A stretch of 64,000 bases of DNA from positions 620,001 to 684,000 of the forward strand of contig NZ_JAKRGA010000003.1 of assembly GCF_022347785.1 (NCBI RefSeq), given 5' to 3'. Origin of the DNA: Psychrobium sp. MM17-31. Lineage in GTDB: Bacteria; Pseudomonadota; Gammaproteobacteria; Enterobacterales; Psychrobiaceae. The notes under the pieces are model-generated. The model was not told the origin of the DNA. It worked only from the letters and a program-made list of their open reading frames with translations, and did no database searches. Positions 1 through 64,000 of this stretch are shown one piece after another. Position numbers and translations under genes: made by a program. Each line of letters opens with the position of its first letter. Position 1 is the stretch's first letter.

Positions 1-1
1 A

Positions 2-436
2 TCGTCGTCTGGTAAAAGCTATCAAGACGTAACCAGTGAAGATGAACCGAACAAGCCCTACTCTAAAATCTACAAAGTCATGCAAGATACTCACTTTGTA
101 ACGGCTTGGGTTATTGCCGCCTTCGTGCTTTATGAGGTATTAGTGGCGCAATTTGGACTGGACTTAAAAACTTGGTTTGCTCATTACGCGGTATTAGCGC
201 CATTGGTTGGTGTAGTAATTGGTTTGTTACCGGGCTGTGGCCCACAAATTCTTGTGACGACTCTGTATATTAACGGCATTGTGCCCTTTAGCGCCTTGGC
301 CGCCAATGCGATATCAAATGATGGCGATGCCCTTTTCCCTGCTATTGCATTAGCACCAAAAGCGGCGATGGTAGCAACGCTGTACTCAGCTATTCCAGCA
401 CTGCTTGTGGGATATGGGATTTACTGGTTGATGTAA
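2..436 (+). CDS. Putative 10-TM heavy-metal/manganese exporter (C-terminal part)
   Basis: The reading frame is open to the window edge, so only the last 144 residues are visible and the true start lies upstream. The tail is strongly hydrophobic, with three or four membrane segments. It contains a Gly/Pro/Cys motif (LLPGCGPQ) followed by a conserved-looking ISNDGDALFP segment. I recognise these as typical of the ArsP_2 family (putative 10-TM heavy-metal exporters, often annotated as manganese transporters). Such a protein would sit in the inner membrane and export a divalent metal. The exact substrate is not shown by this fragment, and any metal-sensing leader would be outside the window. The gene converges on carB and shares a terminator with it. 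Confidence 0.6.
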   Translation, partial: SSSGKSYQDVTSEDEPNKPYSKIYKVMQDTHFVTAWVIAAFVLYEVLVAQFGLDLKTWFAHYAVLAPLVGVVIGLLPGCGPQILVTTLYINGIVPFSALAANAISNDGDALFPAIALAPKAAMVATLYSAIPALLVGYGIYWLM

Positions 437-560
437 GACAAGCTCTATAATGCTGTCCTACACGAAGCTTCCATTCATCATCATGGTGGCGAGGAGCAGC
501 ACATTTAGTATAGCGATAAGATATAAAATCTTTGAGTTTTTAACGCTATAAAATGAATAA

Positions 561-594
561 AAAAATCCAGCCAAGTTACCTTGGCTGGATTTTT
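561..594. terminator. Bidirectional intrinsic terminator between exporter and carB
   Basis: A perfect 15-bp inverted repeat (561-575 and 580-594) with a TTAC loop has A-runs on the left and T-runs on the right. It can therefore end transcription from both convergent genes. The remaining bases between 437 and 621 show no gene. Confidence 0.85.
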
Positions 595-621
595 ATTTAA
601 GCACTTAATCGTTTAGTAAAA

Positions 622-3600
622 CTAAACCTTAGCGTGCAGTTCTTGTACCGAGCTTACCGACGCGCGATCGTCGGCTAGGATAGAGTCACAAGTTGCCAGT
701 GCTGCATTCATGGTTGTGGTGTAAGCCACTTTGTAACGCAGTGCGCCAGCACGTAATTTTCGTGAATCTTCAATCGCTTGACGACCTTCGGTAGTGTTTA
801 CGATGTACTCGTATTCACCGTTGGTAATGCGGTCTAGGATGTGCGGACGACCTTCGCTTACTTTATTCACTAAGCGAGGGTTAATGCCTGCTTCACCGAG
901 TACCACACAAGTACCGTGAGTAGCGTCTAACTCGTAGCCTAAATCTAACAGTTTTTGTGCTAGCTGAGCTACGCGGCCTTTGTCGCTTTGACGTACAGAG
1001 ATAAGCGCGCGGCCTTTCTTAGGTACATTAGACTTAGCGCCAAGCTGTGCTTTCGCGTAAGCTTCAGCGAAAGTTTCGCCAACACCCATAACCTCACCCG
1101 TTGAACGCATTTCTGGGCCTAAAATTGGGTCAGCACCGTGGAACTTGTTAAACGGCAATACTACTTCTTTTACTGAGTAGTATGGCGGTACAACTTCTTT
1201 AGTAAAGCCAAGTTCTTTCAGTGTTTTACCAGCCATAACCTTAGCGGCAATCTTAGCCAGTGGTACACCTGTCGCTTTAGATACGAAAGGTACAGTACGT
1301 GCAGCGCGTGGGTTAACTTCAATCATGTAGATAACGCCATCTTTAACCGCAAACTGAGTGTTCATTAGACCGATAACGCCTAATTCAAGGGCTAGGCTGC
1401 GAACGTATTCACGTAGCTTGTCTTGAATGTCTTGCGACAGCGTGTATGGCGGCAGAGAACAACCTGAGTCACCAGAGTGAACACCTGCTTCTTCGATGTG
1501 CTCCATGATGCCACCAACAACAACGTCAGTGCCGTCACAAACTGCGTCAACGTCAACTTCTGTTGCGTTATCTAGGAAACGGTCAAGTAAGATTGGTGAG
1601 TCGTTAGAAACACTTACTGCGGCGCTCATGTAGCGACGTAAATCTTGCTCGTCATAAACGATTTCCATTGCGCGGCCACCAAGAACGTAAGATGGACGAA
1701 CAACCAATGGGAAGCCGATGTTAGCTGATTCAGCAATCGCTTCTTCGGTGCTGCTTACCGTGTTATTAGTCGGTTGCTGAATGCCTAAACGCTCAATCAT
1801 TTGCTGGAAACGCTCGCGATCTTCAGCGCGGTCAATCGCATCTGGTGAAGTACCGATGATTGGTACACCAGCCGCTTCCAAAGCACGTGCCAATTTCAGT
1901 GGCGTTTGACCACCGTACTGCACGATAACGCCTTTAGGCTTTTCGATGCGTACAATTTCGATAACATCTTCAAAGGTAATAGATTCGAAGTACAGACGAT
2001 CTGAGGTGTCGTAATCGGTAGAAACTGTCTCAGGATTACAGTTAACCATGATGGTTTCATAACCTTCTTCACGCATCGCTAACGCGGCGTGTACACAACA
2101 GTAATCAAACTCGATACCTTGACCGATACGGTTAGGGCCACCGCCGATAATCATGATTTTTTCTTTATTAGAAACGTTGGCTTCACACTCTTCGTCATAC
2201 GTCGAGTACATGTAAGCCGTATCTGATTTAAATTCCGCCGCACAGGTATCTACGCGCTTGTAAACCGGGTGAATTTCATTGCGCTCACGCAATTTACGAA
2301 CTTCTGATTCAGCAACACCTAATACATCAGCAAGACGTGCATCGGCGAAACCTTTGCGTTTTAGTGAGCGTAAGTAATCAGCCGTTAGGTTGGCCATGCC
2401 ACCTTCAGCTACTTTGTACTCTTCGTTTACGATATCTTGAATTTGTACTAAGAACCAACGATCAACACGAGTGATGTTAAATACTTCATCAAGCGTCATA
2501 CCAAAGCGGAATGCATCGGCGATGTACCAAATGCGATCTGCACCAGCGTTAGTTAGCTCGTGTTTGATTTTGTTTAGCGCTTCAGTATCATCGCCATCAA
2601 CGATAGGGTCAAAGCCGCTTACGCCAACTTCTAAGCCGCGCAATGCTTTTTGCATTGACTCTTGTTGGTTACGACCAATCGCCATTACCTCACCTACAGA
2701 CTTCATCTGAGTGGTTAAGCGATCTTCAGAGCCTGCGAATTTCTCGAAGTTAAAACGTGGGATCTTAGTAACAACGTAATCGATTGATGGCTCGAACGAT
2801 GCTGGAGTCGCGCCGCCAGTAATATCGTTTGATAACTCATCAAGCGTGTAACCGATAGCCAGTTTCGCTGCGATTTTCGCAATTGGGAAACCAGTCGCTT
2901 TAGACGCTAATGCAGAAGAGCGAGATACACGCGGGTTCATTTCGATGATTACCATGCGGCCAGTATTTGGACATTGACCGAACTGTACGTTCGAACCACC
3001 AGTTTCTACGCCAATCTCACGCAGAACAGCCATCGAGGCGTTACGCATGATTTGGTATTCTTTATCGGTCAATGTTTGCGCTGGAGCAACCGTAATAGAG
3101 TCACCTGTGTGAATGCCCATAGGGTCGAAGTTTTCAATCGCACACACGATGATACAGTTGTCGTTCTTATCGCGAACCACTTCCATCTCGTACTCTTTCC
3201 AACCGATTAACGACTCATCGATAAGCAGCTCGTTAGTTGGTGATAAATCAAGACCGCGAGTACAGATTTCTACGAATTCTTCAATGTTATATGCGATACC
3301 GCCACCTGTACCACCCATGGTGAACGATGGACGAATGATACATGGGAAGCCAACTTCTTTTTGTACTTTATGCGCTTCTTCCATCGAATGAGCAATACCA
3401 GCTTTTGGCGTCTCAAGGCCGATAGATTTCATGGCGATATCAAAGCGTTTGCGATCTTCCGCTTTATCGATAGCGTCAGCTGTCGCACCAATCATCTCAA
3501 CATTGTACTTTTCTAAAACGCCTTTGCTTTCTAGCTCTAATGCACAGTTAAGGGCTGTTTGACCACCCATAGTCGGCAATACCGCACATGGACGCTCTTT

Positions 3601-3837
3601 TTCAATAATCTTTTCAACAACTTCCCAGTGAATTGGCTCGATGTATGTCGCATCCGCCATCTCTGGGTCAGTCATAATAGTTGCAGGGTTAGAGTTAACT
3701 AGAATAACTCGGTAACCTTCTTCTTTTAACGCTTTACACGCTTGTGCACCCGAGTAGTCAAACTCACAAGCCTGACCAATAACAATTGGGCCAGCGCCTA
3801 AAATTAGAATGCTTTTTATGTCGTTGCGTTTTGGCAT
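622..3837 (-). CDS. carB: Carbamoyl-phosphate synthase large subunit
   Basis: CarB (1071 aa, close to the usual ~1073) uses ammonia delivered by CarA plus bicarbonate and two ATP to make carbamoyl phosphate, shared by pyrimidine and arginine synthesis in the cytoplasm. The two homologous ATP-grasp halves are visible. Each begins with an [13 protein letters not shown] / [13 protein letters not shown] nucleotide-binding stretch (near residues 10 and 558) and carries GGQTALN / GGQTPLK motifs. A C-terminal MGS-like allosteric domain follows from about residue 935, the site for UMP/ornithine control in enterobacteria. It lies 29 bp downstream of carA in the same direction, so the two form an operon. 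No truncation or missing motif was seen. Confidence 0.98.
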
Positions 3838-3866
3838 AATTTGTAATTCCTATCTCGTTTCAGGCG

Positions 3867-5009
3867 TTATTTATTTGCTTTATAGCTTTCAATTAGCTCG
3901 ATGAAATGATCGAACAGCGGCGCAGCATCGTGCGGACCAGGGCTAGCTTCTGGGTGGCCTTGGAAGCTAAACGCAGGCTTGTCTGTTAGATGAATACCTT
4001 GCAGTGAACCATCGAATAATGATTTATGGGTTGCTTTTACGTTGCTTGGTAGTGTCTCTTCATCAGCTGCGAAACCGTGGTTTTGCGCGGTAATCATCAC
4101 GCGGCCGGTCTCTAGCTCTTGTACTGGGTGGTTGGCACCGTGATGACCAAACTTCATTTTTACGGTTTTTGCACCGCTCGCTAAGGCAAGAAGCTGGTGA
4201 CCCAAACAAATACCAAACTGTGGAATATCCGTTTCTAAGAAAGCTTTGATAGCATCGATGGCATAAGTACATGGCTCAGGGTCGCCCGGGCCATTTGATA
4301 AGAAAATGCCATCAGGATTTAACGCTAATACTTCTTCGGCACTGGTTTGTGCAGGCACTACCGTTAAACGACAGCCGCGGTCAACTAACATGCGCATGAT
4401 GTTATCTTTAATACCGAAATCATAAGCAACAACATGGTGCGGTAATTCTTCGCTTGGCGTTTCTGACGGTAAACCGCCAACTAACGACCAAGTTTTCTTA
4501 GCAAAGCTGTAAGACTCTTTCGTCGTTACTTCTTTCGCTAAGTCCATGCCCTTAAGGCCAGCAAACCCCTTCGCCATTTCTAATGCTTTAGCTTCATCGA
4601 CATCGCCTGCCATAATGCAGCCAGCTTGTGCACCCTTTTCACGTAATACACGCGTCAAACGACGCGTATCGATATCAGCAATACCAACGATGCCGTTATC
4701 AGACAAGTAGTCAGTGAGTGTTTTTTCGTTGCGGAAGTTGCTAGTTAAAAGAGGAAGGTCACGGATGATAAGGCCACAGGCGTGAATTTGATTAGATTCT
4801 TCGTCTTGGGAATTGGTGCCGGTATTGCCGATGTGAGGGTAAGTGAGAGTAACGATTTGTCGTGCATAAGAAGGATCAGTCAAAATTTCTTGATAGCCTG
4901 TCATCGACGTATTGAAAACAACTTCTCCGACAGAATGTCCTACTGCACCTATTGATGTCCCCTTAAAGATAGAGCCATCTTCTAGTACTAATAAGGCGGA
5001 ATTACTCAA
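3867..5009 (-). CDS. carA: Carbamoyl-phosphate synthase small (glutaminase) subunit
   Basis: CarA hydrolyses glutamine and channels ammonia to CarB. The N-terminal CPSase small-chain domain ([14 protein letters not shown]...) is followed by a class I glutamine amidotransferase domain with the nucleophile motif FGICLGHQ and the His/Glu motif [12 protein letters not shown]. The frame is open to a TTG at 5021, but that codon overlaps the Shine-Dalgarno GGAGG (5015-5019). The better start is the TTG at 5009, five bases after GGAGG, giving a 380-aa protein beginning (M)[11 protein letters not shown], close to the E. coli length of 382. A TTG start may keep CarA expression modest. It is the first gene of the carAB operon. 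Confidence 0.96.
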
Positions 5010-5033
5010 AACAACCTCCAAAAGATAATAAAA

Positions 5034-5093
5034 ACATTCACATAGATGAATGTTCGTTTTTGATAAAAAACGTTGAGTGCATTACTACTCAAC
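5034..5093 (-). promoter_or_regulatory. carAB leader with two hairpin/U-tract structures (possible attenuator)
   Basis: Read on the minus strand, the leader contains GTTGAGT-N8-ACTCAAC (5072-5093), directly followed by GTTTTTT. It then contains ACATTCA-N6-TGAATGT (5034-5053), followed by TTTTATT. Both are 7-bp perfect inverted repeats and the first resembles an intrinsic terminator. The second is also built from TGAAT/ATTCA half-sites like ArgR boxes, but the spacing does not match a full ARG box. Attenuation or ArgR/pyrimidine control is inference. Confidence 0.45.
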
Positions 5094-5105
5094 CAAATTC
5101 GGCGT

Positions 5106-5134
5106 AGTATAGCCTAGCAGACATAACTAGTCCA
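5106..5134 (-). promoter_or_regulatory. Probable sigma-70 promoter of carAB
   Basis: On the minus strand, TGGACT (5129-5134) and TATACT (5106-5111) are separated by 17 bp, matching 4/6 and 5/6 of the -35 and -10 consensus. Transcription would start near 5099, leaving a leader of about 90 bases before the TTG start. Confidence 0.5.
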
Positions 5135-5139
5135 GACTC

Positions 5140-5952
5140 AACCGTGAAAACATCCAACTAACTCAATAATCAGTATGAAAGCATTAAAATAGCAACAAAC
5201 AAACCACTCCAATAGATAACAAGAGAAAGCACGAGCCACAAAAAAGACATAAATAACAACAACTTAAAGCAGACTCCATACAAATTAGCACTAGTGACAA
5301 CTTCCTAACAAAACCTGCAAAAGAAGAGATATTCATAAAGAAAAGTTTTATTAGCGTATTTTAATTTAATAATTTCAACGGTTACTCAAAAAATTATCTA
5401 TCTCTTGTACAAAAAGGTACCCAAAATGTTTAAGAGAATGACAAAAAACACCAATAACAAAGAGCACATATAAAAAACACCAAAAAACCACCATTTCACA
5501 CAAAAACAACCATTTTCTATAAAAAAATCAACAAATTAAAACAAACAAAACAAATAAAACAAACAAAACAAACACTAAAAAACAAAAAGTAAATACGAGA
5601 AACCACTACGAATGCAACAATTTAAACATGCAATTTTACGTATTCATGAAAACGCGATGAGTTACATTAAGTTACATTTACAACTAATCATTTATTATTA
5701 ATTTAAAGTAAATATATAATCTAAATAACTGTTATATAACTAATAAATATTTGAGAGAAATCTACGTCAATAAATTACCTCTTAAGTGTCATTGATTTTA
5801 AATATTCATATGTTAAAACTAACTTACATTTGATTACATTTAAGTGTATTCAGCTGGCCAATTGAATTAGGGTTAATTCAGTTAGATGAGAGCTTTAATA
5901 ATGTTCTCACACAATCGATAAACATTGAGTAAATAAACCACCACAGGAACCA
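5140..5952. other. Long non-coding, A/C-skewed intergenic region
   Basis: No convincing gene was found between the carA promoter and the lipoprotein gene. From about 5140 to 5600 the plus strand is extremely A-rich with C but very little G, including short direct repeats of the AAACAAAAC type near 5533-5578. From about 5600 to 5900 it becomes simple AT-rich DNA. The second half probably carries the promoter of the downstream lipoprotein gene, but I could not single out a clear one. Confidence 0.5.
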
Positions 5953-5976
5953 GTGTGGTACAACAAGGAAATAGAT

Positions 5977-7887
5977 ATGGCTTTATCTAAAAAAGTAGTT
6001 AAAAACGTAGCCTTAAGCTTAGTAACTGTCGCGGTACTAGCGGCGTGTCATTCAGGTAAAAAGGCGCGCACAGCTCCACCGACACCGACCCCACCACCTG
6101 CACCTACGCCAACTGAACAAGGTATAAAAGTTGCTGACGGCTATTTAAAAGGTGCTTTTGTATTTCTAGATGTTAATAAAAACTCAGCACATGACGATGG
6201 CGAGCCTTCAGGTACCACAGGTGATGGTGGTGTTGTAACATTGGATACTACTGGTATTGAAAACCCAAACACTTATCCTGTTATTGCAATAGCAACTAAA
6301 GCTAATACTATTGATGAAGATACCAATGCTGCAGTTGCGAAAGACTTTTCCTTGAGTTCGCCAGCTGGTAGTACCGTTGTTAATCCAATTACAACGCTTA
6401 TTCAATCTAAAATAGCTGCTGCAGAAGCGGCAGGAGAAGAGTTATCACTAGATGCTGCTATTGCCGAAGTTGTTCAAGAACTTGATCTTGGCGATGCCAC
6501 CAATGAACAAATGCTTGGTGATTATCTTGAAGATAAAGCCGATAACGCCTTTAAAGAAAAGATTCACGCTATTGCTCGAAGTATTGTTCAATTGCTTCCT
6601 GAAGATGCGGCGCAATTAGCGTCAGATATCGCAGAGTTAGGCGATGAGTTTAAAGCAATCTCGCAGGCGATAACCGATGCAATAGCGGCGGGTGGCGATC
6701 CTGACAAAATAACTGTAGTTATTGAAGACGGTGGCAAAGTTGACGTAAAAATTCCAGAAGTAGAAGATGCTAAAATGTTCGTTGCTGACGTTCGTGACTG
6801 GGGTACAACTATTGCTGATGGATTTGATGCGCCAGCTAATGCTTTTGCCGACAAAGCTGATGCAGCAGAAATGCTAATTGATACCCATGTCGACGAACTA
6901 ATGGAGCTTGGCAGCGAAGTATTAATGGTTGTTGAAGATGCAATGGAAGAAGGCAACTTGGAAGATCTTGCTCTAGCTGATTTTGACGGCGCAGCTGAAG
7001 GCGGCACTGTAACAGTATCAGATATCGTTGAAACTGATACGTCAATGAAGGGTAAAGTTGAATTAGATCTTATGTTTGGTACTGACAAAGTTAAGATGAT
7101 GATTGAGATTGACGCTGGTCCAGTGGCAGAATCAACCAAATCTAATGGCAGCCTAATGTTTAGTGCAATGCTAGCCAATGAAGACGCATCACTTGAACTA
7201 AGCGAAGGTAAATTCATGGTTAAAGGCGTACAGCTTGCTGACGGTGATACCGAAGAAAGCTTTGCTGATGCAACGGTTGAACTAAACGCAATGCTAAAAG
7301 CGAACAGCCTAAAAACTGACACAGGTATGTTTACTGGTCACGTTGGTGCTGCGGGTAAGTGGATGGAACTTGAAGATGGAACTGGTGGAACGTTAATTCC
7401 ATCTTCGTTATCTTTTGGCGGTTCATTTGGCGATGGCGATGAAGTTTTTGACGCTTCGCTAATGATTACCTCTACAGGCGACTACGAAGTAGCAGCAGAC
7501 GGCGATGTAATCGAAACTGAAGAAAACTATGTCGATGTCAAAGCTACTTTATCTGTTGACGTTGCAATGGAAGATTTTGACGGTGCCAAAGCAGAAATCA
7601 CCATAGAGCGTACATCAGTTGATGATGGCACTATCCAAATCATGTTGATGGATGGTGACGATGCTCGTAAAGTTGTTCTTTCTGGCAGCACGGACGATGC
7701 TACTGGCCAAATCAAAGCAACTAATGCTGATGGCAGCGTTATGGTAACGATTAAAACTGAAGGTGTTAAAGATGGCGACGACGTTGGTCAAGTTATCATT
7801 GGCGCCAAAATTGTTGGTACTATTTCGCTAGTTGGCAACGTTCATAAAATCAAATACATCGACGGTAGCTTCGAAACATTATTCTAA
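5977..7887 (+). CDS. Acidic surface/periplasmic lipoprotein of unknown function
   Basis: A 636-aa lipoprotein. The ATG at 5977 has AAGGA seven bases upstream and starts a clear type II signal peptide with lipobox LAAC (Cys24), so the GTG further upstream at 5953 is not used. After a Pro/Thr-rich linker (PTPTPPPAPTPT) comes a domain of the type DGYLKGAFVFLDVNKN...DGEP followed by GSTVVNPITTLI. This pattern is common at the N-terminus of large secreted proteins of marine bacteria. The rest is rich in Asp, Glu and Gly with many DGD-like turns and probable beta structure, possibly calcium-binding. I do not recognise a specific function. It precedes an outer-membrane-like protein with a terminator between, which suggests linked but separately tunable genes. 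Confidence 0.75.
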   Translation: MALSKKVVKNVALSLVTVAVLAACHSGKKARTAPPTPTPPPAPTPTEQGIKVADGYLKGAFVFLDVNKNSAHDDGEPSGTTGDGGVVTLDTTGIENPNTYPVIAIATKANTIDEDTNAAVAKDFSLSSPAGSTVVNPITTLIQSKIAAAEAAGEELSLDAAIAEVVQELDLGDATNEQMLGDYLEDKADNAFKEKIHAIARSIVQLLPEDAAQLASDIAELGDEFKAISQAITDAIAAGGDPDKITVVIEDGGKVDVKIPEVEDAKMFVADVRDWGTTIADGFDAPANAFADKADAAEMLIDTHVDELMELGSEVLMVVEDAMEEGNLEDLALADFDGAAEGGTVTVSDIVETDTSMKGKVELDLMFGTDKVKMMIEIDAGPVAESTKSNGSLMFSAMLANEDASLELSEGKFMVKGVQLADGDTEESFADATVELNAMLKANSLKTDTGMFTGHVGAAGKWMELEDGTGGTLIPSSLSFGGSFGDGDEVFDASLMITSTGDYEVAADGDVIETEENYVDVKATLSVDVAMEDFDGAKAEITIERTSVDDGTIQIMLMDGDDARKVVLSGSTDDATGQIKATNADGSVMVTIKTEGVKDGDDVGQVIIGAKIVGTISLVGNVHKIKYIDGSFETLF

Positions 7888-7911
7888 AATAGTGTTTTAC
7901 TAACCAACGCC

Positions 7912-7936
7912 AAGCCAGTGCATCTTGCACTGGCTT
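7912..7936 (+). terminator. Intrinsic terminator after lipoprotein gene
   Basis: A 10-bp perfect stem (AAGCCAGTGC/GCACTGGCTT) with a 5-base loop is followed by a T-rich stretch. Confidence 0.75.
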
Positions 7937-7973
7937 TATTGTTTAATATCATTCATCTTTCCAGCAGTATCCT

Positions 7974-9032
7974 ATGCAAAAAAAATATATATTGAGCGCA
8001 GTAAGTATGGCGCTATTTTCGGTGTCGGCATTAGCAGATAACCAATGGCGTTTCGAAACCAGCTTATCGAGTTATAGCAACAGTGAAGTCATGTCCATCA
8101 AAGCACTCGCTGACGATACTTGGGACGGAAAATATCAAGACGCAGATTCACTCTTTACCACCAACCGTGCAGATATGGGGGTTGGTTATGGAAACTGGTT
8201 ATTTGGTGGTGCTATACGCTATGACTATTTTGGCCACTTTACCAAAGACACAGGACGTTTTTTCTATCTCGATAAAAACAAGCTACCTCAACCTGACAAC
8301 ACAGATTTAGATATTCTATTAGATGTAGAGCACACTTATGCTAGTGGTCCTTTCATCGAATATAGCAACAGCTATCAATCACTAGATTATCGTATTCGTC
8401 TTAATTATTGGCAGAGCGATCAGGTTTTATCCGGAAAAGTTCACGGTAAAGTCAATACAGCTACTAATGAGCTGTACCTTGGCCAGTTAGATTTTGATTA
8501 TTACTATGACGAAGACACTATTTTTGACCGTGAAACTCCTGATACCATGTACGGTGACGGTTATAGCCTAGATATCGGATTATTTTGGCAAATCGATCCA
8601 GAATTTGACGTGTCACTTGATGTGATGGATATCGGCTACTCTTTAAATTGGGATCGCGTTTACCACACGGAAGCGAAACTCATTCGCGGCGAAGCGAAAA
8701 AGAACAGCGAGCCGAGTTTAAGTGGAATTGAAAATGATCTCGACTACAAACAAAAGTTCGACAGTCAAATATTCCTGCAGGCTGGCTATCAAACCGATTA
8801 TGGTCGCGCATTTATTGGCAACGACTATATCAATAGTACACATCACTGGTATTCGGGTTTTCAAGTGCCAGTGTTTGGCGACTTAGCCAAAGCCTCTATT
8901 ACCCTCTATCCAGAGACAAAAGCTATAAAATTAGGCCTTGAAGGGGAAATGATTGGAATTAATTTAGGCCTTAACAAGTCTAAAATTAGCGATACCAACA
9001 CGCTTATTTTAAATATGTACTTTAAGTACTAA
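7974..9032 (+). CDS. Probable outer-membrane beta-barrel protein, function unknown
   Basis: A 352-aa protein with a classical Sec signal peptide (MQKKYILSAVSMALFSVSALA) and a mature part full of alternating aromatic/polar strands such as WLFGGAIRYDYFG and FIEYSNSYQSLDYRIRLNYW. It ends in an aromatic residue (NMYFKY), the usual signal for BAM-dependent outer-membrane insertion. No family I can name with confidence is visible. It lies 86 bp after the lipoprotein gene with a terminator in the gap. The pairing of a surface lipoprotein with a barrel suggests a shared envelope role, which is inference only. Confidence 0.65.
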   Translation: MQKKYILSAVSMALFSVSALADNQWRFETSLSSYSNSEVMSIKALADDTWDGKYQDADSLFTTNRADMGVGYGNWLFGGAIRYDYFGHFTKDTGRFFYLDKNKLPQPDNTDLDILLDVEHTYASGPFIEYSNSYQSLDYRIRLNYWQSDQVLSGKVHGKVNTATNELYLGQLDFDYYYDEDTIFDRETPDTMYGDGYSLDIGLFWQIDPEFDVSLDVMDIGYSLNWDRVYHTEAKLIRGEAKKNSEPSLSGIENDLDYKQKFDSQIFLQAGYQTDYGRAFIGNDYINSTHHWYSGFQVPVFGDLAKASITLYPETKAIKLGLEGEMIGINLGLNKSKISDTNTLILNMYFKY

Positions 9033-9057
9033 TCCATCATTTTAGATCACCAATAAA

Positions 9058-9089
9058 AAAGCGGGTACTTCATACGAAATACCCGCTTT
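9058..9089. terminator. Bidirectional terminator between barrel gene and TonB receptor
   Basis: A 10-bp stem (AAAGCGGGTA/TACCCGCTTT) with a 12-base loop is flanked by A- and T-runs and serves both converging genes. Confidence 0.8.
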
Positions 9090-9117
9090 ATTTTTATCAA
9101 GTTGTTACAAGGTTAAC

Positions 9118-12084
9118 TTAGAACTTGTAACGAGCCGTTAAACTAACGCGACGTGGCGTTTGGTAGTTGATTGGCGCTTTGAAGTTCGGGTTTGGCGTAG
9201 ATGCTGTACCTGAACCAATTTCAGCAGTTTCAACATACTCAGTAACTTCTTGGAAGTTGAAGATGTTGCGAACGTCAACTTTTAGTGTTAAACCTTCGAT
9301 TGCAGCTGGCTTGTAGCTTAAGCCAACATCAACATTTTTAGTCCAAGGTGTACGACCTTCGTCACCACGGTTAGTTAACTCGCCGTTACAGTAGTAAGAA
9401 GATGCGCCGTAACCAGATAGGTTGCTGTAATCAACACCTAGTGCTTCGCGGTTAGCTTCTAATGGTACAAAACCTTGACAGCTAACTGGACGACCAGAAG
9501 CAATAGTCATGTTTGCAGAAACAGACACTTCGTCGTTTAACTGGTAAGCACCGAACACTTTAACAGTGTGACGACGATCATTTGGTAATGGACCGTAAGC
9601 ACCGTGTTGGAATAATGCGTTATCGATGTCTTGCGTTAAACCAGCATCTTCTTGCTCGTTAGTAGAGTTTACGTAACCTTCAGAGTTACCAACGCTCTTA
9701 GCTAGCGTGTAAGACGCTTTTAAGTACCAGTCATCGTTCATTGGACGCTCAGCAGTCAACTCAAGCGCTTTATATTTACGCTTGTAGCTTTCTAGACCGA
9801 AGTAGTCTTTTGGTACTACTGTTGTTACGTACTCGCCGTTGTCTTCAAGATCCATCGCCAGTGACACATCACGACCAGGGTTCATGATGAAACAATCAGC
9901 TAGTGAATGATAATCGAAGTTGTCGTAACCTTTGTCTTTGGCAAAGTCGATGAATGGTTGGTGTGAACAGTAGTCATCCATACCATCTTTTACTTCACGG
10001 TAAACAATCTTAGCGCCAACAGTCCAATCTTCTAATTCTTGTTGGTAACCAAGAATTAACTCATCTTGGTACATAGGATCAAGATCGGTAACAGCGATAG
10101 TGCGTGAATCAGGTGCATTCTTAGAACCACTTACTAATGTATCACCTAACTGTGCACCTAGTTTGTCTGGTGCAGAAGTAGTTGGGTTCTCATCTGCGCT
10201 ATCTACCAAGAAGTACTCTTCGATTGAGTATTCGATACCAGAAGCACGGATGTTAGTGTTTGATGCAACAGGAATGTAGTAACGACCTAAAGTACCAAAT
10301 ACTTTATGAGTACCTTCACCGCCCATGTCCCATGCGAAACCTAGACGTGGAGCGATTAAATCATCAGCTTTTACGAATACTTCACCTTGGCTGTTACGGT
10401 TTTCAAAACCTTCAGCACGTAAACCTAGGTAAACCATCCACTCGTCGTTAACCTGCCAGTTGTCTTCAATGTAGAACGCAGTGTTTTCAACTTCGAAGCT
10501 ACCAGAAACAGTGTTACGCTGTCTGTGACGGATGTAATCTTGGCCTTCAGGAACAACAACACCGTTTACAGTCTTGCCTGTGCCACGATGCCAGCGCCAG
10601 TAATCACCACCAGAGAATTCAGTACCACGGCGTGTTGAAGTGAATTTCTCAGTGTCGTAACCAATCTTGATTGCGTGATCATCAAATGCATATTCAACGC
10701 TGAAACGTAGTGATTCACGCTTATCTTCGTCTGGCGCAAAGTTTGGATCAGGACGGTAGTACTGGTTCTCAGTAATACCCCAACAACCAATGCGTTGTGA
10801 ACTTGTTGGCGTTTCACGACGGTCATATACTAATGGACAATCTGCGCCTGGGCCGATATCAGGGTTGCGCGCAGCTAGTGTGCTGTTCATTTCGCCCCAA
10901 AGTACGCTTGCAGTTAAGTCGTCTGTTAAGAAACCTGTGTAGTTTACGATTGAAACATCGCCACCAGATTTGATGCTGTATTCTTCACCAGCTTCACCGT
11001 GCTCACTACCGTAACGTACATCACCTTCATAAGCGTAAGGTGTATAGTCGTTTTCTTTTTCGTTATCGATGTGAGTCACTTCAAGTAAGTGATTGTCATT
11101 GATGTGCCAATCTAACTTAACTAAGAACATCGGCGAAGTGTTTTCGCGCTTCGTGCTCGTTTGGCTGCCGAAAGTCTCAACCTTATCTTTTGTACCTTCG
11201 AATAAACCGAAGAAGAACAGCTTATCTTCAACTAATGGACCAGACGCATAAACGTTGTAAGACATGTAGTCGTATTTGTTCGCTGAACGATAGCGAATAT
11301 AACGATCTTTATATGTCAATTCTGGATTTACAGACAGTGCATCAGTACCATCTTCACGTAACGCAGCAGGCGTCATGTAAATTGCACCACCACCAGTCCA
11401 TTCGTTCGTACCGCGCTTAGTTACTAAGTTAACAACACCGCCTAAAGAACGTCCATACTCAGCGCCGTAACCACCAGTCTTAACCTGCTGTTGAGAAACA
11501 GCATCGTAAGGTAGAGCAGCGAAAGAGGTAAAGTTACGAATGTTAGTGACATCGAAACCGTTAATGAAGTAACCGTTTTCTGCAACAGAAGAACCGCCGA
11601 AAGACGCTAGGTTACCGAAACCTGAGTCACCGCCAGTTGTACCAGGTGCTAATAGAGCAACACTTGTTAAATCACGAGCAACAGGTAATAGTTCGATTTG
11701 CTCAGCGGTAAATACAGACGTTGATTCAGCCGATGATGTATCGATTGTCGCCAGTTGACGGCCAACGATTTCAATGGCTTCTACATTAGTGAAATCAACT
11801 GAACTACCAGTACCGATAGTTACAGTGACATTGTTAGTGCGTGAACCGTTAGAAACGGTGTAGTTACCAGTAGGAAGCTTTGGAAAGTTAAAGCGACCGT
11901 TTTCACCAATCACTACTGAACGCGTGAAGCCTGTTGCTGGGTTCTTGATAGTTACCGTTTTGCCTTCCATCGCGCGGCCATAAATCGAACCACTTGAGTT
12001 ATCAGCAAATGCTGGCATTGACATGCCTAGCGAAACAGTAACAGCCATTGCCGTTAGAGAACGCTTAAATACATTAGAGTTCAT
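9118..12084 (-). CDS. Oar-like TonB-dependent receptor
   Basis: A 988-aa outer-membrane receptor. Order of parts: a signal peptide (cleavage near AFA-DN, ~27), a carboxypeptidase-regulatory-like beta-sandwich (~30-105: VTIKNPATGFTRSVVIGENGRFNF), a plug domain (~125-245, including YGAEYGRSLGGVVNLVTKRGTNEW), and a large 22-strand-type barrel ending in ...LTARYKF, with an aromatic C-terminus. Oar-like receptors import large substrates such as oligosaccharides, peptides or siderophores using TonB energy. The substrate here cannot be read from the sequence, and no degradative enzyme cluster adjoins it. The secreted nuclease gene upstream on the same strand is separated by a terminator, so joint function in DNA-product uptake is only a possibility. 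Confidence 0.92.
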   Translation of the reverse strand: MNSNVFKRSLTAMAVTVSLGMSMPAFADNSSGSIYGRAMEGKTVTIKNPATGFTRSVVIGENGRFNFPKLPTGNYTVSNGSRTNNVTVTIGTGSSVDFTNVEAIEIVGRQLATIDTSSAESTSVFTAEQIELLPVARDLTSVALLAPGTTGGDSGFGNLASFGGSSVAENGYFINGFDVTNIRNFTSFAALPYDAVSQQQVKTGGYGAEYGRSLGGVVNLVTKRGTNEWTGGGAIYMTPAALREDGTDALSVNPELTYKDRYIRYRSANKYDYMSYNVYASGPLVEDKLFFFGLFEGTKDKVETFGSQTSTKRENTSPMFLVKLDWHINDNHLLEVTHIDNEKENDYTPYAYEGDVRYGSEHGEAGEEYSIKSGGDVSIVNYTGFLTDDLTASVLWGEMNSTLAARNPDIGPGADCPLVYDRRETPTSSQRIGCWGITENQYYRPDPNFAPDEDKRESLRFSVEYAFDDHAIKIGYDTEKFTSTRRGTEFSGGDYWRWHRGTGKTVNGVVVPEGQDYIRHRQRNTVSGSFEVENTAFYIEDNWQVNDEWMVYLGLRAEGFENRNSQGEVFVKADDLIAPRLGFAWDMGGEGTHKVFGTLGRYYIPVASNTNIRASGIEYSIEEYFLVDSADENPTTSAPDKLGAQLGDTLVSGSKNAPDSRTIAVTDLDPMYQDELILGYQQELEDWTVGAKIVYREVKDGMDDYCSHQPFIDFAKDKGYDNFDYHSLADCFIMNPGRDVSLAMDLEDNGEYVTTVVPKDYFGLESYKRKYKALELTAERPMNDDWYLKASYTLAKSVGNSEGYVNSTNEQEDAGLTQDIDNALFQHGAYGPLPNDRRHTVKVFGAYQLNDEVSVSANMTIASGRPVSCQGFVPLEANREALGVDYSNLSGYGASSYYCNGELTNRGDEGRTPWTKNVDVGLSYKPAAIEGLTLKVDVRNIFNFQEVTEYVETAEIGSGTASTPNPNFKAPINYQTPRRVSLTARYKF

Positions 12085-12406
12085 ACATCTCTCTCTGTTT
12101 ATAGTTTTTTGTAGTTAGAAAAAGTAATTACTTTTTTCCCGCTGCTGAAACTATCACCGCAGTCTAGCAGCTGCAATGCAGCACTTTTAACAACAATGAA
12201 ACATAAAACATTGATATAACGTAAAAACAGCAACTTAATTTTCAACAGATAATTAACATGCAGTTTAACTGCATAAAAACCCATCAAAAAGCCATTCGAC
12301 CGCTCAAAAAAAGATCATTACATAACAAAAACAAATGAAACACATTAGATACAATCGCAACACAAATACCAACACCGCCCCTATTGCACATACATTTGAA
12401 ACAAAA

Positions 12407-12437
12407 AAAGGCAAACAACGTTACATTATTTGCCTTT
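12407..12437 (-). terminator. Terminator after the dual-nuclease gene
   Basis: Inverted repeat AAAGGCAAA/TTTGCCTTT (12407-12415, 12429-12437), with a T-run on the minus strand after the stem. The rest of the 12085-12452 gap is AT-rich, holds the presumed receptor promoter, and contains no supported gene. Confidence 0.75.
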
Positions 12438-12452
12438 GATTAACAGATTGAC

Positions 12453-15400
12453 TTATAGCTTATAAGCGTTAGCTATATTGAATAAATATCTATACGCTTG
12501 TGCGGTTGCCTTATGAGAGCGAGCTCGTTTACGCTGCTCTCTTGCTCGTTTTTTATTTCCTTGGCGCTCTGCTTTTCTCGCACGTTTTTCCAAACGATTA
12601 CCCACTTTATTGCGATTTCGTATCTTGGATTTGAACGACTTGAGATGTGATTCTACGGTTGTTTGAATCAGCGCTAAGTTTGCGCCTTGTTCAATGTTGA
12701 CAACTCGTTGCTTAGAATTACCCAGTGCAGCGTCTAACGCGGCAACATAATTACTATAAAGGCTATGCTTAACCTCAAGCATTGCAATTTCAGCGCGTTT
12801 TTCACTAATTAACTCAGCATCAGCAATGGGATCTAAACTGCGGATCTCAGCTGCCAAACGCAATAAACGCTCTTGATATAGCGCTACATCTTTGCGCCAT
12901 AACGCCAGTCGTTGTTTAAGCGCCTTTTGATGATCTTTAATAAGGTGCTTAACACGATCGATAGCGACTTCTTTAGTAGGCGTCGGTGCGAACTCAAGAG
13001 TCACTAATACAGGGTCGTGATCTGAACTGCGATACGCATCCGCTTGATAGAACGTTGTTTGTTGCGTGTCAGATTTATCTTCAAGATTGTAATCTAACGC
13101 TCGTGGCTCATCGGCATTAATCGCCACAAATACCGAACTAGTTACGGCATCAGCCATTAGCTCACTAGCCATCGCATGGTCTAAATAGCCAGCTTTACCA
13201 TCAAACATAAATGAATAACCTGAGGCCTCTTCGTTATCCATTAAATTAGCAAAACCTGCATTTTCAAGTGCTGTAATTGGATCTTCTTTCGCATAAGCGT
13301 TTAGGTCACCAATAATCAGCTGTGCAGGGACATCAGCAAAACCATCAAGTGAGTTTAACCACGCATTTAACGCATTAGCTTGTTTGACACGACGATCATT
13401 AAAACAGCCTTGGCCATCTCCTTGATCTTCATCGAGACCAGATGCACGGCTACAGCTACCTTTAGACTTAAAGTGGTTCACAACAACGGCAAACGGCTTC
13501 TCGTCGCCAAAGCTAAATGCTTGTGCTAAAGGTGCACGATCGAAAATGCTATTGTTATTAACCTTAGCATCGCCAACTAAGCTAACACGAGCAGGCTTAT
13601 ATAACATAGCAACGCTGATTTCATCATCGCCAACTAACCCGCCTGCGTTAACGAAATCATAAGTGCCCTCGCCCATATTTGCATTTAACGCAGCAACTAA
13701 TTGGCTCACCGCGCTATTACTATCAACACCATCATTTTCGATTTCCATCAAACCGATGATATCGGCGTTAAGTAATTCAATAGCAGCAACGACCTTATCA
13801 AGCTGACGTTGATACTCTTCGCTATTATCGGCACCGCGGCTAGTCGGGAAACCACCGCCCTCTCCGTCGCCGTTAAACAGGTTGAGAACGTTAAAACTAG
13901 CAACAGTAACTTGATTATCGTTTTGCTCAGCCATTACTGGACGTTGATTGACGTGCTCAAAATGCGGCGCTGCTGATGGAATTAAACGGTAGCTACCAAA
14001 CGAGTAGTCCAAGCTGCCGACTAACGATGTTACTAAATCACCATTACGCAGTGTGTTTTGTGCATCTAAACCACCGGTTGGATAGATGACATCACTAGGA
14101 TTACGCCCGTTCATTCCATCATCGAGAAGCAACTGATTACGCTCATTTTCATCTGCCAATGCCAAAGCCTGAACAGAATTAGGTGCAAACACATTGGTTG
14201 GATTAAACAAACGTTTACTAGATAACGTCACTTCACCATAACGCGCTAAATCAAAGTTACTCGAAACTGTTAACGCATTATCGAAAGTCACTAACATGCC
14301 TTCCCATGCTTCAGCAGCTTCGGTTGATTCAAACGGCAGCGCAATAGAGACGGGTGCAACCGTATCACTACCACAATGTAATGGTGCCTCTGAAACACGT
14401 AATTGTGTCTTGCCGAAAAATTCAGACACCTCACCTTGCATGCGTAGCACTTGACCCGCTTCAACAGTATGATCACTAAATACAAAGAGTCCTTCTGAGG
14501 TTTGCGGGTTATTATCTTGATCATCATTAACTTGCTGAATAAAGAAACCACCCAAACCTGAAGTAACCTGAGTAACCACAGCCTCTACAATGACAGTTTC
14601 ATTAACCATCGGAGAGCTAGCACCGCTGCCTTGAATAGCACTGATTAGTGTGCGTTCATCGCCACATTGACCAAAACCACTTGGCTCTTCGTCATCAATC
14701 TCATGACTGCCTAGATTGCTAAAGGTGTCCTTTGGAAAACCCACCCATTCAGCGCTTGGCTCAAACTCATCATTCGATACAGTATCGCCAGAAATTACTG
14801 ACGCCTTACGCACTAATGAACGATCTTTCGTTGCAGTATCATCTGTCCCCCAGTTGTTACCAGGGTCGACGCCGACTTGGCCAAAAGTATCAACCACTAC
14901 GCCATCTACCGACAGGGTATATGCGTCATCACCATTGTGGCCCAAGCTATTAGACGTCATATCCGCCAAGGCTTTCAAACTATCTTCAGCACTATTGTTA
15001 ACGACAACAAAAGTACTATTGGCAGCAATGGTTCCAGTTAAGCTTATTGCACTAGAAATAGTATCGCTACCGTTAGAAAACAGATTTAAGCTCACGTTAC
15101 TCGCACTTAAATCGACAGTTTGATCGCCAAGATTATAAATCTCGATGGCCTTGTTACTCGAACTACCTTCAATATATTCAGAAATAAGCAGCTTAGGCGT
15201 ATCGCCGTTGCCACCGCCTCCACCCCCAGAGCCGTCACACGCATCGCCGAATACTGTCGCAACCCACTGTGGATTATCGATGAACGGGTTTCGATTACCT
15301 TGATACTCATAAATTGCATCGTGGCGAGCTTCTTCTGCCGCATCAACCGGATCTTCGTTGTGCCATTCAACTAAGCGACATAACTTACCCAAACTTGGCT

Positions 15401-16619
15401 CGCCGACACTGGTAATGCGATCGACTAAAGATAAATCTGGCGTGGTATCACTTAAACCTTGATAGCGCGTATCCATATAAAACATCATACGCGCAACATC
15501 GCCCTTAATGTCATCGCGTGGCTCAAAAGAATCATTGTCTAAACGATTTTCTGGCGCTTCCGGCAGCGGATTATCACTGTCGTCAAAGTCTAAATTACCG
15601 CGTGAAGCGTTGACCGAGATATCCGTTGGACGCAAATGATGGATATCGGTATAAGCTTCATTTGATTGGCTGCTAAAGCCATGGCTTTTCGGCCAAGAGT
15701 GTTCGCGATTCCAATTATCAGGGTTACTGCTTTGACTACCACTGCCATTGCGATTTTTAGCCAGCGATGTTCCCTTGTACCACAAAATGACATTATCCGA
15801 ATTATTAGGATCTTCATCCGTATGAGTCAGTGCTGTCCACACTTCTGAATAGGTTAACACCTTATGATCGGCGCTAATTATTCCGCTAATAATGTTCTTA
15901 ACTTGCTCACTATTTTGACCAGCATTAATCGCATCGACCGCAGCTTGGTAATAGTTAACGGCGTTAAAGTTAGCGGCATCGGCTACTTTATCTAATGATG
16001 GACAGTTAAAACACGCTGGCTCACCACCGCCTCCGCCGCCACCAGAGCCGCCAGTGCTGCGAATTGGATACGGATTAGCGGCCGTAGAGTTTTTAGTTTC
16101 ACCATTTAATGCACCTGGTCCACTAAATTGCCAGTTAGCCACGTCAAAATCAGGCCCGTCGTGGCCGCCATCATGAAAAGAAGCCCAGCCGTCTTTATAT
16201 TCCCAAGCTGTACCAGAGCCATCTTCACCGAGCACACCGAATGTATCTACTGTTTCGCCGTTACAAAAAACATGGATACCATCATCGCCATTGATAGATA
16301 ACCCGCCATAAACATAATCAGGCGAAATATCGAAAAACTCCTCAAAGCCAGCTGATTCCATAGATACTGTAACGTAAGTGCCAATGTCCGCACTCTTCTC
16401 GCCGAACTTAAATGACTGAGACACGTCAGTCTTGCCATTAACCGCTAAGCCAATACCGCAGTCACTTAAATTTTCAATAGGCGTATCAACTCGTAGTTCC
16501 ACAGCTTTAGGCAAGCCGCCGCTTAATGGGCCATCTACAACGCCGACAATGGTTAATTGATTTGCGTGAACTAGCGAGCTATATAGCCCACCTAAGATCA
16601 CTAAAGATTTTAACTTCAT
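12453..16619 (-). CDS. Secreted dual nuclease: EndoI domain plus ExeM/NucH EEP domain
   Basis: A 1388-aa exported protein. The ATG at 16619 has GGGGA six bases upstream and begins a signal peptide (MKLKSLVILGGLYSSLVHA). Approximate domain order: a lamin-tail-like beta domain (20-200), a poly-Gly linker, an endonuclease I domain (about 215-465) with NREHSWPKS and DIHHLRPTD motifs, a second poly-Gly linker, a lamin-tail domain (473-640), and an OB-fold-like domain (650-770). An endonuclease/exonuclease/phosphatase domain follows (about 900-1205) with ASFNVLNLF, GLMEIENDG, NHFKSKG, GDLNAY and SDHDPV. The last ~170 residues are a very basic coiled coil in place of the GlyGly-CTERM tail seen in ExeM-type proteins. 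The probable job is degrading extracellular DNA for nutrients or biofilm remodelling. A CRP-type site lies upstream. Confidence 0.9.
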   Translation of the reverse strand: MKLKSLVILGGLYSSLVHANQLTIVGVVDGPLSGGLPKAVELRVDTPIENLSDCGIGLAVNGKTDVSQSFKFGEKSADIGTYVTVSMESAGFEEFFDISPDYVYGGLSINGDDGIHVFCNGETVDTFGVLGEDGSGTAWEYKDGWASFHDGGHDGPDFDVANWQFSGPGALNGETKNSTAANPYPIRSTGGSGGGGGGGEPACFNCPSLDKVADAANFNAVNYYQAAVDAINAGQNSEQVKNIISGIISADHKVLTYSEVWTALTHTDEDPNNSDNVILWYKGTSLAKNRNGSGSQSSNPDNWNREHSWPKSHGFSSQSNEAYTDIHHLRPTDISVNASRGNLDFDDSDNPLPEAPENRLDNDSFEPRDDIKGDVARMMFYMDTRYQGLSDTTPDLSLVDRITSVGEPSLGKLCRLVEWHNEDPVDAAEEARHDAIYEYQGNRNPFIDNPQWVATVFGDACDGSGGGGGGNGDTPKLLISEYIEGSSSNKAIEIYNLGDQTVDLSASNVSLNLFSNGSDTISSAISLTGTIAANSTFVVVNNSAEDSLKALADMTSNSLGHNGDDAYTLSVDGVVVDTFGQVGVDPGNNWGTDDTATKDRSLVRKASVISGDTVSNDEFEPSAEWVGFPKDTFSNLGSHEIDDEEPSGFGQCGDERTLISAIQGSGASSPMVNETVIVEAVVTQVTSGLGGFFIQQVNDDQDNNPQTSEGLFVFSDHTVEAGQVLRMQGEVSEFFGKTQLRVSEAPLHCGSDTVAPVSIALPFESTEAAEAWEGMLVTFDNALTVSSNFDLARYGEVTLSSKRLFNPTNVFAPNSVQALALADENERNQLLLDDGMNGRNPSDVIYPTGGLDAQNTLRNGDLVTSLVGSLDYSFGSYRLIPSAAPHFEHVNQRPVMAEQNDNQVTVASFNVLNLFNGDGEGGGFPTSRGADNSEEYQRQLDKVVAAIELLNADIIGLMEIENDGVDSNSAVSQLVAALNANMGEGTYDFVNAGGLVGDDEISVAMLYKPARVSLVGDAKVNNNSIFDRAPLAQAFSFGDEKPFAVVVNHFKSKGSCSRASGLDEDQGDGQGCFNDRRVKQANALNAWLNSLDGFADVPAQLIIGDLNAYAKEDPITALENAGFANLMDNEEASGYSFMFDGKAGYLDHAMASELMADAVTSSVFVAINADEPRALDYNLEDKSDTQQTTFYQADAYRSSDHDPVLVTLEFAPTPTKEVAIDRVKHLIKDHQKALKQRLALWRKDVALYQERLLRLAAEIRSLDPIADAELISEKRAEIAMLEVKHSLYSNYVAALDAALGNSKQRVVNIEQGANLALIQTTVESHLKSFKSKIRNRNKVGNRLEKRARKAERQGNKKRAREQRKRARSHKATAQAYRYLFNIANAYKL

Positions 16620-16709
16620 AATTATCCCCGTTTGGTTGTTTACCAAGTTCCATTGGATTGTGCCTTCACCATATTAGATTTTGACTGTGACATTTTTTTG
16701 ACGAAGGCG

Positions 16710-16725
16710 TGTGATATTTGTCACA
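16710..16725 (-). promoter_or_regulatory. Perfect CRP-type operator upstream of dual nuclease
   Basis: TGTGA-TATTTG-TCACA matches the consensus of the CRP (cAMP receptor protein) half-sites exactly. It lies about 98 bp upstream of the nuclease ATG, with a possible -10 (TAATAT on the minus strand, 16671-16676) between. Regulation by CRP is inferred from the motif. Confidence 0.6.
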
Positions 16726-16866
16726 CAAAGCGGGGAGGCTCAACCCTTTAAATCTTTAATAACTAGAACTGAGTCATGCATCGCAAATCTACTAATTAGC
16801 AACGCCAATTACTGGCGAAATGAGAGATATAGTCTACGCGGAAAGACACTAAAATCGGGCACAAAA

Positions 16867-16888
16867 AAAGGAGCCGACTGGCTCCTTT
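16867..16888 (-). terminator. Terminator after fklB
   Basis: A 9-bp perfect stem (AAAGGAGCC/GGCTCCTTT) with a 4-base loop is followed by a seven-T run on the minus strand. Confidence 0.85.
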
Positions 16889-16909
16889 CTAGACGTTTAA
16901 AAATCGAAA

Positions 16910-17527
16910 TTAGCTAATGATTTCTAATAATTCAACGTCGAATACTAATGCGCTAAATGGAGCGATTGCACCGCCAGCACCTTGCTCACCGTAAGCTAGG
17001 TTGTGTGGGATGTGTAGCTTGTATTTTGAGCCAACTGACATTAGTTGTAATGCTTCAGTCCAACCTTTGATAACACCGCCAACTGGGAATTCAGCTGGTT
17101 GACCGCGATCGTAAGAGCTGTCAAATACAGTGCCGTCGATTAGCGTGCCGTGGTAGTGAGTACGAACAGTAGAATCAGCTGTTGGTTTCTCGCCGTCACC
17201 TTCAGTGATTACTTCAAATTGTAAGCCTGATGGTAAAACAGTTACGCCTTCGCGCTTAGCGTTTTCTTCTAAGTACTTCTCGCCTTCAGCAGCCATAACT
17301 TTTGCTTTCTCAGCAGCAGCGGCTTGCATGCGCTCGTTGATTTCTTTAAACGCTTCGTTTAAGTCATCAACGCTTACTTTGCTTGCTTCTTTAGCGAAAG
17401 CATCAGCAAGACCTTGCTGAACAGCAGAAATGTCGATACCTTCAAATGGGTTAGCAGCTAGTTGCTCGCCCATGTTGCGGCCAACGCCGTAGCTTGCGCG
17501 TTGTTCAATAGTTGTAAATTCAGACAT
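16910..17527 (-). CDS. fklB: FKBP-type peptidyl-prolyl isomerase FklB
   Basis: This 205-aa protein is nearly the same length as E. coli FklB (206). It has an N-terminal helical dimerisation segment (~5-85, Ala/Glu-rich), then an FKBP domain with VRTHYHGTLIDGTVFDSSYDRG, PVGGVIKGWTEALQLMSVG and YGEQGAGGAIAPFSALVFDVELL. It catalyses cis-trans isomerisation of prolyl bonds and assists folding. No signal peptide is visible, so it should be cytoplasmic. It follows the LoiP-like gene by only 14 bp and ends at its own terminator, so protease and isomerase are probably co-transcribed. Confidence 0.95.
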   Translation of the reverse strand: MSEFTTIEQRASYGVGRNMGEQLAANPFEGIDISAVQQGLADAFAKEASKVSVDDLNEAFKEINERMQAAAAEKAKVMAAEGEKYLEENAKREGVTVLPSGLQFEVITEGDGEKPTADSTVRTHYHGTLIDGTVFDSSYDRGQPAEFPVGGVIKGWTEALQLMSVGSKYKLHIPHNLAYGEQGAGGAIAPFSALVFDVELLEIIS

Positions 17528-17541
17528 ATTTTATCTCTATT

Positions 17542-18354
17542 TTATAGTTTGCAGTTTGGACGTTTGCCCGCACTGACTGCTTGATTATATAACGCGTTAG
17601 CCGCGCTCATATTCTTAGTTAAATCTTTAATACGGCGCTCGTTCGACGGATGGGTCGATAAAAATTCCATCGGCTGATTGCCACCTGACGCCTTAGCCAT
17701 TGCTTGCCATAAAGTAACACTCGCTTGCGGCTCAAAACCCGCTTTAGCCATTAAATCGAGACCAATTTCATCAGACTCGCTTTCTTGTTTACGACCAAAT
17801 GGCATAGCAACACCGTATTGCGCGCCTAATCCTAGGCCTTGCATATACAGCTGCTTGTCTTGTGGATTAATCCCCGCCAAATCAAAAGCGCCGCCAGCAA
17901 TCTGCATTCCCATGTTGGTTAACTGATTACGCGATAATCGCTCATTTGAATGATTTGCTAATACGTGGCCAACTTCATGCCCCATAACAGCAGCAAGTTG
18001 ATCAGCAGTGGTCGCCACCTTCATCAAACCGGTGTAAACACCAATGTGGCCACCAGGTAAAGCAAATGCATTAATTTGCGGTGAATCAAACACCACCACT
18101 TCCCAGCTTTTCACACCGTAAGAAGCATCTACATTGGCGGTAATAGCATCAGCAATACAACCAACGTAGCTATTAACACGAGGATCGGTGACGATTTTTT
18201 CTTTCTTTTTCATTTCGTCAAATGACTGTGCCCCAAGCGTACTCATATCAGCATTTGAATACATCAACGCTTGCGTGCGTCCTGTTGGACTCTTTGTCAC
18301 CTGACAACCAGCTACTACCGTAAAAGCAGCAAGTGCAAGAAGTGTCTTTTTCAT
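17542..18354 (-). CDS. loiP: M48 metalloprotease lipoprotein, LoiP-like
   Basis: A 270-aa lipoprotein with signal peptide and lipobox VAGC, and a zinc metallopeptidase domain with HEVGH (in MGHEVGHVLANHS) and the third ligand in ESDEIGLDLM. The layout matches LoiP/YggG, an outer-membrane-attached M48 protease linked to envelope quality control. The frame opens at a GTG (18357), but the next codon, ATG at 18354, has better spacing (six bases) from AGAGGGA, so it is chosen. It lies 24 bp after dnaJ and 14 bp before fklB on the same strand, giving a folding/quality-control run dnaJ-loiP-fklB. The symbol rests on family resemblance. Other M48 lipoproteins (BepA-like) are less likely because no TPR repeats are present. 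Confidence 0.8.
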   Translation of the reverse strand: MKKTLLALAAFTVVAGCQVTKSPTGRTQALMYSNADMSTLGAQSFDEMKKKEKIVTDPRVNSYVGCIADAITANVDASYGVKSWEVVVFDSPQINAFALPGGHIGVYTGLMKVATTADQLAAVMGHEVGHVLANHSNERLSRNQLTNMGMQIAGGAFDLAGINPQDKQLYMQGLGLGAQYGVAMPFGRKQESESDEIGLDLMAKAGFEPQASVTLWQAMAKASGGNQPMEFLSTHPSNERRIKDLTKNMSAANALYNQAVSAGKRPNCKL

Positions 18355-18378
18355 CACAAATCCCTCTTTATAATTGGA

Positions 18379-19506
18379 TTAACTATTTAGATCGTTAAAG
18401 AATTTCTTAACGCCATCAAAGAAACCATCGGCTTTTGGTTTGTGCTCACGTGAAGAGCCATTTACCGCAGCGTCAAATTCTTTTAATAGTTTACGTTGAT
18501 GCTCAGTTAGTTTCACTGGTGTTTCAATAACAACTTTACACATTAAATCGCCAGTAGTGTTACTACGTACTGATTTAACACCTTTACCGCGCAGACGATA
18601 CATACGGCCAGTTTGCGTTTCAGCGCTCACCTTAAGTTTTACTTTGCCATCTAGCGTTGGTACTTCAATTTCGCCACCAAGCGCTGCATCAGCAAATGTT
18701 ACAGGCACTTCACAGTAAAGGTTGTTGCCATCACGCTCGAAAATCTTGTGGTCACGTACTTGAACCTGTACGTATAAATCACCTTTTGGCGCGCCAGCTT
18801 CACCAGCTTCACCCTCGCCACTTAAGCGAATACGATCGCCTGTATCAACACCAGCAGGGATCTTAACTGATAATGTCTTAGTCTTCTCGTAACGACCTTC
18901 GCCGTGACACTTACGACAAGGATCTTTAATAATTTTACCGCTACCACGACACGTCGGACAGGCTTGCTGAACCGCGAAGAAACCTTGACGCATTTGCACT
19001 TGACCTTGACCATGACAAGTGCCACAAGTCGTTGCAGACGTGCCCTTCTTAGCACCAGAGCCATTACACTCATCACAGCTTTGTAATGAAGGCACTTGAA
19101 TGTCTTTAGTCACACCTTTAACGGCTTCTTCAAGAGTAAGTTCCATGTTGTAACGCAAATCTGCACCACGTGCAGGACCGCGTTGACGACCACCACGGCC
19201 ACCGCCGCCAAAGATGTCGCCAAACATATCACCGAAGATGTCGCCAAAGTCTTGTGCGCCACCGCCGCCACCGCGACTTGGATCAACGCCCGCGTGACCG
19301 TATTGATCATAAGCAGCACGCTTATTGTCGTCACTTAAAATATCGTAAGCTTCTTGCAGTTCTTTAAACTTTTCAGCAGCACTTTCATCATCTGGATTAC
19401 GATCCGGATGGAATTTCATTGCGAGACGCTTATAGGCTTTCTTTAACTCTCTGTCTGTTGCTGATTTAGCAACGCCTAATACTTCATAATAATCACGTTT
19501 TGACAT
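18379..19506 (-). CDS. dnaJ: Chaperone DnaJ (Hsp40)
   Basis: A 375-aa type I Hsp40. J-domain at 1-70 with the HPD motif (KFHPDRN), Gly/Phe-rich linker (~72-115), four CxxCxGxG zinc-binding repeats ([32 protein letters not shown]; ~140-210), then the C-terminal substrate-binding domains. It stimulates DnaK ATPase and delivers unfolded clients. The start at 19506 ([11 protein letters not shown]) is the family start; the in-frame 11 residues upstream are not conserved-looking. It is downstream of dnaK, but the 370-bp gap holds two hairpins and a repeat element, so it may be transcribed less than dnaK. Confidence 0.98.
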
Positions 19507-19575
19507 GGCTGTTTGCTTTCCACTTATTGCTTCATTCAACTAGTCATCACTAGCTGATGATATTTTTATAAAACT

Positions 19576-19617
19576 ATTTCTACTGGCATTTAAGTTGCCG
19601 TAAAAATCAGTAGAAAT
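19576..19617 (-). repeat. Branched hairpin in the dnaK-dnaJ gap
   Basis: A 10-bp perfect inverted repeat (ATTTCTACTG, 19576-19585; CAGTAGAAAT, 19608-19617) encloses a smaller GGCA/TGCC stem. It is not followed by a T-run, so RNA processing or stability is more likely than termination; the role is unknown. Confidence 0.5.
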
Positions 19618-19638
19618 GATTCTGCTCTTCTATGAATA

Positions 19639-19667
19639 ACGGGCGTTAGGTTACCCAAAACGCCCGT
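19639..19667 (-). terminator. GC-rich hairpin in dnaK-dnaJ gap (partial terminator?)
   Basis: A 9-bp perfect stem (ACGGGCGTT/AACGCCCGT) with an 11-base loop. There is no long T-tract on the minus side, so it may be a weak terminator or RNA-stabilising hairpin that lowers dnaJ expression relative to dnaK. Confidence 0.45.
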
Positions 19668-19714
19668 CATATCAACTCCCCACTGTTAAATTAGTGAGGA
19701 GTATCGACAAGGTG

Positions 19715-19879
19715 GATACCAATTCCAACAAATATTAGCTTATTTTTCATGGTCTAAATGAACCAGAGCTGCGTTATTAATTTTTCATGTAGCGCTGCTA
19801 CACATCAAAATAAATGCCTTACTCTAATTCATTTATCCTCACTACAAAATTAACCCCATATTCATTAGATTTGGTATTA
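19715..19879. mobile_element. MITE-like palindromic repeat between dnaK and dnaJ
   Basis: About 165 bp begins with GATACCAATTC and ends with the near inverse (GATTTGGTATTA). An internal pair AAATGAACCAGAG / CTCTAATTCATTT and a central TGTAGC-GCT-GCTACA hairpin make the whole unit foldable. There is no coding capacity. The right end overlaps the dnaK stop codon (TAA at 19877-19879). Interpretation as a non-autonomous element is inferred from structure; no second copy lies in this window. Confidence 0.5.
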
Positions 19880-21799
19880 CTTCTTGTCGTCTTCTTTAAC
19901 TTCTTCAAACTCAGCGTCAACAACATCGTCTTGTGGCTGTGCTTGTTGCTCTGGCGCTTCGCCACCAGCTGCTTGACCAGCTTGTGCTTTAGCTTGAGCA
20001 ATTTCCATTAACTTAGCAGATGCTTCCATTAATGCCTGAGTCTTAGCTTCGATTGCTTCTTTATCTTCGCCTTTGATAGCCGTTTCTAAATCAGAAAGCG
20101 CTGCTTCGATCTTCTCTTTGTCTTCGCCTGGTAACTCATCGCCAGCTTCTTCAACTTGCTTACGAGTTGCGTGAACCATACCGTCAGCTTGGTTACGAGC
20201 TTGAACTAACTCTTCAAACTTCGCATCTTCTGCCGCGTTTGCTTCAGCGTCTGCTACCATTTTCTCGATTTCAGCTTCATCTAAACCAGAAGATGCTTTG
20301 ATAGTGATCTTCTGCTCTTGACCAGTGTCTTTATCTTTCGCAGATACGTGTAAGATACCGTCAGCATCGATGTCGAAAGTAACTTCGATTTGCGGAGTAC
20401 CGCGCATTGCTGGGCGGATACCTTCTAGGTTGAATTGACCTAGTGATTTGTTGTCTGCCGCACGCTTACGCTCACCTTGTACTACGTGTACAGTTACAGC
20501 AGATTGGTTGTCTTCAGCTGTAGAGAACGTTTGAGATTGCTTAGTAGGAATCGTGCTGTTCTTAGAGATAACTGAAGTCATCACGCCGCCCATAGTCTCG
20601 ATACCTAGAGATAATGGAGTAACGTCAAGTAGAAGAACGTCAGTTACGTCACCCGCAAGAACACCACCTTGTACCGCAGCACCCATAGCTACTGCTTCAT
20701 CAGGGTTAACGTCTTTACGTGGCTCTTTACCGAAGAACTCTGTTACTTTCTCTTGAACTAGTGGCATACGCGTTTGACCACCAACTAAGATAACGTCGTT
20801 AACGTCAGAGATGCTTAGGTCAGAATCTGCTAGTGCAACTTTTAGTGGCTCTAGAGTGCGTTGTACTAAATCTTCAACTAAAGACTCTAATTTAGCGCGA
20901 GTTACTTTAATTGCTAAATGCTTAGGACCTGTTGCATCAGCAGTGATGTACGGCAGGTTAACTTCAGTTTGTTGTGCAGAAGAAAGCTCGATTTTTGCTT
21001 TTTCAGCAGCTTCTTTTAAACGTTGAAGTGCTAGTGGATCGTTGTTTAAGTCGATACCTTGCTCTTTCTTGAACTCTTCTACTAAGTAGTTGATTAAACG
21101 GCTATCGAAATCTTCACCACCTAAGTGCGTGTCACCGTTAGTCGCTAATACTTCAAATGTGTGCTCGCCATCCATCTCATCGATTTCGATGATAGAGATA
21201 TCGAAAGTACCACCACCAAGGTCATATACAGCAACAACGTTGTCGCCAGACTTCTTGTCCATACCGTAAGCTAGTGCAGCAGCTGTTGGCTCATTGATGA
21301 TACGCTTAACTTCTAAACCTGCGATACGACCAGCATCTTTAGTTGCTTGACGTTGTGCATCGTTAAAGTAAGCCGGAACTGTGATTACAGCTTCAGTAAC
21401 GTCTTCGCCTAAGTAATCTTCAGCAGTCTTCTTCATCTTCTTCAAGATTTCAGCAGAGATTTGTGGCGGAGCCATTTTCTTGTCTTGTGCTTCAACCCAT
21501 GCATCACCATTGTCAGCTTTAACAATGCTGTAAGGCATGATTTTAACATCGCGTTGTACAACTTCGTCTTCGAAACGACGACCGATTAAACGCTTGATAG
21601 CAAAAAGAGTATTGTGTGGATTAGTTACCGCTTGACGCTTAGCTGGTGCACCAACTAATACTTCACCTTCAGTGTAAGCGATAATCGAAGGGGTTGTACG
21701 ATCGCCTTCTGCGTTCTCAATAATGCGAGTTTTTTCGCCGTCTAATACTGCAACACAAGAGTTAGTTGTACCTAGATCGATACCGATAATTTTGCCCAT
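19877..21799 (-). CDS. dnaK: Chaperone DnaK (Hsp70)
   Basis: A 640-aa Hsp70 with N-terminal ATPase domain ([34 protein letters not shown]), the interdomain linker [13 protein letters not shown] near 390, the substrate-binding beta domain and a lid. The tail is Gln/Ala/Gly-rich, ending [11 protein letters not shown]. It binds and releases unfolded proteins with DnaJ and GrpE. The start at 21799 ([10 protein letters not shown]) is the family start with GGAG upstream; five extra in-frame residues are ignored. A sigma-32 promoter lies about 120 bp upstream. Its stop codon abuts a MITE-like element. Confidence 0.98.
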
Positions 21800-21927
21800 C
21801 GGGGTATTCTCCAAAAAAATGCCAATACAATGACTAAAAATTAAATAAAAACGCTAATATCAACTGCCTAGTTACGGACTAAGTTTCAAGCCGATTTTTA
21901 CACTGCGTTTGTAACTTAAAACTTAAT

Positions 21928-21953
21928 ATGGGGATAGGTTTTTAAATGCCAAG
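21928..21953 (-). promoter_or_regulatory. Sigma-32 heat-shock promoter of dnaK
   Basis: On the minus strand CCCCTTGGC - 14 bp - CCCCATATT matches the RpoH consensus (CTTGAA, 13-17 bp, CCCCATnT) closely. Just upstream (21964-21983) is an A7/T7 inverted repeat. The remaining bases of the 21800-22109 gap show no gene. Confidence 0.8.
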
Positions 21954-22109
21954 GGGAAAAATTAAAAAAAGTTCACTTTTTTTGTGGTTTTTAGTTTTAG
22001 TGCCTTAAAGCGACATAATTAAGACACTAAAAACACGGAAACTAATCAACAGTTAGGTCTATTGACGTAAGTATTTAGCGCAATTGAAATGTTGAGTTTT
22101 CATTCCTCC

Positions 22110-22496
22110 TTAACTTGCACTAGAAGCAGACACCGCCTTAGCAGAATCTCGCTCAGATTTAATCAAATGAAACAACAAATACACACTCACTGCTAATTCC
22201 GATAAATAATCTAGCACCCAATGTGTGAGAATAATCTGGAAAATAGAATCCGCTTGCACACCACTGCTGTGAATCATAAACAGCTTTGAAACAAAGAATG
22301 CGATAACCAATAAATGAACAGTAATCGCTACTTTAACCGCCCTATTTAATTTGTTTTGCGTGTAACCGTGTTCAATAAACAAAGCGATGAAAAGCACAAA
22401 TAAGCTCAGTGCACCAAAGCTAAAGAAGCTTAATAAAGTCGCGACTGCACAAACGATTAAAAAGAATTGAGATTTTTGAGGTTGGTTGTTTTCCAT
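22110..22496 (-). CDS. Small inner-membrane protein, unknown function
   Basis: A 128-aa hydrophobic protein with about four predicted membrane helices (roughly 10-42, 50-70, 82-115) and a short charged C-terminus. No family is recognised. It lies just downstream of the second attC-like site on the same strand, so it may be the first chromosomal gene after the cassettes or a third cassette whose own attC is lost. No palindromic site follows its stop codon. The ribosome-binding site is weak (GGAA at a long distance). Confidence 0.5.
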   Translation of the reverse strand: MENNQPQKSQFFLIVCAVATLLSFFSFGALSLFVLFIALFIEHGYTQNKLNRAVKVAITVHLLVIAFFVSKLFMIHSSGVQADSIFQIILTHWVLDYLSELAVSVYLLFHLIKSERDSAKAVSASSAS

Positions 22497-22535
22497 AACG
22501 AGATGGGTTCCTTGGTGTTGGTAATATATAAAGTG

Positions 22536-22673
22536 TTATAACGCCCACATAAAGGGCAGTAAAAACTTAAGCGACGATTGGTTAAACTTGGCCGAAGCAC
22601 CAAACTAATCGCCGCGTAGTTTTAGTGTCCCAGCCCCCCCCTTTTCAGGGGGCAACTTGATGCGTTTGTTATC
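22536..22673 (-). repeat. attC-like recombination site (second cassette)
   Basis: Read on the minus strand the site starts GATAACAAACGCATCAAG and ends CCCTTTATGTGGGCGTTATAA. These are typical attC ends (complementary AAC/GTT cores flanked by ACGC and GGGC). Its ~137-bp interior contains further inverted repeats, including a C-run/G-run stem. The stop codon of the cassette gene (TAA at 22669-22671) lies inside the core, as is common in integron cassettes. Confidence 0.7.
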
Positions 22674-23346
22674 TGCCACCTTCCTGAGGATCGCTAAACA
22701 TTTTTCCGGAGGTAGCAATAGTGGCAATACTAAGAAATAAAACAGACCACTTTGGAAATTCTGTTACTAAAATGTATTGGTTACCACCACAATTTAAAAA
22801 TGTACTGCGGAGGTAATAGACTGGTTCCATTACTATTTGACATGCTCCTATGACAGCATTCCAAACTTCGAAAGGTGTCGTTATTAGAGCATGAAAAAAT
22901 GCGTGCAGGGGGTTAACTTCCATATATGGTTGAACACCAATAATTATTGGCGCGATCCTGTTTAGGAAGCAGAACAAAACGAACAGTCCCCCCCATGCAA
23001 TTAGCCTCGATTTAAAGCTCCTCTGTTTGAAATAGTGATCGGAGATAACCAGCCATGCCAAAGCAACATAGGAGTCAATGAAAAAATTGAGTGCATATGG
23101 AAATACGTTATCAAATGGGAATGCCTCAAAACCCAAGGCCGAATAAAGAATGACTCCAGCAAAGGAGCCAATAAATAGGGCAAATGTTATCCAGACAGCA
23201 TGAAATAATTCGACGAAAAGCTTCCTATGGAGGCTTCCACTATCATAATCAGGCTTTCTTAATTTGAAGTAAAAGAAAGCGAAAATACCACCGACAAATC
23301 CCCCAATAGTGAAGAGGATGATTCCAAATGGTGAATTACCATTCAT
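22669..23346 (-). CDS. Integron-cassette-borne multi-spanning membrane protein
   Basis: A 225-aa membrane protein with about five or six hydrophobic helices. I do not recognise a family. The ATG at 23346 has GGAGTG about seven bases upstream; the longer frame (from 23385) would start inside the preceding attC-like site and is rejected. It is bounded by attC-like sites on both sides, and its stop codon lies within the second site, so it is best read as a mobile gene cassette in the same orientation as its neighbour. Its codon and composition feel (more GGA/CCC-type codons, W/F-rich) differs somewhat from the flanking genes, consistent with transfer. Confidence 0.7.
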   Translation of the reverse strand: MNGNSPFGIILFTIGGFVGGIFAFFYFKLRKPDYDSGSLHRKLFVELFHAVWITFALFIGSFAGVILYSALGFEAFPFDNVFPYALNFFIDSYVALAWLVISDHYFKQRSFKSRLIAWGGLFVLFCFLNRIAPIIIGVQPYMEVNPLHAFFHALITTPFEVWNAVIGACQIVMEPVYYLRSTFLNCGGNQYILVTEFPKWSVLFLSIATIATSGKMFSDPQEGGR

Positions 23347-23372
23347 TTGTACACTCCATTGTTTATCTGTGA

Positions 23373-23427
23373 AGCTAACGCCCAAATCAGGTGCGCCGTA
23401 GGCGTCATCAGGATTTGCTTGTTAGCT
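23373..23427 (-). repeat. attC-like recombination site (first cassette)
   Basis: A 55-bp imperfect palindrome. On the minus strand, AGCTAAC (23421-23427) pairs perfectly with GTTAGCT (23373-23379). Inside, AAATC pairs with GATTT and CGCC-TAC-GGCG forms the tip. This is the layout of a short attC with R and L boxes and unpaired bases between. It sits between the two cassette genes. Confidence 0.75.
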
Positions 23428-23432
23428 TTTGG

Positions 23433-24014
23433 TTACCACAAATTGTAATTAAAATAGTGACCGTGCCTGCCTATGCCAACGCCACCAAAATATGCTTCGC
23501 CAACATTCAGCAACTTCGGCAATTGTAATAGTTCACCATTCGCTGCATGTTGCTGATATAGGTACAGAACAGCAATATATAAACCGGCAACTGAATTAAG
23601 ACAGTTTTTCAGATTTGCCTTTTCAAAATGCTCGTGACGATGGTGCTTTACTTTGTTGTGATGCTGCCACCAAAATGGTGGACTGTTATCAGCCCAATCT
23701 TTCCAAGGGGCCAATGTTAAGCCTAGCCTTGGAATTGTTACTTCAAAGCCTTTAAATCCATTAAGGCTATTAGAAATTTCTGTAAAATAAGCATTAATGG
23801 AAGAAGCGTTAGATTGAGGATTTAAGCTTTTGCAAAGCTGTTTCAAAATCACATCAACTTCAGAGCAAGCACTTAGAAATAACCTCGCAATTTCTATAGA
23901 GTAAACTTCATCATTACCTGAGAAATCAACATACTTTGAAATTTTCTCCAACTCTTCTTCAATGGCTAGAAAATAATTCCAATGTATAAGTGTATCTTGT
24001 CTCTGAATCCCCAT
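23433..24014 (-). CDS. Integron-cassette-borne HEPN-like protein, function unknown
   Basis: A 193-aa soluble, probably mostly helical protein. The segment FWWQHHNKVKHHRHEHF near residues 115-130, followed by ANLKNCLNSVAGLYIAVLYLYQ, resembles helical HEPN-type proteins that often occur as mobile cassettes or in defence islands. This is a resemblance, not a firm family call. No signal peptide or membrane span is present. The gene lies between a lone core site (24053-24059, identical to the attC core) and the first attC-like site, so it occupies a ~680-bp cassette. Confidence 0.65.
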   Translation of the reverse strand: MGIQRQDTLIHWNYFLAIEEELEKISKYVDFSGNDEVYSIEIARLFLSACSEVDVILKQLCKSLNPQSNASSINAYFTEISNSLNGFKGFEVTIPRLGLTLAPWKDWADNSPPFWWQHHNKVKHHRHEHFEKANLKNCLNSVAGLYIAVLYLYQQHAANGELLQLPKLLNVGEAYFGGVGIGRHGHYFNYNLW

Positions 24015-24052
24015 TACTTCCTCTCGCTGAGCATAATGTTTATTGATGAAGC

Positions 24053-24059
24053 AGCTAAC
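24053..24059 (-). other. Upstream boundary core site of the cassette pair
   Basis: GTTAGCT on the minus strand is identical to the attC core at 23373-23379 and marks the likely insertion junction (attI-like or secondary site). No palindromic attC body or integrase gene lies upstream of it. A nearby CATCCG/CGGATG hairpin (24074-24094) is the only structure adjoining. Confidence 0.45.
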
Positions 24060-24203
24060 AGTATATTAACTAGCATCCGTGATAATACCGGATGATTAAT
24101 TTAAAATAAGCTGTCACAGTAGTAATAAATATAATATTTGTCAATTGGTTAGGTTATATTAATACATCACTTTTCGTTCAGGTATTTTGTATAAATACGG
24201 GCA

Positions 24204-24243
24204 TTGCGTCATACATTGCAAGTGCGTGTAATGTATGACGCAA
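24204..24243. repeat. Perfect 14-bp inverted repeat, unassigned
   Basis: TTGCGTCATACATT (24204-24217) and AATGTATGACGCAA (24230-24243) are separated by 12 bases. There is no T-run after it on either strand, so it is not a typical terminator. It could be an operator or a recombination/mobile end. The rest of the 24060-24396 gap is AT-rich with no supported gene. Confidence 0.6.
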
Positions 24244-24396
24244 GACCAAAAGTTTTTAATATATAAAATCAATTAGATACAAGTAACTCTCTGTTAAAAG
24301 CATGCATCCCCATGCACGCTTTCCACGCATAAACTCCAATTTTCCACGCTACGTCATTATAACAGTACATTTAATCAGCTTTATCGTGACTAATAA

Positions 24397-25305
24397 CTAA
24401 CCAACCTCCCCCACTCCATGACACAATCTCACCTCTTCCATAATCGCATTAGCCAGCGGTGAAGCTGCGTTGTTTTTACTCGATATCAACATCACTGGAA
24501 TTTCGTACGAATACTTCTTGGGTAAGATCGGTTTCATCAATCCTTTGTCTACCCAATAACTGGCGAAATGTTCGGGGAGATAGCCGATAAAGGCGCCCGA
24601 TAAAATCAAGTGAGCGATGCCTTCGTCGTGGTAAGCGGTGGCGCTGTTTTGATAGTTAAGACCATCGTTGCGTACTTCTTTATCGCGCATGTAGTTACTA
24701 GTGATGACTTCTGAGCTTTCTAGCAATTGATTGATGTCAGCTGTTTTAGCATCAAACAGCGGGTGACCGACGGCGCAGTAGAGATAGTTGGTTTCATTAT
24801 AAAGTGGCGTGTAGTCCAAGCCACGTAATTGGTGGCGGCTCACCCCAATGCCAACTAAGGAGCGGCCATTGGCGACGGCGGTTTCAACTTCACGCGCTTC
24901 ACACACGTTAATATCAAACTGCAAGTTATTGCCTCGCGCTTTTAAGCCAGCAATAGCACGTGAGAGTCCGCAGCGCTCGTCATTAACCAAGGTATCGATA
25001 ATGGAAATACTAGCGCGGCCAGATAATTCGTTTTTGGCGCTGGCGACTGTAGCGGTAAAAGCCTCACACTGCTGCATTAGTTCAAGCGATGCTTGATATG
25101 TCACGCGACCAGTGTCGGTGAGTTCAAAGCCACTTCTGCCTCGCTTGCACAGCTTGACGCCAAGGCGCACTTCCAAGTCAGATAAATGGGCGCTAATGGT
25201 TGAGCGCCCAATATTGAGGCGCGATTCTGCTGCCGACAAACCGCCAGATTCAACAATGGCAACGAAAACTCTTAATAGGCGTAAATCAACGTCATGTACT
25301 TGCAT
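24397..25305 (-). CDS. LysR-family transcriptional regulator
   Basis: A 302-aa regulator with an N-terminal winged helix-turn-helix (~5-62: LRVFVAIVESGGLSAAESRLNIGRSTISAHLSDLEVRLGVKLCKRG) and a periplasmic-binding-like effector domain. LysR proteins usually control a divergent operon and respond to a pathway metabolite. It is divergent from hutH-hutU with a 149-bp shared region, so control of histidine degradation, perhaps sensing urocanate, is a reasonable inference. Most hut operons use a GntR-type HutC instead. No HutC gene is present in this window. Confidence 0.9.
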   Translation of the reverse strand: MQVHDVDLRLLRVFVAIVESGGLSAAESRLNIGRSTISAHLSDLEVRLGVKLCKRGRSGFELTDTGRVTYQASLELMQQCEAFTATVASAKNELSGRASISIIDTLVNDERCGLSRAIAGLKARGNNLQFDINVCEAREVETAVANGRSLVGIGVSRHQLRGLDYTPLYNETNYLYCAVGHPLFDAKTADINQLLESSEVITSNYMRDKEVRNDGLNYQNSATAYHDEGIAHLILSGAFIGYLPEHFASYWVDKGLMKPILPKKYSYEIPVMLISSKNNAASPLANAIMEEVRLCHGVGEVG

Positions 25306-25454
25306 TAATCGTCTCTTTATAAAACCAGAACATTAGTTCGGTAAAACAGGAATAAACGACGGTAATTATGCAACTACAAAACATTAACCACAAGTTACAC
25401 TACTCGCATAATTTATGAGATTTATAAAAATAATAAGCGTTTAGGAGCATCAAC

Positions 25455-26948
25455 ATGACGTTTAACTATGGTATTGACCACCTTAATTTGGATATCGTGA
25501 ATGGTATCGCCGATGGCACAATTGAAGCGCATCTTAGCGCGGAGGCTATCGAAAAAATCAACATTAGTCGCGGCCGCGTTGAAAAAATGGCGGCGTCGGA
25601 CGAAGCCGTATACGGTATCAACACAGGCTTTGGCCCACTGTGTGATACGCAAATCACCCCAGAAGAAACCAATCTTTTACAAAAAAACTTATTAATTACC
25701 CACGCCGTTGGTGTTGGTGAGCCGATTGCTAAATCAATTTCTAAATTAATGCTTATCACCAAGGTTCACGCCCTAAGCCAAGGTTTCTCAGGCATTCGTT
25801 TAGAAACTGTTGAGCGCATGCTCAAATTCTTGGAGCTCGATTTAATTCCTGTAGTACCAGAGCAAGGTTCTGTTGGAGCATCAGGCGATTTAGCACCGCT
25901 ATCTCACCTATTCCTACCATTACTTGGTGAGGGTGAGTTCTGGCAAGGTGATGAGATTGTGCCAGCAGCGCAGGCGCTTAAAGAGCACAATCTTGAGCCG
26001 ATGGAGCTGCACGCCAAAGAAGGTTTAGCGCTGATCAACGGTACGCAATTTATCTTATCGCATGCCATCACTGGCCTAACAAAAATGCGCTACCTACTTG
26101 ATTTAGCGGATTTAACTGGCGCGATGAGCATCGAAGGTATGCAAGGTAGCCAACAACCATTTAGAGAAGAGCTACACGCTACCCGTCCTTTCCCGGGTAA
26201 CATCAAAGTGGCAGCTCGTATGCGCAGTTTCTTTAAAGACTCGCAAAACATGAATTCACACACCGACTGTGATCGCGTACAAGATCCTTATTCACTTCGC
26301 TGTATTCCACAGGTGCACGGCGCGTCTCGCAACGCCTACAATCACTTGTTAGAGCTGACTGAGATGGAAATGAACTCGGTGACTGATAACCCAATCGTTA
26401 TCAGCAGTGAAGAAGCGATCTCTGGTGGTAGTTTCCACGGTCAGCCACTGGCGATGGTACTTGACTACGCCTCTATTGCAGCGGCCGAACTTGGTAATAT
26501 TTCAGATCGTCGTTGTTATTTACTGCTTGAAGGCCTACACGGCTTACCGCGTTTATTAACCACTTCTGGCGGTTTAAACTCGGGCATGATGATCCCGCAA
26601 TACGCCACTGCTGCGCTAGTGACTGAAAACAAATCATTGTGTTTCCCACCGTCGGCTGACAGTGTGCCAACGTCGATGGGTCAAGAAGATCACGTGTCTA
26701 TGGGCAGTATCTCAAGCCGTAAATTCAATCAAATCTTGGGTAACCTAGAGAAGATTTTCGCGATTGAATTAATGTATGCCGCACAAGCGGTTGATTTTAG
26801 ACGCCCGAATACCTGTTCTGAAATTATTGAACAAAACCACGCGTTAATCCGTAGTAAAGTTGCCAAGCTTGAAGAAGATCGTCTACTAAAACCAGATATC
26901 GACGCTATTATTGCACTGGTTAAATCACAAGCGTTCACGGTTAAATAA
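25455..26948 (+). CDS. hutH: Histidine ammonia-lyase
   Basis: HutH (497 aa, normal length) deaminates L-histidine to urocanate, the first step of histidine degradation. The Ala-Ser-Gly triad that cyclises to the MIO prosthetic group is visible in GSVGASGDLAPLSH (~140-153), along with the N-terminal Tyr loop (YGINTGFG, ~53) and the QDPYSLRC motif. The ATG has AGGAG upstream (25443-25447). It is followed after 11 bp by hutU. Genes for the later steps (hutI, hutG) are not in this window. Confidence 0.98.
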   Translation: MTFNYGIDHLNLDIVNGIADGTIEAHLSAEAIEKINISRGRVEKMAASDEAVYGINTGFGPLCDTQITPEETNLLQKNLLITHAVGVGEPIAKSISKLMLITKVHALSQGFSGIRLETVERMLKFLELDLIPVVPEQGSVGASGDLAPLSHLFLPLLGEGEFWQGDEIVPAAQALKEHNLEPMELHAKEGLALINGTQFILSHAITGLTKMRYLLDLADLTGAMSIEGMQGSQQPFREELHATRPFPGNIKVAARMRSFFKDSQNMNSHTDCDRVQDPYSLRCIPQVHGASRNAYNHLLELTEMEMNSVTDNPIVISSEEAISGGSFHGQPLAMVLDYASIAAAELGNISDRRCYLLLEGLHGLPRLLTTSGGLNSGMMIPQYATAALVTENKSLCFPPSADSVPTSMGQEDHVSMGSISSRKFNQILGNLEKIFAIELMYAAQAVDFRRPNTCSEIIEQNHALIRSKVAKLEEDRLLKPDIDAIIALVKSQAFTVK

Positions 26949-26959
26949 GGATAATAACA

Positions 26960-28960
26960 ATGACATTTGAACAAGAAATCAAACAAGGTATTCCAAGCGA
27001 ATTGCCAGCGGCTAAGCCATATCCTTTAGACGCGAACCGCGCGCCAAAGCGCAAAGACATTCTAACGAGTGAAGAAAAACAACTAGCCGTGCGCAACGCC
27101 CTACGCTACTTCCCAAAAGAATGGCATCAAGAGCTGGCGGTTGAGTTTGCTCAAGAGCTAAAAGACTTTGGCCGTATTTACATGTATCGCTTTAAGCCAA
27201 GCTACTTCATGAAAGCGCGCCCAATTAGCGACTACCCTGCTAAATGTCAGCAAGCGGCGGCAATCATGCTGATGATCGACAACAACTTAGATCCAGCAGT
27301 TGCTCAGCATCCAGAAGAGTTAATCACATACGGCGGTAACGGCGCAGTGTTCCAAAACTGGGCGCAATATCTACTTGCCATGAAATACTTGAGTGAAATG
27401 GAAAGCGATCAAACGTTACATCTATACTCGGGTCACCCAATGGGATTATTCCCATCATCAGAAGACGCACCGCGCGTTGTCGTGACTAACGGTATGATGA
27501 TCCCTAACTATTCACAGCCAGATGATTGGGAAAAATTCAACGCCCTTGGTGTTACTCAATACGGCCAGATGACTGCTGGTTCGTTTATGTACATTGGCCC
27601 ACAAGGCATTGTACATGGCACTACTATCACGGTAATGAACGCATTCCGTAAGGTATTAAACAAAGGCGAGAACCCACAAGGTAAAATTTTCCTAACGGCT
27701 GGCCTTGGCGGCATGAGTGGCGCACAACCAAAAGCGGGTAACATCGCTAACTGTATTACCGTATGTGCCGAGGTTAACCCGAAGGCTGCAACTAAGCGCC
27801 ACCAGCAAGGTTGGGTTGACGAGCTAATCGACAACATGGATGAGCTAGTTGCTCGCGTTCGCACAGCACAAGCCAATGATGAAGTGGTATCTATCGCCTT
27901 TATCGGTAACGTGGTTGATGTGTGGGAAACCTTCTTCGAGCAAGATATTTTCGTTCACCTAGGGTCAGATCAAACATCACTTCACAATCCATGGTCAGGC
28001 GGTTACTACCCTGTAGATATTAGCTACGAAGAATCAAACCGCTTGATTCGCGAAGAGCCAGAAGTCTTTAAAGAAAAGGTACAGGCGACACTGAAACGTC
28101 ACGCCGATGCCGTGAAAAAACACACAGCGCGCGGCACTTATTTCTTCGATTACGGCAACGCCTTCTTACTCGAAGCATCACGCGCCGGTGGCGATGTGAT
28201 GGCAGAAAACGGTATCGATTTCAAATATCCATCTTACGTACAAGATATCCTAGGCCCTATGTGTTTCGACTACGGCTTCGGTCCTTTCCGCTGGGTGTGT
28301 ACGTCGGGCAATCCAGATGATTTAGACAAGACAGATGCTATTGCGGCACGAATTCTGAATAAAATCATGGCAGAGTCGCCTGAAGAAATTCAGCAGCAGA
28401 TGCAAGATAACATCACTTGGATCAACGATGCGAAGCAAAACAAACTAGTTGTTGGCTCGCAAGCGCGTATTCTTTACGCCGATGCCCAAGGTCGTATGGA
28501 AATCGCTAAAGCCTTTAACGACGCTATCAACAGCGGCGAAATTGGCCCGGTAGTATTAGGCCGTGATCACCACGATGTAAGTGGCACCGATTCGCCGTTC
28601 CGCGAAACATCGAACATCTATGATGGCAGCCGCTTTACTGCAGATATGGCTATTCACAACGTAATCGGCGATAGCTTTCGCGGCGCAACTTGGGTATCAA
28701 TCCACAACGGTGGCGGTGTCGGTTGGGGTGAAGTAACCAACGGCGGTTTCGGTATGTTACTCGATGGCTCAAGCGATGCCGAGCGCCGCTTAAAGTCGAT
28801 GCTACTATTTGATGTAAACAACGGTATTGCCCGTCGCAGCTGGGCACGTAACGAAGAAGCGAATTTTGCGATTAAACGTGAAATGGAGCGCACGCCAAAA
28901 CTACGCGTAACGCTGCCAAATACGGTAGAAGAAGATATTTTGAATAATCTGTCGCTGTAA
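26960..28960 (+). CDS. hutU: Urocanate hydratase, long form
   Basis: A 666-aa urocanase, converting urocanate to imidazolone propionate with tightly bound NAD+. Most bacterial HutU proteins are about 555 aa; this one has the extra N-terminal and internal segments of the vertebrate-type enzyme. Recognisable motifs are YGGNGAVFQNWAQ, LYSGHPMGLFPSS, GGMSGAQPKAG, GSDQTSLHNPWSGGYYP, DHHDVSGTDSPFRETSNIYDGS and HNGGGVGWGEV. It follows hutH in an operon and ends before a strong terminator. Function is not in doubt. The long-form origin (ancient paralogue or transfer) is open. Confidence 0.96.
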   Translation: MTFEQEIKQGIPSELPAAKPYPLDANRAPKRKDILTSEEKQLAVRNALRYFPKEWHQELAVEFAQELKDFGRIYMYRFKPSYFMKARPISDYPAKCQQAAAIMLMIDNNLDPAVAQHPEELITYGGNGAVFQNWAQYLLAMKYLSEMESDQTLHLYSGHPMGLFPSSEDAPRVVVTNGMMIPNYSQPDDWEKFNALGVTQYGQMTAGSFMYIGPQGIVHGTTITVMNAFRKVLNKGENPQGKIFLTAGLGGMSGAQPKAGNIANCITVCAEVNPKAATKRHQQGWVDELIDNMDELVARVRTAQANDEVVSIAFIGNVVDVWETFFEQDIFVHLGSDQTSLHNPWSGGYYPVDISYEESNRLIREEPEVFKEKVQATLKRHADAVKKHTARGTYFFDYGNAFLLEASRAGGDVMAENGIDFKYPSYVQDILGPMCFDYGFGPFRWVCTSGNPDDLDKTDAIAARILNKIMAESPEEIQQQMQDNITWINDAKQNKLVVGSQARILYADAQGRMEIAKAFNDAINSGEIGPVVLGRDHHDVSGTDSPFRETSNIYDGSRFTADMAIHNVIGDSFRGATWVSIHNGGGVGWGEVTNGGFGMLLDGSSDAERRLKSMLLFDVNNGIARRSWARNEEANFAIKREMERTPKLRVTLPNTVEEDILNNLSL

Positions 28961-28990
28961 TTTACATTTTCAGAATATCAGTGCAACGCG

Positions 28991-29020
28991 AAAAGCTACC
29001 TCACATCTGAGGTAGCTTTT
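28991..29020 (+). terminator. Terminator of hutHU
   Basis: A 13-bp perfect stem (AAAAGCTACCTCA/TGAGGTAGCTTTT) with a CATC loop, then a T-run. Confidence 0.9.
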
Positions 29021-29111
29021 TTATTTTCTGCAATCCACTTACAGCATTTATCCCCTGATTTAGCACTTTGTTGTATTTCCACTTGTCTATGAACAAAAAT
29101 CGATCAATAAT

Positions 29112-29134
29112 ACATACCATTCGGTATGGTATGT
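29112..29134 (+). promoter_or_regulatory. Probable TetR-family operator
   Basis: Overlapping dyads ACATACC-N9-GGTATGT and ATACC-ATTC-GGTAT lie about 50 bp upstream of the DUF2867 gene. The position and symmetry fit autoregulation by the TetR protein encoded two genes downstream; this is inference. Confidence 0.6.
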
Positions 29135-29185
29135 TAATTTAAACAGGTTAACCCATTTGGTTTTTCTCAACGACAAGGATTGAAG

Positions 29186-29698
29186 ATGTTCAAATTATTT
29201 TCTGCGATAAAGACGTTAAAGCCTCCTACAGACGATGCATTAGCGGCCAAACATCAAGCGCCCTATTTTAGAGATGCGTTGCAAACTTCAGTCTCTAAAC
29301 ACCAGCTCTCACCAAGCCAACTGCAATACGCGATTTTTAATTATCTGCCAAATTGGGTCCAAGGCTTAATGTCACTGCGCAATAAAGTCGTTAAATGGTT
29401 CGGCTTTGAAGTTGGAGTAAACAATATGCAGCCGGTAAGCGATGAGCTTAATGTCGGTGATAAAGCAGGATTTCTAACTATTATAGAAAAAACCGATGAC
29501 GAGATAATTAGTCACGCCGACGATAAACACATGACCTTTTACCTAAGCGTTAAAAAACAAGGCAAAGATGTGATAGTGTCGAGTCTGGTTAACCAGAAAA
29601 CCACAATTGGCCGCATCTACGTCAACGCTATTCTACCCTTTCACTATTTTATCGCACGCATCGTTATCAACAATGCCATTAAGGCCAACAGAATATGA
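29186..29698 (+). CDS. DUF2867 family protein
   Basis: A 170-aa protein. The ATG at 29186 has AGGA six bases upstream, preferable to the TTG two codons before. The sequence pattern (PYFRDALQTSV, a central MTFYLSVKK, and a C-terminal INAILPFHYFIARIVI-like hydrophobic stretch) matches the DUF2867 family, whose function is unknown. The gene overlaps the downstream TetR gene by 4 bp (ATGA), showing translational coupling. It is probably the target of, and co-expressed with, that repressor. Confidence 0.75.
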   Translation: MFKLFSAIKTLKPPTDDALAAKHQAPYFRDALQTSVSKHQLSPSQLQYAIFNYLPNWVQGLMSLRNKVVKWFGFEVGVNNMQPVSDELNVGDKAGFLTIIEKTDDEIISHADDKHMTFYLSVKKQGKDVIVSSLVNQKTTIGRIYVNAILPFHYFIARIVINNAIKANRI

Positions 29699-30249
29699 AC
29701 AAAACCACTAAAACCAGCCGAGAAGATTGGCTTAATTTTGCGTTAGACATCCTAGTAAAGCACGGCCCAGAGAAACTTAAAATTGCCCCACTCTGCGAAA
29801 TTAAAGGAGTAACCAAAGGCTCTTTTTATCATCACTTTAAAAACCGCGCGGTATTTATCGAAAGTTTAATGGCTCATTGGTATCAAACAATGACGCTCGC
29901 CTTTATCGAGCAGGCGAACACACAAGACTCTCCCTTAGAGCGACTGCAAAAACTCGACAGTGTTATTGCCAGCAATAACATCGAAGCGGAAAAGCACATT
30001 CGAGCATGGGCACTTAAAGAGCCTGTAATAGCCCCACATTTAGCCAAAATCGATCAACAACGACGCGATTATCTCGCCGCCTGTTACGTAGAGTTAGGCA
30101 TGGAGCAAAACACAGCTGATGACGTGGCATTAATGGCCTACGCCAACTTTTTAGGCATGCAACAAGTGTATCCAGCGCCGACGATCGAGGAAGTGTTACG
30201 TGTGTCAGCAATAGCATCTAAAGCATTGCTGCCGAACATAGACGATTAA
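29695..30249 (+). CDS. TetR/AcrR-family transcriptional regulator
   Basis: A 184-aa protein with an N-terminal TetR helix-turn-helix (~10-55: KLKIAPLCEIKGVTKGSFYHHFKNR) and an all-helical ligand-binding C-terminal domain. It is translationally coupled to the DUF2867 gene. A palindromic operator lies upstream of that gene, so it probably represses its own operon and is released by an unknown small molecule. Confidence 0.92.
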   Translation: MNKTTKTSREDWLNFALDILVKHGPEKLKIAPLCEIKGVTKGSFYHHFKNRAVFIESLMAHWYQTMTLAFIEQANTQDSPLERLQKLDSVIASNNIEAEKHIRAWALKEPVIAPHLAKIDQQRRDYLAACYVELGMEQNTADDVALMAYANFLGMQQVYPAPTIEEVLRVSAIASKALLPNIDD

Positions 30250-30252
30250 AAA

Positions 30253-30280
30253 AGCCCGATTAAATTTCTTTAATCGGGCT
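30253..30280. terminator. Terminator between TetR and AbgT genes
   Basis: A 12-bp perfect stem (AGCCCGATTAAA/TTTAATCGGGCT) with a TTTC loop. The minus strand has the better T-run, so it primarily ends the AbgT transcript, but it may stop both. Confidence 0.85.
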
Positions 30281-30299
30281 ATCTATAAAGTTAATGATT

Positions 30300-31904
30300 C
30301 TAAGGCTTGTAATAAATCGGTGAATCAGGGCCAACTGGTAAGCCAAATACAAATACCCATAGGTAGAACAAGGCAACCCAGCCGACGAAGAAGAACATCG
30401 AATATGGCAGCATGGTGGCGACTAGCGTACCTATCCCCATATCTTTCTTGTATTTAGTAGCAACGGCTAAGATTAAACCGAAGTAACTCATCATTGGGGT
30501 TATCAAGTTGGTAACCGAATCACCGATACGATATGCCGCTTGAATAGTTTCAGGTGCGTAACCAATCAGCATCAACATAGGCACGAAGATTGGCGCAGTA
30601 ATCGCCCACTGTGCCGACGACGAACCTAAACTTAGATTTACGAGCGCACACATGAAGATAAATAATACGAATACTTCTGGGCCCGTTAGGTTTAACGCTG
30701 TTAATAACGCCGCGCCTTTAACCGCCAAGATGGTGCCAAGGTTAGTCCATTTAAAGAAGGCAACAAATTGCGCTGCGAAGAATACTAATACGATGTACAT
30801 GCCCATCGAGCTAATACTCTTGGACATGGCATCAATCACATCGCGGTCATTTTTCATGGTGCCAACCACGCGGCCATAGACGAAACCTGGAATAGCAAAA
30901 GTAACAAAGATAAAGGCAACGATTCCTTTAAGGAATGGTGAACCTGAAACAGCGCCCGTTTCAGGATGACGTAAAATGCCGTCTTCTGGCACGATAGTAA
31001 ATGCCAATACGATACAGGTTAATAAGAAGGCTAAACCAGCGGCTTTTAAGCCTGTTTTTTCAGTAGCAGTTAAGCGTTCGATGCTGTTGTTTGATAAATC
31101 TTCACTAGCATCATCGTCGTTGTATTTACCCAAACGCGGCTCAACAATTTTCTCGGTTACCCAAGTACCAACTACGGCGATTAGTAGTACCGAAATAGCC
31201 ATGAAGTAGTAGTTGGCTTCTGGGCCAACTTCATAGGTTGGGTCAATCATTTGCGCTGCAGGCGTCGTGATACCAGCCAGTAGTGGGTCGATTGTACCGA
31301 GTAATAAGTTAGCACTGTAACCACCTGATACACCCGCAAATGCCGCAGCAAGACCAGCTAAAGGATGACGGCCTAAGCTATGGAATATCATTGCTGCTAA
31401 TGGAATTAATACCACATAACCTAGCTCAGATGCGGTGTTAGATAGAATGGCTGCAAACACCACCATAAAAGTCACTAGGCGCTTTGGCGCGCCCATTACC
31501 ATGCCGCGCATAGCCGCTGATAATAACCCTGAATGTTCTGCAACACTCACACCTAAAATAGCCACTAATACAGTGCCTAATGGGGCAAAGCCCGTGAAGT
31601 TAGTAACAAGGCCAGTCACAATTTTTTGCAAACCTTCGGCGCTCATCAAGCTAACCACTTCAATGACACCATCAGGTGCACGACCTTTTGCTCCCTCAGG
31701 ACGCGGGTCGATAACGCTCAGTCCCGCCCAATCGGCGATACCACTGATAACGATAATTGCCATACAGAAAATGGCGAATAAGGTAATTGGATGCGGCAGC
31801 ATGTTTCCAAGAAACTCTACCGTGGCTAGAAATCGATTAAACAGACCATTATTTTGTTGGTCGTTGTTTTGTTGATTAGGTGCAATGTTACTTTGCGATG
31901 ACAT
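30300..31904 (-). CDS. AbgT-family transporter (p-aminobenzoyl-glutamate type)
   Basis: About 534 aa from the ATG at 31904 (MSSQSN...); an in-frame ATG at 31940 would add 12 residues and neither start has a strong ribosome-binding site. It is a polytopic inner-membrane protein with roughly a dozen helices and the family motifs SNTASELGYVVLIPLAAMIF, GVSGGYSANLL and LGSSSAQWAI. AbgT proteins import p-aminobenzoyl-glutamate, or in some bacteria export sulfonamides as antimetabolite pumps. No abgA/abgB hydrolase genes adjoin, so an export or orphan uptake role is open. Confidence 0.93.
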   Translation of the reverse strand: MSSQSNIAPNQQNNDQQNNGLFNRFLATVEFLGNMLPHPITLFAIFCMAIIVISGIADWAGLSVIDPRPEGAKGRAPDGVIEVVSLMSAEGLQKIVTGLVTNFTGFAPLGTVLVAILGVSVAEHSGLLSAAMRGMVMGAPKRLVTFMVVFAAILSNTASELGYVVLIPLAAMIFHSLGRHPLAGLAAAFAGVSGGYSANLLLGTIDPLLAGITTPAAQMIDPTYEVGPEANYYFMAISVLLIAVVGTWVTEKIVEPRLGKYNDDDASEDLSNNSIERLTATEKTGLKAAGLAFLLTCIVLAFTIVPEDGILRHPETGAVSGSPFLKGIVAFIFVTFAIPGFVYGRVVGTMKNDRDVIDAMSKSISSMGMYIVLVFFAAQFVAFFKWTNLGTILAVKGAALLTALNLTGPEVFVLFIFMCALVNLSLGSSSAQWAITAPIFVPMLMLIGYAPETIQAAYRIGDSVTNLITPMMSYFGLILAVATKYKKDMGIGTLVATMLPYSMFFFVGWVALFYLWVFVFGLPVGPDSPIYYKP

Positions 31905-32010
31905 AGACAAACCCGATGGTGAAAAAATTGTGCGCAACATATCACACTTTAGTCGTGGTCTCCATTCACAACCTCATATTCCACTGAGTTAATTAGTCCC
32001 GTAAAGGGCC

Positions 32011-32358
32011 TTAAGATTGGTCTATTTTATTTTTGTAGTTGATATAATGTTGGTTAACCGTGGCGCTTGATATTTCAATTCCTTCTTCATATCTTTCGGA
32101 AAGAATGGATAAATAGGCCAAAAGATTTTCACTGCTTAATTGCTTTCTATTTGGAAAATATTGGTCAGGTGAAATGTTGAAATCTAGCCAATTACCATCG
32201 CTAAACTCTATATGGCATCCCCACCGAGAGATAAACAAATTACAATCTTTCTCATCAATCTCAAGAGAGACTTCGTAATAATAAGACTCATCGTCAAAAG
32301 ACGATGAATAAAAAAACTCTTCACCGTCTTCTCGGACTAATACACCTACATTTTTCAT
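32011..32358 (-). CDS. Hypothetical cytosolic protein
   Basis: A 115-aa acidic, soluble protein with no signal peptide or membrane segment and an aromatic-rich centre (DDESYYYEVSLEID, SRWGCHIEFSDGNWLDFNI). No family is recognised. It lies alone on the minus strand between the AbgT and methyltransferase genes, with GAGGA upstream of the ATG. Its size, acidity and isolation are like polymorphic-toxin immunity proteins, but no toxin gene is next to it, so this is not claimed. Confidence 0.6.
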   Translation of the reverse strand: MKNVGVLVREDGEEFFYSSSFDDESYYYEVSLEIDEKDCNLFISRWGCHIEFSDGNWLDFNISPDQYFPNRKQLSSENLLAYLSILSERYEEGIEISSATVNQHYINYKNKIDQS

Positions 32359-32423
32359 TAATTTCAGTGTTCCTCAGGGTACATCTTCAAGCTATTTTCA
32401 TTAGCTTCACATATATAAGTTCT

Positions 32424-33356
32424 TTACAACTCTATCAATGCGAGCTTCAAGCCCTTTTCAGGCTCAAGCTCTTTGATTTCATCACCCACTTGTACCTGAG
32501 TGATAGATTTCACCGACTCAATAGTTTGGCGAACATCTTGTTCGAATTCACCGAAAGTTACTTGCTGATTGTTAAGCGCAGCTAGAATCACTCCGCCCTC
32601 GTTTAAATAGTTCACACTGCGACGTAGTAATTTCTCATAATCCGGCCAACCTCTAAACGAGCCTTTTTGGAACGGCGGTGGATCCATCACGATAATATCG
32701 AATTTCGCTTGCTTCGAGATTTGGCCGTTAGATTTTAAAATATCTTTCTTCCAAATCGACGCCTTATCGTCCGCTAAATTATTAAATGAATGGTTGCGCT
32801 GTGCAGTTTTAATAGCACTGCCACTCATATCAATATTCACGACCTTGCTAGCGCCACCTTTTAGGGCGAACAACGAGAAAATCCCCGTGTAACAAAATAG
32901 ATTTAACACGCGCTTGTCTTTAGCATTTTCTTCAAGCCACGCCCAACCGGTACGCATATCAGGAAAAACACCCGTGTTGCGGTTTTTACCAAGGTTAACT
33001 AAACACTTAAGGCCTTCAGATAGTTGCGCCTCAAAGTTTAATGGCAGCTCAACTTCTGTTTCGCTGCGCGTAAATAACACTTCGTTATCAACATCAGGCC
33101 ACGGGCGCGATTGCACCAACACAGTTTCAATAAACTCATGCTCATCAAATACCGCTTTTAAATCCGCTTTAACGTCATCGGTAATAGCCGCTTCGTAGCA
33201 CTGCACAAATAACACAGGTGGATACCACTCAACATTAATGGCTTCAAGTGACGGGAAAAAACGTCCACGGCCGTGAAATACACGCGATACTTGATTAGGA
33301 CGTTGCAATAAATTGGCGCTTAGCTCTTGCTGCAAAGGAGATTGAATATTTGTCAT
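32424..33356 (-). CDS. Class I SAM-dependent methyltransferase, RlmI/RlmK-like
   Basis: A 310-aa protein with a Rossmann methyltransferase core: motif I VLNLFCYTGIFSLFALKGGA (~155-174), acidic motif NIDMSGSAIKTAQRNH, and the catalytic-type MDPPPF (~227). These are hallmarks of the rRNA cytosine/guanine methyltransferase group related to RlmI and the C-terminal part of RlmL/K. It lacks the PUA domain of RlmI, so substrate and position are unknown. It is a single gene with no obvious operon partner, separated from grpE by a terminator. Confidence 0.8.
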   Translation of the reverse strand: MTNIQSPLQQELSANLLQRPNQVSRVFHGRGRFFPSLEAINVEWYPPVLFVQCYEAAITDDVKADLKAVFDEHEFIETVLVQSRPWPDVDNEVLFTRSETEVELPLNFEAQLSEGLKCLVNLGKNRNTGVFPDMRTGWAWLEENAKDKRVLNLFCYTGIFSLFALKGGASKVVNIDMSGSAIKTAQRNHSFNNLADDKASIWKKDILKSNGQISKQAKFDIIVMDPPPFQKGSFRGWPDYEKLLRRSVNYLNEGGVILAALNNQQVTFGEFEQDVRQTIESVKSITQVQVGDEIKELEPEKGLKLALIEL

Positions 33357-33460
33357 GGGATAACTGTTGGCTTTAAATTTTGACGCTACTATAGAGCTTG
33401 TTTGAGGATCTTTGAATCGAAAATTACAATTTTATTGAGTTAATCCACTTAAAAACTAAA

Positions 33461-33489
33461 AAAGCCGCTCCACACGGTGAAACGGCTTT
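33461..33489 (-). terminator. Terminator after grpE
   Basis: AAAGCCG (33461-33467) and CGGCTTT (33483-33489) pair around a 15-base loop, with a T-run on the minus strand. Confidence 0.7.
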
Positions 33490-33534
33490 CCAATTTATTG
33501 AGCCAAATAACTCAACTTTATAACTTTTCGCTGA

Positions 33535-34152
33535 TTAAGCGTTGGTGTCTACACCGTTGCCTTTAGCAACTACAACCATCGCCGGACGTAATAAACGACC
33601 GTTTAGCTCGAAACCTTTTTGCATAACGTCGATAACGCTGTTTGGCTCTGCGCCCGGTACTTCAATCATCGTCATTGCTTGGTGCAATTCAGGATTGAAT
33701 GTTTCGCCTTTAGGGTTGATTGGCGTAACACCTGATTTTTCTAGCGCTGAAAGCATGCTGTTTAGGGTCATTTCAACACCTTCAACCATGGCTTTAGTGT
33801 GCTCACTCTCTTTATCAGCTGCAGCTAACGCGCGCTCTAGGTTATCTACTACTGGTAACAATTCGTTAGCGAATTTGTTTAGTGCAAATTTATGAGCTTT
33901 TTCAACGTCTTGAGAAACACGGCGACGCATGTTTTCAACTTCAGCTTTACCGCGTAATACGCTGTCTTGCTGTGAAGCTACTAATTCTTTAGTCGCTTTT
34001 AATTCTTTTTCTAGCTCGGCGATGCGGTCTTCACCCGTCTCAACCGTACCTTCAGCAGCTTCAACCTCTTCTGCTTCAACCTCTTCGGCTTCAACTTGCT
34101 CAACACTCTCTTCGTTTTCAATGTTTTGTGCGTTTAAATCTTGTTCGCTCAT
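33535..34152 (-). CDS. grpE: Nucleotide exchange factor GrpE
   Basis: GrpE (205 aa from the ATG at 34152) releases ADP from DnaK. The N-terminus is highly acidic, with tandem [10 protein letters not shown] repeats. It is followed by a long coiled coil (~55-110) and the C-terminal beta wing with [19 protein letters not shown] and [18 protein letters not shown]. An ATG directly before (34155) and a TTG at 34167 are alternative starts. A strong sigma-32 promoter lies upstream, so it is co-regulated with dnaK despite being 12 kb away. It is divergent from nadK, as in many gammaproteobacteria. Confidence 0.97.
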
Positions 34153-34192
34153 CATTCTTCCAAACAATAGTTCCTATTCATTGCTCATTATT

Positions 34193-34218
34193 ATGGGGAT
34201 CATCGACTTCGATTCAAG
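34193..34218 (-). promoter_or_regulatory. Sigma-32 heat-shock promoter of grpE
   Basis: CTTGAA - 14 bp - CCCCATAAT on the minus strand matches the RpoH consensus almost perfectly. The transcription start would fall near 34186, giving a short leader. Confidence 0.88.
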
Positions 34219-34333
34219 GGTGAAACCACAATTTTTGTGAGATTTTTTAAAGCCATCATCCACCTCATTAAAAAGTAGCTTTCAAAAGCTACATGCGTAT
34301 ACTTGATCTTATGTTCAACAGTTTGAAATCATT

Positions 34334-35230
34334 ATGAAAGCGGTCTTTAAGAGCATTGGCTTAATTGGCAAGAGTCATCACAGAGAAACTTGTGAGACCA
34401 TCACCCACCTTATCGAATTTCTTTCCTCTCAAGGCTATCGCGTTTTCGTCGAAGAAAACTCGGCGAAAGATATTGCTATTACTCCCGCTAAGCTTGCGTC
34501 AATCACCGGCATTGGCGAGCAATGTGACTTAGCGATTGTGGTTGGCGGTGACGGCAATATGCTTGGTGCAGCACGTGTTTTAGCACGCTATGACATTTCA
34601 GTGGTTGGCGTTAATCGCGGTAACTTAGGCTTTTTAACCGATATCGATCCCGATAATACCGACACGCCACTGACCGAAATTCTCAACGGCAATTACATCA
34701 CCGAAAAGCGCTTCTTATTAGAAATGAAAGTGCTGCGTCACGGCCAGTTAAAAAGCTGTAACAGCGCCATGAATGAGGTGGTGTTGCACGCCGCCAAAGT
34801 GGCCAACATGATTGAGTTTGAGCTCTATATCGACGATTTATTTGTCTATCATCAGCGCAGCGATGGCCTGATCACTTCAACCCCAACAGGCTCAACCGCC
34901 TATTCCCTCTCTGGTGGCGGCCCGATCTTAACTCCAAACATGGATGCAATATCGCTGGTGCCGATGTTTCCGCATACCCTGAGTTCACGCCCGATCGTTA
35001 TCGACGGCAATAGCAACATCAGCCTGCGGATCCCAAGTTATCTATCAGACAACATTCAAGTGAGTTGTGACGGTCAAGTCAGTGTCGAGATTTTACCGGG
35101 TGATGAGGTGAAAATTAGTAAGTGCCAATATCATTTACGCCTTATTCATCCAAAAGATTACAGCTATTACGAGGTACTGCGCAGCAAACTTAATTGGAGC
35201 GAACAAAAAGTTACTAAGCGCAAACCTTGA
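34334..35230 (+). CDS. nadK: NAD kinase
   Basis: A 298-aa enzyme phosphorylating NAD+ to NADP+ with ATP. The GGDGNML motif (~74-80) and NRGNLGFLTDI, the TSTPTGSTAYSLSGGGPI active-site stretch, and the C-terminal SCDGQ are all present. It is divergent from grpE, the conserved arrangement. In enterobacteria recN follows nadK directly; here recN is about 11.7 kb further along, with accessory genes between. Confidence 0.97.
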   Translation: MKAVFKSIGLIGKSHHRETCETITHLIEFLSSQGYRVFVEENSAKDIAITPAKLASITGIGEQCDLAIVVGGDGNMLGAARVLARYDISVVGVNRGNLGFLTDIDPDNTDTPLTEILNGNYITEKRFLLEMKVLRHGQLKSCNSAMNEVVLHAAKVANMIEFELYIDDLFVYHQRSDGLITSTPTGSTAYSLSGGGPILTPNMDAISLVPMFPHTLSSRPIVIDGNSNISLRIPSYLSDNIQVSCDGQVSVEILPGDEVKISKCQYHLRLIHPKDYSYYEVLRSKLNWSEQKVTKRKP

Positions 35231-35254
35231 CCAATTTTTAATTCGCGCCTATCA

Positions 35255-35289
35255 TTGGCGGCAGGCTTGAGAGACGCCTGTTCCGCCAA
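35255..35289 (+). terminator. Hairpin downstream of nadK (possible terminator)
   Basis: TTGGCGG-CAGGC pairs with GCCTG-tt-CCGCCAA around a 9-base loop. There is no T-run, so it may instead protect the 3' end. The rest of 35231-35464 shows no gene. Confidence 0.4.
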
Positions 35290-35464
35290 AGATGAATTCA
35301 CTCTTCTACCAAAAGCTTATCTAAAGCAACAATCTATGAATCAGTTCAGTATGAGCTAAGTAGGCCCCGCGGAATGCCACAACGACTTAGAGGATATTGA
35401 AGATGATTTATCAATCTCACCAATTTTTATCCAGACTTTCCCACCAAACATCAGGGGAATTGTC

Positions 35465-35980
35465 ATGGAATTAGCCGTTAACGAATTAAAAATCCAAGCC
35501 AAGAAGCGTCTTAAACACTTAAAAACCGACGAGCAAGATTTTGCGCTATTTCAAAAAAAGCACAAGCTGGCGTTAGGCGGCAGTGACGAACTGCAACTCA
35601 AGCACGTCCTGTTATCTAGTGCACGAGAACTAGGCTTTACTAGCTGGCAGCAGCAAGTTAATGTGTTTTCCGGTCAATCATCCACCGAACAATTGGATAT
35701 GGGCACGCTATTTTACCCAAGAGGCTGTCACGGATTAACCAACGAATGGTTTGCAAGCTATCACGAAGCACAGCAAGTAATGGCACAAGATAGCGAGAAT
35801 AAATGGCTGCTCCCCTACAAAACTCAGTTTATGGTAGTCACGCGCGATTATATGGCGGCGTTTAATTTACCGCTTGAAGCCACTAATTGGTTAGACGACA
35901 TCAAGCGTGATATGGCTAGGAGCTACAACACGCCGCTGTGGGACAAAATTGTGGTTTCAATATTAAGACACCGTCAATAA
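35465..35980 (+). CDS. Hypothetical protein
   Basis: A 171-aa soluble protein. The N-terminal half (LKIQAKKRLKHLK... LKHVLLSSARELGFTSWQQQ) resembles short helical domains found in front of glyoxalase-like and ankyrin-like proteins. The second half has LFYPRGCHGLTNEWFASYHEAQQV and WLLPYKTQFMVV, a pattern I have seen in uncharacterised proteobacterial proteins. No catalytic motif can be assigned. The ATG has AGGGGA seven bases upstream. It is a single gene converging on the response regulator gene with a 7-bp gap. Confidence 0.65.
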   Translation: MELAVNELKIQAKKRLKHLKTDEQDFALFQKKHKLALGGSDELQLKHVLLSSARELGFTSWQQQVNVFSGQSSTEQLDMGTLFYPRGCHGLTNEWFASYHEAQQVMAQDSENKWLLPYKTQFMVVTRDYMAAFNLPLEATNWLDDIKRDMARSYNTPLWDKIVVSILRHRQ

Positions 35981-35987
35981 ACGGTAT

Positions 35988-36590
35988 TTATAACCAGCCT
36001 TTTTGTTTAGCGATGCGCGCCGCTTCAATGCGGTTCGCAGCGCCAAGTTTGGATGAAGCTTCCGACAGATAATTGCGCACAGTACCTTGCGAGAGAAAAA
36101 TCTCTTTACTGATTTGCTCGGTCGTTTTGCCATCAAGCGCCAGTCGCAATACTTTGCGCTCTTTATCAGTTAACGGATCGACTTCGCCCCACGCCGAGGT
36201 AATCAGCTCTGGCGCGACAATCACTTTACCTGCGTGAATTTGACGCACAGCTTGGGCGAGTGAATCTGATGGTGCATCTTTGAGTAAATACCCTTTTACA
36301 CCTGCGTCCATCGCACGACGTAAGTAACCACTTCGCGTAAAGGTGGTAAGGATCATAACCTTCGCATTGTGCTTGGTTCGATGTAATTCTTGCGCCAATT
36401 CAATGCCCGTCATCTGTGGCATTTCAATATCTGTTAGCACGACATCCACCTCATGTTGCTGTGCTAATTCCAGCGCCTGCACGCCATTTTCAGCACTGGC
36501 AACAACAGTTAAATCGTCTTCCATTTCAAGTAATGCCGAAAGTGCGCCAAGTACCATCGATTGATCTTCGGCAATAAGTATTTTTATCAT
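35988..36590 (-). CDS. NarL/DesR-type response regulator
   Basis: A 200-aa protein: receiver domain (1-118) with acidic pair ED (8-9), phospho-acceptor Asp in VDVVLTDIEMP (~54) and Lys in YLLKDAP (~104). A LuxR-type helix-turn-helix (~135-195) carries LTDKERKVLRLALDGKTTEQISKEIFLSQGTVRNYLSEASSKLGA. Its partner kinase gene ends 6 bp upstream. The operon also encodes an ABC exporter and an amidohydrolase, so it likely controls that operon, perhaps through the dyad at 41534-41564. Confidence 0.92.
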   Translation of the reverse strand: MIKILIAEDQSMVLGALSALLEMEDDLTVVASAENGVQALELAQQHEVDVVLTDIEMPQMTGIELAQELHRTKHNAKVMILTTFTRSGYLRRAMDAGVKGYLLKDAPSDSLAQAVRQIHAGKVIVAPELITSAWGEVDPLTDKERKVLRLALDGKTTEQISKEIFLSQGTVRNYLSEASSKLGAANRIEAARIAKQKGWL

Positions 36591-36596
36591 TAATCT

Positions 36597-37697
36597 CTAA
36601 TTTCCAATTTCGGGTGCAACTGGTAGTAAAAAGCTCAGTTTAGTGGGCGCATTTTGAATGTGCATTTCACCACCGAGTTTTGCGATGCGCTGGCGCATGC
36701 TGTTGATACCGCTATTTGCTTGGTAGTCATTCATCTCACCCTGATCGGTAATAGCCAGTTCAATAACATTGTCTTTCTCGCGTAGTGTCACCCATGCTTT
36801 TTCTGTTTCTGCATGACGCACGATGTTAGTAATCGCTTCGCGGGTAATTAACGCCAGTTGAGACTCTGTATCGGCAGTTAATTCCAGCGCCTCGATATCA
36901 CTAATCAATTCGATATCAGCGGCCTTGGTTGCAACTTGTGCTTGCAATAATTCATCGCGAATAGTGGCTTGGTTGTAGCCAACAACGGCTCCTCTAACTT
37001 GCGCTAACGTCTCGCGTGATAACTGCTCTACCGCCTTAATTTCATCACGGATCTTCTCAAGCTCAATGCCTTTGTCGATCATTTTGCTCGCTAATTCAGA
37101 TTTTAAAGTAATCACCGATAGGCTATGACCAAGAATGTCGTGTAAGTCACGGCCAATGCGTTCCCGTTCTGCTGTTTTAGCCAAGGCTTCAATTTGCTGT
37201 TGCGACAGTTTTAAGGCCTTATTTTTACGTTCCACTTCCGCTTGATGCACTGTCATCAAACCAATGATGAACGAGAACAACACTGCAGGTATCCAAAAAT
37301 AGGTGGATTGCTGGGTGAGCGCGGCAAATAAACCGATGCTACATATGATGAACGTCAGTGCCCCCAAGGCCACGCGATAGGTCTTAAACTGAGAACACGC
37401 CGCTGCTGCGTAAACAAAAAACACGCTGGCACCGAAATTAAACTGTGCCATCACCACACCAATGATAAAGATGCTGGCGATGCAGGCGATAAGCTGCGGC
37501 CCGTGCACCCACAGCGAGCTGAAATAACAGGCTAGGAATGCAAGCAATCCAACAGCCACTACAAGGACATCAATGCCAGAGACGGGATCAAAATAGAGAT
37601 TAACGAAGAATATCGCTAAATACGCCAGTGACAAATAAGGAATGAGTCCCATGTGACTTGGCACTAGCTTTGAGTGTATTTTCTTTAATAAATTCAT
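36597..37697 (-). CDS. DesK-type sensor histidine kinase
   Basis: A 366-aa inner-membrane kinase with about five or six N-terminal membrane helices (to ~150). A HisKA_3 dimerisation/phosphoacceptor domain follows with RERIGRDLHDILGHSLSVITLKSELA (the His in LHDILGH), then a degenerate-looking short HATPase domain ending GINSMRQRIAKLGGEM. DesK-like kinases sense membrane state or membrane-active drugs. It is in an ABC-permease-amidohydrolase-kinase-regulator gene string like the Bacillus lnr/yvf-type loci. Confidence 0.9.
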   Translation of the reverse strand: MNLLKKIHSKLVPSHMGLIPYLSLAYLAIFFVNLYFDPVSGIDVLVVAVGLLAFLACYFSSLWVHGPQLIACIASIFIIGVVMAQFNFGASVFFVYAAAACSQFKTYRVALGALTFIICSIGLFAALTQQSTYFWIPAVLFSFIIGLMTVHQAEVERKNKALKLSQQQIEALAKTAERERIGRDLHDILGHSLSVITLKSELASKMIDKGIELEKIRDEIKAVEQLSRETLAQVRGAVVGYNQATIRDELLQAQVATKAADIELISDIEALELTADTESQLALITREAITNIVRHAETEKAWVTLREKDNVIELAITDQGEMNDYQANSGINSMRQRIAKLGGEMHIQNAPTKLSFLLPVAPEIGN

Positions 37698-37724
37698 GCG
37701 CTAACTCTATTATGTCTGGTTTAG

Positions 37725-39518
37725 TTATTCAACAAACTCAACGTTGTCGATCATTAATTCAAAAGCATTGATCGGTGTTGACGCCACAATCACCATGCCA
37801 GTTACACTGCTCAGTAAGTCTGGCTTAATCGTTTTAAAAGACACCGTTTGGTCTTGCCAACTATCGGAAACATTAAAGGGGATTTCGACAGGACGCATCG
37901 CTTGTTTGGTCGACATCAACATTAATTTGTATTGCCCAACCGTCCCTTTGCTCGACAATTTAACGCCAGACAAATTGCGTAAATCCACCGGCGATTTGTT
38001 GTTTTTACTAAAAGAGATAAATGCCCCCGCCCAAGGAAAATTAAATTTGCGTCTAACGTCACCTTTAATATGTAGATAACCGTTTTCTCCTTCATTAGCC
38101 GCTTCGATTTTAACGGTTGAATTACCACCGAACTGCTCGTCAGTCGTTGGATACCACTGCGTTTTTAACGCTGAAGTTAAATCATTATCAAAGGTGCTAA
38201 ACATCATTGATGAAAGCTTTTTATTTGCAGAGTCATTTGTTTGATAGTCGATGGGAAATCCGTTTTTATACACCTTCACGATTTTACGGGTGTTGGTAAT
38301 CAACTGGCGTGGATCGCCATTAAGCAGCAAAAAATCCGCTCTCTTGTTCACCGCTATGATTCCGCGATCCGTTAACTTAAACGCTTTAGCGACATTGGAC
38401 GTCGCGGCTTTTAGCGCATCATCGGTGCTCAGCCCACTTTCAACTAACAGCGCAAGTTCGCTGTGTAGACTAATGCCATGTACTGTGCCTGGATTTGGCG
38501 CATCACTACCCGCTAAGATCATCACGCCAGCACGATGCATAGTACCGATATGACGTTGTGCATTAGCAAAGAGTTGCGGCCGTGCTTTAGCGCGGCGTAA
38601 GCTAGCGAGTTGAGAGCGCCATTGTTCGGCATTGAGATGAGTAACGTTTTTAAAGCTATCCACTAGCTCGTTGGTTTTATTGACGCCAACCATCGAGGCT
38701 AGAATTGATAACGTCGGAATGACAAATTGCTGATTTTTAGCCATATCACCAGCCAGCTCGTCAACGTTTCGATTGTCCATAAATCCGTGGACTAAACCGT
38801 CAGCGCCAGCATCAATAACATCACGCGCCGATTGATAATCACTAATATGAACCACAGCTAGTTTGTTTTCACGGTGCGCCGCATCTATTAACGCCTTGAG
38901 CGTCGCTTTATCAATCGAAGGCATATGACGGCCATGGGCGCTGTAGACGATTTTTATATAATCAGCTCCCTCATCGATACGCGCCTTAACAAAGTCTTGC
39001 GCTTGCCCAGCATTTTCTATCGTATCGATATGAAAACCATATTCTGTGCCATGTCCTTCTGGGGCGGTAATCAAGGTTCCCGCGGAAAATAGATCCGCTT
39101 GTTGCACATCGTCACTGGCGTTATTACGCATCGCGCGCTGCGTGGATGCAAACGCGGTGTTGGTAAACATATCAAGCTCCGTCGTCACCCCATATTTTAC
39201 GGCATCTTTGAGTGCGTTATCCCACGCGTGAGTGTGCGCATCAATTAAGCCCGGTATTAAATATTGACCAGTGGCGTCTATCTTCTGAGCATCGTTATAT
39301 TTCTCTGTCAGTTGCTCACCCACGTCGATAATCATCCCTGATTTAAAGGCGACATCAACCTTTCCGCGCCACTCATGTCCATCAAAAACTTCAGCGCCTG
39401 TGATCACAGTTACTTGCTCTTTATTTGCTATAGCAGCTGAAGGCGCAGGCGTTGGTAATAGGCTAAAAAACGCCGCCAACAAGCCAATAATAACGGTAAA
39501 AATTAGTGTATTTTTCAT
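37725..39518 (-). CDS. Exported amidohydrolase with C-terminal CIA30-like domain
   Basis: A 597-aa protein with an N-terminal signal peptide or anchor (MKNTLIFTVIIGLLAAFFSLLP). It has a metal-dependent amidohydrolase domain (~35-430), including LIPGLIDAHTHAWD (metal-binding HxH), VVHISDY, GLVHGFMD, ILAGSDAPNPG and KAFKLTDRGIIAVNKRADFLLL. The C-terminal beta domain (~450-597) has the SFSKNNKSPVDLRNLSGVKLSSKG...DNVEFVE pattern of CIA30/galactose-binding-like folds. It probably hydrolyses a cyclic amide or peptide-like compound in the periplasm. The start at 39518 has AAGGA upstream; the longer frame runs into the adjacent MITE-like element. Confidence 0.85.
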   Translation of the reverse strand: MKNTLIFTVIIGLLAAFFSLLPTPAPSAAIANKEQVTVITGAEVFDGHEWRGKVDVAFKSGMIIDVGEQLTEKYNDAQKIDATGQYLIPGLIDAHTHAWDNALKDAVKYGVTTELDMFTNTAFASTQRAMRNNASDDVQQADLFSAGTLITAPEGHGTEYGFHIDTIENAGQAQDFVKARIDEGADYIKIVYSAHGRHMPSIDKATLKALIDAAHRENKLAVVHISDYQSARDVIDAGADGLVHGFMDNRNVDELAGDMAKNQQFVIPTLSILASMVGVNKTNELVDSFKNVTHLNAEQWRSQLASLRRAKARPQLFANAQRHIGTMHRAGVMILAGSDAPNPGTVHGISLHSELALLVESGLSTDDALKAATSNVAKAFKLTDRGIIAVNKRADFLLLNGDPRQLITNTRKIVKVYKNGFPIDYQTNDSANKKLSSMMFSTFDNDLTSALKTQWYPTTDEQFGGNSTVKIEAANEGENGYLHIKGDVRRKFNFPWAGAFISFSKNNKSPVDLRNLSGVKLSSKGTVGQYKLMLMSTKQAMRPVEIPFNVSDSWQDQTVSFKTIKPDLLSSVTGMVIVASTPINAFELMIDNVEFVE

Positions 39519-39530
39519 TGTTTTTTCCTT

Positions 39531-39795
39531 AGGGCCTGTTGAACTTTGGTGAAGGTTTTTGCAGCGAATTGTTCGGGGTTTATACAAGGCAGAGCCTACG
39601 ACGCTTAGTGGGCTAAGCTAGTAGGCGATAACGCCGTAGAAATCACGAACAAACGCTGTCCTTCGGATGCAATGACAAGACATTTTCACTACGTTTTTCG
39701 TCGCTCGCCTAGGTAAACTAGGCGTCGCTCCTCATGCCTTGCGAAAAAGCCTTGTCAATTGCACAAAATTCATCCTCGAAAGTTCAGCAGGCCCT
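39531..39795. mobile_element. 265-bp MITE-like element with 18-bp terminal inverted repeats
   Basis: The left end AGGGCCTGTTGAACTTTG (39531-39548) is matched by the inverse of the right end, AGGGCCTGCTGAACTTTC (39778-39795), 16 of 18 identical. The inside carries several smaller palindromes (for example CGCCTAG/CTAGGCG at 39706-39724) and no transposase. One end touches the AAGGA of the amidohydrolase gene, and the other supplies two of the three bases of the permease stop codon. The reading frames crossing it look spurious. Confidence 0.8.
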
Positions 39796-40558
39796 ATTTT
39801 GTTTGACAGTGGTGATAGCCTTTTACCGCAATAAAACTTGCGACAATGAGTGTGATGATTAAACACCCAATATGCAGCCAAATAGATTGCCCTAAGCTCA
39901 TATCCACCAGCGATAACCCCAGTTGTGATAAATGATATGGCGGTAATGCCATTGCCATTTTTTGCAACCACGTTGGAAAAATAATTACAGGAATTGCAAG
40001 ACCTGATAGAAAGGCGCTCGGCAAAAAAATCAAATTAAGCACAGCCGTTGCCGCTTTGCCTTTGACCCAAAAACCGATAGCTAAGCCAATGGCGCAAAAT
40101 GGCAAGCTACCAATCAGCATTAACCCCGCAATGGCTAACCACTGTGAGCGCGCTAACACAACGTCGCCGAATACAGCGCCAAGGGTAAATAAGCCAATGA
40201 CAATCACCAACGAAAATACAATGGCATTAACCAACTTCGCCGCCATGTATTGCCATGCCGATACTGGTGAAATTTGCTTGATTGCGAGCCAACCTTTGTC
40301 GCGCTCGGAAGCAACACTGGCGCCAAACCCGAATAGCGCAGGCGCCATAATGCCAAATACGCCATAAGACACCATCAAATATGTTGAGGAGTTTTGACCA
40401 CCGTGGTCGCTAAATACTATGCCGAAAAATACATAGAACATCAGAGGAAATGCCAATGTCGGCCAAATAAAACTAGGCTCGCGCAGTGCCATTTTAATAT
40501 CTAATGTCAGCTCATGAACAAATGATGACCTATTATGCGTTTCAATTAAGGTATTCAT
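39794..40558 (-). CDS. ABC-2 type transporter permease
   Basis: A 254-aa inner-membrane protein with six membrane helices (about 30-50, 58-80, 105-130, 140-165, 172-195, 222-245), typical of ABC-2 exporters of lipids, peptides or drugs. The start overlaps the end of the ATPase gene by 4 bp, showing coupling. The stop codon (TAG) is created at the junction with the MITE-like element. The family usually exports membrane-active compounds when paired with DesK/DesR-type regulators. Confidence 0.9.
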   Translation of the reverse strand: MNTLIETHNRSSFVHELTLDIKMALREPSFIWPTLAFPLMFYVFFGIVFSDHGGQNSSTYLMVSYGVFGIMAPALFGFGASVASERDKGWLAIKQISPVSAWQYMAAKLVNAIVFSLVIVIGLFTLGAVFGDVVLARSQWLAIAGLMLIGSLPFCAIGLAIGFWVKGKAATAVLNLIFLPSAFLSGLAIPVIIFPTWLQKMAMALPPYHLSQLGLSLVDMSLGQSIWLHIGCLIITLIVASFIAVKGYHHCQTK

Positions 40559-41472
40559 GCCGCACTCTCCTGTTGTGAGTCCATATCTTGGGTTAGTTGA
40601 ATAAATGCTTGCTCTAAATCGCAGTTGCTGATGGTGAGATCATCGATATCGGCATCGAGCACCTGCCATTTGGCAAGCGTCTCAGCTGCATTTGTTGTGG
40701 TCACTTCAAGGTAGTTTCCGTATTGTGCGACATTAACCACACCAGCCAGCGCGCGAACGCTCGCCATGGCAATCGATGTTTTCGCTTTTATTAGCTTGTG
40801 AGAAAACGCCACTTTTAAGCCCTGCGGTGTATCATCAGCAATAATACGACCGCCTTTGAGTACGACGATGCGATCGCTTAACGCGTCTGCTTCTTCTAAA
40901 TAATGAGTAGTTAACAAGATTGTTTTACCAAGCGATTTATAACGCTCGATCACCTGCCATAAAACACGGCGCGTTGTAACGTCCATGCCAACGCTTGGTT
41001 CGTCTAAAAACAACAGGTCTGGATCGCCACACAAGGCAATAGCCAGCAGCACCAGCTGTTTTTGACCGCCTGATAGCGCGCCGAAATATTTATCTTTAAT
41101 GCCATCGAGCTGTAAATCGCTATAAAGCTGCGTTAGCGGTAATGGCTGATCGTAGTAACTGCGAAAAAGCTCAAGTAGCTCACTGACTTTAGCGCGCTCG
41201 GGCGCTGCCGAGTCTTGCAACATAACACCTAAACGCTGACGCACTTCTTTGCTGCTGTGGAGCTGACCAAAGATTTCAATATCTCCACACTGCGCTTTGA
41301 GACGCCCTAGCATCAGATTGATTAACGTACTTTTTCCCGCGCCATTAGCGCCGAGCAAACACACCACCTGTCCGCGGTTTATAGTGAGGGATAGTTCATT
41401 GAGGACACGCTGCTTCACATCACTTTTGACGTATTGAAAGCTCAGCGCTTTGATATCGATTATTGAGGACAT
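40555..41472 (-). CDS. ABC transporter ATP-binding protein
   Basis: A 305-aa protein with Walker A GANGAGKST (~39), signature LSGGQKQLVLLAIAL (~136), Walker B LLFLDEPSVGMD (~155), and the switch His in LLTTHYLEEADALSDR. The long C-terminal extension (~225-305) is the usual regulatory tail of drug/lipid exporters of the CcmA/NatA class. First gene of the five-gene operon ATPase-permease-[element]-amidohydrolase-kinase-regulator. It is divergent from the ECF sigma gene. Confidence 0.94.
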   Translation of the reverse strand: MSSIIDIKALSFQYVKSDVKQRVLNELSLTINRGQVVCLLGANGAGKSTLINLMLGRLKAQCGDIEIFGQLHSSKEVRQRLGVMLQDSAAPERAKVSELLELFRSYYDQPLPLTQLYSDLQLDGIKDKYFGALSGGQKQLVLLAIALCGDPDLLFLDEPSVGMDVTTRRVLWQVIERYKSLGKTILLTTHYLEEADALSDRIVVLKGGRIIADDTPQGLKVAFSHKLIKAKTSIAMASVRALAGVVNVAQYGNYLEVTTTNAAETLAKWQVLDADIDDLTISNCDLEQAFIQLTQDMDSQQESAA

Positions 41473-41533
41473 TGTTTTCTCCTATCAGTTGATAGGGTTA
41501 TCATGCCCACTTGCAATTTGATTAATTAGAGCA

Positions 41534-41564
41534 ATTTGTCATGACTCGATATGACAAATGTCAT
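41534..41564. promoter_or_regulatory. Multi-dyad operator between ABC operon and ECF sigma gene
   Basis: ATTTGTCAT (41534-41542), ATGACAAAT (41551-41559) and TGTCAT (41559-41564) give two overlapping dyads: TGTCAT-N8-ATGACA and ATGACA-AA-TGTCAT. It sits in the shared divergent region, about 60 bp from the ATPase start. It is probably the site of the operon's response regulator or of the ECF system; which one cannot be decided from sequence. Confidence 0.55.
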
Positions 41565-41659
41565 GTGTATAAAAATTTTTTTGCACCTCGTTGTAATAAA
41601 CCCAATTCGCTTGCCACTAACTAGGTATCTTTTTTGAGAAATTCATTGATAGGACATTC

Positions 41660-42148
41660 ATGACCAGCGATTTTTATCAACTGTCGATACTGCCTTTTGC
41701 CGGCATCATCATCAAAATCTGCCGCGCGTATACCAACACGCAAGAAGATTTTGAAGATTATTACCAAGAAGTGTGTCTGCAAATTTGGCGTAGTAAAGAC
41801 AACTTTAACGGCCAAAGCGAATGGTCTACGTGGATCTACCGCATTTCGTTAAATGTCTGTTTGACCTATTTGAAAAAGCGCAAAAACGGCGACAACACCA
41901 TAGTGTCTGACGCCCTGCCGGAAGAAGCTGTCGATGACAGCAAGGCCTTTGCCAATGACGATATTAATGTGCTCTACAACGCCATTAAGCATTTATCAGA
42001 AACCGATCGCGCAGTGATACTGCTTTATCTCGAAGAGAAGTCATATCAAGAAATTAGCGACATTATCGGCAGTAACGTCAACAACATCGGCGTACGTATT
42101 AGCCGGATCAAATCTAAATTATCTAAATTTATTGCAAGTGAGGAGTAA
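41660..42148 (+). CDS. ECF-type RNA polymerase sigma factor
   Basis: A 162-aa sigma-70 family protein with region 2 (~10-75: EDFEDYYQEVCLQIWRSKDNFNGQSEWSTWIYRISLNVCLTYLKKRK) and region 4 (~105-160: LSETDRAVILLYLEEKSYQEISDIIGSNVNNIGVRISRIKSKL). ECF sigmas direct transcription of a small regulon, usually including themselves, and are held by a membrane anti-sigma. The next gene starts within four bases and encodes a membrane protein, the expected partner position. Confidence 0.9.
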   Translation: MTSDFYQLSILPFAGIIIKICRAYTNTQEDFEDYYQEVCLQIWRSKDNFNGQSEWSTWIYRISLNVCLTYLKKRKNGDNTIVSDALPEEAVDDSKAFANDDINVLYNAIKHLSETDRAVILLYLEEKSYQEISDIIGSNVNNIGVRISRIKSKLSKFIASEE

Positions 42149-42151
42149 GTG

Positions 42152-42793
42152 ATGACCAAATCAATCGAAGAAATGTGGAAACAGGGTTTTGTTAACGAAA
42201 GCCAATTAACAGCCCCTAAAGTTAACGACTTATACAACAGAAAATCTGAAAACCTGGTCGATAAGCTACAGCGCATGTTCGCTATCAATATCAAAGCGAT
42301 AATTATCGGTGCACTTATTATGCTTGTGGTATTTAGCCTGATCGGCGCCCCCTTACTTGGCCTCTATATTTGTCTGTTATTAACTCCCTTGGTACTTATG
42401 GCAAGAAAAGAGCTCGCAAAGTCTCACCGTATTTCCAAAGGACAGAGCAGTTTTGAATATCTAACCAACTTCGACAACTGGCTCAAGGGCTCGATTAAGT
42501 CTTATGCCTTTTACTACAAGTTTTTCTATCCGCTATTTTTCATTGGCATGGCGACGCAAGGCATGGTGAGTAAAGCAGGCGGCAAAGTGATTAGCGTGTT
42601 AATGGAAAAAATGCCAACCGATATCTTAATTTTCGGTCAGCCGTATTACTTGATCATTGCGACAGCACTAATGACTGCAGTAATCGCCTATTTCGCAGAG
42701 GCGCTCTACAAATTTGATTTAAACAGCGTCTACGGTCGTCAGTTTAAAAAGCTCGACGAGTTAATCGAAGATATGAAAACGTTGCGCAGCTAG
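42152..42793 (+). CDS. Membrane protein, candidate anti-sigma factor
   Basis: A 213-aa protein with a cytoplasmic N-terminal segment of about 45 residues followed by about four membrane helices (50-70, 72-88, 125-145, 165-190). It starts at the ATG three bases after the sigma gene stop (GGAG six bases before). It lacks the HxxxCxxC zinc motif of classical ZAS anti-sigmas. Position and topology point to control of the upstream ECF sigma, but this is inference from context. It ends overlapping the convergent YjbR gene by 4 bp. Confidence 0.55.
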   Translation: MTKSIEEMWKQGFVNESQLTAPKVNDLYNRKSENLVDKLQRMFAINIKAIIIGALIMLVVFSLIGAPLLGLYICLLLTPLVLMARKELAKSHRISKGQSSFEYLTNFDNWLKGSIKSYAFYYKFFYPLFFIGMATQGMVSKAGGKVISVLMEKMPTDILIFGQPYYLIIATALMTAVIAYFAEALYKFDLNSVYGRQFKKLDELIEDMKTLRS

Positions 42794-43185
42794 CTTTGCT
42801 CAAAGTGGATCAAGATAGACTTTTGATCTTTCTTAGTCATCTTATTAACCACCAACATATAAGAATTATCGATCATGCGCTCAATTTCACCTCGTGGGAT
42901 TGAGCCATCTAGAATAACGGTGTTCCATAATTTTTTGTTCATGTGATAACCCGGAATCACGCTCTCAAAAATGTCCCGCAGCATAACGGCTTCGTCGGGA
43001 TCACATTTTAGGTTTAACCACCAATCGCGCTTATCGCCATCGCCTTTGCCCGCCTTACCAATCGCAAGGGTTGCAAACATCTTATCTTTAACTTTATAAA
43101 CGTAGACGCCCTCCCCAAAAGGAAAACCATGGCTAGTTTCAGGCTTATCCAGTAGGTATTGATGAGCGGTATCGAATTCAGTCAT
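42790..43185 (-). CDS. MmcQ/YjbR-family protein
   Basis: A 131-aa protein of the MmcQ/YjbR family (double-wing fold). It shows FPFGEGVYVYKVKDKMFATLA, WWLNLKCDPDEAVMLRD and PGYHMNKKLWNTVILDGSIPRGEIERMIDNSYMLVV, which are diagnostic. It was suggested to be a DNA-binding protein, but its function is not established. The start lies inside the end of the TonB-like gene (8-bp overlap), indicating co-translation. Confidence 0.9.
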   Translation of the reverse strand: MTEFDTAHQYLLDKPETSHGFPFGEGVYVYKVKDKMFATLAIGKAGKGDGDKRDWWLNLKCDPDEAVMLRDIFESVIPGYHMNKKLWNTVILDGSIPRGEIERMIDNSYMLVVNKMTKKDQKSILIHFEQS

Positions 43186-44038
43186 TGTTTTTTTTATCCT
43201 CGTCTTTTTCGGGCAATTTATACTGAAACTTCGGCTTTTCTTTGGCTTTAATAAACTTGCTTAAATCATGCCCAGGTTTACATTTCAATGTGCCGCCTAA
43301 CAAGCCAGCTGAAACGATAACCGATGCCTTCTTAAGCGCTGTATCACAGGTTATCTTGATTTCACTTTTTTCATCAATGGTTTTTTCTTCGATAAATTGA
43401 TAATCGTGGACGGGAAAAGAATTGTTCATCTCTGACATCCCAGCATTTTGACCTTCGATCTCATATTGCGGTGCGGCGGAAGTTTGCTGACGAATAAAAG
43501 CACGGCTGCGCTCTAATACGCTCAGTGATGAAGTCGATGATTTTGCCGCAGGCTCCTCTACCACCAAGGCAGCGCGATTGGTCAACGGCTCAGGGTCTCT
43601 TACTGGCTCTGCAAGTGGCGCTTTTTCTTCAATTTTCTCTTTAGGCTTTTCTTTAATTTTCTGTTTAACCGCAGGCTTATTCTCAGTAACGACCTTTTGC
43701 TTTTGTTTCGGTTTAGGCTCTTGCTGCTTAACTACTTTCTGCAGCGGAGTTGGATCAGCGCTAATCTTTGGTAAAACGAGCTTTTTCTCTATCTTTTGCT
43801 CAATTTTTTCTTTTGGCGGCTCTGGTGGTTTTACCACGATAGGTGCAGGTGGAGTAATAACTAACTTAGCAGTAATGGCTTGCTGTTGTTTAATTTCTTT
43901 GGCAAATTTTTGATGTTTTTTAGTTGCGCCAACACTTATCTGAGCGGCAATCACAACAAGCAAAACGCCGTGAATAACCAAAGATAGAACTATGGCCTTA
44001 GAAAACCTTAGGTTGGAAATACGGCTAAACAACTTCAA
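43178..44038 (-). CDS. TonB/TolA-like single-span periplasmic protein
   Basis: A 286-aa protein with one N-terminal membrane helix (~14-34), then a long Pro/Lys/Glu-rich extended region (~55-165, many KPPEPPKEK-type segments), then a small C-terminal domain (~195-286) with two cysteines. The layout is like TonB or TolA (inner-membrane anchor, rigid spacer, outer-membrane-contacting end), but the C-terminal domain lacks the TonB YP-motif. No exbB/exbD genes adjoin. The partner is unknown. Confidence 0.6.
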   Translation of the reverse strand: MKLFSRISNLRFSKAIVLSLVIHGVLLVVIAAQISVGATKKHQKFAKEIKQQQAITAKLVITPPAPIVVKPPEPPKEKIEQKIEKKLVLPKISADPTPLQKVVKQQEPKPKQKQKVVTENKPAVKQKIKEKPKEKIEEKAPLAEPVRDPEPLTNRAALVVEEPAAKSSTSSLSVLERSRAFIRQQTSAAPQYEIEGQNAGMSEMNNSFPVHDYQFIEEKTIDEKSEIKITCDTALKKASVIVSAGLLGGTLKCKPGHDLSKFIKAKEKPKFQYKLPEKDEDKKNND

Positions 44039-44121
44039 TCCCTTTGCGCTATGTCGTGAAAACAGAATTAGTAACAGCGAATAGACTAGGGAGATGTTGT
44101 AAGGTTCAAAAAATTAATGAC

Positions 44122-44619
44122 TTATTGATTACGCTGATAAATATCATCGAGCGCCAACCAGATGTCATCACATAAATTTTCGCGATACACCGCCTGTTTA
44201 AACTCAGTATATTCCTGCACATACATCGCTAACAAATCTTCCCTTTTGCCTGCTTCGCTAGCACGCATATTGGCTAACCTATCTGCGGCTTTAACAATCA
44301 ATGCATCATATAAGTCAGATTCAACGTCAGCCATTTTCTGATGTGTTTTTACTTTGCGCTGTGCTCTTGTTGCGCCAGCCTCATCGGTCACTATTCCGAC
44401 ACAAGCAGCGATATGCTCGCCAAAAAGCGCGGCAACCTGCTCAATCACCACAGACGTGTCTTCTACCACATCGTGTAAGTAGGCAATAACTTGCACCACA
44501 TCGCCATAAGGTTTGGCAATATCAGCTACGGCATCTAAGTGCACACTATATGGGCGCGTGCCATACATCTGTCCATCATGGGCCTGCAGTGCAAAATAAC
44601 GGGCTTGTTCTACGCTCAT
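44122..44619 (-). CDS. Stand-alone HD-domain hydrolase, RelA/SpoT (Mesh1)-like
   Basis: A 165-aa single-domain HD protein. The motifs of the (p)ppGpp hydrolase domain of SpoT are in order: AxxAHxGQ (ALQAHDGQ), the first His (YSVHLDAVADIA), HDVVEDT (the HDxxED metal-binding motif) and KAADRLANM (the distal Asp and Asn). It lacks synthetase and TGS/ACT domains, so it resembles Mesh1-type small alarmone hydrolases. The normal substrate could be (p)ppGpp, but related proteins hydrolyse other nucleotides. It is 12 bp downstream of the hydroxylase gene. Confidence 0.75.
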   Translation of the reverse strand: MSVEQARYFALQAHDGQMYGTRPYSVHLDAVADIAKPYGDVVQVIAYLHDVVEDTSVVIEQVAALFGEHIAACVGIVTDEAGATRAQRKVKTHQKMADVESDLYDALIVKAADRLANMRASEAGKREDLLAMYVQEYTEFKQAVYRENLCDDIWLALDDIYQRNQ

Positions 44620-44631
44620 TAGATCTCCTTA

Positions 44632-45498
44632 TTATTTATAAAAACCGTGCTTGAGTTGTCCCCAGAATCCCACAGGCATCTTGTGATCGTCACTATATCC
44701 TAGTTTTAAATTGCCACTCGTTTCTGGCACATAAGCGCTGTTAAACAAGTAATCCCAAACGCTTAAGCTGATGCCAAAGTTTACCCCGTGCGGATGTGAC
44801 TTAGGCAACTGATAGCTGTGGTGATAAAGGTGCATCACCGGGTTGTTTATAGCATAACGTAAAACGCCGTAATCGAGTTTAATATTGGCATGATTGAGGT
44901 GACCAATCACTATCGTTAAGAAATGCACAGCATAAGCATGTTGTGGTTCAAAACCACCAAGTAACATAACACCTAAGGTCTTTAGCGGCTTGTAGAAAAT
45001 ATTTTCCATTGGGTGGTAGCGTAAATGCCCTGCAAACCCCATTTCTTTTATTGAATGGTGCACCTGATGAAAACGCCAAAGCACAGGAACACGATGCAGC
45101 ATTTTATGAGTAAACCACTGTAAAAAATCCAACAAGATAAAAAAGACCAACAGCTGTAACCACCATGACCATTGACTCATATCCAATATTGCGAGGCTGT
45201 TAGCTGTCACGCCCACTGACGAAAAACCTTGTGCCATCAGCGCGTAAAAACCACTAATCGCGATACTAAAGACAAAGAAGTTGAAATACATATACCATGC
45301 ATCTAGCCAGAATCCGTGGCGCATTGTTTGTTGCTGTTTACGCCACGGAAACAGTATTTCAGCAGTCCATACCAACAGAGAAATAATGGTGAGTGCCCAA
45401 AAATAATTTTGCGTCCACGGCACATCAAAGGTGACATTGCGCCACACCCAGTCCGCCGTTCCAATACTGGTTTCAATTAAAAGATTAAACCACTGCAC
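44632..45498 (-). CDS. Sterol desaturase/fatty-acid hydroxylase family membrane protein
   Basis: A 288-aa integral membrane protein with about five helices and the di-iron histidine clusters of the family: HKMLHR (~121), FHQVHHS (~134), HLNHAN (~186) and HLYHHSYQLPKSHPHGVNFG (~214). Such enzymes use O2 to hydroxylate or desaturate lipids. The bacterial substrate is unknown. It is probably co-transcribed with the HD hydrolase gene 12 bp downstream. Confidence 0.9.
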   Translation of the reverse strand: MQWFNLLIETSIGTADWVWRNVTFDVPWTQNYFWALTIISLLVWTAEILFPWRKQQQTMRHGFWLDAWYMYFNFFVFSIAISGFYALMAQGFSSVGVTANSLAILDMSQWSWWLQLLVFFILLDFLQWFTHKMLHRVPVLWRFHQVHHSIKEMGFAGHLRYHPMENIFYKPLKTLGVMLLGGFEPQHAYAVHFLTIVIGHLNHANIKLDYGVLRYAINNPVMHLYHHSYQLPKSHPHGVNFGISLSVWDYLFNSAYVPETSGNLKLGYSDDHKMPVGFWGQLKHGFYK

Positions 45499-45625
45499 TA
45501 TTCACAATCCGCTGGTATTTTTTGATAAGGAATAAGACATGCTTTAGCCTGTTAATATTTCAAACAACTTCCCAAATTACAACAATTAATCCGGCGCGCT
45601 AAACTTCTTTAATCAAAAAACAAAT

Positions 45626-45667
45626 TCAAAGCAGCCACCATGCGTTCAGTACTTGGCGCTGCTTTGA
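45626..45667 (-). terminator. Hairpin downstream of small-membrane-protein cluster
   Basis: TCAAAGCAGC (45626-45635) and GCTGCTTTGA (45658-45667) form a 10-bp stem with a long 22-base loop. A T-rich stretch follows on the minus strand, so it is a likely terminator for the three small genes upstream. Confidence 0.5.
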
Positions 45668-45686
45668 TTGACTTACTTATGCTCAC

Positions 45687-46034
45687 CTAATCCTTAGGAG
45701 CATCATCAGTCTCCCTTTGTTTCTTATGTTGCTTTTCTTCTTGAATCAACTTAATGGTCCGCTCAACGTACGGATCCGGCAGTACCATTTGCACCAAGGC
45801 ACCGAAAGCATAAGCGCCGCTTTTACGTTTGCGGGCCCAACTGACCATTTTCCACGCGAAGCCAATAAATCCGATGAATATCGCCCACGGCATTAGCAAC
45901 TTTAAAACATCAATGGATTTCGGAGACAGCGAAGACAATACATCAGATATAGCTACAGTCGATAACAAAGAGCTATCTTGCGCGCATAGGTATAGTGCAG
46001 CCGTTATTAAGCTGCCGACAATAATTTTTTTCAT
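45687..46034 (-). CDS. Small membrane protein, unknown (cluster gene 3)
   Basis: A 115-aa protein starting at the ATG at 46034 (MKKIIVGSLITAALYLCAQ), with GAGAG upstream. The longer frame start is rejected because it lacks a ribosome-binding site and precedes a clean signal-peptide-like N-terminus. It has an N-terminal hydrophobic segment, a second helix near 50-70 and a charged C-terminal tail (IQEEKQHKKQRETDDAPKD). No family is recognised. It is the last of three short same-strand genes. Confidence 0.6.
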   Translation of the reverse strand: MKKIIVGSLITAALYLCAQDSSLLSTVAISDVLSSLSPKSIDVLKLLMPWAIFIGFIGFAWKMVSWARKRKSGAYAFGALVQMVLPDPYVERTIKLIQEEKQHKKQRETDDAPKD

Positions 46035-46090
46035 AGTTTCTCTCGTTAAGTTAAAAGACCAACACGTCTTAGAAAAAGACAAAGAAGCCT

Positions 46091-46486
46091 TTAATGAGAG
46101 AATTTGAAAGTTGGTTTAAAACGCTGATGAATAGTTGGAAATTCCAGCCAACGTAAGAGAATACGAATGGCCTGAAAAGATACTCGTTGTGTTAATATGG
46201 CAATCTCAACAGTGGCATTAAAACTGACGCTATTAAATCGCCAATTGATGTCTACTGGTATTCCAAATATGGCGAGAGTTGTGAGAACTAAACTTTGTTC
46301 TTCGGCAGTGTCGCCATTTATCGACTGACTAACATATGGATTGCCTTTAAGATCAGGTTTTGGATGAGCACTGTCTAACTCCGGCCCCCAAACCGTTGCC
46401 AGCGCGAGCACAGCAATCAATAACCAAGCTAGCCAGAAATGACTAGCACGCTGCGGTTTCTCTAACGTAGAACGCTTTAGTTCCAT
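46091..46486 (-). CDS. Small membrane protein, unknown (cluster gene 2)
   Basis: A 131-aa protein with one clear membrane helix near residues 17-34 (FWLAWLLIAVLALATVWG). An external polar segment (KPDLKGNPYVSQSINGDTAEEQ) follows, and a C-terminal half with short hydrophobic stretches. No family is recognised. It lies between two other small membrane-protein genes on the same strand, 25 bp after the first. Confidence 0.55.
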   Translation of the reverse strand: MELKRSTLEKPQRASHFWLAWLLIAVLALATVWGPELDSAHPKPDLKGNPYVSQSINGDTAEEQSLVLTTLAIFGIPVDINWRFNSVSFNATVEIAILTQRVSFQAIRILLRWLEFPTIHQRFKPTFKFSH

Positions 46487-46511
46487 TACAATTAGCGACC
46501 TTTAATTGGAA

Positions 46512-46682
46512 TTAACTCGCTACTTTCTTAGGCTTTTTAAAAATTCCAATCCAAAAGGCTACTTCTAAAATTACGCCTAAGGCAACTACGGCATAAGTGC
46601 CTGTCGCAAAGCCAATTTGATAACAAACTATCGCCATAACGATTAGAAAAATCATCAAAAGCGCTCTTAATATTCCATTCAT
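46512..46682 (-). CDS. Very small membrane protein, unknown (cluster gene 1)
   Basis: A 56-aa open frame from ATG 46682 to TAA 46512-46514, with GGAA seven bases upstream. The product is almost entirely two hydrophobic helices (LLMIFLIVMAIVCYQIGF and YAVVALGVILEVAFWIGIF) followed by a short basic tail (KKPKKVAS). The placement directly ahead of two other small membrane-protein genes on the same strand supports a real gene. Function is unknown. Confidence 0.6.
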   Translation of the reverse strand: MNGILRALLMIFLIVMAIVCYQIGFATGTYAVVALGVILEVAFWIGIFKKPKKVAS

Positions 46683-46810
46683 AGTTAGGTTCCGAATTTC
46701 ATTTGATAGTCAATAAAATAAGTCCACTTTCATCCAAATTCAATGGCAATAATGTAACCAATAGTTTTACCACTTCAACAAACAAAAATATTGCATCACC
46801 GAAAAAACAA

Positions 46811-46857
46811 CTGTATAAATAAACATATCTGTACAAAACCACTGTATAGAAATATAC
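46811..46857 (+). promoter_or_regulatory. Two LexA-like boxes and promoter region of recN
   Basis: CTGTATAAATAAACAT (46811-46826) and CTGTATAGAAATATAC (46842-46857) match the CTGT-(AT)4-ACAG SOS box at 13 and 12 of 16 positions. They overlap a plausible TTGCAT/TATAAA promoter. recN is a classic SOS gene with tandem boxes, so SOS control is likely. Confidence 0.6.
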
Positions 46858-46886
46858 GGTTTAGCCAATTTACACAGGTGACGACA

Positions 46887-48557
46887 ATGCTAACTCAATT
46901 AACTGTAAATGATTTTGCCATCGTAGACGCGCTCGATATCGAGTTTGGAGAAGGAATGACCACTATTACCGGTGAGACAGGTGCCGGTAAATCGATAGCT
47001 ATCGACGCTATTTCACTGTGTTTAGGTGCTAGAGGCGAAGGCGCAATGGTTCGTCCTGGTGGTAAGCGCGCCGATATTAGTGCCACCTTTAGCGTTGAGG
47101 GCAATAAACCCGCATTAAAATTTCTTCGTCACCACGAATTAGACAATGATGAGCAATGTATTATTCGCCGTGTTATTTCAAAAGAAGGACGCTCAAAAGG
47201 CTATATCAATGGTAAGCCAGTGCCGATTAGTCAGCTGAAAGAAATTGGCGTATTTCTCCTCAATATTCATGGCCAACATGCCCACCAAGGATTGCTTGAT
47301 AGCGCACTTCAATTATCGTTACTCGATCAATACGCTAATCATCAAAAGCTCAACGCTCAAGTCGCCTTAAGCCATCAAAATTACAGCCAAATCAATGCGG
47401 AATTAAAAGAGTTACAAGTTGCCCAACAACAAGCGCAAGCTAAGGTGCAATTGCTTGAATACCAAGTCGAAGAGCTAGATGCGTTCGCCCTATTAGAAGG
47501 CGAATTTGACGAAATTGAACAGGAGCATCAGCGCCTATCAAACAGTGAGTCGATTCAAATGAGCTGTCACCGACTGCTTCATCAACTAACCGAAGACGAT
47601 AGCTTTAACATAGAATCAGCGCTCAACAGTGCTCTTGCAACCTTAGACGAGCTTATTGAACAAGACAGTAGCGTAGAGCCGCTAATTGAAATGCTCAATG
47701 GCGCACTGATTCAAGTGCAAGAAAGCGCACAGGAACTCACAAGCTATCAAGAAAGTGTTGAACAAAATCCAGAGCGCTTAGCCGAACTTGATGAACGCTT
47801 GAGCAAAGCGATGCAGTTAGCGCGTAAACATCAAGTGACACCGCAGGAATTACCAGCACTGCATCAAAGCATTCACAGTGAATTACAAGCAATCAATCAC
47901 GATGATGCGCGTATTGGCGAGCTAGAAATACAACTTGAACAAATAGCAGCACAATATTACGAGCAAGCACAGCAACTTTCACAAAGCCGCCAAAAATATG
48001 CGTCTAAATTAGAAAAACTCGTTACCAAGTCGATGAAACGATTAAGTATGGAGCACGGCAAGTTCGCAATCGATGTAACATTTAATGAAAGCGGCAACAT
48101 CAATAAGCATGGTTTAGACAGTGTTGCGTTTTTGGTATCAACGAATCCTGGCCAGCCACTAGATGCGCTCAATAAAGTTGTGTCCGGCGGTGAGTTATCG
48201 CGTATCAGCCTTGCCATTTCGGTGATTACCGCCAATAAGGTTGCCACGCCAACACTGATTTTCGATGAAGTTGACGTAGGTATTAGTGGCCCAACAGCGG
48301 CGACTGTTGGCGAAATGCTAAGGGAGTTAGGTCAATCAACACAAATTGCTTGTGTGACTCACTTGCCACAGGTTGCTGGCTGTGGCCACCATCAAATGCG
48401 CGTCGTAAAACACACCGATGGACGAACCACGCAAACCACCATGGTACCGTTGTCAGAATCAGAACGCGTGCAAGAGCTTGCTCGCTTGCTTGGCGGAAAT
48501 AGCATTAGCGACAATACGCTAGCAAATGCGCAAGAACTGCTTAGAGTTAATGAATAG
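46887..48557 (+). CDS. recN: DNA repair protein RecN
   Basis: A 556-aa SMC-like ATPase for recombination repair of double-strand breaks. The Walker A (GETGAGKS, ~30) lies in the N-terminal head and Walker B (TLIFDEVDVGISG) with signature VSGGELSRISLAIS lies in the C-terminal head. A long coiled coil of ~160-370 lies between. The start at 46887 (MLTQLTVNDFAIVD) matches the family; the 32 upstream in-frame residues cover the LexA boxes and are rejected. It stands alone, separated from its usual neighbour nadK. Confidence 0.97.
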   Translation: MLTQLTVNDFAIVDALDIEFGEGMTTITGETGAGKSIAIDAISLCLGARGEGAMVRPGGKRADISATFSVEGNKPALKFLRHHELDNDEQCIIRRVISKEGRSKGYINGKPVPISQLKEIGVFLLNIHGQHAHQGLLDSALQLSLLDQYANHQKLNAQVALSHQNYSQINAELKELQVAQQQAQAKVQLLEYQVEELDAFALLEGEFDEIEQEHQRLSNSESIQMSCHRLLHQLTEDDSFNIESALNSALATLDELIEQDSSVEPLIEMLNGALIQVQESAQELTSYQESVEQNPERLAELDERLSKAMQLARKHQVTPQELPALHQSIHSELQAINHDDARIGELEIQLEQIAAQYYEQAQQLSQSRQKYASKLEKLVTKSMKRLSMEHGKFAIDVTFNESGNINKHGLDSVAFLVSTNPGQPLDALNKVVSGGELSRISLAISVITANKVATPTLIFDEVDVGISGPTAATVGEMLRELGQSTQIACVTHLPQVAGCGHHQMRVVKHTDGRTTQTTMVPLSESERVQELARLLGGNSISDNTLANAQELLRVNE

Positions 48558-48700
48558 GCGTCTATTACAACAGGTTATTGATAAACGACGGCCAACTTTG
48601 TGACTCTGTTGGCCAAATAACTGCAACCAATGCTGTTAGCTCCAACAATTGAATGGTAGAATACGCCACTTTATTTTTGACACACACAATAGGTATTCCC

Positions 48701-49042
48701 TTGCAAGGCACTCAATTAGTAGAGTTCATTACTGAACAACTTGAAGATATGAAAGCTAAAGACATCGTAGTTTTAGACGTTGCCAAACTTTCTCCTATGG
48801 CTGACAACATCATTGTTTGTACTGGTACTTCTGCTCGTCACTGTCGCGCTGTGGCAAACAACCTATTAGTAGAAGCTAAGAAAGCTGAAATGCCACCTTT
48901 AGGAATTGAAGGTCTAAAAGAAGGTGGCTGGGTGCTACTTGATATGAATGATGTGATTGTTCACGTTATGGATCAGGAACACCGCGATTTGTTCCGCCTA
49001 GAGCAACTTTGGGGCGGCGACTCTAAGCACCTTAACAGCTAA
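48701..49042 (+). CDS. rsfS: Ribosome silencing factor RsfS
   Basis: RsfS (113 aa) binds ribosomal protein uL14 and blocks subunit joining in stationary phase or starvation. Family motifs ICTGTSARHCRAVANN (ours IVCTGTSARH), GWVLLDMNDVIVHVMDQEHRDLFRLEQLW are present. The frame extends to 48653, but homologous proteins start at the (M)QG... position. The TTG at 48701 has AGGT six bases upstream, so a TTG start is chosen. The stop codon is directly followed by the rlmH ATG. Confidence 0.94.
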   Translation: MQGTQLVEFITEQLEDMKAKDIVVLDVAKLSPMADNIIVCTGTSARHCRAVANNLLVEAKKAEMPPLGIEGLKEGGWVLLDMNDVIVHVMDQEHRDLFRLEQLWGGDSKHLNS

Positions 49043-49513
49043 ATGAAAATTCAATTAGTTGCTGTTGGCACCAAAATGCCAGCTTGGGTTGAAAGTGGTG
49101 TGCAGGAATATGTGCGCCGTTTTCCCAAAGATTGCAGTTTAGAAATCCTAGAAATTCCAGCGGGTAAACGCGGAAAAAATGCGGATATCAAACGCATTCT
49201 AGAAAAAGAAGGTGAACTCACCTTAGCTGCTATTCCCAAAGGCAATCGCATTGTTACGCTAGAAGTCGAAGGTAAACCTTGGTCGACGCCTACCTTGGCT
49301 AAAAATCTAGAGAAATGGCAGTTAGACGGTCGCAATGTCAGCTTACTCATCGGCGGCCCAGAAGGCTTAGCTCCTTCTTGTATCGCTGCATCTGAGCAAA
49401 AGTGGTCACTGTCAGCATTGACACTGCCGCACCCAATGGTTCGAGTAATTGTTGCCGAAGCACTTTATCGCGCTTGGAGTATCAATAACAACCACCCTTA
49501 TCACCGCGAATAA
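49043..49513 (+). CDS. rlmH: 23S rRNA pseudouridine-1915 N3-methyltransferase RlmH
   Basis: A 156-aa SPOUT-class (knotted) methyltransferase that methylates pseudouridine 1915 of 23S rRNA on assembled ribosomes. The C-terminal knot with [13 protein letters not shown] and [31 protein letters not shown] is diagnostic. The ATG directly abuts the rsfS stop, so the pair is co-transcribed and coupled. It is followed by a terminator before the cell-wall genes. Confidence 0.97.
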
Positions 49514-49530
49514 TCGAACTATTTGCCCAA

Positions 49531-49551
49531 ACACCTGTCTGAGACAGGTGT
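49531..49551 (+). terminator. Terminator after rlmH
   Basis: A 9-bp perfect stem (ACACCTGTC/GACAGGTGT) with a TGA loop, then a T-run. Confidence 0.85.
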
Positions 49552-49635
49552 TTTTATATTATCCCCTTGTTTTGCTATAGAGTATTTACCCGATCTGTGG
49601 TCAAATGTGCGGATATTTTCCCATATTGATTGTTC

Positions 49636-51543
49636 ATGTTTTTAAAAAATCGTACTCCAATCAGAAATCAAGCCCTCGAAAACGCCCTTTTCACACGGCG
49701 AGCTATTATTGCGTTTGCTGGCGTTATCGTTTTGATTTTCGTCTTATTATCAAATCTTTATAACATTCAAGTTAATTCATACGACAAATATCAAACTCAA
49801 GCGAATGGCAACCGCATTAAAGTAATTCCCATTGCACCTAACCGCGGATTAATTTACGACAGGAATGGGGTTATCCTCGCCGAAAATAAGCCGAGCCACA
49901 GTTTAGAAATCATTCCCGATCTAACAAAAAACCTTACCCAGACCATCGATGATTTAGCAACAATCATTGAAATCACTGACGAAGAGCGGGAGCGTTTTTT
50001 AAAATCAGCCAAAAGGCAGCGCCGTAACAGTTTCAAAAGTGTTGCTATTAAAAACCGTCTGACCCAAAAACAAGTCGCAAGACTCAGTGTTGCACTGCAT
50101 AAAATTCCCGCAGCGCGAATTGAGGCGCGTCTAAAACGTCATTACCCCTATGGTGAAATGCTGACTCATGCCCTTGGTTATGTAGCAAAACTCAATAAAA
50201 AAGATCAGGCGCGAATTATTGCCGACGGCGAAGAAGCTACCTATGCTGCAACACGTGATATTGGTCGCCTAGGAATTGAAAAGTTTTATCAAAAACTATT
50301 ACATGGACAACCTGGTTATCGAGAAATCGAAGTTAACAATCGTGGACGAGTAGTCCGAGTACTTAATGAAACTGCACCAGAACACGGCCAAGATCTTTAT
50401 CTGAACATCGATATCAATCTGCAAAAGAAAGCTTATCAAGAGCTAGCAGGACGCCGTGGCTCTGTCGTTGCTATCGATCCCAACAACGGCGCGGTATTGG
50501 CCTTAGTCAGCAGCCCGAGTTACGACCCCAATTTATTTGTACATGGCATTTCTGGTAAAGAGTATCGTAAATTACTCTCCGCCGATAAGCCGCTAATCAA
50601 TCGCGCAACCCAAGGTACTTACCCGCCAGCATCAACTATTAAACAGTTGATGTCATTAGTTGCATTAGAAGAAAATATCATCACCGAACGCACGTCAATT
50701 AGCGATCCTGGTTGGTATAAATTACCCAATGTTGAACGCCGCTTTCGCGATCATTTAGCCTGGGGTCACGGTAAAGTAGATGTATATAAAGCGATGATAA
50801 AATCCTGTGATACCTTCTATTACGATGTTGCAAATCGATTGGGCATCGATCGTATAAGTCCATTCATGGATAAGTTCGGCTTTGGTGTTAAATCTGGCGT
50901 AGATATTTATGAGGAGAAAAGCGCAATCATGCCATCGCGGGCATGGAAACGCGGTCGTCACAGCCAACCTTGGTATCCGGGAGACACTATTTCTCTAGGT
51001 ATTGGCCAAAGCTATTGGACAGCGACACCAATTCAGTTAGCCAACTCAACGGCTATTGTTGCAGCCAGTGGCAAGTTCTTTACGCCACAAATACTAGGCG
51101 CTAGCCAAGGTGAAAACGGCTTATTACAACTGCCAGCCGACGAACGTCCTCCGATCACACTCAAAGACAATTACAACTGGAAGATAGCGCAAAAAGGCAT
51201 GTGGGGAGTAGTTAATGATATCGGTGGCACCGCTTATAACGTCTTTAAAGGAGCCCCCTATGTCTCTGCTGGAAAAACTGGTACAGCGCAGCTGATTAGT
51301 ATCGCGGAAGATGAAGAATACGATGCGGAAAAAATCGCTGAGCGCCATCGCGACAATGCGATGTATGTTGGCTATGCGCCATTTGAAAAACCAGAGATTG
51401 CGGTAACCGTGGTAGTTGAGAACGCCGGTGGTGGTGGCAGTAGTGCAGCGCCAATTGCGCGTAAACTATTTGATGTTTACCTTGCCAAACAAAGCATAGT
51501 GCCATCGTTAGTGGCCAATAATGATGCAGGACACAGTCATTAA
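49636..51543 (+). CDS. mrdA: Penicillin-binding protein 2 (elongation transpeptidase)
   Basis: A 635-aa class B PBP that crosslinks peptidoglycan during rod elongation. It has a short N-terminal cytoplasmic part and one membrane helix (~25-45), a pedestal domain (~60-230, PNRGLIYDRNG), then the transpeptidase domain with active-site SxxK (PASTIKQ), SxD (KSCDTFYYD) and KTGTAQ. The ATG at 49636 is preferred over the TTG two codons before. It works with RodA, encoded by the overlapping next gene. Confidence 0.97.
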   Translation: MFLKNRTPIRNQALENALFTRRAIIAFAGVIVLIFVLLSNLYNIQVNSYDKYQTQANGNRIKVIPIAPNRGLIYDRNGVILAENKPSHSLEIIPDLTKNLTQTIDDLATIIEITDEERERFLKSAKRQRRNSFKSVAIKNRLTQKQVARLSVALHKIPAARIEARLKRHYPYGEMLTHALGYVAKLNKKDQARIIADGEEATYAATRDIGRLGIEKFYQKLLHGQPGYREIEVNNRGRVVRVLNETAPEHGQDLYLNIDINLQKKAYQELAGRRGSVVAIDPNNGAVLALVSSPSYDPNLFVHGISGKEYRKLLSADKPLINRATQGTYPPASTIKQLMSLVALEENIITERTSISDPGWYKLPNVERRFRDHLAWGHGKVDVYKAMIKSCDTFYYDVANRLGIDRISPFMDKFGFGVKSGVDIYEEKSAIMPSRAWKRGRHSQPWYPGDTISLGIGQSYWTATPIQLANSTAIVAASGKFFTPQILGASQGENGLLQLPADERPPITLKDNYNWKIAQKGMWGVVNDIGGTAYNVFKGAPYVSAGKTGTAQLISIAEDEEYDAEKIAERHRDNAMYVGYAPFEKPEIAVTVVVENAGGGGSSAAPIARKLFDVYLAKQSIVPSLVANNDAGHSH

Positions 51544-52658
51544 TGAACGATAATAAAGCAGGCTTTGCTAAACCTGAATCACTAAGCCATAAAATTCATA
51601 TTGATTTCCCGCTCCTTGCAGGAATATTAACGCTGTTTTGCATCTCTTTGGTGGTCATTTACAGCGCAGGCGGTGAAAGTATTGCCATGGTAAAACGCCA
51701 AGCCATCAACATGGGCGCTTCAATTACCGCCATGGTCATTGCAGCGCAATTTCCACCAACCTTTTTAAGACGTTGGGCTATGCCGCTATTTTTAGTGGGT
51801 GTTGGTCTTCTTGTGGCCACATTACTCTTCGGTCATGTTGGCAAAGGTGCACAGCGGTGGATTGATTTTGGGGTCGCCAAATTTCAACCATCTGAAGCAA
51901 TGAAACTCATATTGCCGATTATGATTGCTCACTACATTACTCGCTATGCCCTACCCGTTAACATAAAGCACGCGTTTATCGCGGCTATATTAATCGCAGT
52001 ACCGGTATTTTTAATCTACAAACAGCCGGATTTAGGCACCTCTATTTTGGTGGCTAGCTCTGGCGTATTTGCACTGTTTTTAGCGGGTATGAGCTGGCGC
52101 GTAATTGGTTCTCTTGGCGTTGCCGCAGTGCCGTTTGGCTTTATGATGTGGACCTTTTTCTTACACGACTATCAAAAACGCCGCGTCTTAACCTTCCTTA
52201 ATCCCGAAACCGACCCACTAGGCAACGGCTATCACATCATTCAATCAAAAATTGCCATTGGCTCTGGTGGTCTCGAAGGTAAAGGTTGGCTCAACGGTAC
52301 GCAGTCGCAGTTAGAATTTTTACCAGAGCGTCATACCGATTTTATTTTCTCGGTGTTTAGTGAAGAGTTCGGTTTATATGGCGTCGCAGGATTATTGTGC
52401 GTCTATCTATTTATAATCGCTCGCTGCTTATTTATTGCTAATAACGCACAAGAGCCATTTTCTAAGATTCTTGCTGGTGCAATCACCCTAACCTTCTTTG
52501 TTTATTTATTTGTAAACATCGGTATGGTTTCAGGCCTGCTGCCGGTTGTTGGTGTACCGCTACCACTCGTTAGTTGGGGCGGCACTTCTATGATTACCCT
52601 GATGAGTGGTTTTGGCATCATTATGGCCATTCACACCCATCGCAAATTTAATCGATAA
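51543..52658 (+). CDS. mrdB: Rod-shape glycosyltransferase RodA
   Basis: A 371-aa SEDS-family polymerase with ten membrane helices that makes glycan strands with PBP2. Motifs: GKGAQRWIDFGVAKFQPSEAMKL, KQPDLGTS, YQKRRVLTFLNPETDPLGNGYHIIQSKIAIGSGGLEGKGW, and PLPLVSWGGTSM. The ATG overlaps the mrdA stop by one base (TAATG), ensuring coupled translation. Confidence 0.97.
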   Translation: MNDNKAGFAKPESLSHKIHIDFPLLAGILTLFCISLVVIYSAGGESIAMVKRQAINMGASITAMVIAAQFPPTFLRRWAMPLFLVGVGLLVATLLFGHVGKGAQRWIDFGVAKFQPSEAMKLILPIMIAHYITRYALPVNIKHAFIAAILIAVPVFLIYKQPDLGTSILVASSGVFALFLAGMSWRVIGSLGVAAVPFGFMMWTFFLHDYQKRRVLTFLNPETDPLGNGYHIIQSKIAIGSGGLEGKGWLNGTQSQLEFLPERHTDFIFSVFSEEFGLYGVAGLLCVYLFIIARCLFIANNAQEPFSKILAGAITLTFFVYLFVNIGMVSGLLPVVGVPLPLVSWGGTSMITLMSGFGIIMAIHTHRKFNR

Positions 52659-52661
52659 TTT

Positions 52662-53435
52662 ATGCTAGTTCATTCCATTAAGCGTTTAATAATAGGCGCG
52701 ACTATTTTGTCACTGGGAGCTTGTACTCTGATGCCGAGCCAGTCGCGCTATGATATCGAGCAAGATCACGCACCGAGTCGTTTACCAACCGCCGAAGAAA
52801 TTGCCGATATTGAGCCGCAATACTTGCCGCCATCGCGATGGGCAAATAACGATTACCAAGTGCGCGGTAAACACTATCAAGTTCTCAAAGACGCCACTGG
52901 CTATAAAGCTCAAGGCATTGCTTCTTGGTATGGCCAGAAATTCCATGGCCACGACACCTCTAATGGTGAAGTGTTTAATATGTATGGTTTATCAGCGGCG
53001 CATAAAACCCTGCCAATCCCAAGCTTTGTCAAGGTCACCAACCTCGAAAATAACCTAAGTACTATCGTTAGAGTGAACGATCGCGGACCTTTTCATCCCG
53101 ACAGAATCATCGATTTATCTTATGGCGCCGCTTATAAACTTGGAGTTTTAAAACACGGTACTGCTCGCGTGGCCATTGAAGTGGTTTCACCGAAAAAGCC
53201 ACAACAGTTCCAATATCCAGAATGCTTTATCCAGTTAGCAGCCAATTCCGATAAGCAACGAGCGACGGAAATATTAACTGCCGAGTCGCAAACACACCAA
53301 GTGCCTTATACGATTGAATCCGTTGGGAAAATTAATCGACTTTTATTAGGACCGATAGTGAGCTTAACTCACTGTGAATCTGTCCTAAAAAAAGTGCAAA
53401 TTAATTTCCCAAAAGCATTTATCAAAATGCCTTAA
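52662..53435 (+). CDS. rlpA: Septal-ring lytic transglycosylase RlpA family lipoprotein
   Basis: A 257-aa lipoprotein with lipobox LGAC (~Cys21), a double-psi beta-barrel domain (~84-175: GIASWYGQKFHGHDTSNGE, VRVNDRGPFHPDRIIDLSYGAA) and a C-terminal SPOR domain (~185-257, binding denuded glycans). It cleaves or remodels glycan strands at the division site. It begins 4 bp after mrdB. The mltB gene that often sits here in relatives is absent. Confidence 0.93.
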   Translation: MLVHSIKRLIIGATILSLGACTLMPSQSRYDIEQDHAPSRLPTAEEIADIEPQYLPPSRWANNDYQVRGKHYQVLKDATGYKAQGIASWYGQKFHGHDTSNGEVFNMYGLSAAHKTLPIPSFVKVTNLENNLSTIVRVNDRGPFHPDRIIDLSYGAAYKLGVLKHGTARVAIEVVSPKKPQQFQYPECFIQLAANSDKQRATEILTAESQTHQVPYTIESVGKINRLLLGPIVSLTHCESVLKKVQINFPKAFIKMP

Positions 53436-53515
53436 TTAGTTAGTATTGCTGCTTTATTTATTCGCAAGCTTATTCGTAAACTGCGCGTTTTTTCATTTAT
53501 TACGGTTACATTTTT

Positions 53516-54691
53516 ATGTTTACATTTTCTCGCCGCCTAAAACAGGCAACGACAGTGGCTCTTATGCTAATTTCGGCAAACACTGTGGCAGCAACGACCA
53601 TTATTCCAAATCAACCGACAGTTGCAGCCAAAAGCTATATCCTAGTTGACCAAACAACGGGGAAAGTACTAGCCGCTGAAAATGAGCATGACCTATTAGC
53701 GCCTGCAAGCTTAACTAAATTAATGACCAGCTTTATTATCGGTCGTGAGCTTAAGAGCGGTAATTTAAAGAACAGTGATTTAGTTACGATCAGCGAAAAT
53801 GCATGGGCCAAGAACTTCCCAGACTCGTCAAAGATGTTTATCGAAGTTGGCAAAGAAATCTCTGTTGCTGATTTAAATCGCGGCATCGTAATTCAATCTG
53901 GTAATGATGCTTGTGTCGCTATGGCTGAGCACATTGCTGGTACAGAAGACGGCTTTGCCGACATTATGAATAATGTGGCGACAGAACTTGGCATGACCAA
54001 CAGTTTCTTTGAAAACAGCCATGGTTTAGACAGCACGCAACACAAAACAACCGCTTTTGACATGGCGTTATTAGCGCGCGCTATTATTAGCGAAACACCA
54101 GAAGAATACGCCCTTTACAAAGAAAAGTTCTTTACCTACAACAACATCAAACAAGCTAACCGCAACAGCCTGCTGTGGGATAAGAGCATGAACGTTGATG
54201 GCATGAAAACAGGCCACACCTCAAAAGCTGGTTTCAGTTTGGTTTCTTCAGCTACTAAAGACAATATGCGTTTGATCGCTGTTGTTATGGGTGCCAAGAG
54301 CGCCCGAGCTCGCGCAAGTGAAAGCAAGAAAATCTTAAACTATGGCTTTCGCTTTTTTGAAACTGTCACCCCATACCAAGCGGGTCATGAATTTGCCAGC
54401 CAGCGCGTATGGTACGGTGCCACAGATGAAGTAAAGTTAGGTATCACTGAGTCAACGCCATTAACTATTCGTCGTGGTCAAAGTAAAAACCTCAAAGCAA
54501 GCTTCGAGCTTTCTAAAGAATTAGAAGCGCCGATTGCTAAAGGTGAGCAAGTGGGTACAGTATTTATCCAACTTGACGGTAAAGACATCGCTAGCTATCC
54601 GCTAGTGACATTAAACGAAGTTGAACAAGGTGGCTGGTTTAAGCGCACTATGGATTACTTCAAGCAAATGATTAACGGCTGGTTTAGCTAA
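53516..54691 (+). CDS. dacA: D-alanyl-D-alanine carboxypeptidase (PBP5/6 type)
   Basis: A 391-aa class C PBP that trims the terminal D-Ala from peptidoglycan stems. It has a signal peptide (~1-28), active-site SLTK (in PASLTKLM), SGN (IQSGNDACVAMAE) and KTG (DGMKTGHTSKAGF). A C-terminal beta domain (PBP5_C) follows, and an amphipathic membrane-binding tail (WFKRTMDYFKQMINGWF). It sits at the end of the mrdAB-rlpA-dacA block. Confidence 0.96.
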   Translation: MFTFSRRLKQATTVALMLISANTVAATTIIPNQPTVAAKSYILVDQTTGKVLAAENEHDLLAPASLTKLMTSFIIGRELKSGNLKNSDLVTISENAWAKNFPDSSKMFIEVGKEISVADLNRGIVIQSGNDACVAMAEHIAGTEDGFADIMNNVATELGMTNSFFENSHGLDSTQHKTTAFDMALLARAIISETPEEYALYKEKFFTYNNIKQANRNSLLWDKSMNVDGMKTGHTSKAGFSLVSSATKDNMRLIAVVMGAKSARARASESKKILNYGFRFFETVTPYQAGHEFASQRVWYGATDEVKLGITESTPLTIRRGQSKNLKASFELSKELEAPIAKGEQVGTVFIQLDGKDIASYPLVTLNEVEQGGWFKRTMDYFKQMINGWFS

Positions 54692-54716
54692 AAAACGCTA
54701 ATACATACCCTTATCT

Positions 54717-54735
54717 AGGCCGCATTTAGCGGCCT
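54717..54735 (+). terminator. Terminator after dacA
   Basis: AGGCCGC/GCGGCCT (7-bp perfect stem, loop ATTTA) followed by a T-run. Confidence 0.8.
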
Positions 54736-54849
54736 TTTTATTGGAATAGAATCCTATATGTTATAGCAATTTCAATCATCGGATCAGGCGAACTGTATCC
54801 AAGTTTTCGCTCATAGTGCTAGCCCCAACATAGATGATCAGTTAAGATA

Positions 54850-54877
54850 GCCCGAATTTTTTGGGCGCTGCCCAAAA
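54850..54877 (+). repeat. Overlapping alternative hairpins upstream of ybeD
   Basis: GCCC (54850-54853) can pair with GGGC (54863-54866), or TTTTGGGC (54859-54866) can pair with GCCCAAAA (54870-54877); the two are mutually exclusive. They lie in the ~300-bp gap ahead of ybeD-lipB-lipA. This is a possible leader switch, or only a 3' structure of an unseen transcript. Nothing else is evident in the gap. Confidence 0.4.
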
Positions 54878-54990
54878 TACCGACGAATAGATGCCCATTA
54901 GCAAACTTAGCTACCATCGCCGACCGTCGTGTATTAACCTATCAATAAAAACAAGCGCAGCTTGTTAGCCAAACAGTGTTGGAGATTACA

Positions 54991-55260
54991 ATGGACACTA
55001 AATTTGATGAAATCCTAGATTTCCCATGTGAGTTCGGATTTCGCATCATGGGCGACGCAGTGGATGAACTGCCGACTAAAATTGAAGTCGTATTAGACGA
55101 ACTAACACCAAATGCCTACAAACGTCTACCTGGTGTTAGAAAGAGCAGTACAGGCAAGTACCACTCTATTTCATATTCACTCACAGTGACCAGTAAAGAG
55201 CACATTGAAACCCTTTACAAATCATTATCAGGTATCGATATCGTACGTTACGTACTTTAA
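54991..55260 (+). CDS. ybeD: YbeD/DUF493 family protein
   Basis: An 89-aa protein of the DUF493/YbeD family, an ACT-like small alpha-beta fold of unknown function: FDEILDFPCEFGFRIMGDA and YHSISYSLTVTSKEHIETLYKSLSGIDIVRYVL. The ATG at 54991 has GGAG six bases upstream, so the five extra in-frame residues are excluded. Its place before lipB is conserved in gammaproteobacteria, suggesting a link to lipoate metabolism that is not proven. Confidence 0.93.
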   Translation: MDTKFDEILDFPCEFGFRIMGDAVDELPTKIEVVLDELTPNAYKRLPGVRKSSTGKYHSISYSLTVTSKEHIETLYKSLSGIDIVRYVL

Positions 55261-55275
55261 TATTGTTGAGGTTTT

Positions 55276-55953
55276 ATGACTGAGCAATCACCGCAAACAC
55301 AACAGCCCATTGTCTATCGCTATTTAGGCGAGCGCGATTACGAACGCGTTTGGCATGCCATGCAAGCCTATACTGACAATCGTCACGCTAATTCAAAAGA
55401 CGAGATTTGGTTTGTTGAACATCCGCCTGTGTTTACCCAAGGCCAAGCAGGCAAGGAAGAACACATGCTGTTTGCTGGTGACATCCCCGTTGTTAAAGTC
55501 GACCGCGGCGGTCAGGTAACCTATCACGGACCTGGTCAATTAGTGGCTTATTTCCTCCTTGATATCAAACGTTTAAAGATTGGCGTTCGAGAGTTAGTGA
55601 CCCGTATTGAACAATCTCTCGTACAAGTACTAGAGAAATACGATATTAGTGCCTATCCGAAAAAAGATGCACCGGGTGTTTATGTTGACGAAAAGAAAAT
55701 TGCCTCATTAGGGCTACGCATTCGCAAAGGATGTTCTTTTCACGGCCTTGCCCTAAACGTCAATATGGACTTATCGCCATTTAAACAAATTAATCCATGT
55801 GGTTACGCAGGACTAGAAATGATTCAAGTCAGCGACTATAGCAATATCGACAATGTCGAACGCGTACAGCGTGACCTCATGCCAATTATTACCCAGCTGT
55901 TAGGTTACAGCGAGGTTGAAGAAATTACAGGATTTATTAATGACGAAGGTTAA
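55276..55953 (+). CDS. lipB: Octanoyltransferase LipB
   Basis: A 225-aa enzyme transferring octanoate from acyl-ACP to lipoyl domains. Motifs of the family: [68 protein letters not shown] and INPCGYAGL (Cys/Lys catalytic pair). It is followed by lipA, with which it overlaps by 14 bp. Confidence 0.97.
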
Positions 55954-56911
55954 ACAATCTACGCTAGTTGCAGGTGAAAAACTGCGTGATGCAGACAAGC
56001 TCGCTTACATCCCTGTTAAAATCGTTGAACAAGAAAAGAAAGAAGTGCTGCGCAAGCCAAAATGGTTACGCGTAAAACTGCCAAGCAGCTCTGCCCGTAT
56101 TGATGAAATTAAAGGTGCGATGCGCAAGCACAACCTTAACTCAGTATGTGAAGAAGCTTCTTGTCCTAACCTGTCAGAGTGTTTTAACCATGGTACAGCG
56201 ACCTTTATGATCTTAGGTGCTATTTGTACACGTCGTTGTCCGTTCTGTGACGTTGCCCATGGCCGTCCGCTGCCAGTTAGCGCTGAAGAGCCAACTAAGC
56301 TTGCAGCCACCATTAAGGACATGAAGTTAAAATACGTAGTAATTACTTCAGTAGATCGCGATGACTTGCGTGATGGCGGTGCTCAGCATTTCGCCGACTG
56401 TGTTCGTGAAATTCGTGCCGCTGTACCAGGCATTAAAATCGAGATTCTCGTCCCAGACTTTAAAGGCCGTATGGACAAAGCACTCGATATCTTAGCGACT
56501 GAGCCACCTGATGTGCTTAATCACAACCTAGAGACAGCGCCACGCCTATATCGCGAAGTTCGTCCAGGTGCTCACTACAAAAACTCATTATTGCTTCTGA
56601 AACGTTTTAAAGAAATGCACCCACAAGTGACTACTAAGTCTGGCTTAATGATGGGCTTGGGTGAAACAAACGAAGAAATCGTTGAAGTACTTAAAGACCT
56701 ACGTGAACACAATGTAGAAATGCTTACCTTAGGTCAATACCTACAACCGAGTAAACATCACCTTCCTGTTGTACGCTACGTGCCACCAGCTGAATTTGAT
56801 GAGCTCGGTGAAATTGCCAATGAGCTTGGCTTCACCCATGCAGCGTGTGGCCCTATGGTACGCTCTAGCTACCACGCCGACCTACAGGCGCAAGGTAAAG
56901 AAGTAAAATAA
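55940..56911 (+). CDS. lipA: Lipoyl synthase LipA
   Basis: A 323-aa radical-SAM enzyme inserting two sulfurs into octanoyl groups. It has the auxiliary cluster motif [12 protein letters not shown] and the radical-SAM motif CTRRCPFC, with typical ETNEEI and [13 protein letters not shown] stretches. The start is the ATG at 55940 (AGGA seven bases before, inside the lipB end), matching the ~321-aa family length. Octanoyltransferase and sulfur insertion are thus translationally linked. Confidence 0.97.
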
Positions 56912-56920
56912 TTAACCTTT

Positions 56921-56946
56921 AAAAAGGCAACGCAAGTTGCCTTTTT
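56921..56946 (+). terminator. Terminator after lipA
   Basis: An 11-bp perfect stem (AAAAAGGCAAC/GTTGCCTTTTT) with a GCAA loop. Confidence 0.9.
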
Positions 56947-57102
56947 GATATCCGCAGCAACTAAAAATTCTCAAATATTCCCGTCCGACCAGCTAACAGC
57001 TACTATTAAAAGCTACCAATTACCGCTATTATAACCACCGCCTTGACATTTTATGTCATGTTATAACAATAAAACCCGTTTACTGATCAGAAAGAGAGTT
57101 TC

Positions 57103-57753
57103 ATGAAATTTCTACCAAACTTATTTGCCAACAATGTGCAGTGGGCTCAACAAGTTGAAGAACAAGAGCCAGGTTTCTTTAAATCACTCAGCGAACAACA
57201 AAATCCAGATTACCTGTGGATTGGTTGTGCAGACTCACGTGTTCCAGCCAATGAAATTGTCGGTTTAAAACCGGGGGAACTCTTCGTACATCGCAATGTT
57301 GCAAACTGTGTTGTTCACACCGACCTAAACTGTCTTTCAGTGATTCAATACGCTGTTGAAGTACTTAAAGTAAAACACATTATTGTGACAGGCCATTACA
57401 ACTGTGGCGGTATTAACTCAGCCATGAACAACGCCAAGTTTGGTCTGGTAGACAATTGGTTACGCCATATCAAAGACGTACAACACAAGCACAGTGAACA
57501 CCTAAATACCTTTACTGACGCTGGTGCCAAGCAAGATCGTATGACTGAACTACACGTTATTGAACAGGTTATGAACGTTGCCCACACTTCAATCGTTCAA
57601 GATGCTTGGGCGCGTGGCCAAGAGCTTCGTCTACACGGCTGGGTTTATCACTTAAGCGATGGCAAACTACGCGATCTAGATACTTGTATCGCTAATGCAG
57701 AAGAAGCAGTGCCTATGTATAAGCGCGCAATTGAAAAATTAACAAACGCGTAA
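57103..57753 (+). CDS. can: Beta-class carbonic anhydrase
   Basis: A 216-aa zinc enzyme interconverting CO2 and bicarbonate, needed for carboxylations such as carbamoyl phosphate synthesis. Zinc-binding residues are in CADSRV (~42-47, with Asp/Arg dyad) and HYNCGG (~98-103). The length and motifs match E. coli Can (220 aa). It is a single gene with a GAGAG-type ribosome-binding site. Confidence 0.96.
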   Translation: MKFLPNLFANNVQWAQQVEEQEPGFFKSLSEQQNPDYLWIGCADSRVPANEIVGLKPGELFVHRNVANCVVHTDLNCLSVIQYAVEVLKVKHIIVTGHYNCGGINSAMNNAKFGLVDNWLRHIKDVQHKHSEHLNTFTDAGAKQDRMTELHVIEQVMNVAHTSIVQDAWARGQELRLHGWVYHLSDGKLRDLDTCIANAEEAVPMYKRAIEKLTNA

Positions 57754-57797
57754 CAAAAAAGGTATACAATTTATAAATAATTGTTAGACTGTAAGAA

Positions 57798-57820
57798 ATT
57801 GATTCAGGGAGTGAATCAAT
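57798..57820 (+). repeat. Inverted repeat downstream of can
   Basis: ATTGATTCA-GGGAG-TGAATCAAT is a 9-bp perfect hairpin. There is no following T-run, so it may be a 3' stabiliser or an operator for the next gene. Confidence 0.45.
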
Positions 57821-57856
57821 GCAGTTCATTTTTCACCCCGCTTAATTGGAACATGG

Positions 57857-58228
57857 ATGATGCAACCCAAAACACAGCTAATATTTATTTACATCACTCT
57901 TATCTGCTTGTTATTAACTCTCGGCTTGTTGTATCAAAAACAGTTAATGTGGTTAGCGCTACCGTTCGTATTAATTGTCGCTCATTCAAGTATTGATATT
58001 TGGTTTCCTAAATCACCGTTTGCATCAAAATCACCAGAGATAATCGAAGCTCCTGACGATGAATCAACAATTTATTATTTAGATGATGAGGCTAATGAAA
58101 GCTCTGTGCAGAGTGCTGAAACCTCAATGCCAAGCTTTGAAAACTATCAACACATCAAAAAAGCCCTCGAATCTCATCAAGAAAAATTCCCTCACGCCGA
58201 GGTACATCCCAATAAATACCTCAAATAA
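57857..58228 (+). CDS. Small membrane protein with acidic tail, unknown
   Basis: A 123-aa protein starting at the ATG at 57857 (or the ATG just after). Two membrane helices (~7-27, 30-48) are followed by an acidic and then charged cytoplasmic tail (EIIEAPDDESTIYYLDDEAN...). No family is recognised. The tail ends with a His/Lys-rich stretch (HAEVHPNKYLK). Neither can nor the pair at 58402 is clearly in the same operon. Confidence 0.55.
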   Translation: MMQPKTQLIFIYITLICLLLTLGLLYQKQLMWLALPFVLIVAHSSIDIWFPKSPFASKSPEIIEAPDDESTIYYLDDEANESSVQSAETSMPSFENYQHIKKALESHQEKFPHAEVHPNKYLK

Positions 58229-58401
58229 GAAACATAATCCTTTTCTCGTTTTTATATTTCATTGCAATTTGCAAAATTAGCGTTAAAGAATTGCTCAAAA
58301 TCCTTTACTAGATTCAGTAACATATTGTATTAACTAGCTATTTAAACATTGGAACATAACCTGCTCTATCAAGTTACGCTTAAATGGATGGAGCAACGCT
58401 T

Positions 58402-59118
58402 ATGTTTACACCGATCATAGTTATCGATAGTTTACACGCCTCAAATGCCAATAAACTGATTGCCAATGTGATGGATATTGTGGGCCCATTAGGATGCCAA
58501 CGCCCAGTTATCGTGTGTCCTCAAACATGGCAAGCCAGTATCGAACTGTATTTAACACAAGCGAATATCAAGGCTCTAATACTGTCGACACCTTGTGAAA
58601 AGGGCACCACGCCAGCACTTACCAGTGCCGCTTTAATTAGTCTGTTGGAGCAAACAAACGCAACTTTGGCGGTGTTTCATCATCCACAATTCATCGACGA
58701 TTACGATGCTTTTGAGCACAGCCTATATCTAGCAGCACAAGTGGCTCAAGAAGATTATTTAGTAACCCTCGACAACACAGCCAACATCGCCTTAGCAGCA
58801 AATCAACTAGCTAACCCTTGGTTAATGAGCGCTAATACGCTACTAGACATCGTCGAAGATAATCACAGCCCGTTGCTAGAATATTGCCAACGTTCAATTG
58901 CCCTAAACGACATCAATGCGCAAAGCCAGGTCGTTAATCTCGATAATGGCTTTTATAGTCAGTGCCAAATTAGTGAAGTCGACAGCGCTATTTTCGCCTT
59001 TGCCAAGCAATCAATCGAAATTCCCCTTCAAAGTCGCTGGCCAACTGTTGTTCCTCAAGAACAGCTAAAAGCGCTTATGCCAGCTTACTGTGTCATCAAT
59101 AATCGCCACTTAAACTAG
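58402..59118 (+). CDS. Degenerate mannose-1-phosphate guanylyltransferase-like protein
   Basis: A 238-aa protein, about half the length of bacterial bifunctional GDP-mannose pyrophosphorylases (~470). It keeps the fold pattern: a beta strand then RPVIVCP (~34-40; PPIVVCN in enzymes), ALILSTPCEKGTTPALTSAALISL (~58-81; ILLEPVGRNTAPAIALAAL), and LAVFHHPQFIDDYDAFEHSL (~89-108; LVLPADHVIQDVEAF). But the nucleotide-binding LAGGxGTRLWPLSR loop is absent (residues 5-16 are IIVIDSLHASNA), GRNTAP is EKGTTP, and PADH is FHHP. It is therefore probably not catalytic. The ATG at 58402 has GGAG nine bases upstream; an ATG at 58384 is possible. It precedes a phosphomannomutase-like pseudo-enzyme by 11 bp in the same order as cpsB-cpsG. 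Confidence 0.6.
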   Translation: MFTPIIVIDSLHASNANKLIANVMDIVGPLGCQRPVIVCPQTWQASIELYLTQANIKALILSTPCEKGTTPALTSAALISLLEQTNATLAVFHHPQFIDDYDAFEHSLYLAAQVAQEDYLVTLDNTANIALAANQLANPWLMSANTLLDIVEDNHSPLLEYCQRSIALNDINAQSQVVNLDNGFYSQCQISEVDSAIFAFAKQSIEIPLQSRWPTVVPQEQLKALMPAYCVINNRHLN

Positions 59119-59129
59119 GAGAACTAGTC

Positions 59130-60503
59130 ATGGAAACACTTACTTGCTTTCACCAATCAGAAATCAATGGCGTAGTTAACAAAGATATTAACGAACAGAT
59201 TGCTTATCGTCTCGGCGCTGCCGTTGCAGAACAATTAGACGCACATTGCTTAGTGGTGGGCGGTGATAATCGCCTCTCTACGCCAACATTAAAACAGGCG
59301 CTAATTAAAGGTATTAAAAACACTGGTTGTAACGTGATTGATATTGGTTTGTGTGGCAGTGAAGAGTTATGTTTCGCAAATACAGTCAGCCAATCAGACG
59401 GCGGAGTTATGATAACCGGTGGCGCACAACCAAAAGTTATTAATGGTTTTAAAATTATCGATGCGCAAAATCAGTTACTTTGCAGCAAACAGCAGTTTGC
59501 GATGCTTCAACAAGCCATCATCAATCATGAACCGCCAATGCCTAAAAGTGCAGGAAAGTTGGTCTACCAAAATTATACTAAGGCCTACATTCAACAAATT
59601 CTGAGTTTTATTGACGTAAGTGCGATCAAGCCTTTACGGATTGTCGTTAATGCAGGTAATGGCATGGCTGGTAATGTGATTAACGCCTTGGAAACAGCGT
59701 TTCTAGGTCAGCAAGTGCCGATTCAACTCATCAAACTTAACAACCAACCAAACGGTGAGTTTCCCCACGGTGCGCCAGATCCTGAGTTATCCCATCACCA
59801 ACGTAAAACAAGTGATGCAGTAAAACGCCATAGCGCCGATTTAGGGTTAGCATGGGACGGTGACTTCAGTCGTTGTTTCTTCTTTGATGCGCAGGGTAAT
59901 GTTGTCGATCAATACTACATCATTGCCCTACTCGCTCAGCAATTTGCTCAAAAACAACCTTCGCAAAAAATTGTTCACGATTGTCGCCTGATTTGGAATA
60001 CCAAAGCCGCCGTTGCCAACGCAGGTGGCGAAGCCATCGAGTGTCAATGTGGCCAGCAACCAATGACCGACAGAATGCGCCAAGAAGATGCTGTCTACGC
60101 CGGTTCTATTGATGCGCATCATTACTTTAAAGACTTCTTCTATTGCGAAAGTGGCATGATCCCATGGTTAATGATTTGCGAGTTAATCTCACAGACTAAT
60201 CAGAGCTTAAGTGAATTAGTTAATCAACAAATGCTAGCATTTCCAACCTCAGGAGAAATCGACAGCAAGATTAAAAATAGCGCCGCTGTATTGGATGATA
60301 TCGAGCATCAACTAGCCAGCAGCGCCACAGAAATTAAACACACCGACGGTCTATCAATGAGCTTCAATAACTGGCGTTTCAATCTATTTCAGTCTTCGCC
60401 AAACGGACCATTAAAACTTAATGTCGAAAGCCGTGGCGACGTTGCATTAATGCAGCAACAAACCAACTATCTGCTGGGGTTATTACAGGCTAGCCATGCC
60501 TAG
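59130..60503 (+). CDS. Degenerate phosphomannomutase/phosphoglucomutase-like protein
   Basis: A 457-aa protein of normal family length and clear family fold (VVGGDNRLSTPTLKQALIKGI, DIGLCGSEELCFA, VVNAGNGMAGNVI, DLGLAWDGDFSRCFFFD). All four hallmark loops are altered. The phosphoserine loop TASHNP is TGGAQP (96-101; the Ser position is Gly98). The Mg loop DGDGDR is DGDFSR (243-248). The sugar loop GEMSGH is GSIDAH (325-330). The phosphate loop RPSNTEP is replaced by FQSSPNG (420-426). It therefore cannot use the standard mechanism. The likely role is regulatory or structural, perhaps with the degenerate partner upstream (11-bp gap). Ends before a terminator. Confidence 0.8.
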   Translation: METLTCFHQSEINGVVNKDINEQIAYRLGAAVAEQLDAHCLVVGGDNRLSTPTLKQALIKGIKNTGCNVIDIGLCGSEELCFANTVSQSDGGVMITGGAQPKVINGFKIIDAQNQLLCSKQQFAMLQQAIINHEPPMPKSAGKLVYQNYTKAYIQQILSFIDVSAIKPLRIVVNAGNGMAGNVINALETAFLGQQVPIQLIKLNNQPNGEFPHGAPDPELSHHQRKTSDAVKRHSADLGLAWDGDFSRCFFFDAQGNVVDQYYIIALLAQQFAQKQPSQKIVHDCRLIWNTKAAVANAGGEAIECQCGQQPMTDRMRQEDAVYAGSIDAHHYFKDFFYCESGMIPWLMICELISQTNQSLSELVNQQMLAFPTSGEIDSKIKNSAAVLDDIEHQLASSATEIKHTDGLSMSFNNWRFNLFQSSPNGPLKLNVESRGDVALMQQQTNYLLGLLQASHA

Positions 60504-60530
60504 CCAATAAATCTAATGAGTAAGTCGCCC

Positions 60531-60555
60531 TACACCACCATATCGGTGGTGTAGG
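60531..60555 (+). terminator. Terminator after pseudo-mutase gene
   Basis: A 10-bp perfect stem (CTACACCACC/GGTGGTGTAG) with an ATATC loop, then TTTT. Confidence 0.9.
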
Positions 60556-60616
60556 TTTTATTTATGTAGAAAGTATGATTAGATGGAGATTGATACGAAG
60601 CAAGGAGCTGAAAATA

Positions 60617-61840
60617 ATGAGAAAAATACTAATTGGATTACTCTGTTCTGGCCTGTTTATCTGCGCTAACTCATTTGCCTATTCAGCACCTCCCAAAGAA
60701 CTAAAACTCTATCTCGATGCCGATTTTTCAACGCTAAAGCAAGCAGCCCATGCCATTGAGTTAGGTATCAATACAGCGCTAAGTGAAGAGAGCCATCAAT
60801 TACAAGGCTACAGGCTCTCTGTTGTGCGAAAAAACCATCGCGGCAACTCAAGGCGCAGTGCGAAACATCTTAAAGCATTCTTAAAAGATCCAAGCGCTAT
60901 CGCGGTTTTTGGTGGCTTACATTCTCCACCATTACTGGCCAACAAATCCTTTATTAACAAAAATCGTATCTTAACGCTTGTACCTTGGGCTGCTGCGGGC
61001 CCGATTACTCGCAGTAATAGTGACGAGAACTGGATATTTAGACTGTCAATCGATGACAGTAATGCTGGAAAATTCATTGTTAGCCGAGCATTAAACCAAG
61101 GTTTTAAACGTCCTTACCTATTGTTGGAAAACACTGGTTGGGGAGAGTCAAACCTCAATAAGATGTCGCAAGCCATCACTGATAAAGGTGTCAAACACAT
61201 TGGCGTACAGCGCTTTAATTGGGGAATTAATGACAGCCAAGCACGACTTATTTTACACGACGTTATTAATGCCAAACCCGACGTTATCTTGTTTGTCGGC
61301 AACGCGCCAGAAGGTATTATTTTCGCAAAACAACTGGCCGCACTAAACAGCGGCATTGCAATGCGCAGCCATTGGGGGATTACTGGCGGTGATTTTGCTA
61401 ATCAAGTCACCATGGCAGAAAGAAGCGCGATAGATTTACAGTTTATCCAAACCAATTTCTCGTTTTTATCGAAAAACAATACAGCGTTTAGCAAACAGGT
61501 ATTTAACCGCTTAACCTCGCTTTCAAACATTAAATCACCTGAAGAATTGCCAGCCGCTACGGGATTTATTCACGCATATGATTTAACTAAACTATTGATT
61601 AGTGCAATCAAAAGCGTGCCACTCAGCGGTGATAAAAACAAAGATATGCTTGCCATTCACCAAGCGCTAGAAAACCTAACTACACCACAGCAAGGATTAA
61701 TAAAATCCTACAATAACCCCTTTTCTAGCTATTCAGCCGATAGTCCAAATGCGCACGAGGCGCTCTCTATCGACGATTATCGTATGGGCTTCTATGATAA
61801 CAACAACGCTGTTCGCCTAATCAATCTATCTAATGAGTAG
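60617..61840 (+). CDS. Periplasmic substrate-binding protein (LivJ-like)
   Basis: A 407-aa exported protein with a signal peptide (MRKILIGLLCSGLFICANSFA) and a type 1 periplasmic-binding fold similar to branched-chain amino-acid/amide binding proteins (PSAIAVFGGLHSPPLLANKSFIN, GWGESNLNKMSQAI, AKPDVILFVGNAPEGIIFAKQL). The ATG at 60617 has AGGAG nine bases upstream, so the 14 in-frame residues before it are excluded. No ABC permease or ATPase genes adjoin. Instead a histidine kinase gene follows after 8 bp, so it is likely a ligand sensor for that kinase. Confidence 0.8.
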   Translation: MRKILIGLLCSGLFICANSFAYSAPPKELKLYLDADFSTLKQAAHAIELGINTALSEESHQLQGYRLSVVRKNHRGNSRRSAKHLKAFLKDPSAIAVFGGLHSPPLLANKSFINKNRILTLVPWAAAGPITRSNSDENWIFRLSIDDSNAGKFIVSRALNQGFKRPYLLLENTGWGESNLNKMSQAITDKGVKHIGVQRFNWGINDSQARLILHDVINAKPDVILFVGNAPEGIIFAKQLAALNSGIAMRSHWGITGGDFANQVTMAERSAIDLQFIQTNFSFLSKNNTAFSKQVFNRLTSLSNIKSPEELPAATGFIHAYDLTKLLISAIKSVPLSGDKNKDMLAIHQALENLTTPQQGLIKSYNNPFSSYSADSPNAHEALSIDDYRMGFYDNNNAVRLINLSNE

Positions 61841-61848
61841 TCAGTTGC

Positions 61849-63648
61849 ATGAATAAAGTCTCAATTTCGTTTGCTACCGCTAAATTTATTTTTGTCAGCT
61901 ATTTAGCTCTAGCGCTACTCACCACCTTTGTGGTGGTGAGCCAAGCTGCTAAATCAGTGAACGAACAACAACAAGCGTTCGTAAAATTAGAGACGGATAC
62001 CTTAAGTAAAAGCTTGCGTCAGTTTCTAACCAACCGACAATTGATTTTACAGGAACAAAGCCAGCACCCGCTCATTGTGCAGTCGATGATGCAATCAACG
62101 GTTAATCGCCTAAAAATCGCCGAATACTTTCAGCACCTGCGTTTTTTAGGTGATAAATACCAACTCAGCTTACTCGATTTTGAAGGGCAGTTTATTTACG
62201 CCACTAATGATCTCGAAGGCTTTTATCATCACGACGCGCCGTGGCTTCCGCCACTATTAGCAGGTGACATTCCCTCGCACATTAGCGTGAAAAAAATCGG
62301 AGAAAACTACTATTGGGTACTCGCCCAAGCCATCGATTATCAAGGTGAAATCGAAGGTGTTATAACTGCAACTATTGCCTTTGAAGACATTCTTAAAAAA
62401 ATTGGCGCGCCAGCAGGCTTAACTATTAAGTTTATGCAAAGCAGCACTCTTATAGCTCAGTTGGGTGACATTAACCAAGGCATTACACGCGATATCGATT
62501 GGCCGATTGCAGGCTTATCACTACAATTTATCTATGATGACACCCTAATCAATCAGGCAATGAGTGAGCTAATTATTCAGCTCACCGTGCTAATTATTAT
62601 CGCCATCTTGATTATATCCTGCCTCGCTTATTACTTCGGCCGCCGCTATTTAGTCGATCCCGTTGAAAAACTCGCGCTAGCAACCACCTCACTCGAAGAC
62701 GGCAAAGAGCTATCTGAACTCACCAGTGATATAAAAATCAAAGAGCTATCGCGGCTCACCAAAAGCTTTAACCGCATGAGCCGCACCATTTATCAGCGCG
62801 AGCAAGCACTGCTCACCAGCCAAAAAGAGCTATTACAAAGTCATAAAGATCTCAAAGAAAGTGAATCACAACGTATTCAGAATGAGAAAATGGCAAGTCT
62901 AGGGATATTAGTGGCTGGTGTCGCCCACGAAATCAATAACCCCATCGGTTTTGTTAAAAGTAATATCGATACGCTACAAGGCTATTGGAGTGATATTTTA
63001 GCGCTGATCGACGAGCTAAAATCGACAATGACTGACGAAACGCTGCAGCAACAATTCGATGAACTCTTTGAGCGTCACGATGCTCAATTTATTATTGACG
63101 ATATTAATCCGCTAATCGACAGTACCAACGACGGTATCGCCCGCGTCACCGAAATAGTTAAAGGTCTAAAAACTTTTGCCCGCAATGATTCGCCAGAAAT
63201 GGTGCTTAGCGATATTAACGAAGGACTCAGAGCCACCTTGGTCATGGCGCAAAATGAACTCAAATATCATTGTGAAATAAAGACTCAATTAGGTGATGTG
63301 CCACCTACATTGATGTTCCCTAGCAAAATCAACCAAGTATTGATGAACTTGTTACACAATGCAGGACAAGCGATTAAAGACAAAGGCATCATTACTATCG
63401 TTAGTGATGTTAAAGATAACGAAATATTTGTACAAATTACCGATACTGGCGAAGGTATCGCGCCAGACAAGCTTAGCGAGATCTTTAATCCGTTTTACAC
63501 CTCCAAACCCGCAGGTCAAGGTACAGGGCTTGGTTTAGCGATAAGCCACAGCATCATGGAACAACACGGGGGCCGTATCGAAGTTGAATCAACAGTCGGC
63601 GAAGGCAGCAGCTTTACTATTTATCTGCCTATCAGCGAACAAAGTTAA
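61849..63648 (+). CDS. Membrane sensor histidine kinase, paired with binding protein
   Basis: A 599-aa kinase: membrane helix (~13-33), periplasmic cache-like sensor region (~35-238), second helix (~240-262), HAMP (~263-320), coiled coil, then HisKA with VAGVAHEINNPIGFVKSN and HATPase with FNPFYTSKPAGQGTGLGLAISHSIMEQHGG. The binding-protein gene lies 8 bp upstream, suggesting ligand-loaded binding protein signals to this kinase. No response regulator gene is adjacent in the window. The stop overlaps the convergent glycosyltransferase gene. Confidence 0.9.
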   Translation: MNKVSISFATAKFIFVSYLALALLTTFVVVSQAAKSVNEQQQAFVKLETDTLSKSLRQFLTNRQLILQEQSQHPLIVQSMMQSTVNRLKIAEYFQHLRFLGDKYQLSLLDFEGQFIYATNDLEGFYHHDAPWLPPLLAGDIPSHISVKKIGENYYWVLAQAIDYQGEIEGVITATIAFEDILKKIGAPAGLTIKFMQSSTLIAQLGDINQGITRDIDWPIAGLSLQFIYDDTLINQAMSELIIQLTVLIIIAILIISCLAYYFGRRYLVDPVEKLALATTSLEDGKELSELTSDIKIKELSRLTKSFNRMSRTIYQREQALLTSQKELLQSHKDLKESESQRIQNEKMASLGILVAGVAHEINNPIGFVKSNIDTLQGYWSDILALIDELKSTMTDETLQQQFDELFERHDAQFIIDDINPLIDSTNDGIARVTEIVKGLKTFARNDSPEMVLSDINEGLRATLVMAQNELKYHCEIKTQLGDVPPTLMFPSKINQVLMNLLHNAGQAIKDKGIITIVSDVKDNEIFVQITDTGEGIAPDKLSEIFNPFYTSKPAGQGTGLGLAISHSIMEQHGGRIEVESTVGEGSSFTIYLPISEQS

Positions 63649-64000
63649 CTTATCTGCTTGGCGCCAAAATACTGCATCGCCACCTGCTCTAGTTTGGCGT
63701 AAAGCTTTGCGGGCAGTAGCTTAACCAAAGCGCCAGCAGTAGTGATCATTGTGCGCTTTGGCTCTTGCGACAAGATCCTAACATCACATATTAGCGCCTT
63801 AACGACCAGTTTAAGTCCAAGCAGTTTATTATCACTTTGAATAGCACGACGCGCCATATAGCGCAGCTGATAGGCTTTGGCCAAGCGATAATAACCGTTA
63901 AACAGCATAGGCGCAGCGGCTTTATTAAGCGCCATAGCCGTCTTCCAGGCACTAAATTGAGCCTCGATATTGGCGGATAAACCACCTTGATTAACTCGAT
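63645..64000 (-). CDS. Glycosyltransferase-like protein (C-terminal part)
   Basis: The frame is open to the window edge; 117 codons are visible, continuing upstream. The visible part starts RVNQGGLSANIEAQ and contains an amphipathic helical tail, which resembles the end of family 2 glycosyltransferases. The ATG at 63935 inside this frame is not taken as the start, because the frame continues without a stop. The identity is tentative. It overlaps the end of the kinase gene by 4 bp. Proximity to the pseudo-GDP-mannose pair hints at a polysaccharide context. Confidence 0.45.
   Translation of the reverse strand, partial: RVNQGGLSANIEAQFSAWKTAMALNKAAAPMLFNGYYRLAKAYQLRYMARRAIQSDNKLLGLKLVVKALICDVRILSQEPKRTMITTAGALVKLLPAKLYAKLEQVAMQYFGAKQIS

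Follow-up and report, generated by a model that had tools for sequence, protein, structure and literature searches.

We describe two adjacent genes of Psychrobium sp. MM17-31, located in a 64,000-nt stretch of contig NZ_JAKRGA010000003.1 (hereafter the window), that follow the manC-cpsG gene order and encode a pair of apparent pseudo-enzymes. Judging from sequence comparison, the catalytic residues of both partners are gone, and both the changed state and the pair itself are kept in three species. Because the pair is intact across these species, lies at the edge of an exopolysaccharide (EPS) island and stands under a matching control element, it has probably been re-used to help run the polysaccharide rather than being a set of dying genes. 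The explanation we tentatively put first, at somewhat less than an even chance, is that the two proteins are pseudo-enzymes derived from a manC-cpsG module that may form a non-catalytic complex serving the polysaccharide of the island, probably by binding active ManC/CpsG. The two genes are as follows.

58402..59118, + strand: pseudo-ManC, a CpsB-like remnant of 238 aa (open frame, profile score, alignment and AlphaFold2 model)

59130..60503, + strand: pseudo-CpsG, phosphohexomutase fold, 457 aa, with four altered active-site loops (frame, Pfam/NCBIfam profiles, alignment and AlphaFold2 model)

Both frames are open over these coordinates, as the preliminary description of this DNA had said. 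Pseudo-CpsG matches all of Pfam PGM_PMM I-III and has the four-domain phosphohexomutase fold over its full length, a feature it has in common with the CpsG/XanA/AlgC α-D-phosphohexomutases. It scores 468.6 bits against the CpsG profile NF011943, below the cut-off of 801, and its best solved relatives (E ~1e-119) are structures of Xanthomonas citri phosphoglucomutase. The AlphaFold2 model of pseudo-CpsG (pLDDT 90.7) has X. citri 5bmn as its best PDB match in Foldseek (TM 0.90, rmsd 2.5). The model of pseudo-ManC has a pLDDT of 84.9 and a pTM of 0.82, and its top PDB match is H. pylori 2qh5 (TM 0.69 on the query, rmsd 5.6). Both models were built on alignments of sequences collected in the analysis, the pLDDT values are means, and in silico the folds of both proteins are retained.

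In contrast to the CpsG/XanA/AlgC enzymes, the phosphoserine, metal, sugar and phosphate loops of pseudo-CpsG are all altered, exactly as the preliminary description had reported for this full-length protein. The window has ITGGAQP for TASHNP, DGDFSR for DGDFDR, GSIDAHH for GEMSAHH and FQSSPNG for RxSNTEP. We compared these loops among 53 different CpsG-like proteins, taken as open frames no shorter than 400 aa that match pseudo-CpsG at E <= 1e-80; the filter dropped a GlmM (L004) and fragments (L006, L007 and L063). The phosphoserine loop reads TGG[A/S]QP in all three orthologues at this locus, the catalytic Ser being gone, versus TASHNP in 50 of the 50 other CpsGs. The same split holds for the metal loop (DGDFSR in 3/3; DGDFDR, with its three Asp residues, in 50/50), the sugar loop (GSID or GATD in 3/3; GEMS in 50/50) and the phosphate loop (FQSSPN/CQSSPH in 3/3; RxSNTE in 50/50). 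The Arg of the metal loop and the His of the sugar loop are still present in pseudo-CpsG. Outside and inside the loops together, 158 alignment columns are near-invariant, with one residue in at least 96% of the 50 CpsGs. All three pseudo-CpsGs retain 107 of these columns; 27 have changed to one shared residue, and 24 have changed variably or in only part of the three.

The retained columns and the surviving Arg and His would suit an alternative in which pseudo-CpsG does catalyse a reaction, but a new one, on a sugar or sugar phosphate, with pseudo-ManC as a partner that stabilises it. The 27 columns that took on the same new residue in three species are also what a re-shaped active site might show. 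However, of the 51 near-invariant columns that have changed, the four loops account for just 15. Moreover, the losses there (the phosphoserine, one Asp of the metal loop, Glu and Ser of the sugar loop, Arg of the phosphate loop) affect the residues by which the family holds the phosphorylated sugar, following the section of PMC7761743 that covers the roles of the phosphohexomutase loops. We therefore regard a new reaction as unlikely. The loss of the phosphate-binding loop likewise weakens the idea, raised in the preliminary description, that the proteins act as a sugar-phosphate sensor.

The first gene was described beforehand as a half-length ManC-like protein without its nucleotide loop, and our comparison bears this out. 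The ManC likeness of pseudo-ManC is weak and confined to approximately residues 17-126 and 139-218. These two stretches, together with the gene order ahead of cpsG, are what it shares with the ManC/CpsB guanylyltransferase(/isomerase) enzymes. The ManC profile TIGR01479 gives 50 bits, against a cut-off of 373, with its best stretch at residues 15-124. We aligned pseudo-ManC and its two orthologues (from G001 and G007, introduced below) with 24 ManCs. The nucleotide loop GGxGxRLWPxSRxxxPKQF is present in all 24 ManCs (in one with Met for Leu) and absent in all three pseudo-ManCs. The LAADH motif of most ManCs is replaced by FHHPQ in the window and by FHHWQ in both orthologues. The Asp of the W-x-D-[VI]-G motif is lost, and the GYGYI/EKP/NSGMF region around the sugar pocket is about 37 residues shorter than in ManCs. 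The protein stops at 238 aa, and the C-terminal mannose-6-phosphate isomerase domain is missing. By this alignment, pseudo-ManC is without nearly the whole nucleotide and sugar pocket. It also diverges fast, with 38-60% identity among the three species. The coordinated loss of catalytic residues in both partners, proposed earlier, is thus supported by comparison of both proteins.

Our sample held nine genomes of the genus, including that of the window (G000), and this is the sole genus of the family in the sample. Pseudo-ManC occurs in three of the nine: G000 and the relatives G001 and G007, both Gammaproteobacteria metagenome-assembled genomes, at 42% and 39% identity. An orthologue of pseudo-CpsG is found in the same three genomes, the relatives being 78 and 77% identical. 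The two frames are 11 nt apart in the window, and adjacent and 1 nt apart in both relatives. The gene order common to the three genomes is carbonic anhydrase, a small membrane protein, the pair, a periplasmic binding protein, a histidine kinase and a convergent glycosyltransferase. G008 was left unscored for the pair because its contig breaks off immediately behind the carbonic anhydrase gene. We looked for relatives carrying intact motifs at the locus and for the lack of a conserved pair elsewhere; the motifs are altered in 3/3 orthologues, and the adjacent pair is found in G001 and G007.

These data bear on the possibility of decay in progress or an assembly error, in which a duplicated manC-cpsG would simply be in the course of being lost. 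The truncated and fast-evolving ManC partner fits such a loss. However, the frames are intact, and in each of three separate assemblies the two genes are neighbours, with the four loops changed in the same way. Pseudo-CpsG is also conserved at the level of true CpsG: the mutual identity of the pseudo-CpsGs is 76-88%, versus 73-78% for one genuine CpsG that these three genomes encode (in G000 at C2:812 kb). We used amino-acid identity instead of dN/dS because synonymous sites were saturated in most pairs. The promoter element is conserved as well, and a hairpin follows the genes (both described below). Decay or error is largely refuted and has only the slightest chance of being correct, in line with the preliminary description, which had argued against decay in progress. 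In a phylogenetic tree, the three pseudo-CpsGs form one clade (100/100, in a bootstrap that had not settled) with a stem of 3.21 changes per column and tips of 0.08-0.16. The long stem and short tips of this sequence tree indicate a burst of change followed by constraint. The origin of pseudo-CpsG cannot be placed in the tree because the stem is very long, the composition is odd and the bootstrap is not settled.

A scan of the order covered 394 genomes, 129 of which had a match at 1e-60. Among the matches listed, nothing else exceeded 48% identity to pseudo-CpsG, and the other matches, partial ones included, lie at 36-48%. Elsewhere in the order, other families gave partial CpsG matches (approximately residues 140-455), which were considered as further pseudo-mutases and rejected; those fetched are ordinary CpsGs with an insertion and intact loops, and a full-length ManC lies beside them wherever a ManC was seen. 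We also scanned 84,980 species genomes, from which the record of the window's own genome is possibly absent, for the altered metal loop. The pattern accepts codons for Ser, Thr, Cys and Trp and part of those for Arg where the third Asp would stand, and its protein context fits 49 of 50 intact CpsGs. It matched two contigs, which are those of G001 and G007. The genome of the window keeps two intact manC-cpsG pairs elsewhere, near C2:811-814 kb and C2:598-601 kb.

The pair opens an EPS island of approximately 28 kb. The genes that follow it in the window are listed here.

60575..61840, + strand: periplasmic binding protein (Peripla_BP_6), the probable sensor partner of the kinase (family search and context of its relatives)

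61849..63648, + strand: sensor histidine kinase (family search)

63645..63998, - strand: family-2 glycosyltransferase, running off the window, with which the EPS part of the island starts (complete in L081:646-1656; Pfam match on the relative L059:3522-4598)

In G000, the binding-protein/kinase pair is followed by the glycosyltransferase, a Wzx-type flippase, a sigma-54 response regulator and a GalU-like gene. Next are a further sugar-transferase-like gene, a WecG-family transferase, an initiating sugar transferase and some unrelated small genes. The later part encodes Wza-like and chain-length-like proteins, a ligase/polymerase, a pyruvyl transferase and a glycosyltransferase, followed by a kinase/H-NOX/HD-GYP regulator set and then mmsB-like. 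Most of these genes (on L081 and L113) lie beyond the window; the family searches for the flippase and the glycosyltransferase used the G001 relatives, and the GalU-like gene was read from its translation. The response regulator (L081:3125-4591) has LuxO (NF041946) as its best NCBIfam match at 484.3 bits, below the cut-off of 800, and its G001 orthologue has receiver, sigma-54 and HTH_8 domains. By profile score, the regulator is LuxO-like, not LuxO.

The island is missing between can and mmsB in four of the five sister species without the pair (G002, G003, G004 and G006), where mmsB follows carbonic anhydrase directly or with one or two genes between. In the fifth, G005, other genes follow carbonic anhydrase and mmsB was not found on the stretch. 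Because the two flanking genes are adjacent or nearly so in four of five sister species, the approximately 28 kb including the pair are extra in this clade. Continuity of the island is seen in G000 only, since in G001 and G007 the island is interrupted by contig ends. At 1e-10, a match to the Wza-like gene is present in G000, G007 and G008; there is none in G002-G006, and none was found in G001, an 80% complete assembly. The co-occurrence of pair and island counts as a single event because the three species share one syntenic locus.

The position of the pair directly ahead of the binding-protein and kinase genes, and the control element that it has in common with an export gene (below), might instead point to signalling. 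The pair would then bind either the histidine kinase next to it or the LuxO-like regulator, exerting feedback on sigma-54 transcription, not on metabolism. Against this, homologous sets of binding protein, kinase and regulator are present in three sister species where no pair was found. Relatives of the binding protein (49-55% identity) precede a kinase there, near a LuxO-like regulator, and kinases 41-51% identical to that of the window are located at the EPS-type loci of these species. We consider a signalling role improbable.

The preliminary description had given the pair a shared promoter and a terminator. The second was found in the form of a hairpin, and the promoter needs a correction: no sigma-70-like site was found ahead of the pair, the sole site in 57800-61000 lying downstream, and a sigma-54-like element is its likely promoter, on sequence grounds. 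The elements are as follows.

58262..58274, + strand: LuxO/SypG-type upstream activating sequence TTGCAATTTGCAA, a perfect match to the 13-bp LuxO box TTGCAWWWTGCAA

58350..58365, + strand: sigma-54-like -24/-12 element TGGAACATAACCTGCT (pattern search and conservation in three species)

60529..60555, + strand: intrinsic-terminator-like hairpin after the pair, with an 11-bp stem and a T-rich tail

The 13-bp LuxO box is the one given in a passage of PMC10162802, and a portion of PMC10328515 shows identical 13-letter sites for V. cholerae qrr2 and qrr4. By itself, the -24/-12 pattern is no commoner than chance would give (3 in the window versus 2.33 expected), and the element is one of the two most conserved blocks in an intergenic region that has otherwise diverged among the three species. 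The distance from the box to the -24 element is 75 nt at the pair, and it is kept in G001 and G007. The 4.17-Mb genome contains exactly two copies of the composite TTGCANNNYGCAA-N60-90-TGGN8YTGC; one precedes the pair and the other, 19 kb away, the Wza-like gene. The reversed pattern gave 0 in the same 4.17 Mb, and 84 kb shuffled 200 times by single nucleotides within 500-base blocks gave a mean of 0.005 versus the 2 observed. G000 and G007 keep a spacing of 74-75 nt at both of their sites, as G001 does at the pair. The box of the Wza-like gene, TTGCAAAACGCAA, is one place off the LuxO consensus; in G008 this gene has a TTTCA variant of the box, separated by 95 nt from the element. The galU-like gene (G000 and G007) and the flippase gene (four genomes) likewise have boxes ahead of them, with no clear -24/-12 element. 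Together with its place in the EPS island, the element shared with the export gene supports the link to polysaccharide synthesis suggested in the preliminary description. Sister species without the pair also carry the composite (two copies in G004, one in G005 and two in G006), and all five copies are at EPS-type clusters, a call made from translations and, for three regulators of L124, by family search. The composite therefore marks a polysaccharide regulon and not the pair alone.

LuxO boxes ahead of qrr genes are a known use of this sequence, as stated in the excerpt of PMC10328515, and the leaders are long in G001 and G007 (171 and 124 nt from element to start codon). The box and sigma-54 element could on this basis serve a Qrr-like small RNA, the pair being a mere neighbour. 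However, the element is 36 nt from the start codon in the window, Rfam gave no match at E <= 0.1 over about 3 kb around the element in three species, and the other copy of the composite in the genome precedes the export gene. Such a small RNA is very unlikely. In L081, Rfam gave five weak matches, all below the gathering score. As for the hairpin, 8 terminator-like hairpins were found in the region scanned versus 3.0 expected, and in G001 and G007 the pair is likewise followed at this place by a hairpin, which differs in sequence and has no clean T run.

The control of this locus resembles that of the syp and scv polysaccharide loci of Vibrionaceae. According to the relevant parts of PMC10162802 and PMC8941931, SypG and ScvE both regulate polysaccharide loci in a sigma-54-dependent manner, and among V. 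fischeri activators SypG is closest to LuxO. In common with these SypG/ScvE/LuxO regulons, as those parts present them, the Psychrobium locus combines a LuxO-like regulator, LuxO-type boxes and sigma-54-like promoters at a polysaccharide locus. It differs in that it includes the pseudo-enzyme pair and in that its regulator is below the LuxO cut-off (484 of 800 bits).

We propose the following course of events for the preferred reading of a non-catalytic complex. The LuxO-like regulator would switch on the pair together with polysaccharide export. The two proteins, encoded by genes 1-11 nt apart, would be co-translated and bind each other. The resulting regulatory or adaptor complex may bind active ManC/CpsG or the first glycosyltransferases, and it could adjust or direct the supply of sugar nucleotides while the polysaccharide is made, by analogy with the action of GMPPA on GMPPB. 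Feedback by GDP-mannose through pseudo-ManC is unlikely because its pocket is nearly gone and its sequence diverges fast; binding would therefore rest on pseudo-CpsG or on protein contacts. Other observations also speak against the preferred reading: the promoter stands at very different distances from the start codon in the three species, the -24/-12 pattern by itself is at chance level, the composite also occurs where there is no pair, the box of the Wza-like gene deviates in G008, and the link to the island goes back to a single event. A bolder form of this proposal, which we hold to be rather doubtful, is that a whole two-step pathway was duplicated, stripped of catalysis and kept as a two-protein regulatory/adaptor complex for one polysaccharide, under the LuxO-type sigma-54 control that also switches on export. 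This would amount to a bacterial "pseudo-pathway", comparable to GMPPA by analogy and spanning two enzymes instead of one.

Eukaryotes are known to use inactive paralogues to steer sugar-nucleotide enzymes. In animals, GMPPA is an inactive paralogue of the GDP-mannose-making enzyme GMPPB beside the active one in the cell, as described in a section of PMC11228364. GMPPA still binds GDP-mannose according to the same section, whereas the pocket of pseudo-ManC is largely gone and its mutase partner is also a pseudo-enzyme. Vertebrate PGM5/aciculin is, in the account given in part of PMC7761743, a full-length, conserved and inactive relative of the phosphohexomutases, like pseudo-CpsG. That account has PGM5 keeping substrate binding and a largely conserved metal loop, whereas pseudo-CpsG has four altered loops and a pseudo-ManC encoded beside it. 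Our searches of an open-access paper collection returned no case of an inactive or pseudo phosphomannomutase or phosphoglucomutase from bacteria. If our proposal is true, the conserved, doubly inactivated pair would be a tractable bacterial system for the control or channelling of precursor supply in organisms that make polysaccharides. A locus with the manC-cpsG gene order can also be misread as a GDP-mannose synthesis module.

Further searches with pseudo-ManC gave no match in a viral contig collection and none in a genome contig collection, the latter a weak negative in that the contigs of the two orthologues, which are in that collection, were also missed. Among plasmids, four Cupriavidus records were returned, in which no more than half of the query is covered, at 28-32% identity.

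Three sister species without the pair have a LuxO-like regulator grouped with a sensor kinase and a periplasmic binding protein, adjoining other EPS-type clusters:

L124:1567-6148, set of the first sister species
L125:9079-13698, set of the second
L126:15402-19902, set of the third

These EPS-type clusters bear the same LuxO-type box and sigma-54-like element, and the three proteins perhaps form a genus-wide three-part polysaccharide control system. A LuxO-type box also lies between the LuxO-like regulator and flippase genes in all four genomes in which this stretch was read, with no clear -24/-12 element next to it in these four:

L081:3063-3075, box in the Psychrobium sp. MM17-31 island
L059:2191, L060:673 and L111:2726, boxes in the other three genomes

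The start of contig G007:C26, from another pair-bearing species, is probably an assembly artefact: the translation of L110:1-50 contains RRQRQMCIRDR, which we take to be typical sequencing-adapter read-through. The EPS island ends with an H-NOX gene accompanied by genes for a histidine kinase and a receiver/HD-GYP protein:

L113:1666-4522 (G000:C3:703665-706521), set in Psychrobium sp. MM17-31
L110:9894-12765, set on G007:C26

An HnoX/HahK input to the syp regulators is also described for V. fischeri (PMC12369376).

Stretches resembling pseudo-ManC, the first protein of the pair, occur on four Cupriavidus replicons (28-32% identity, covering at most its first half):

NZ_CP043441.1 1483135-1483488, pseudo-ManC-like stretch; three other Cupriavidus replicons carry one

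No gene is listed under these matches in the searched plasmid collection, whose gene table is incomplete; they could be ManC relatives or remnants.

A further gene of note lies upstream of the pair:

57857-58228 of the window, small membrane-type protein, between carbonic anhydrase and the pair

A Pfam search with this protein returned no match. Its same-position relatives are present in four other genus members, with 54-69% identity among the three pair-bearing species and 22-30% in the sister species G004 and G006.
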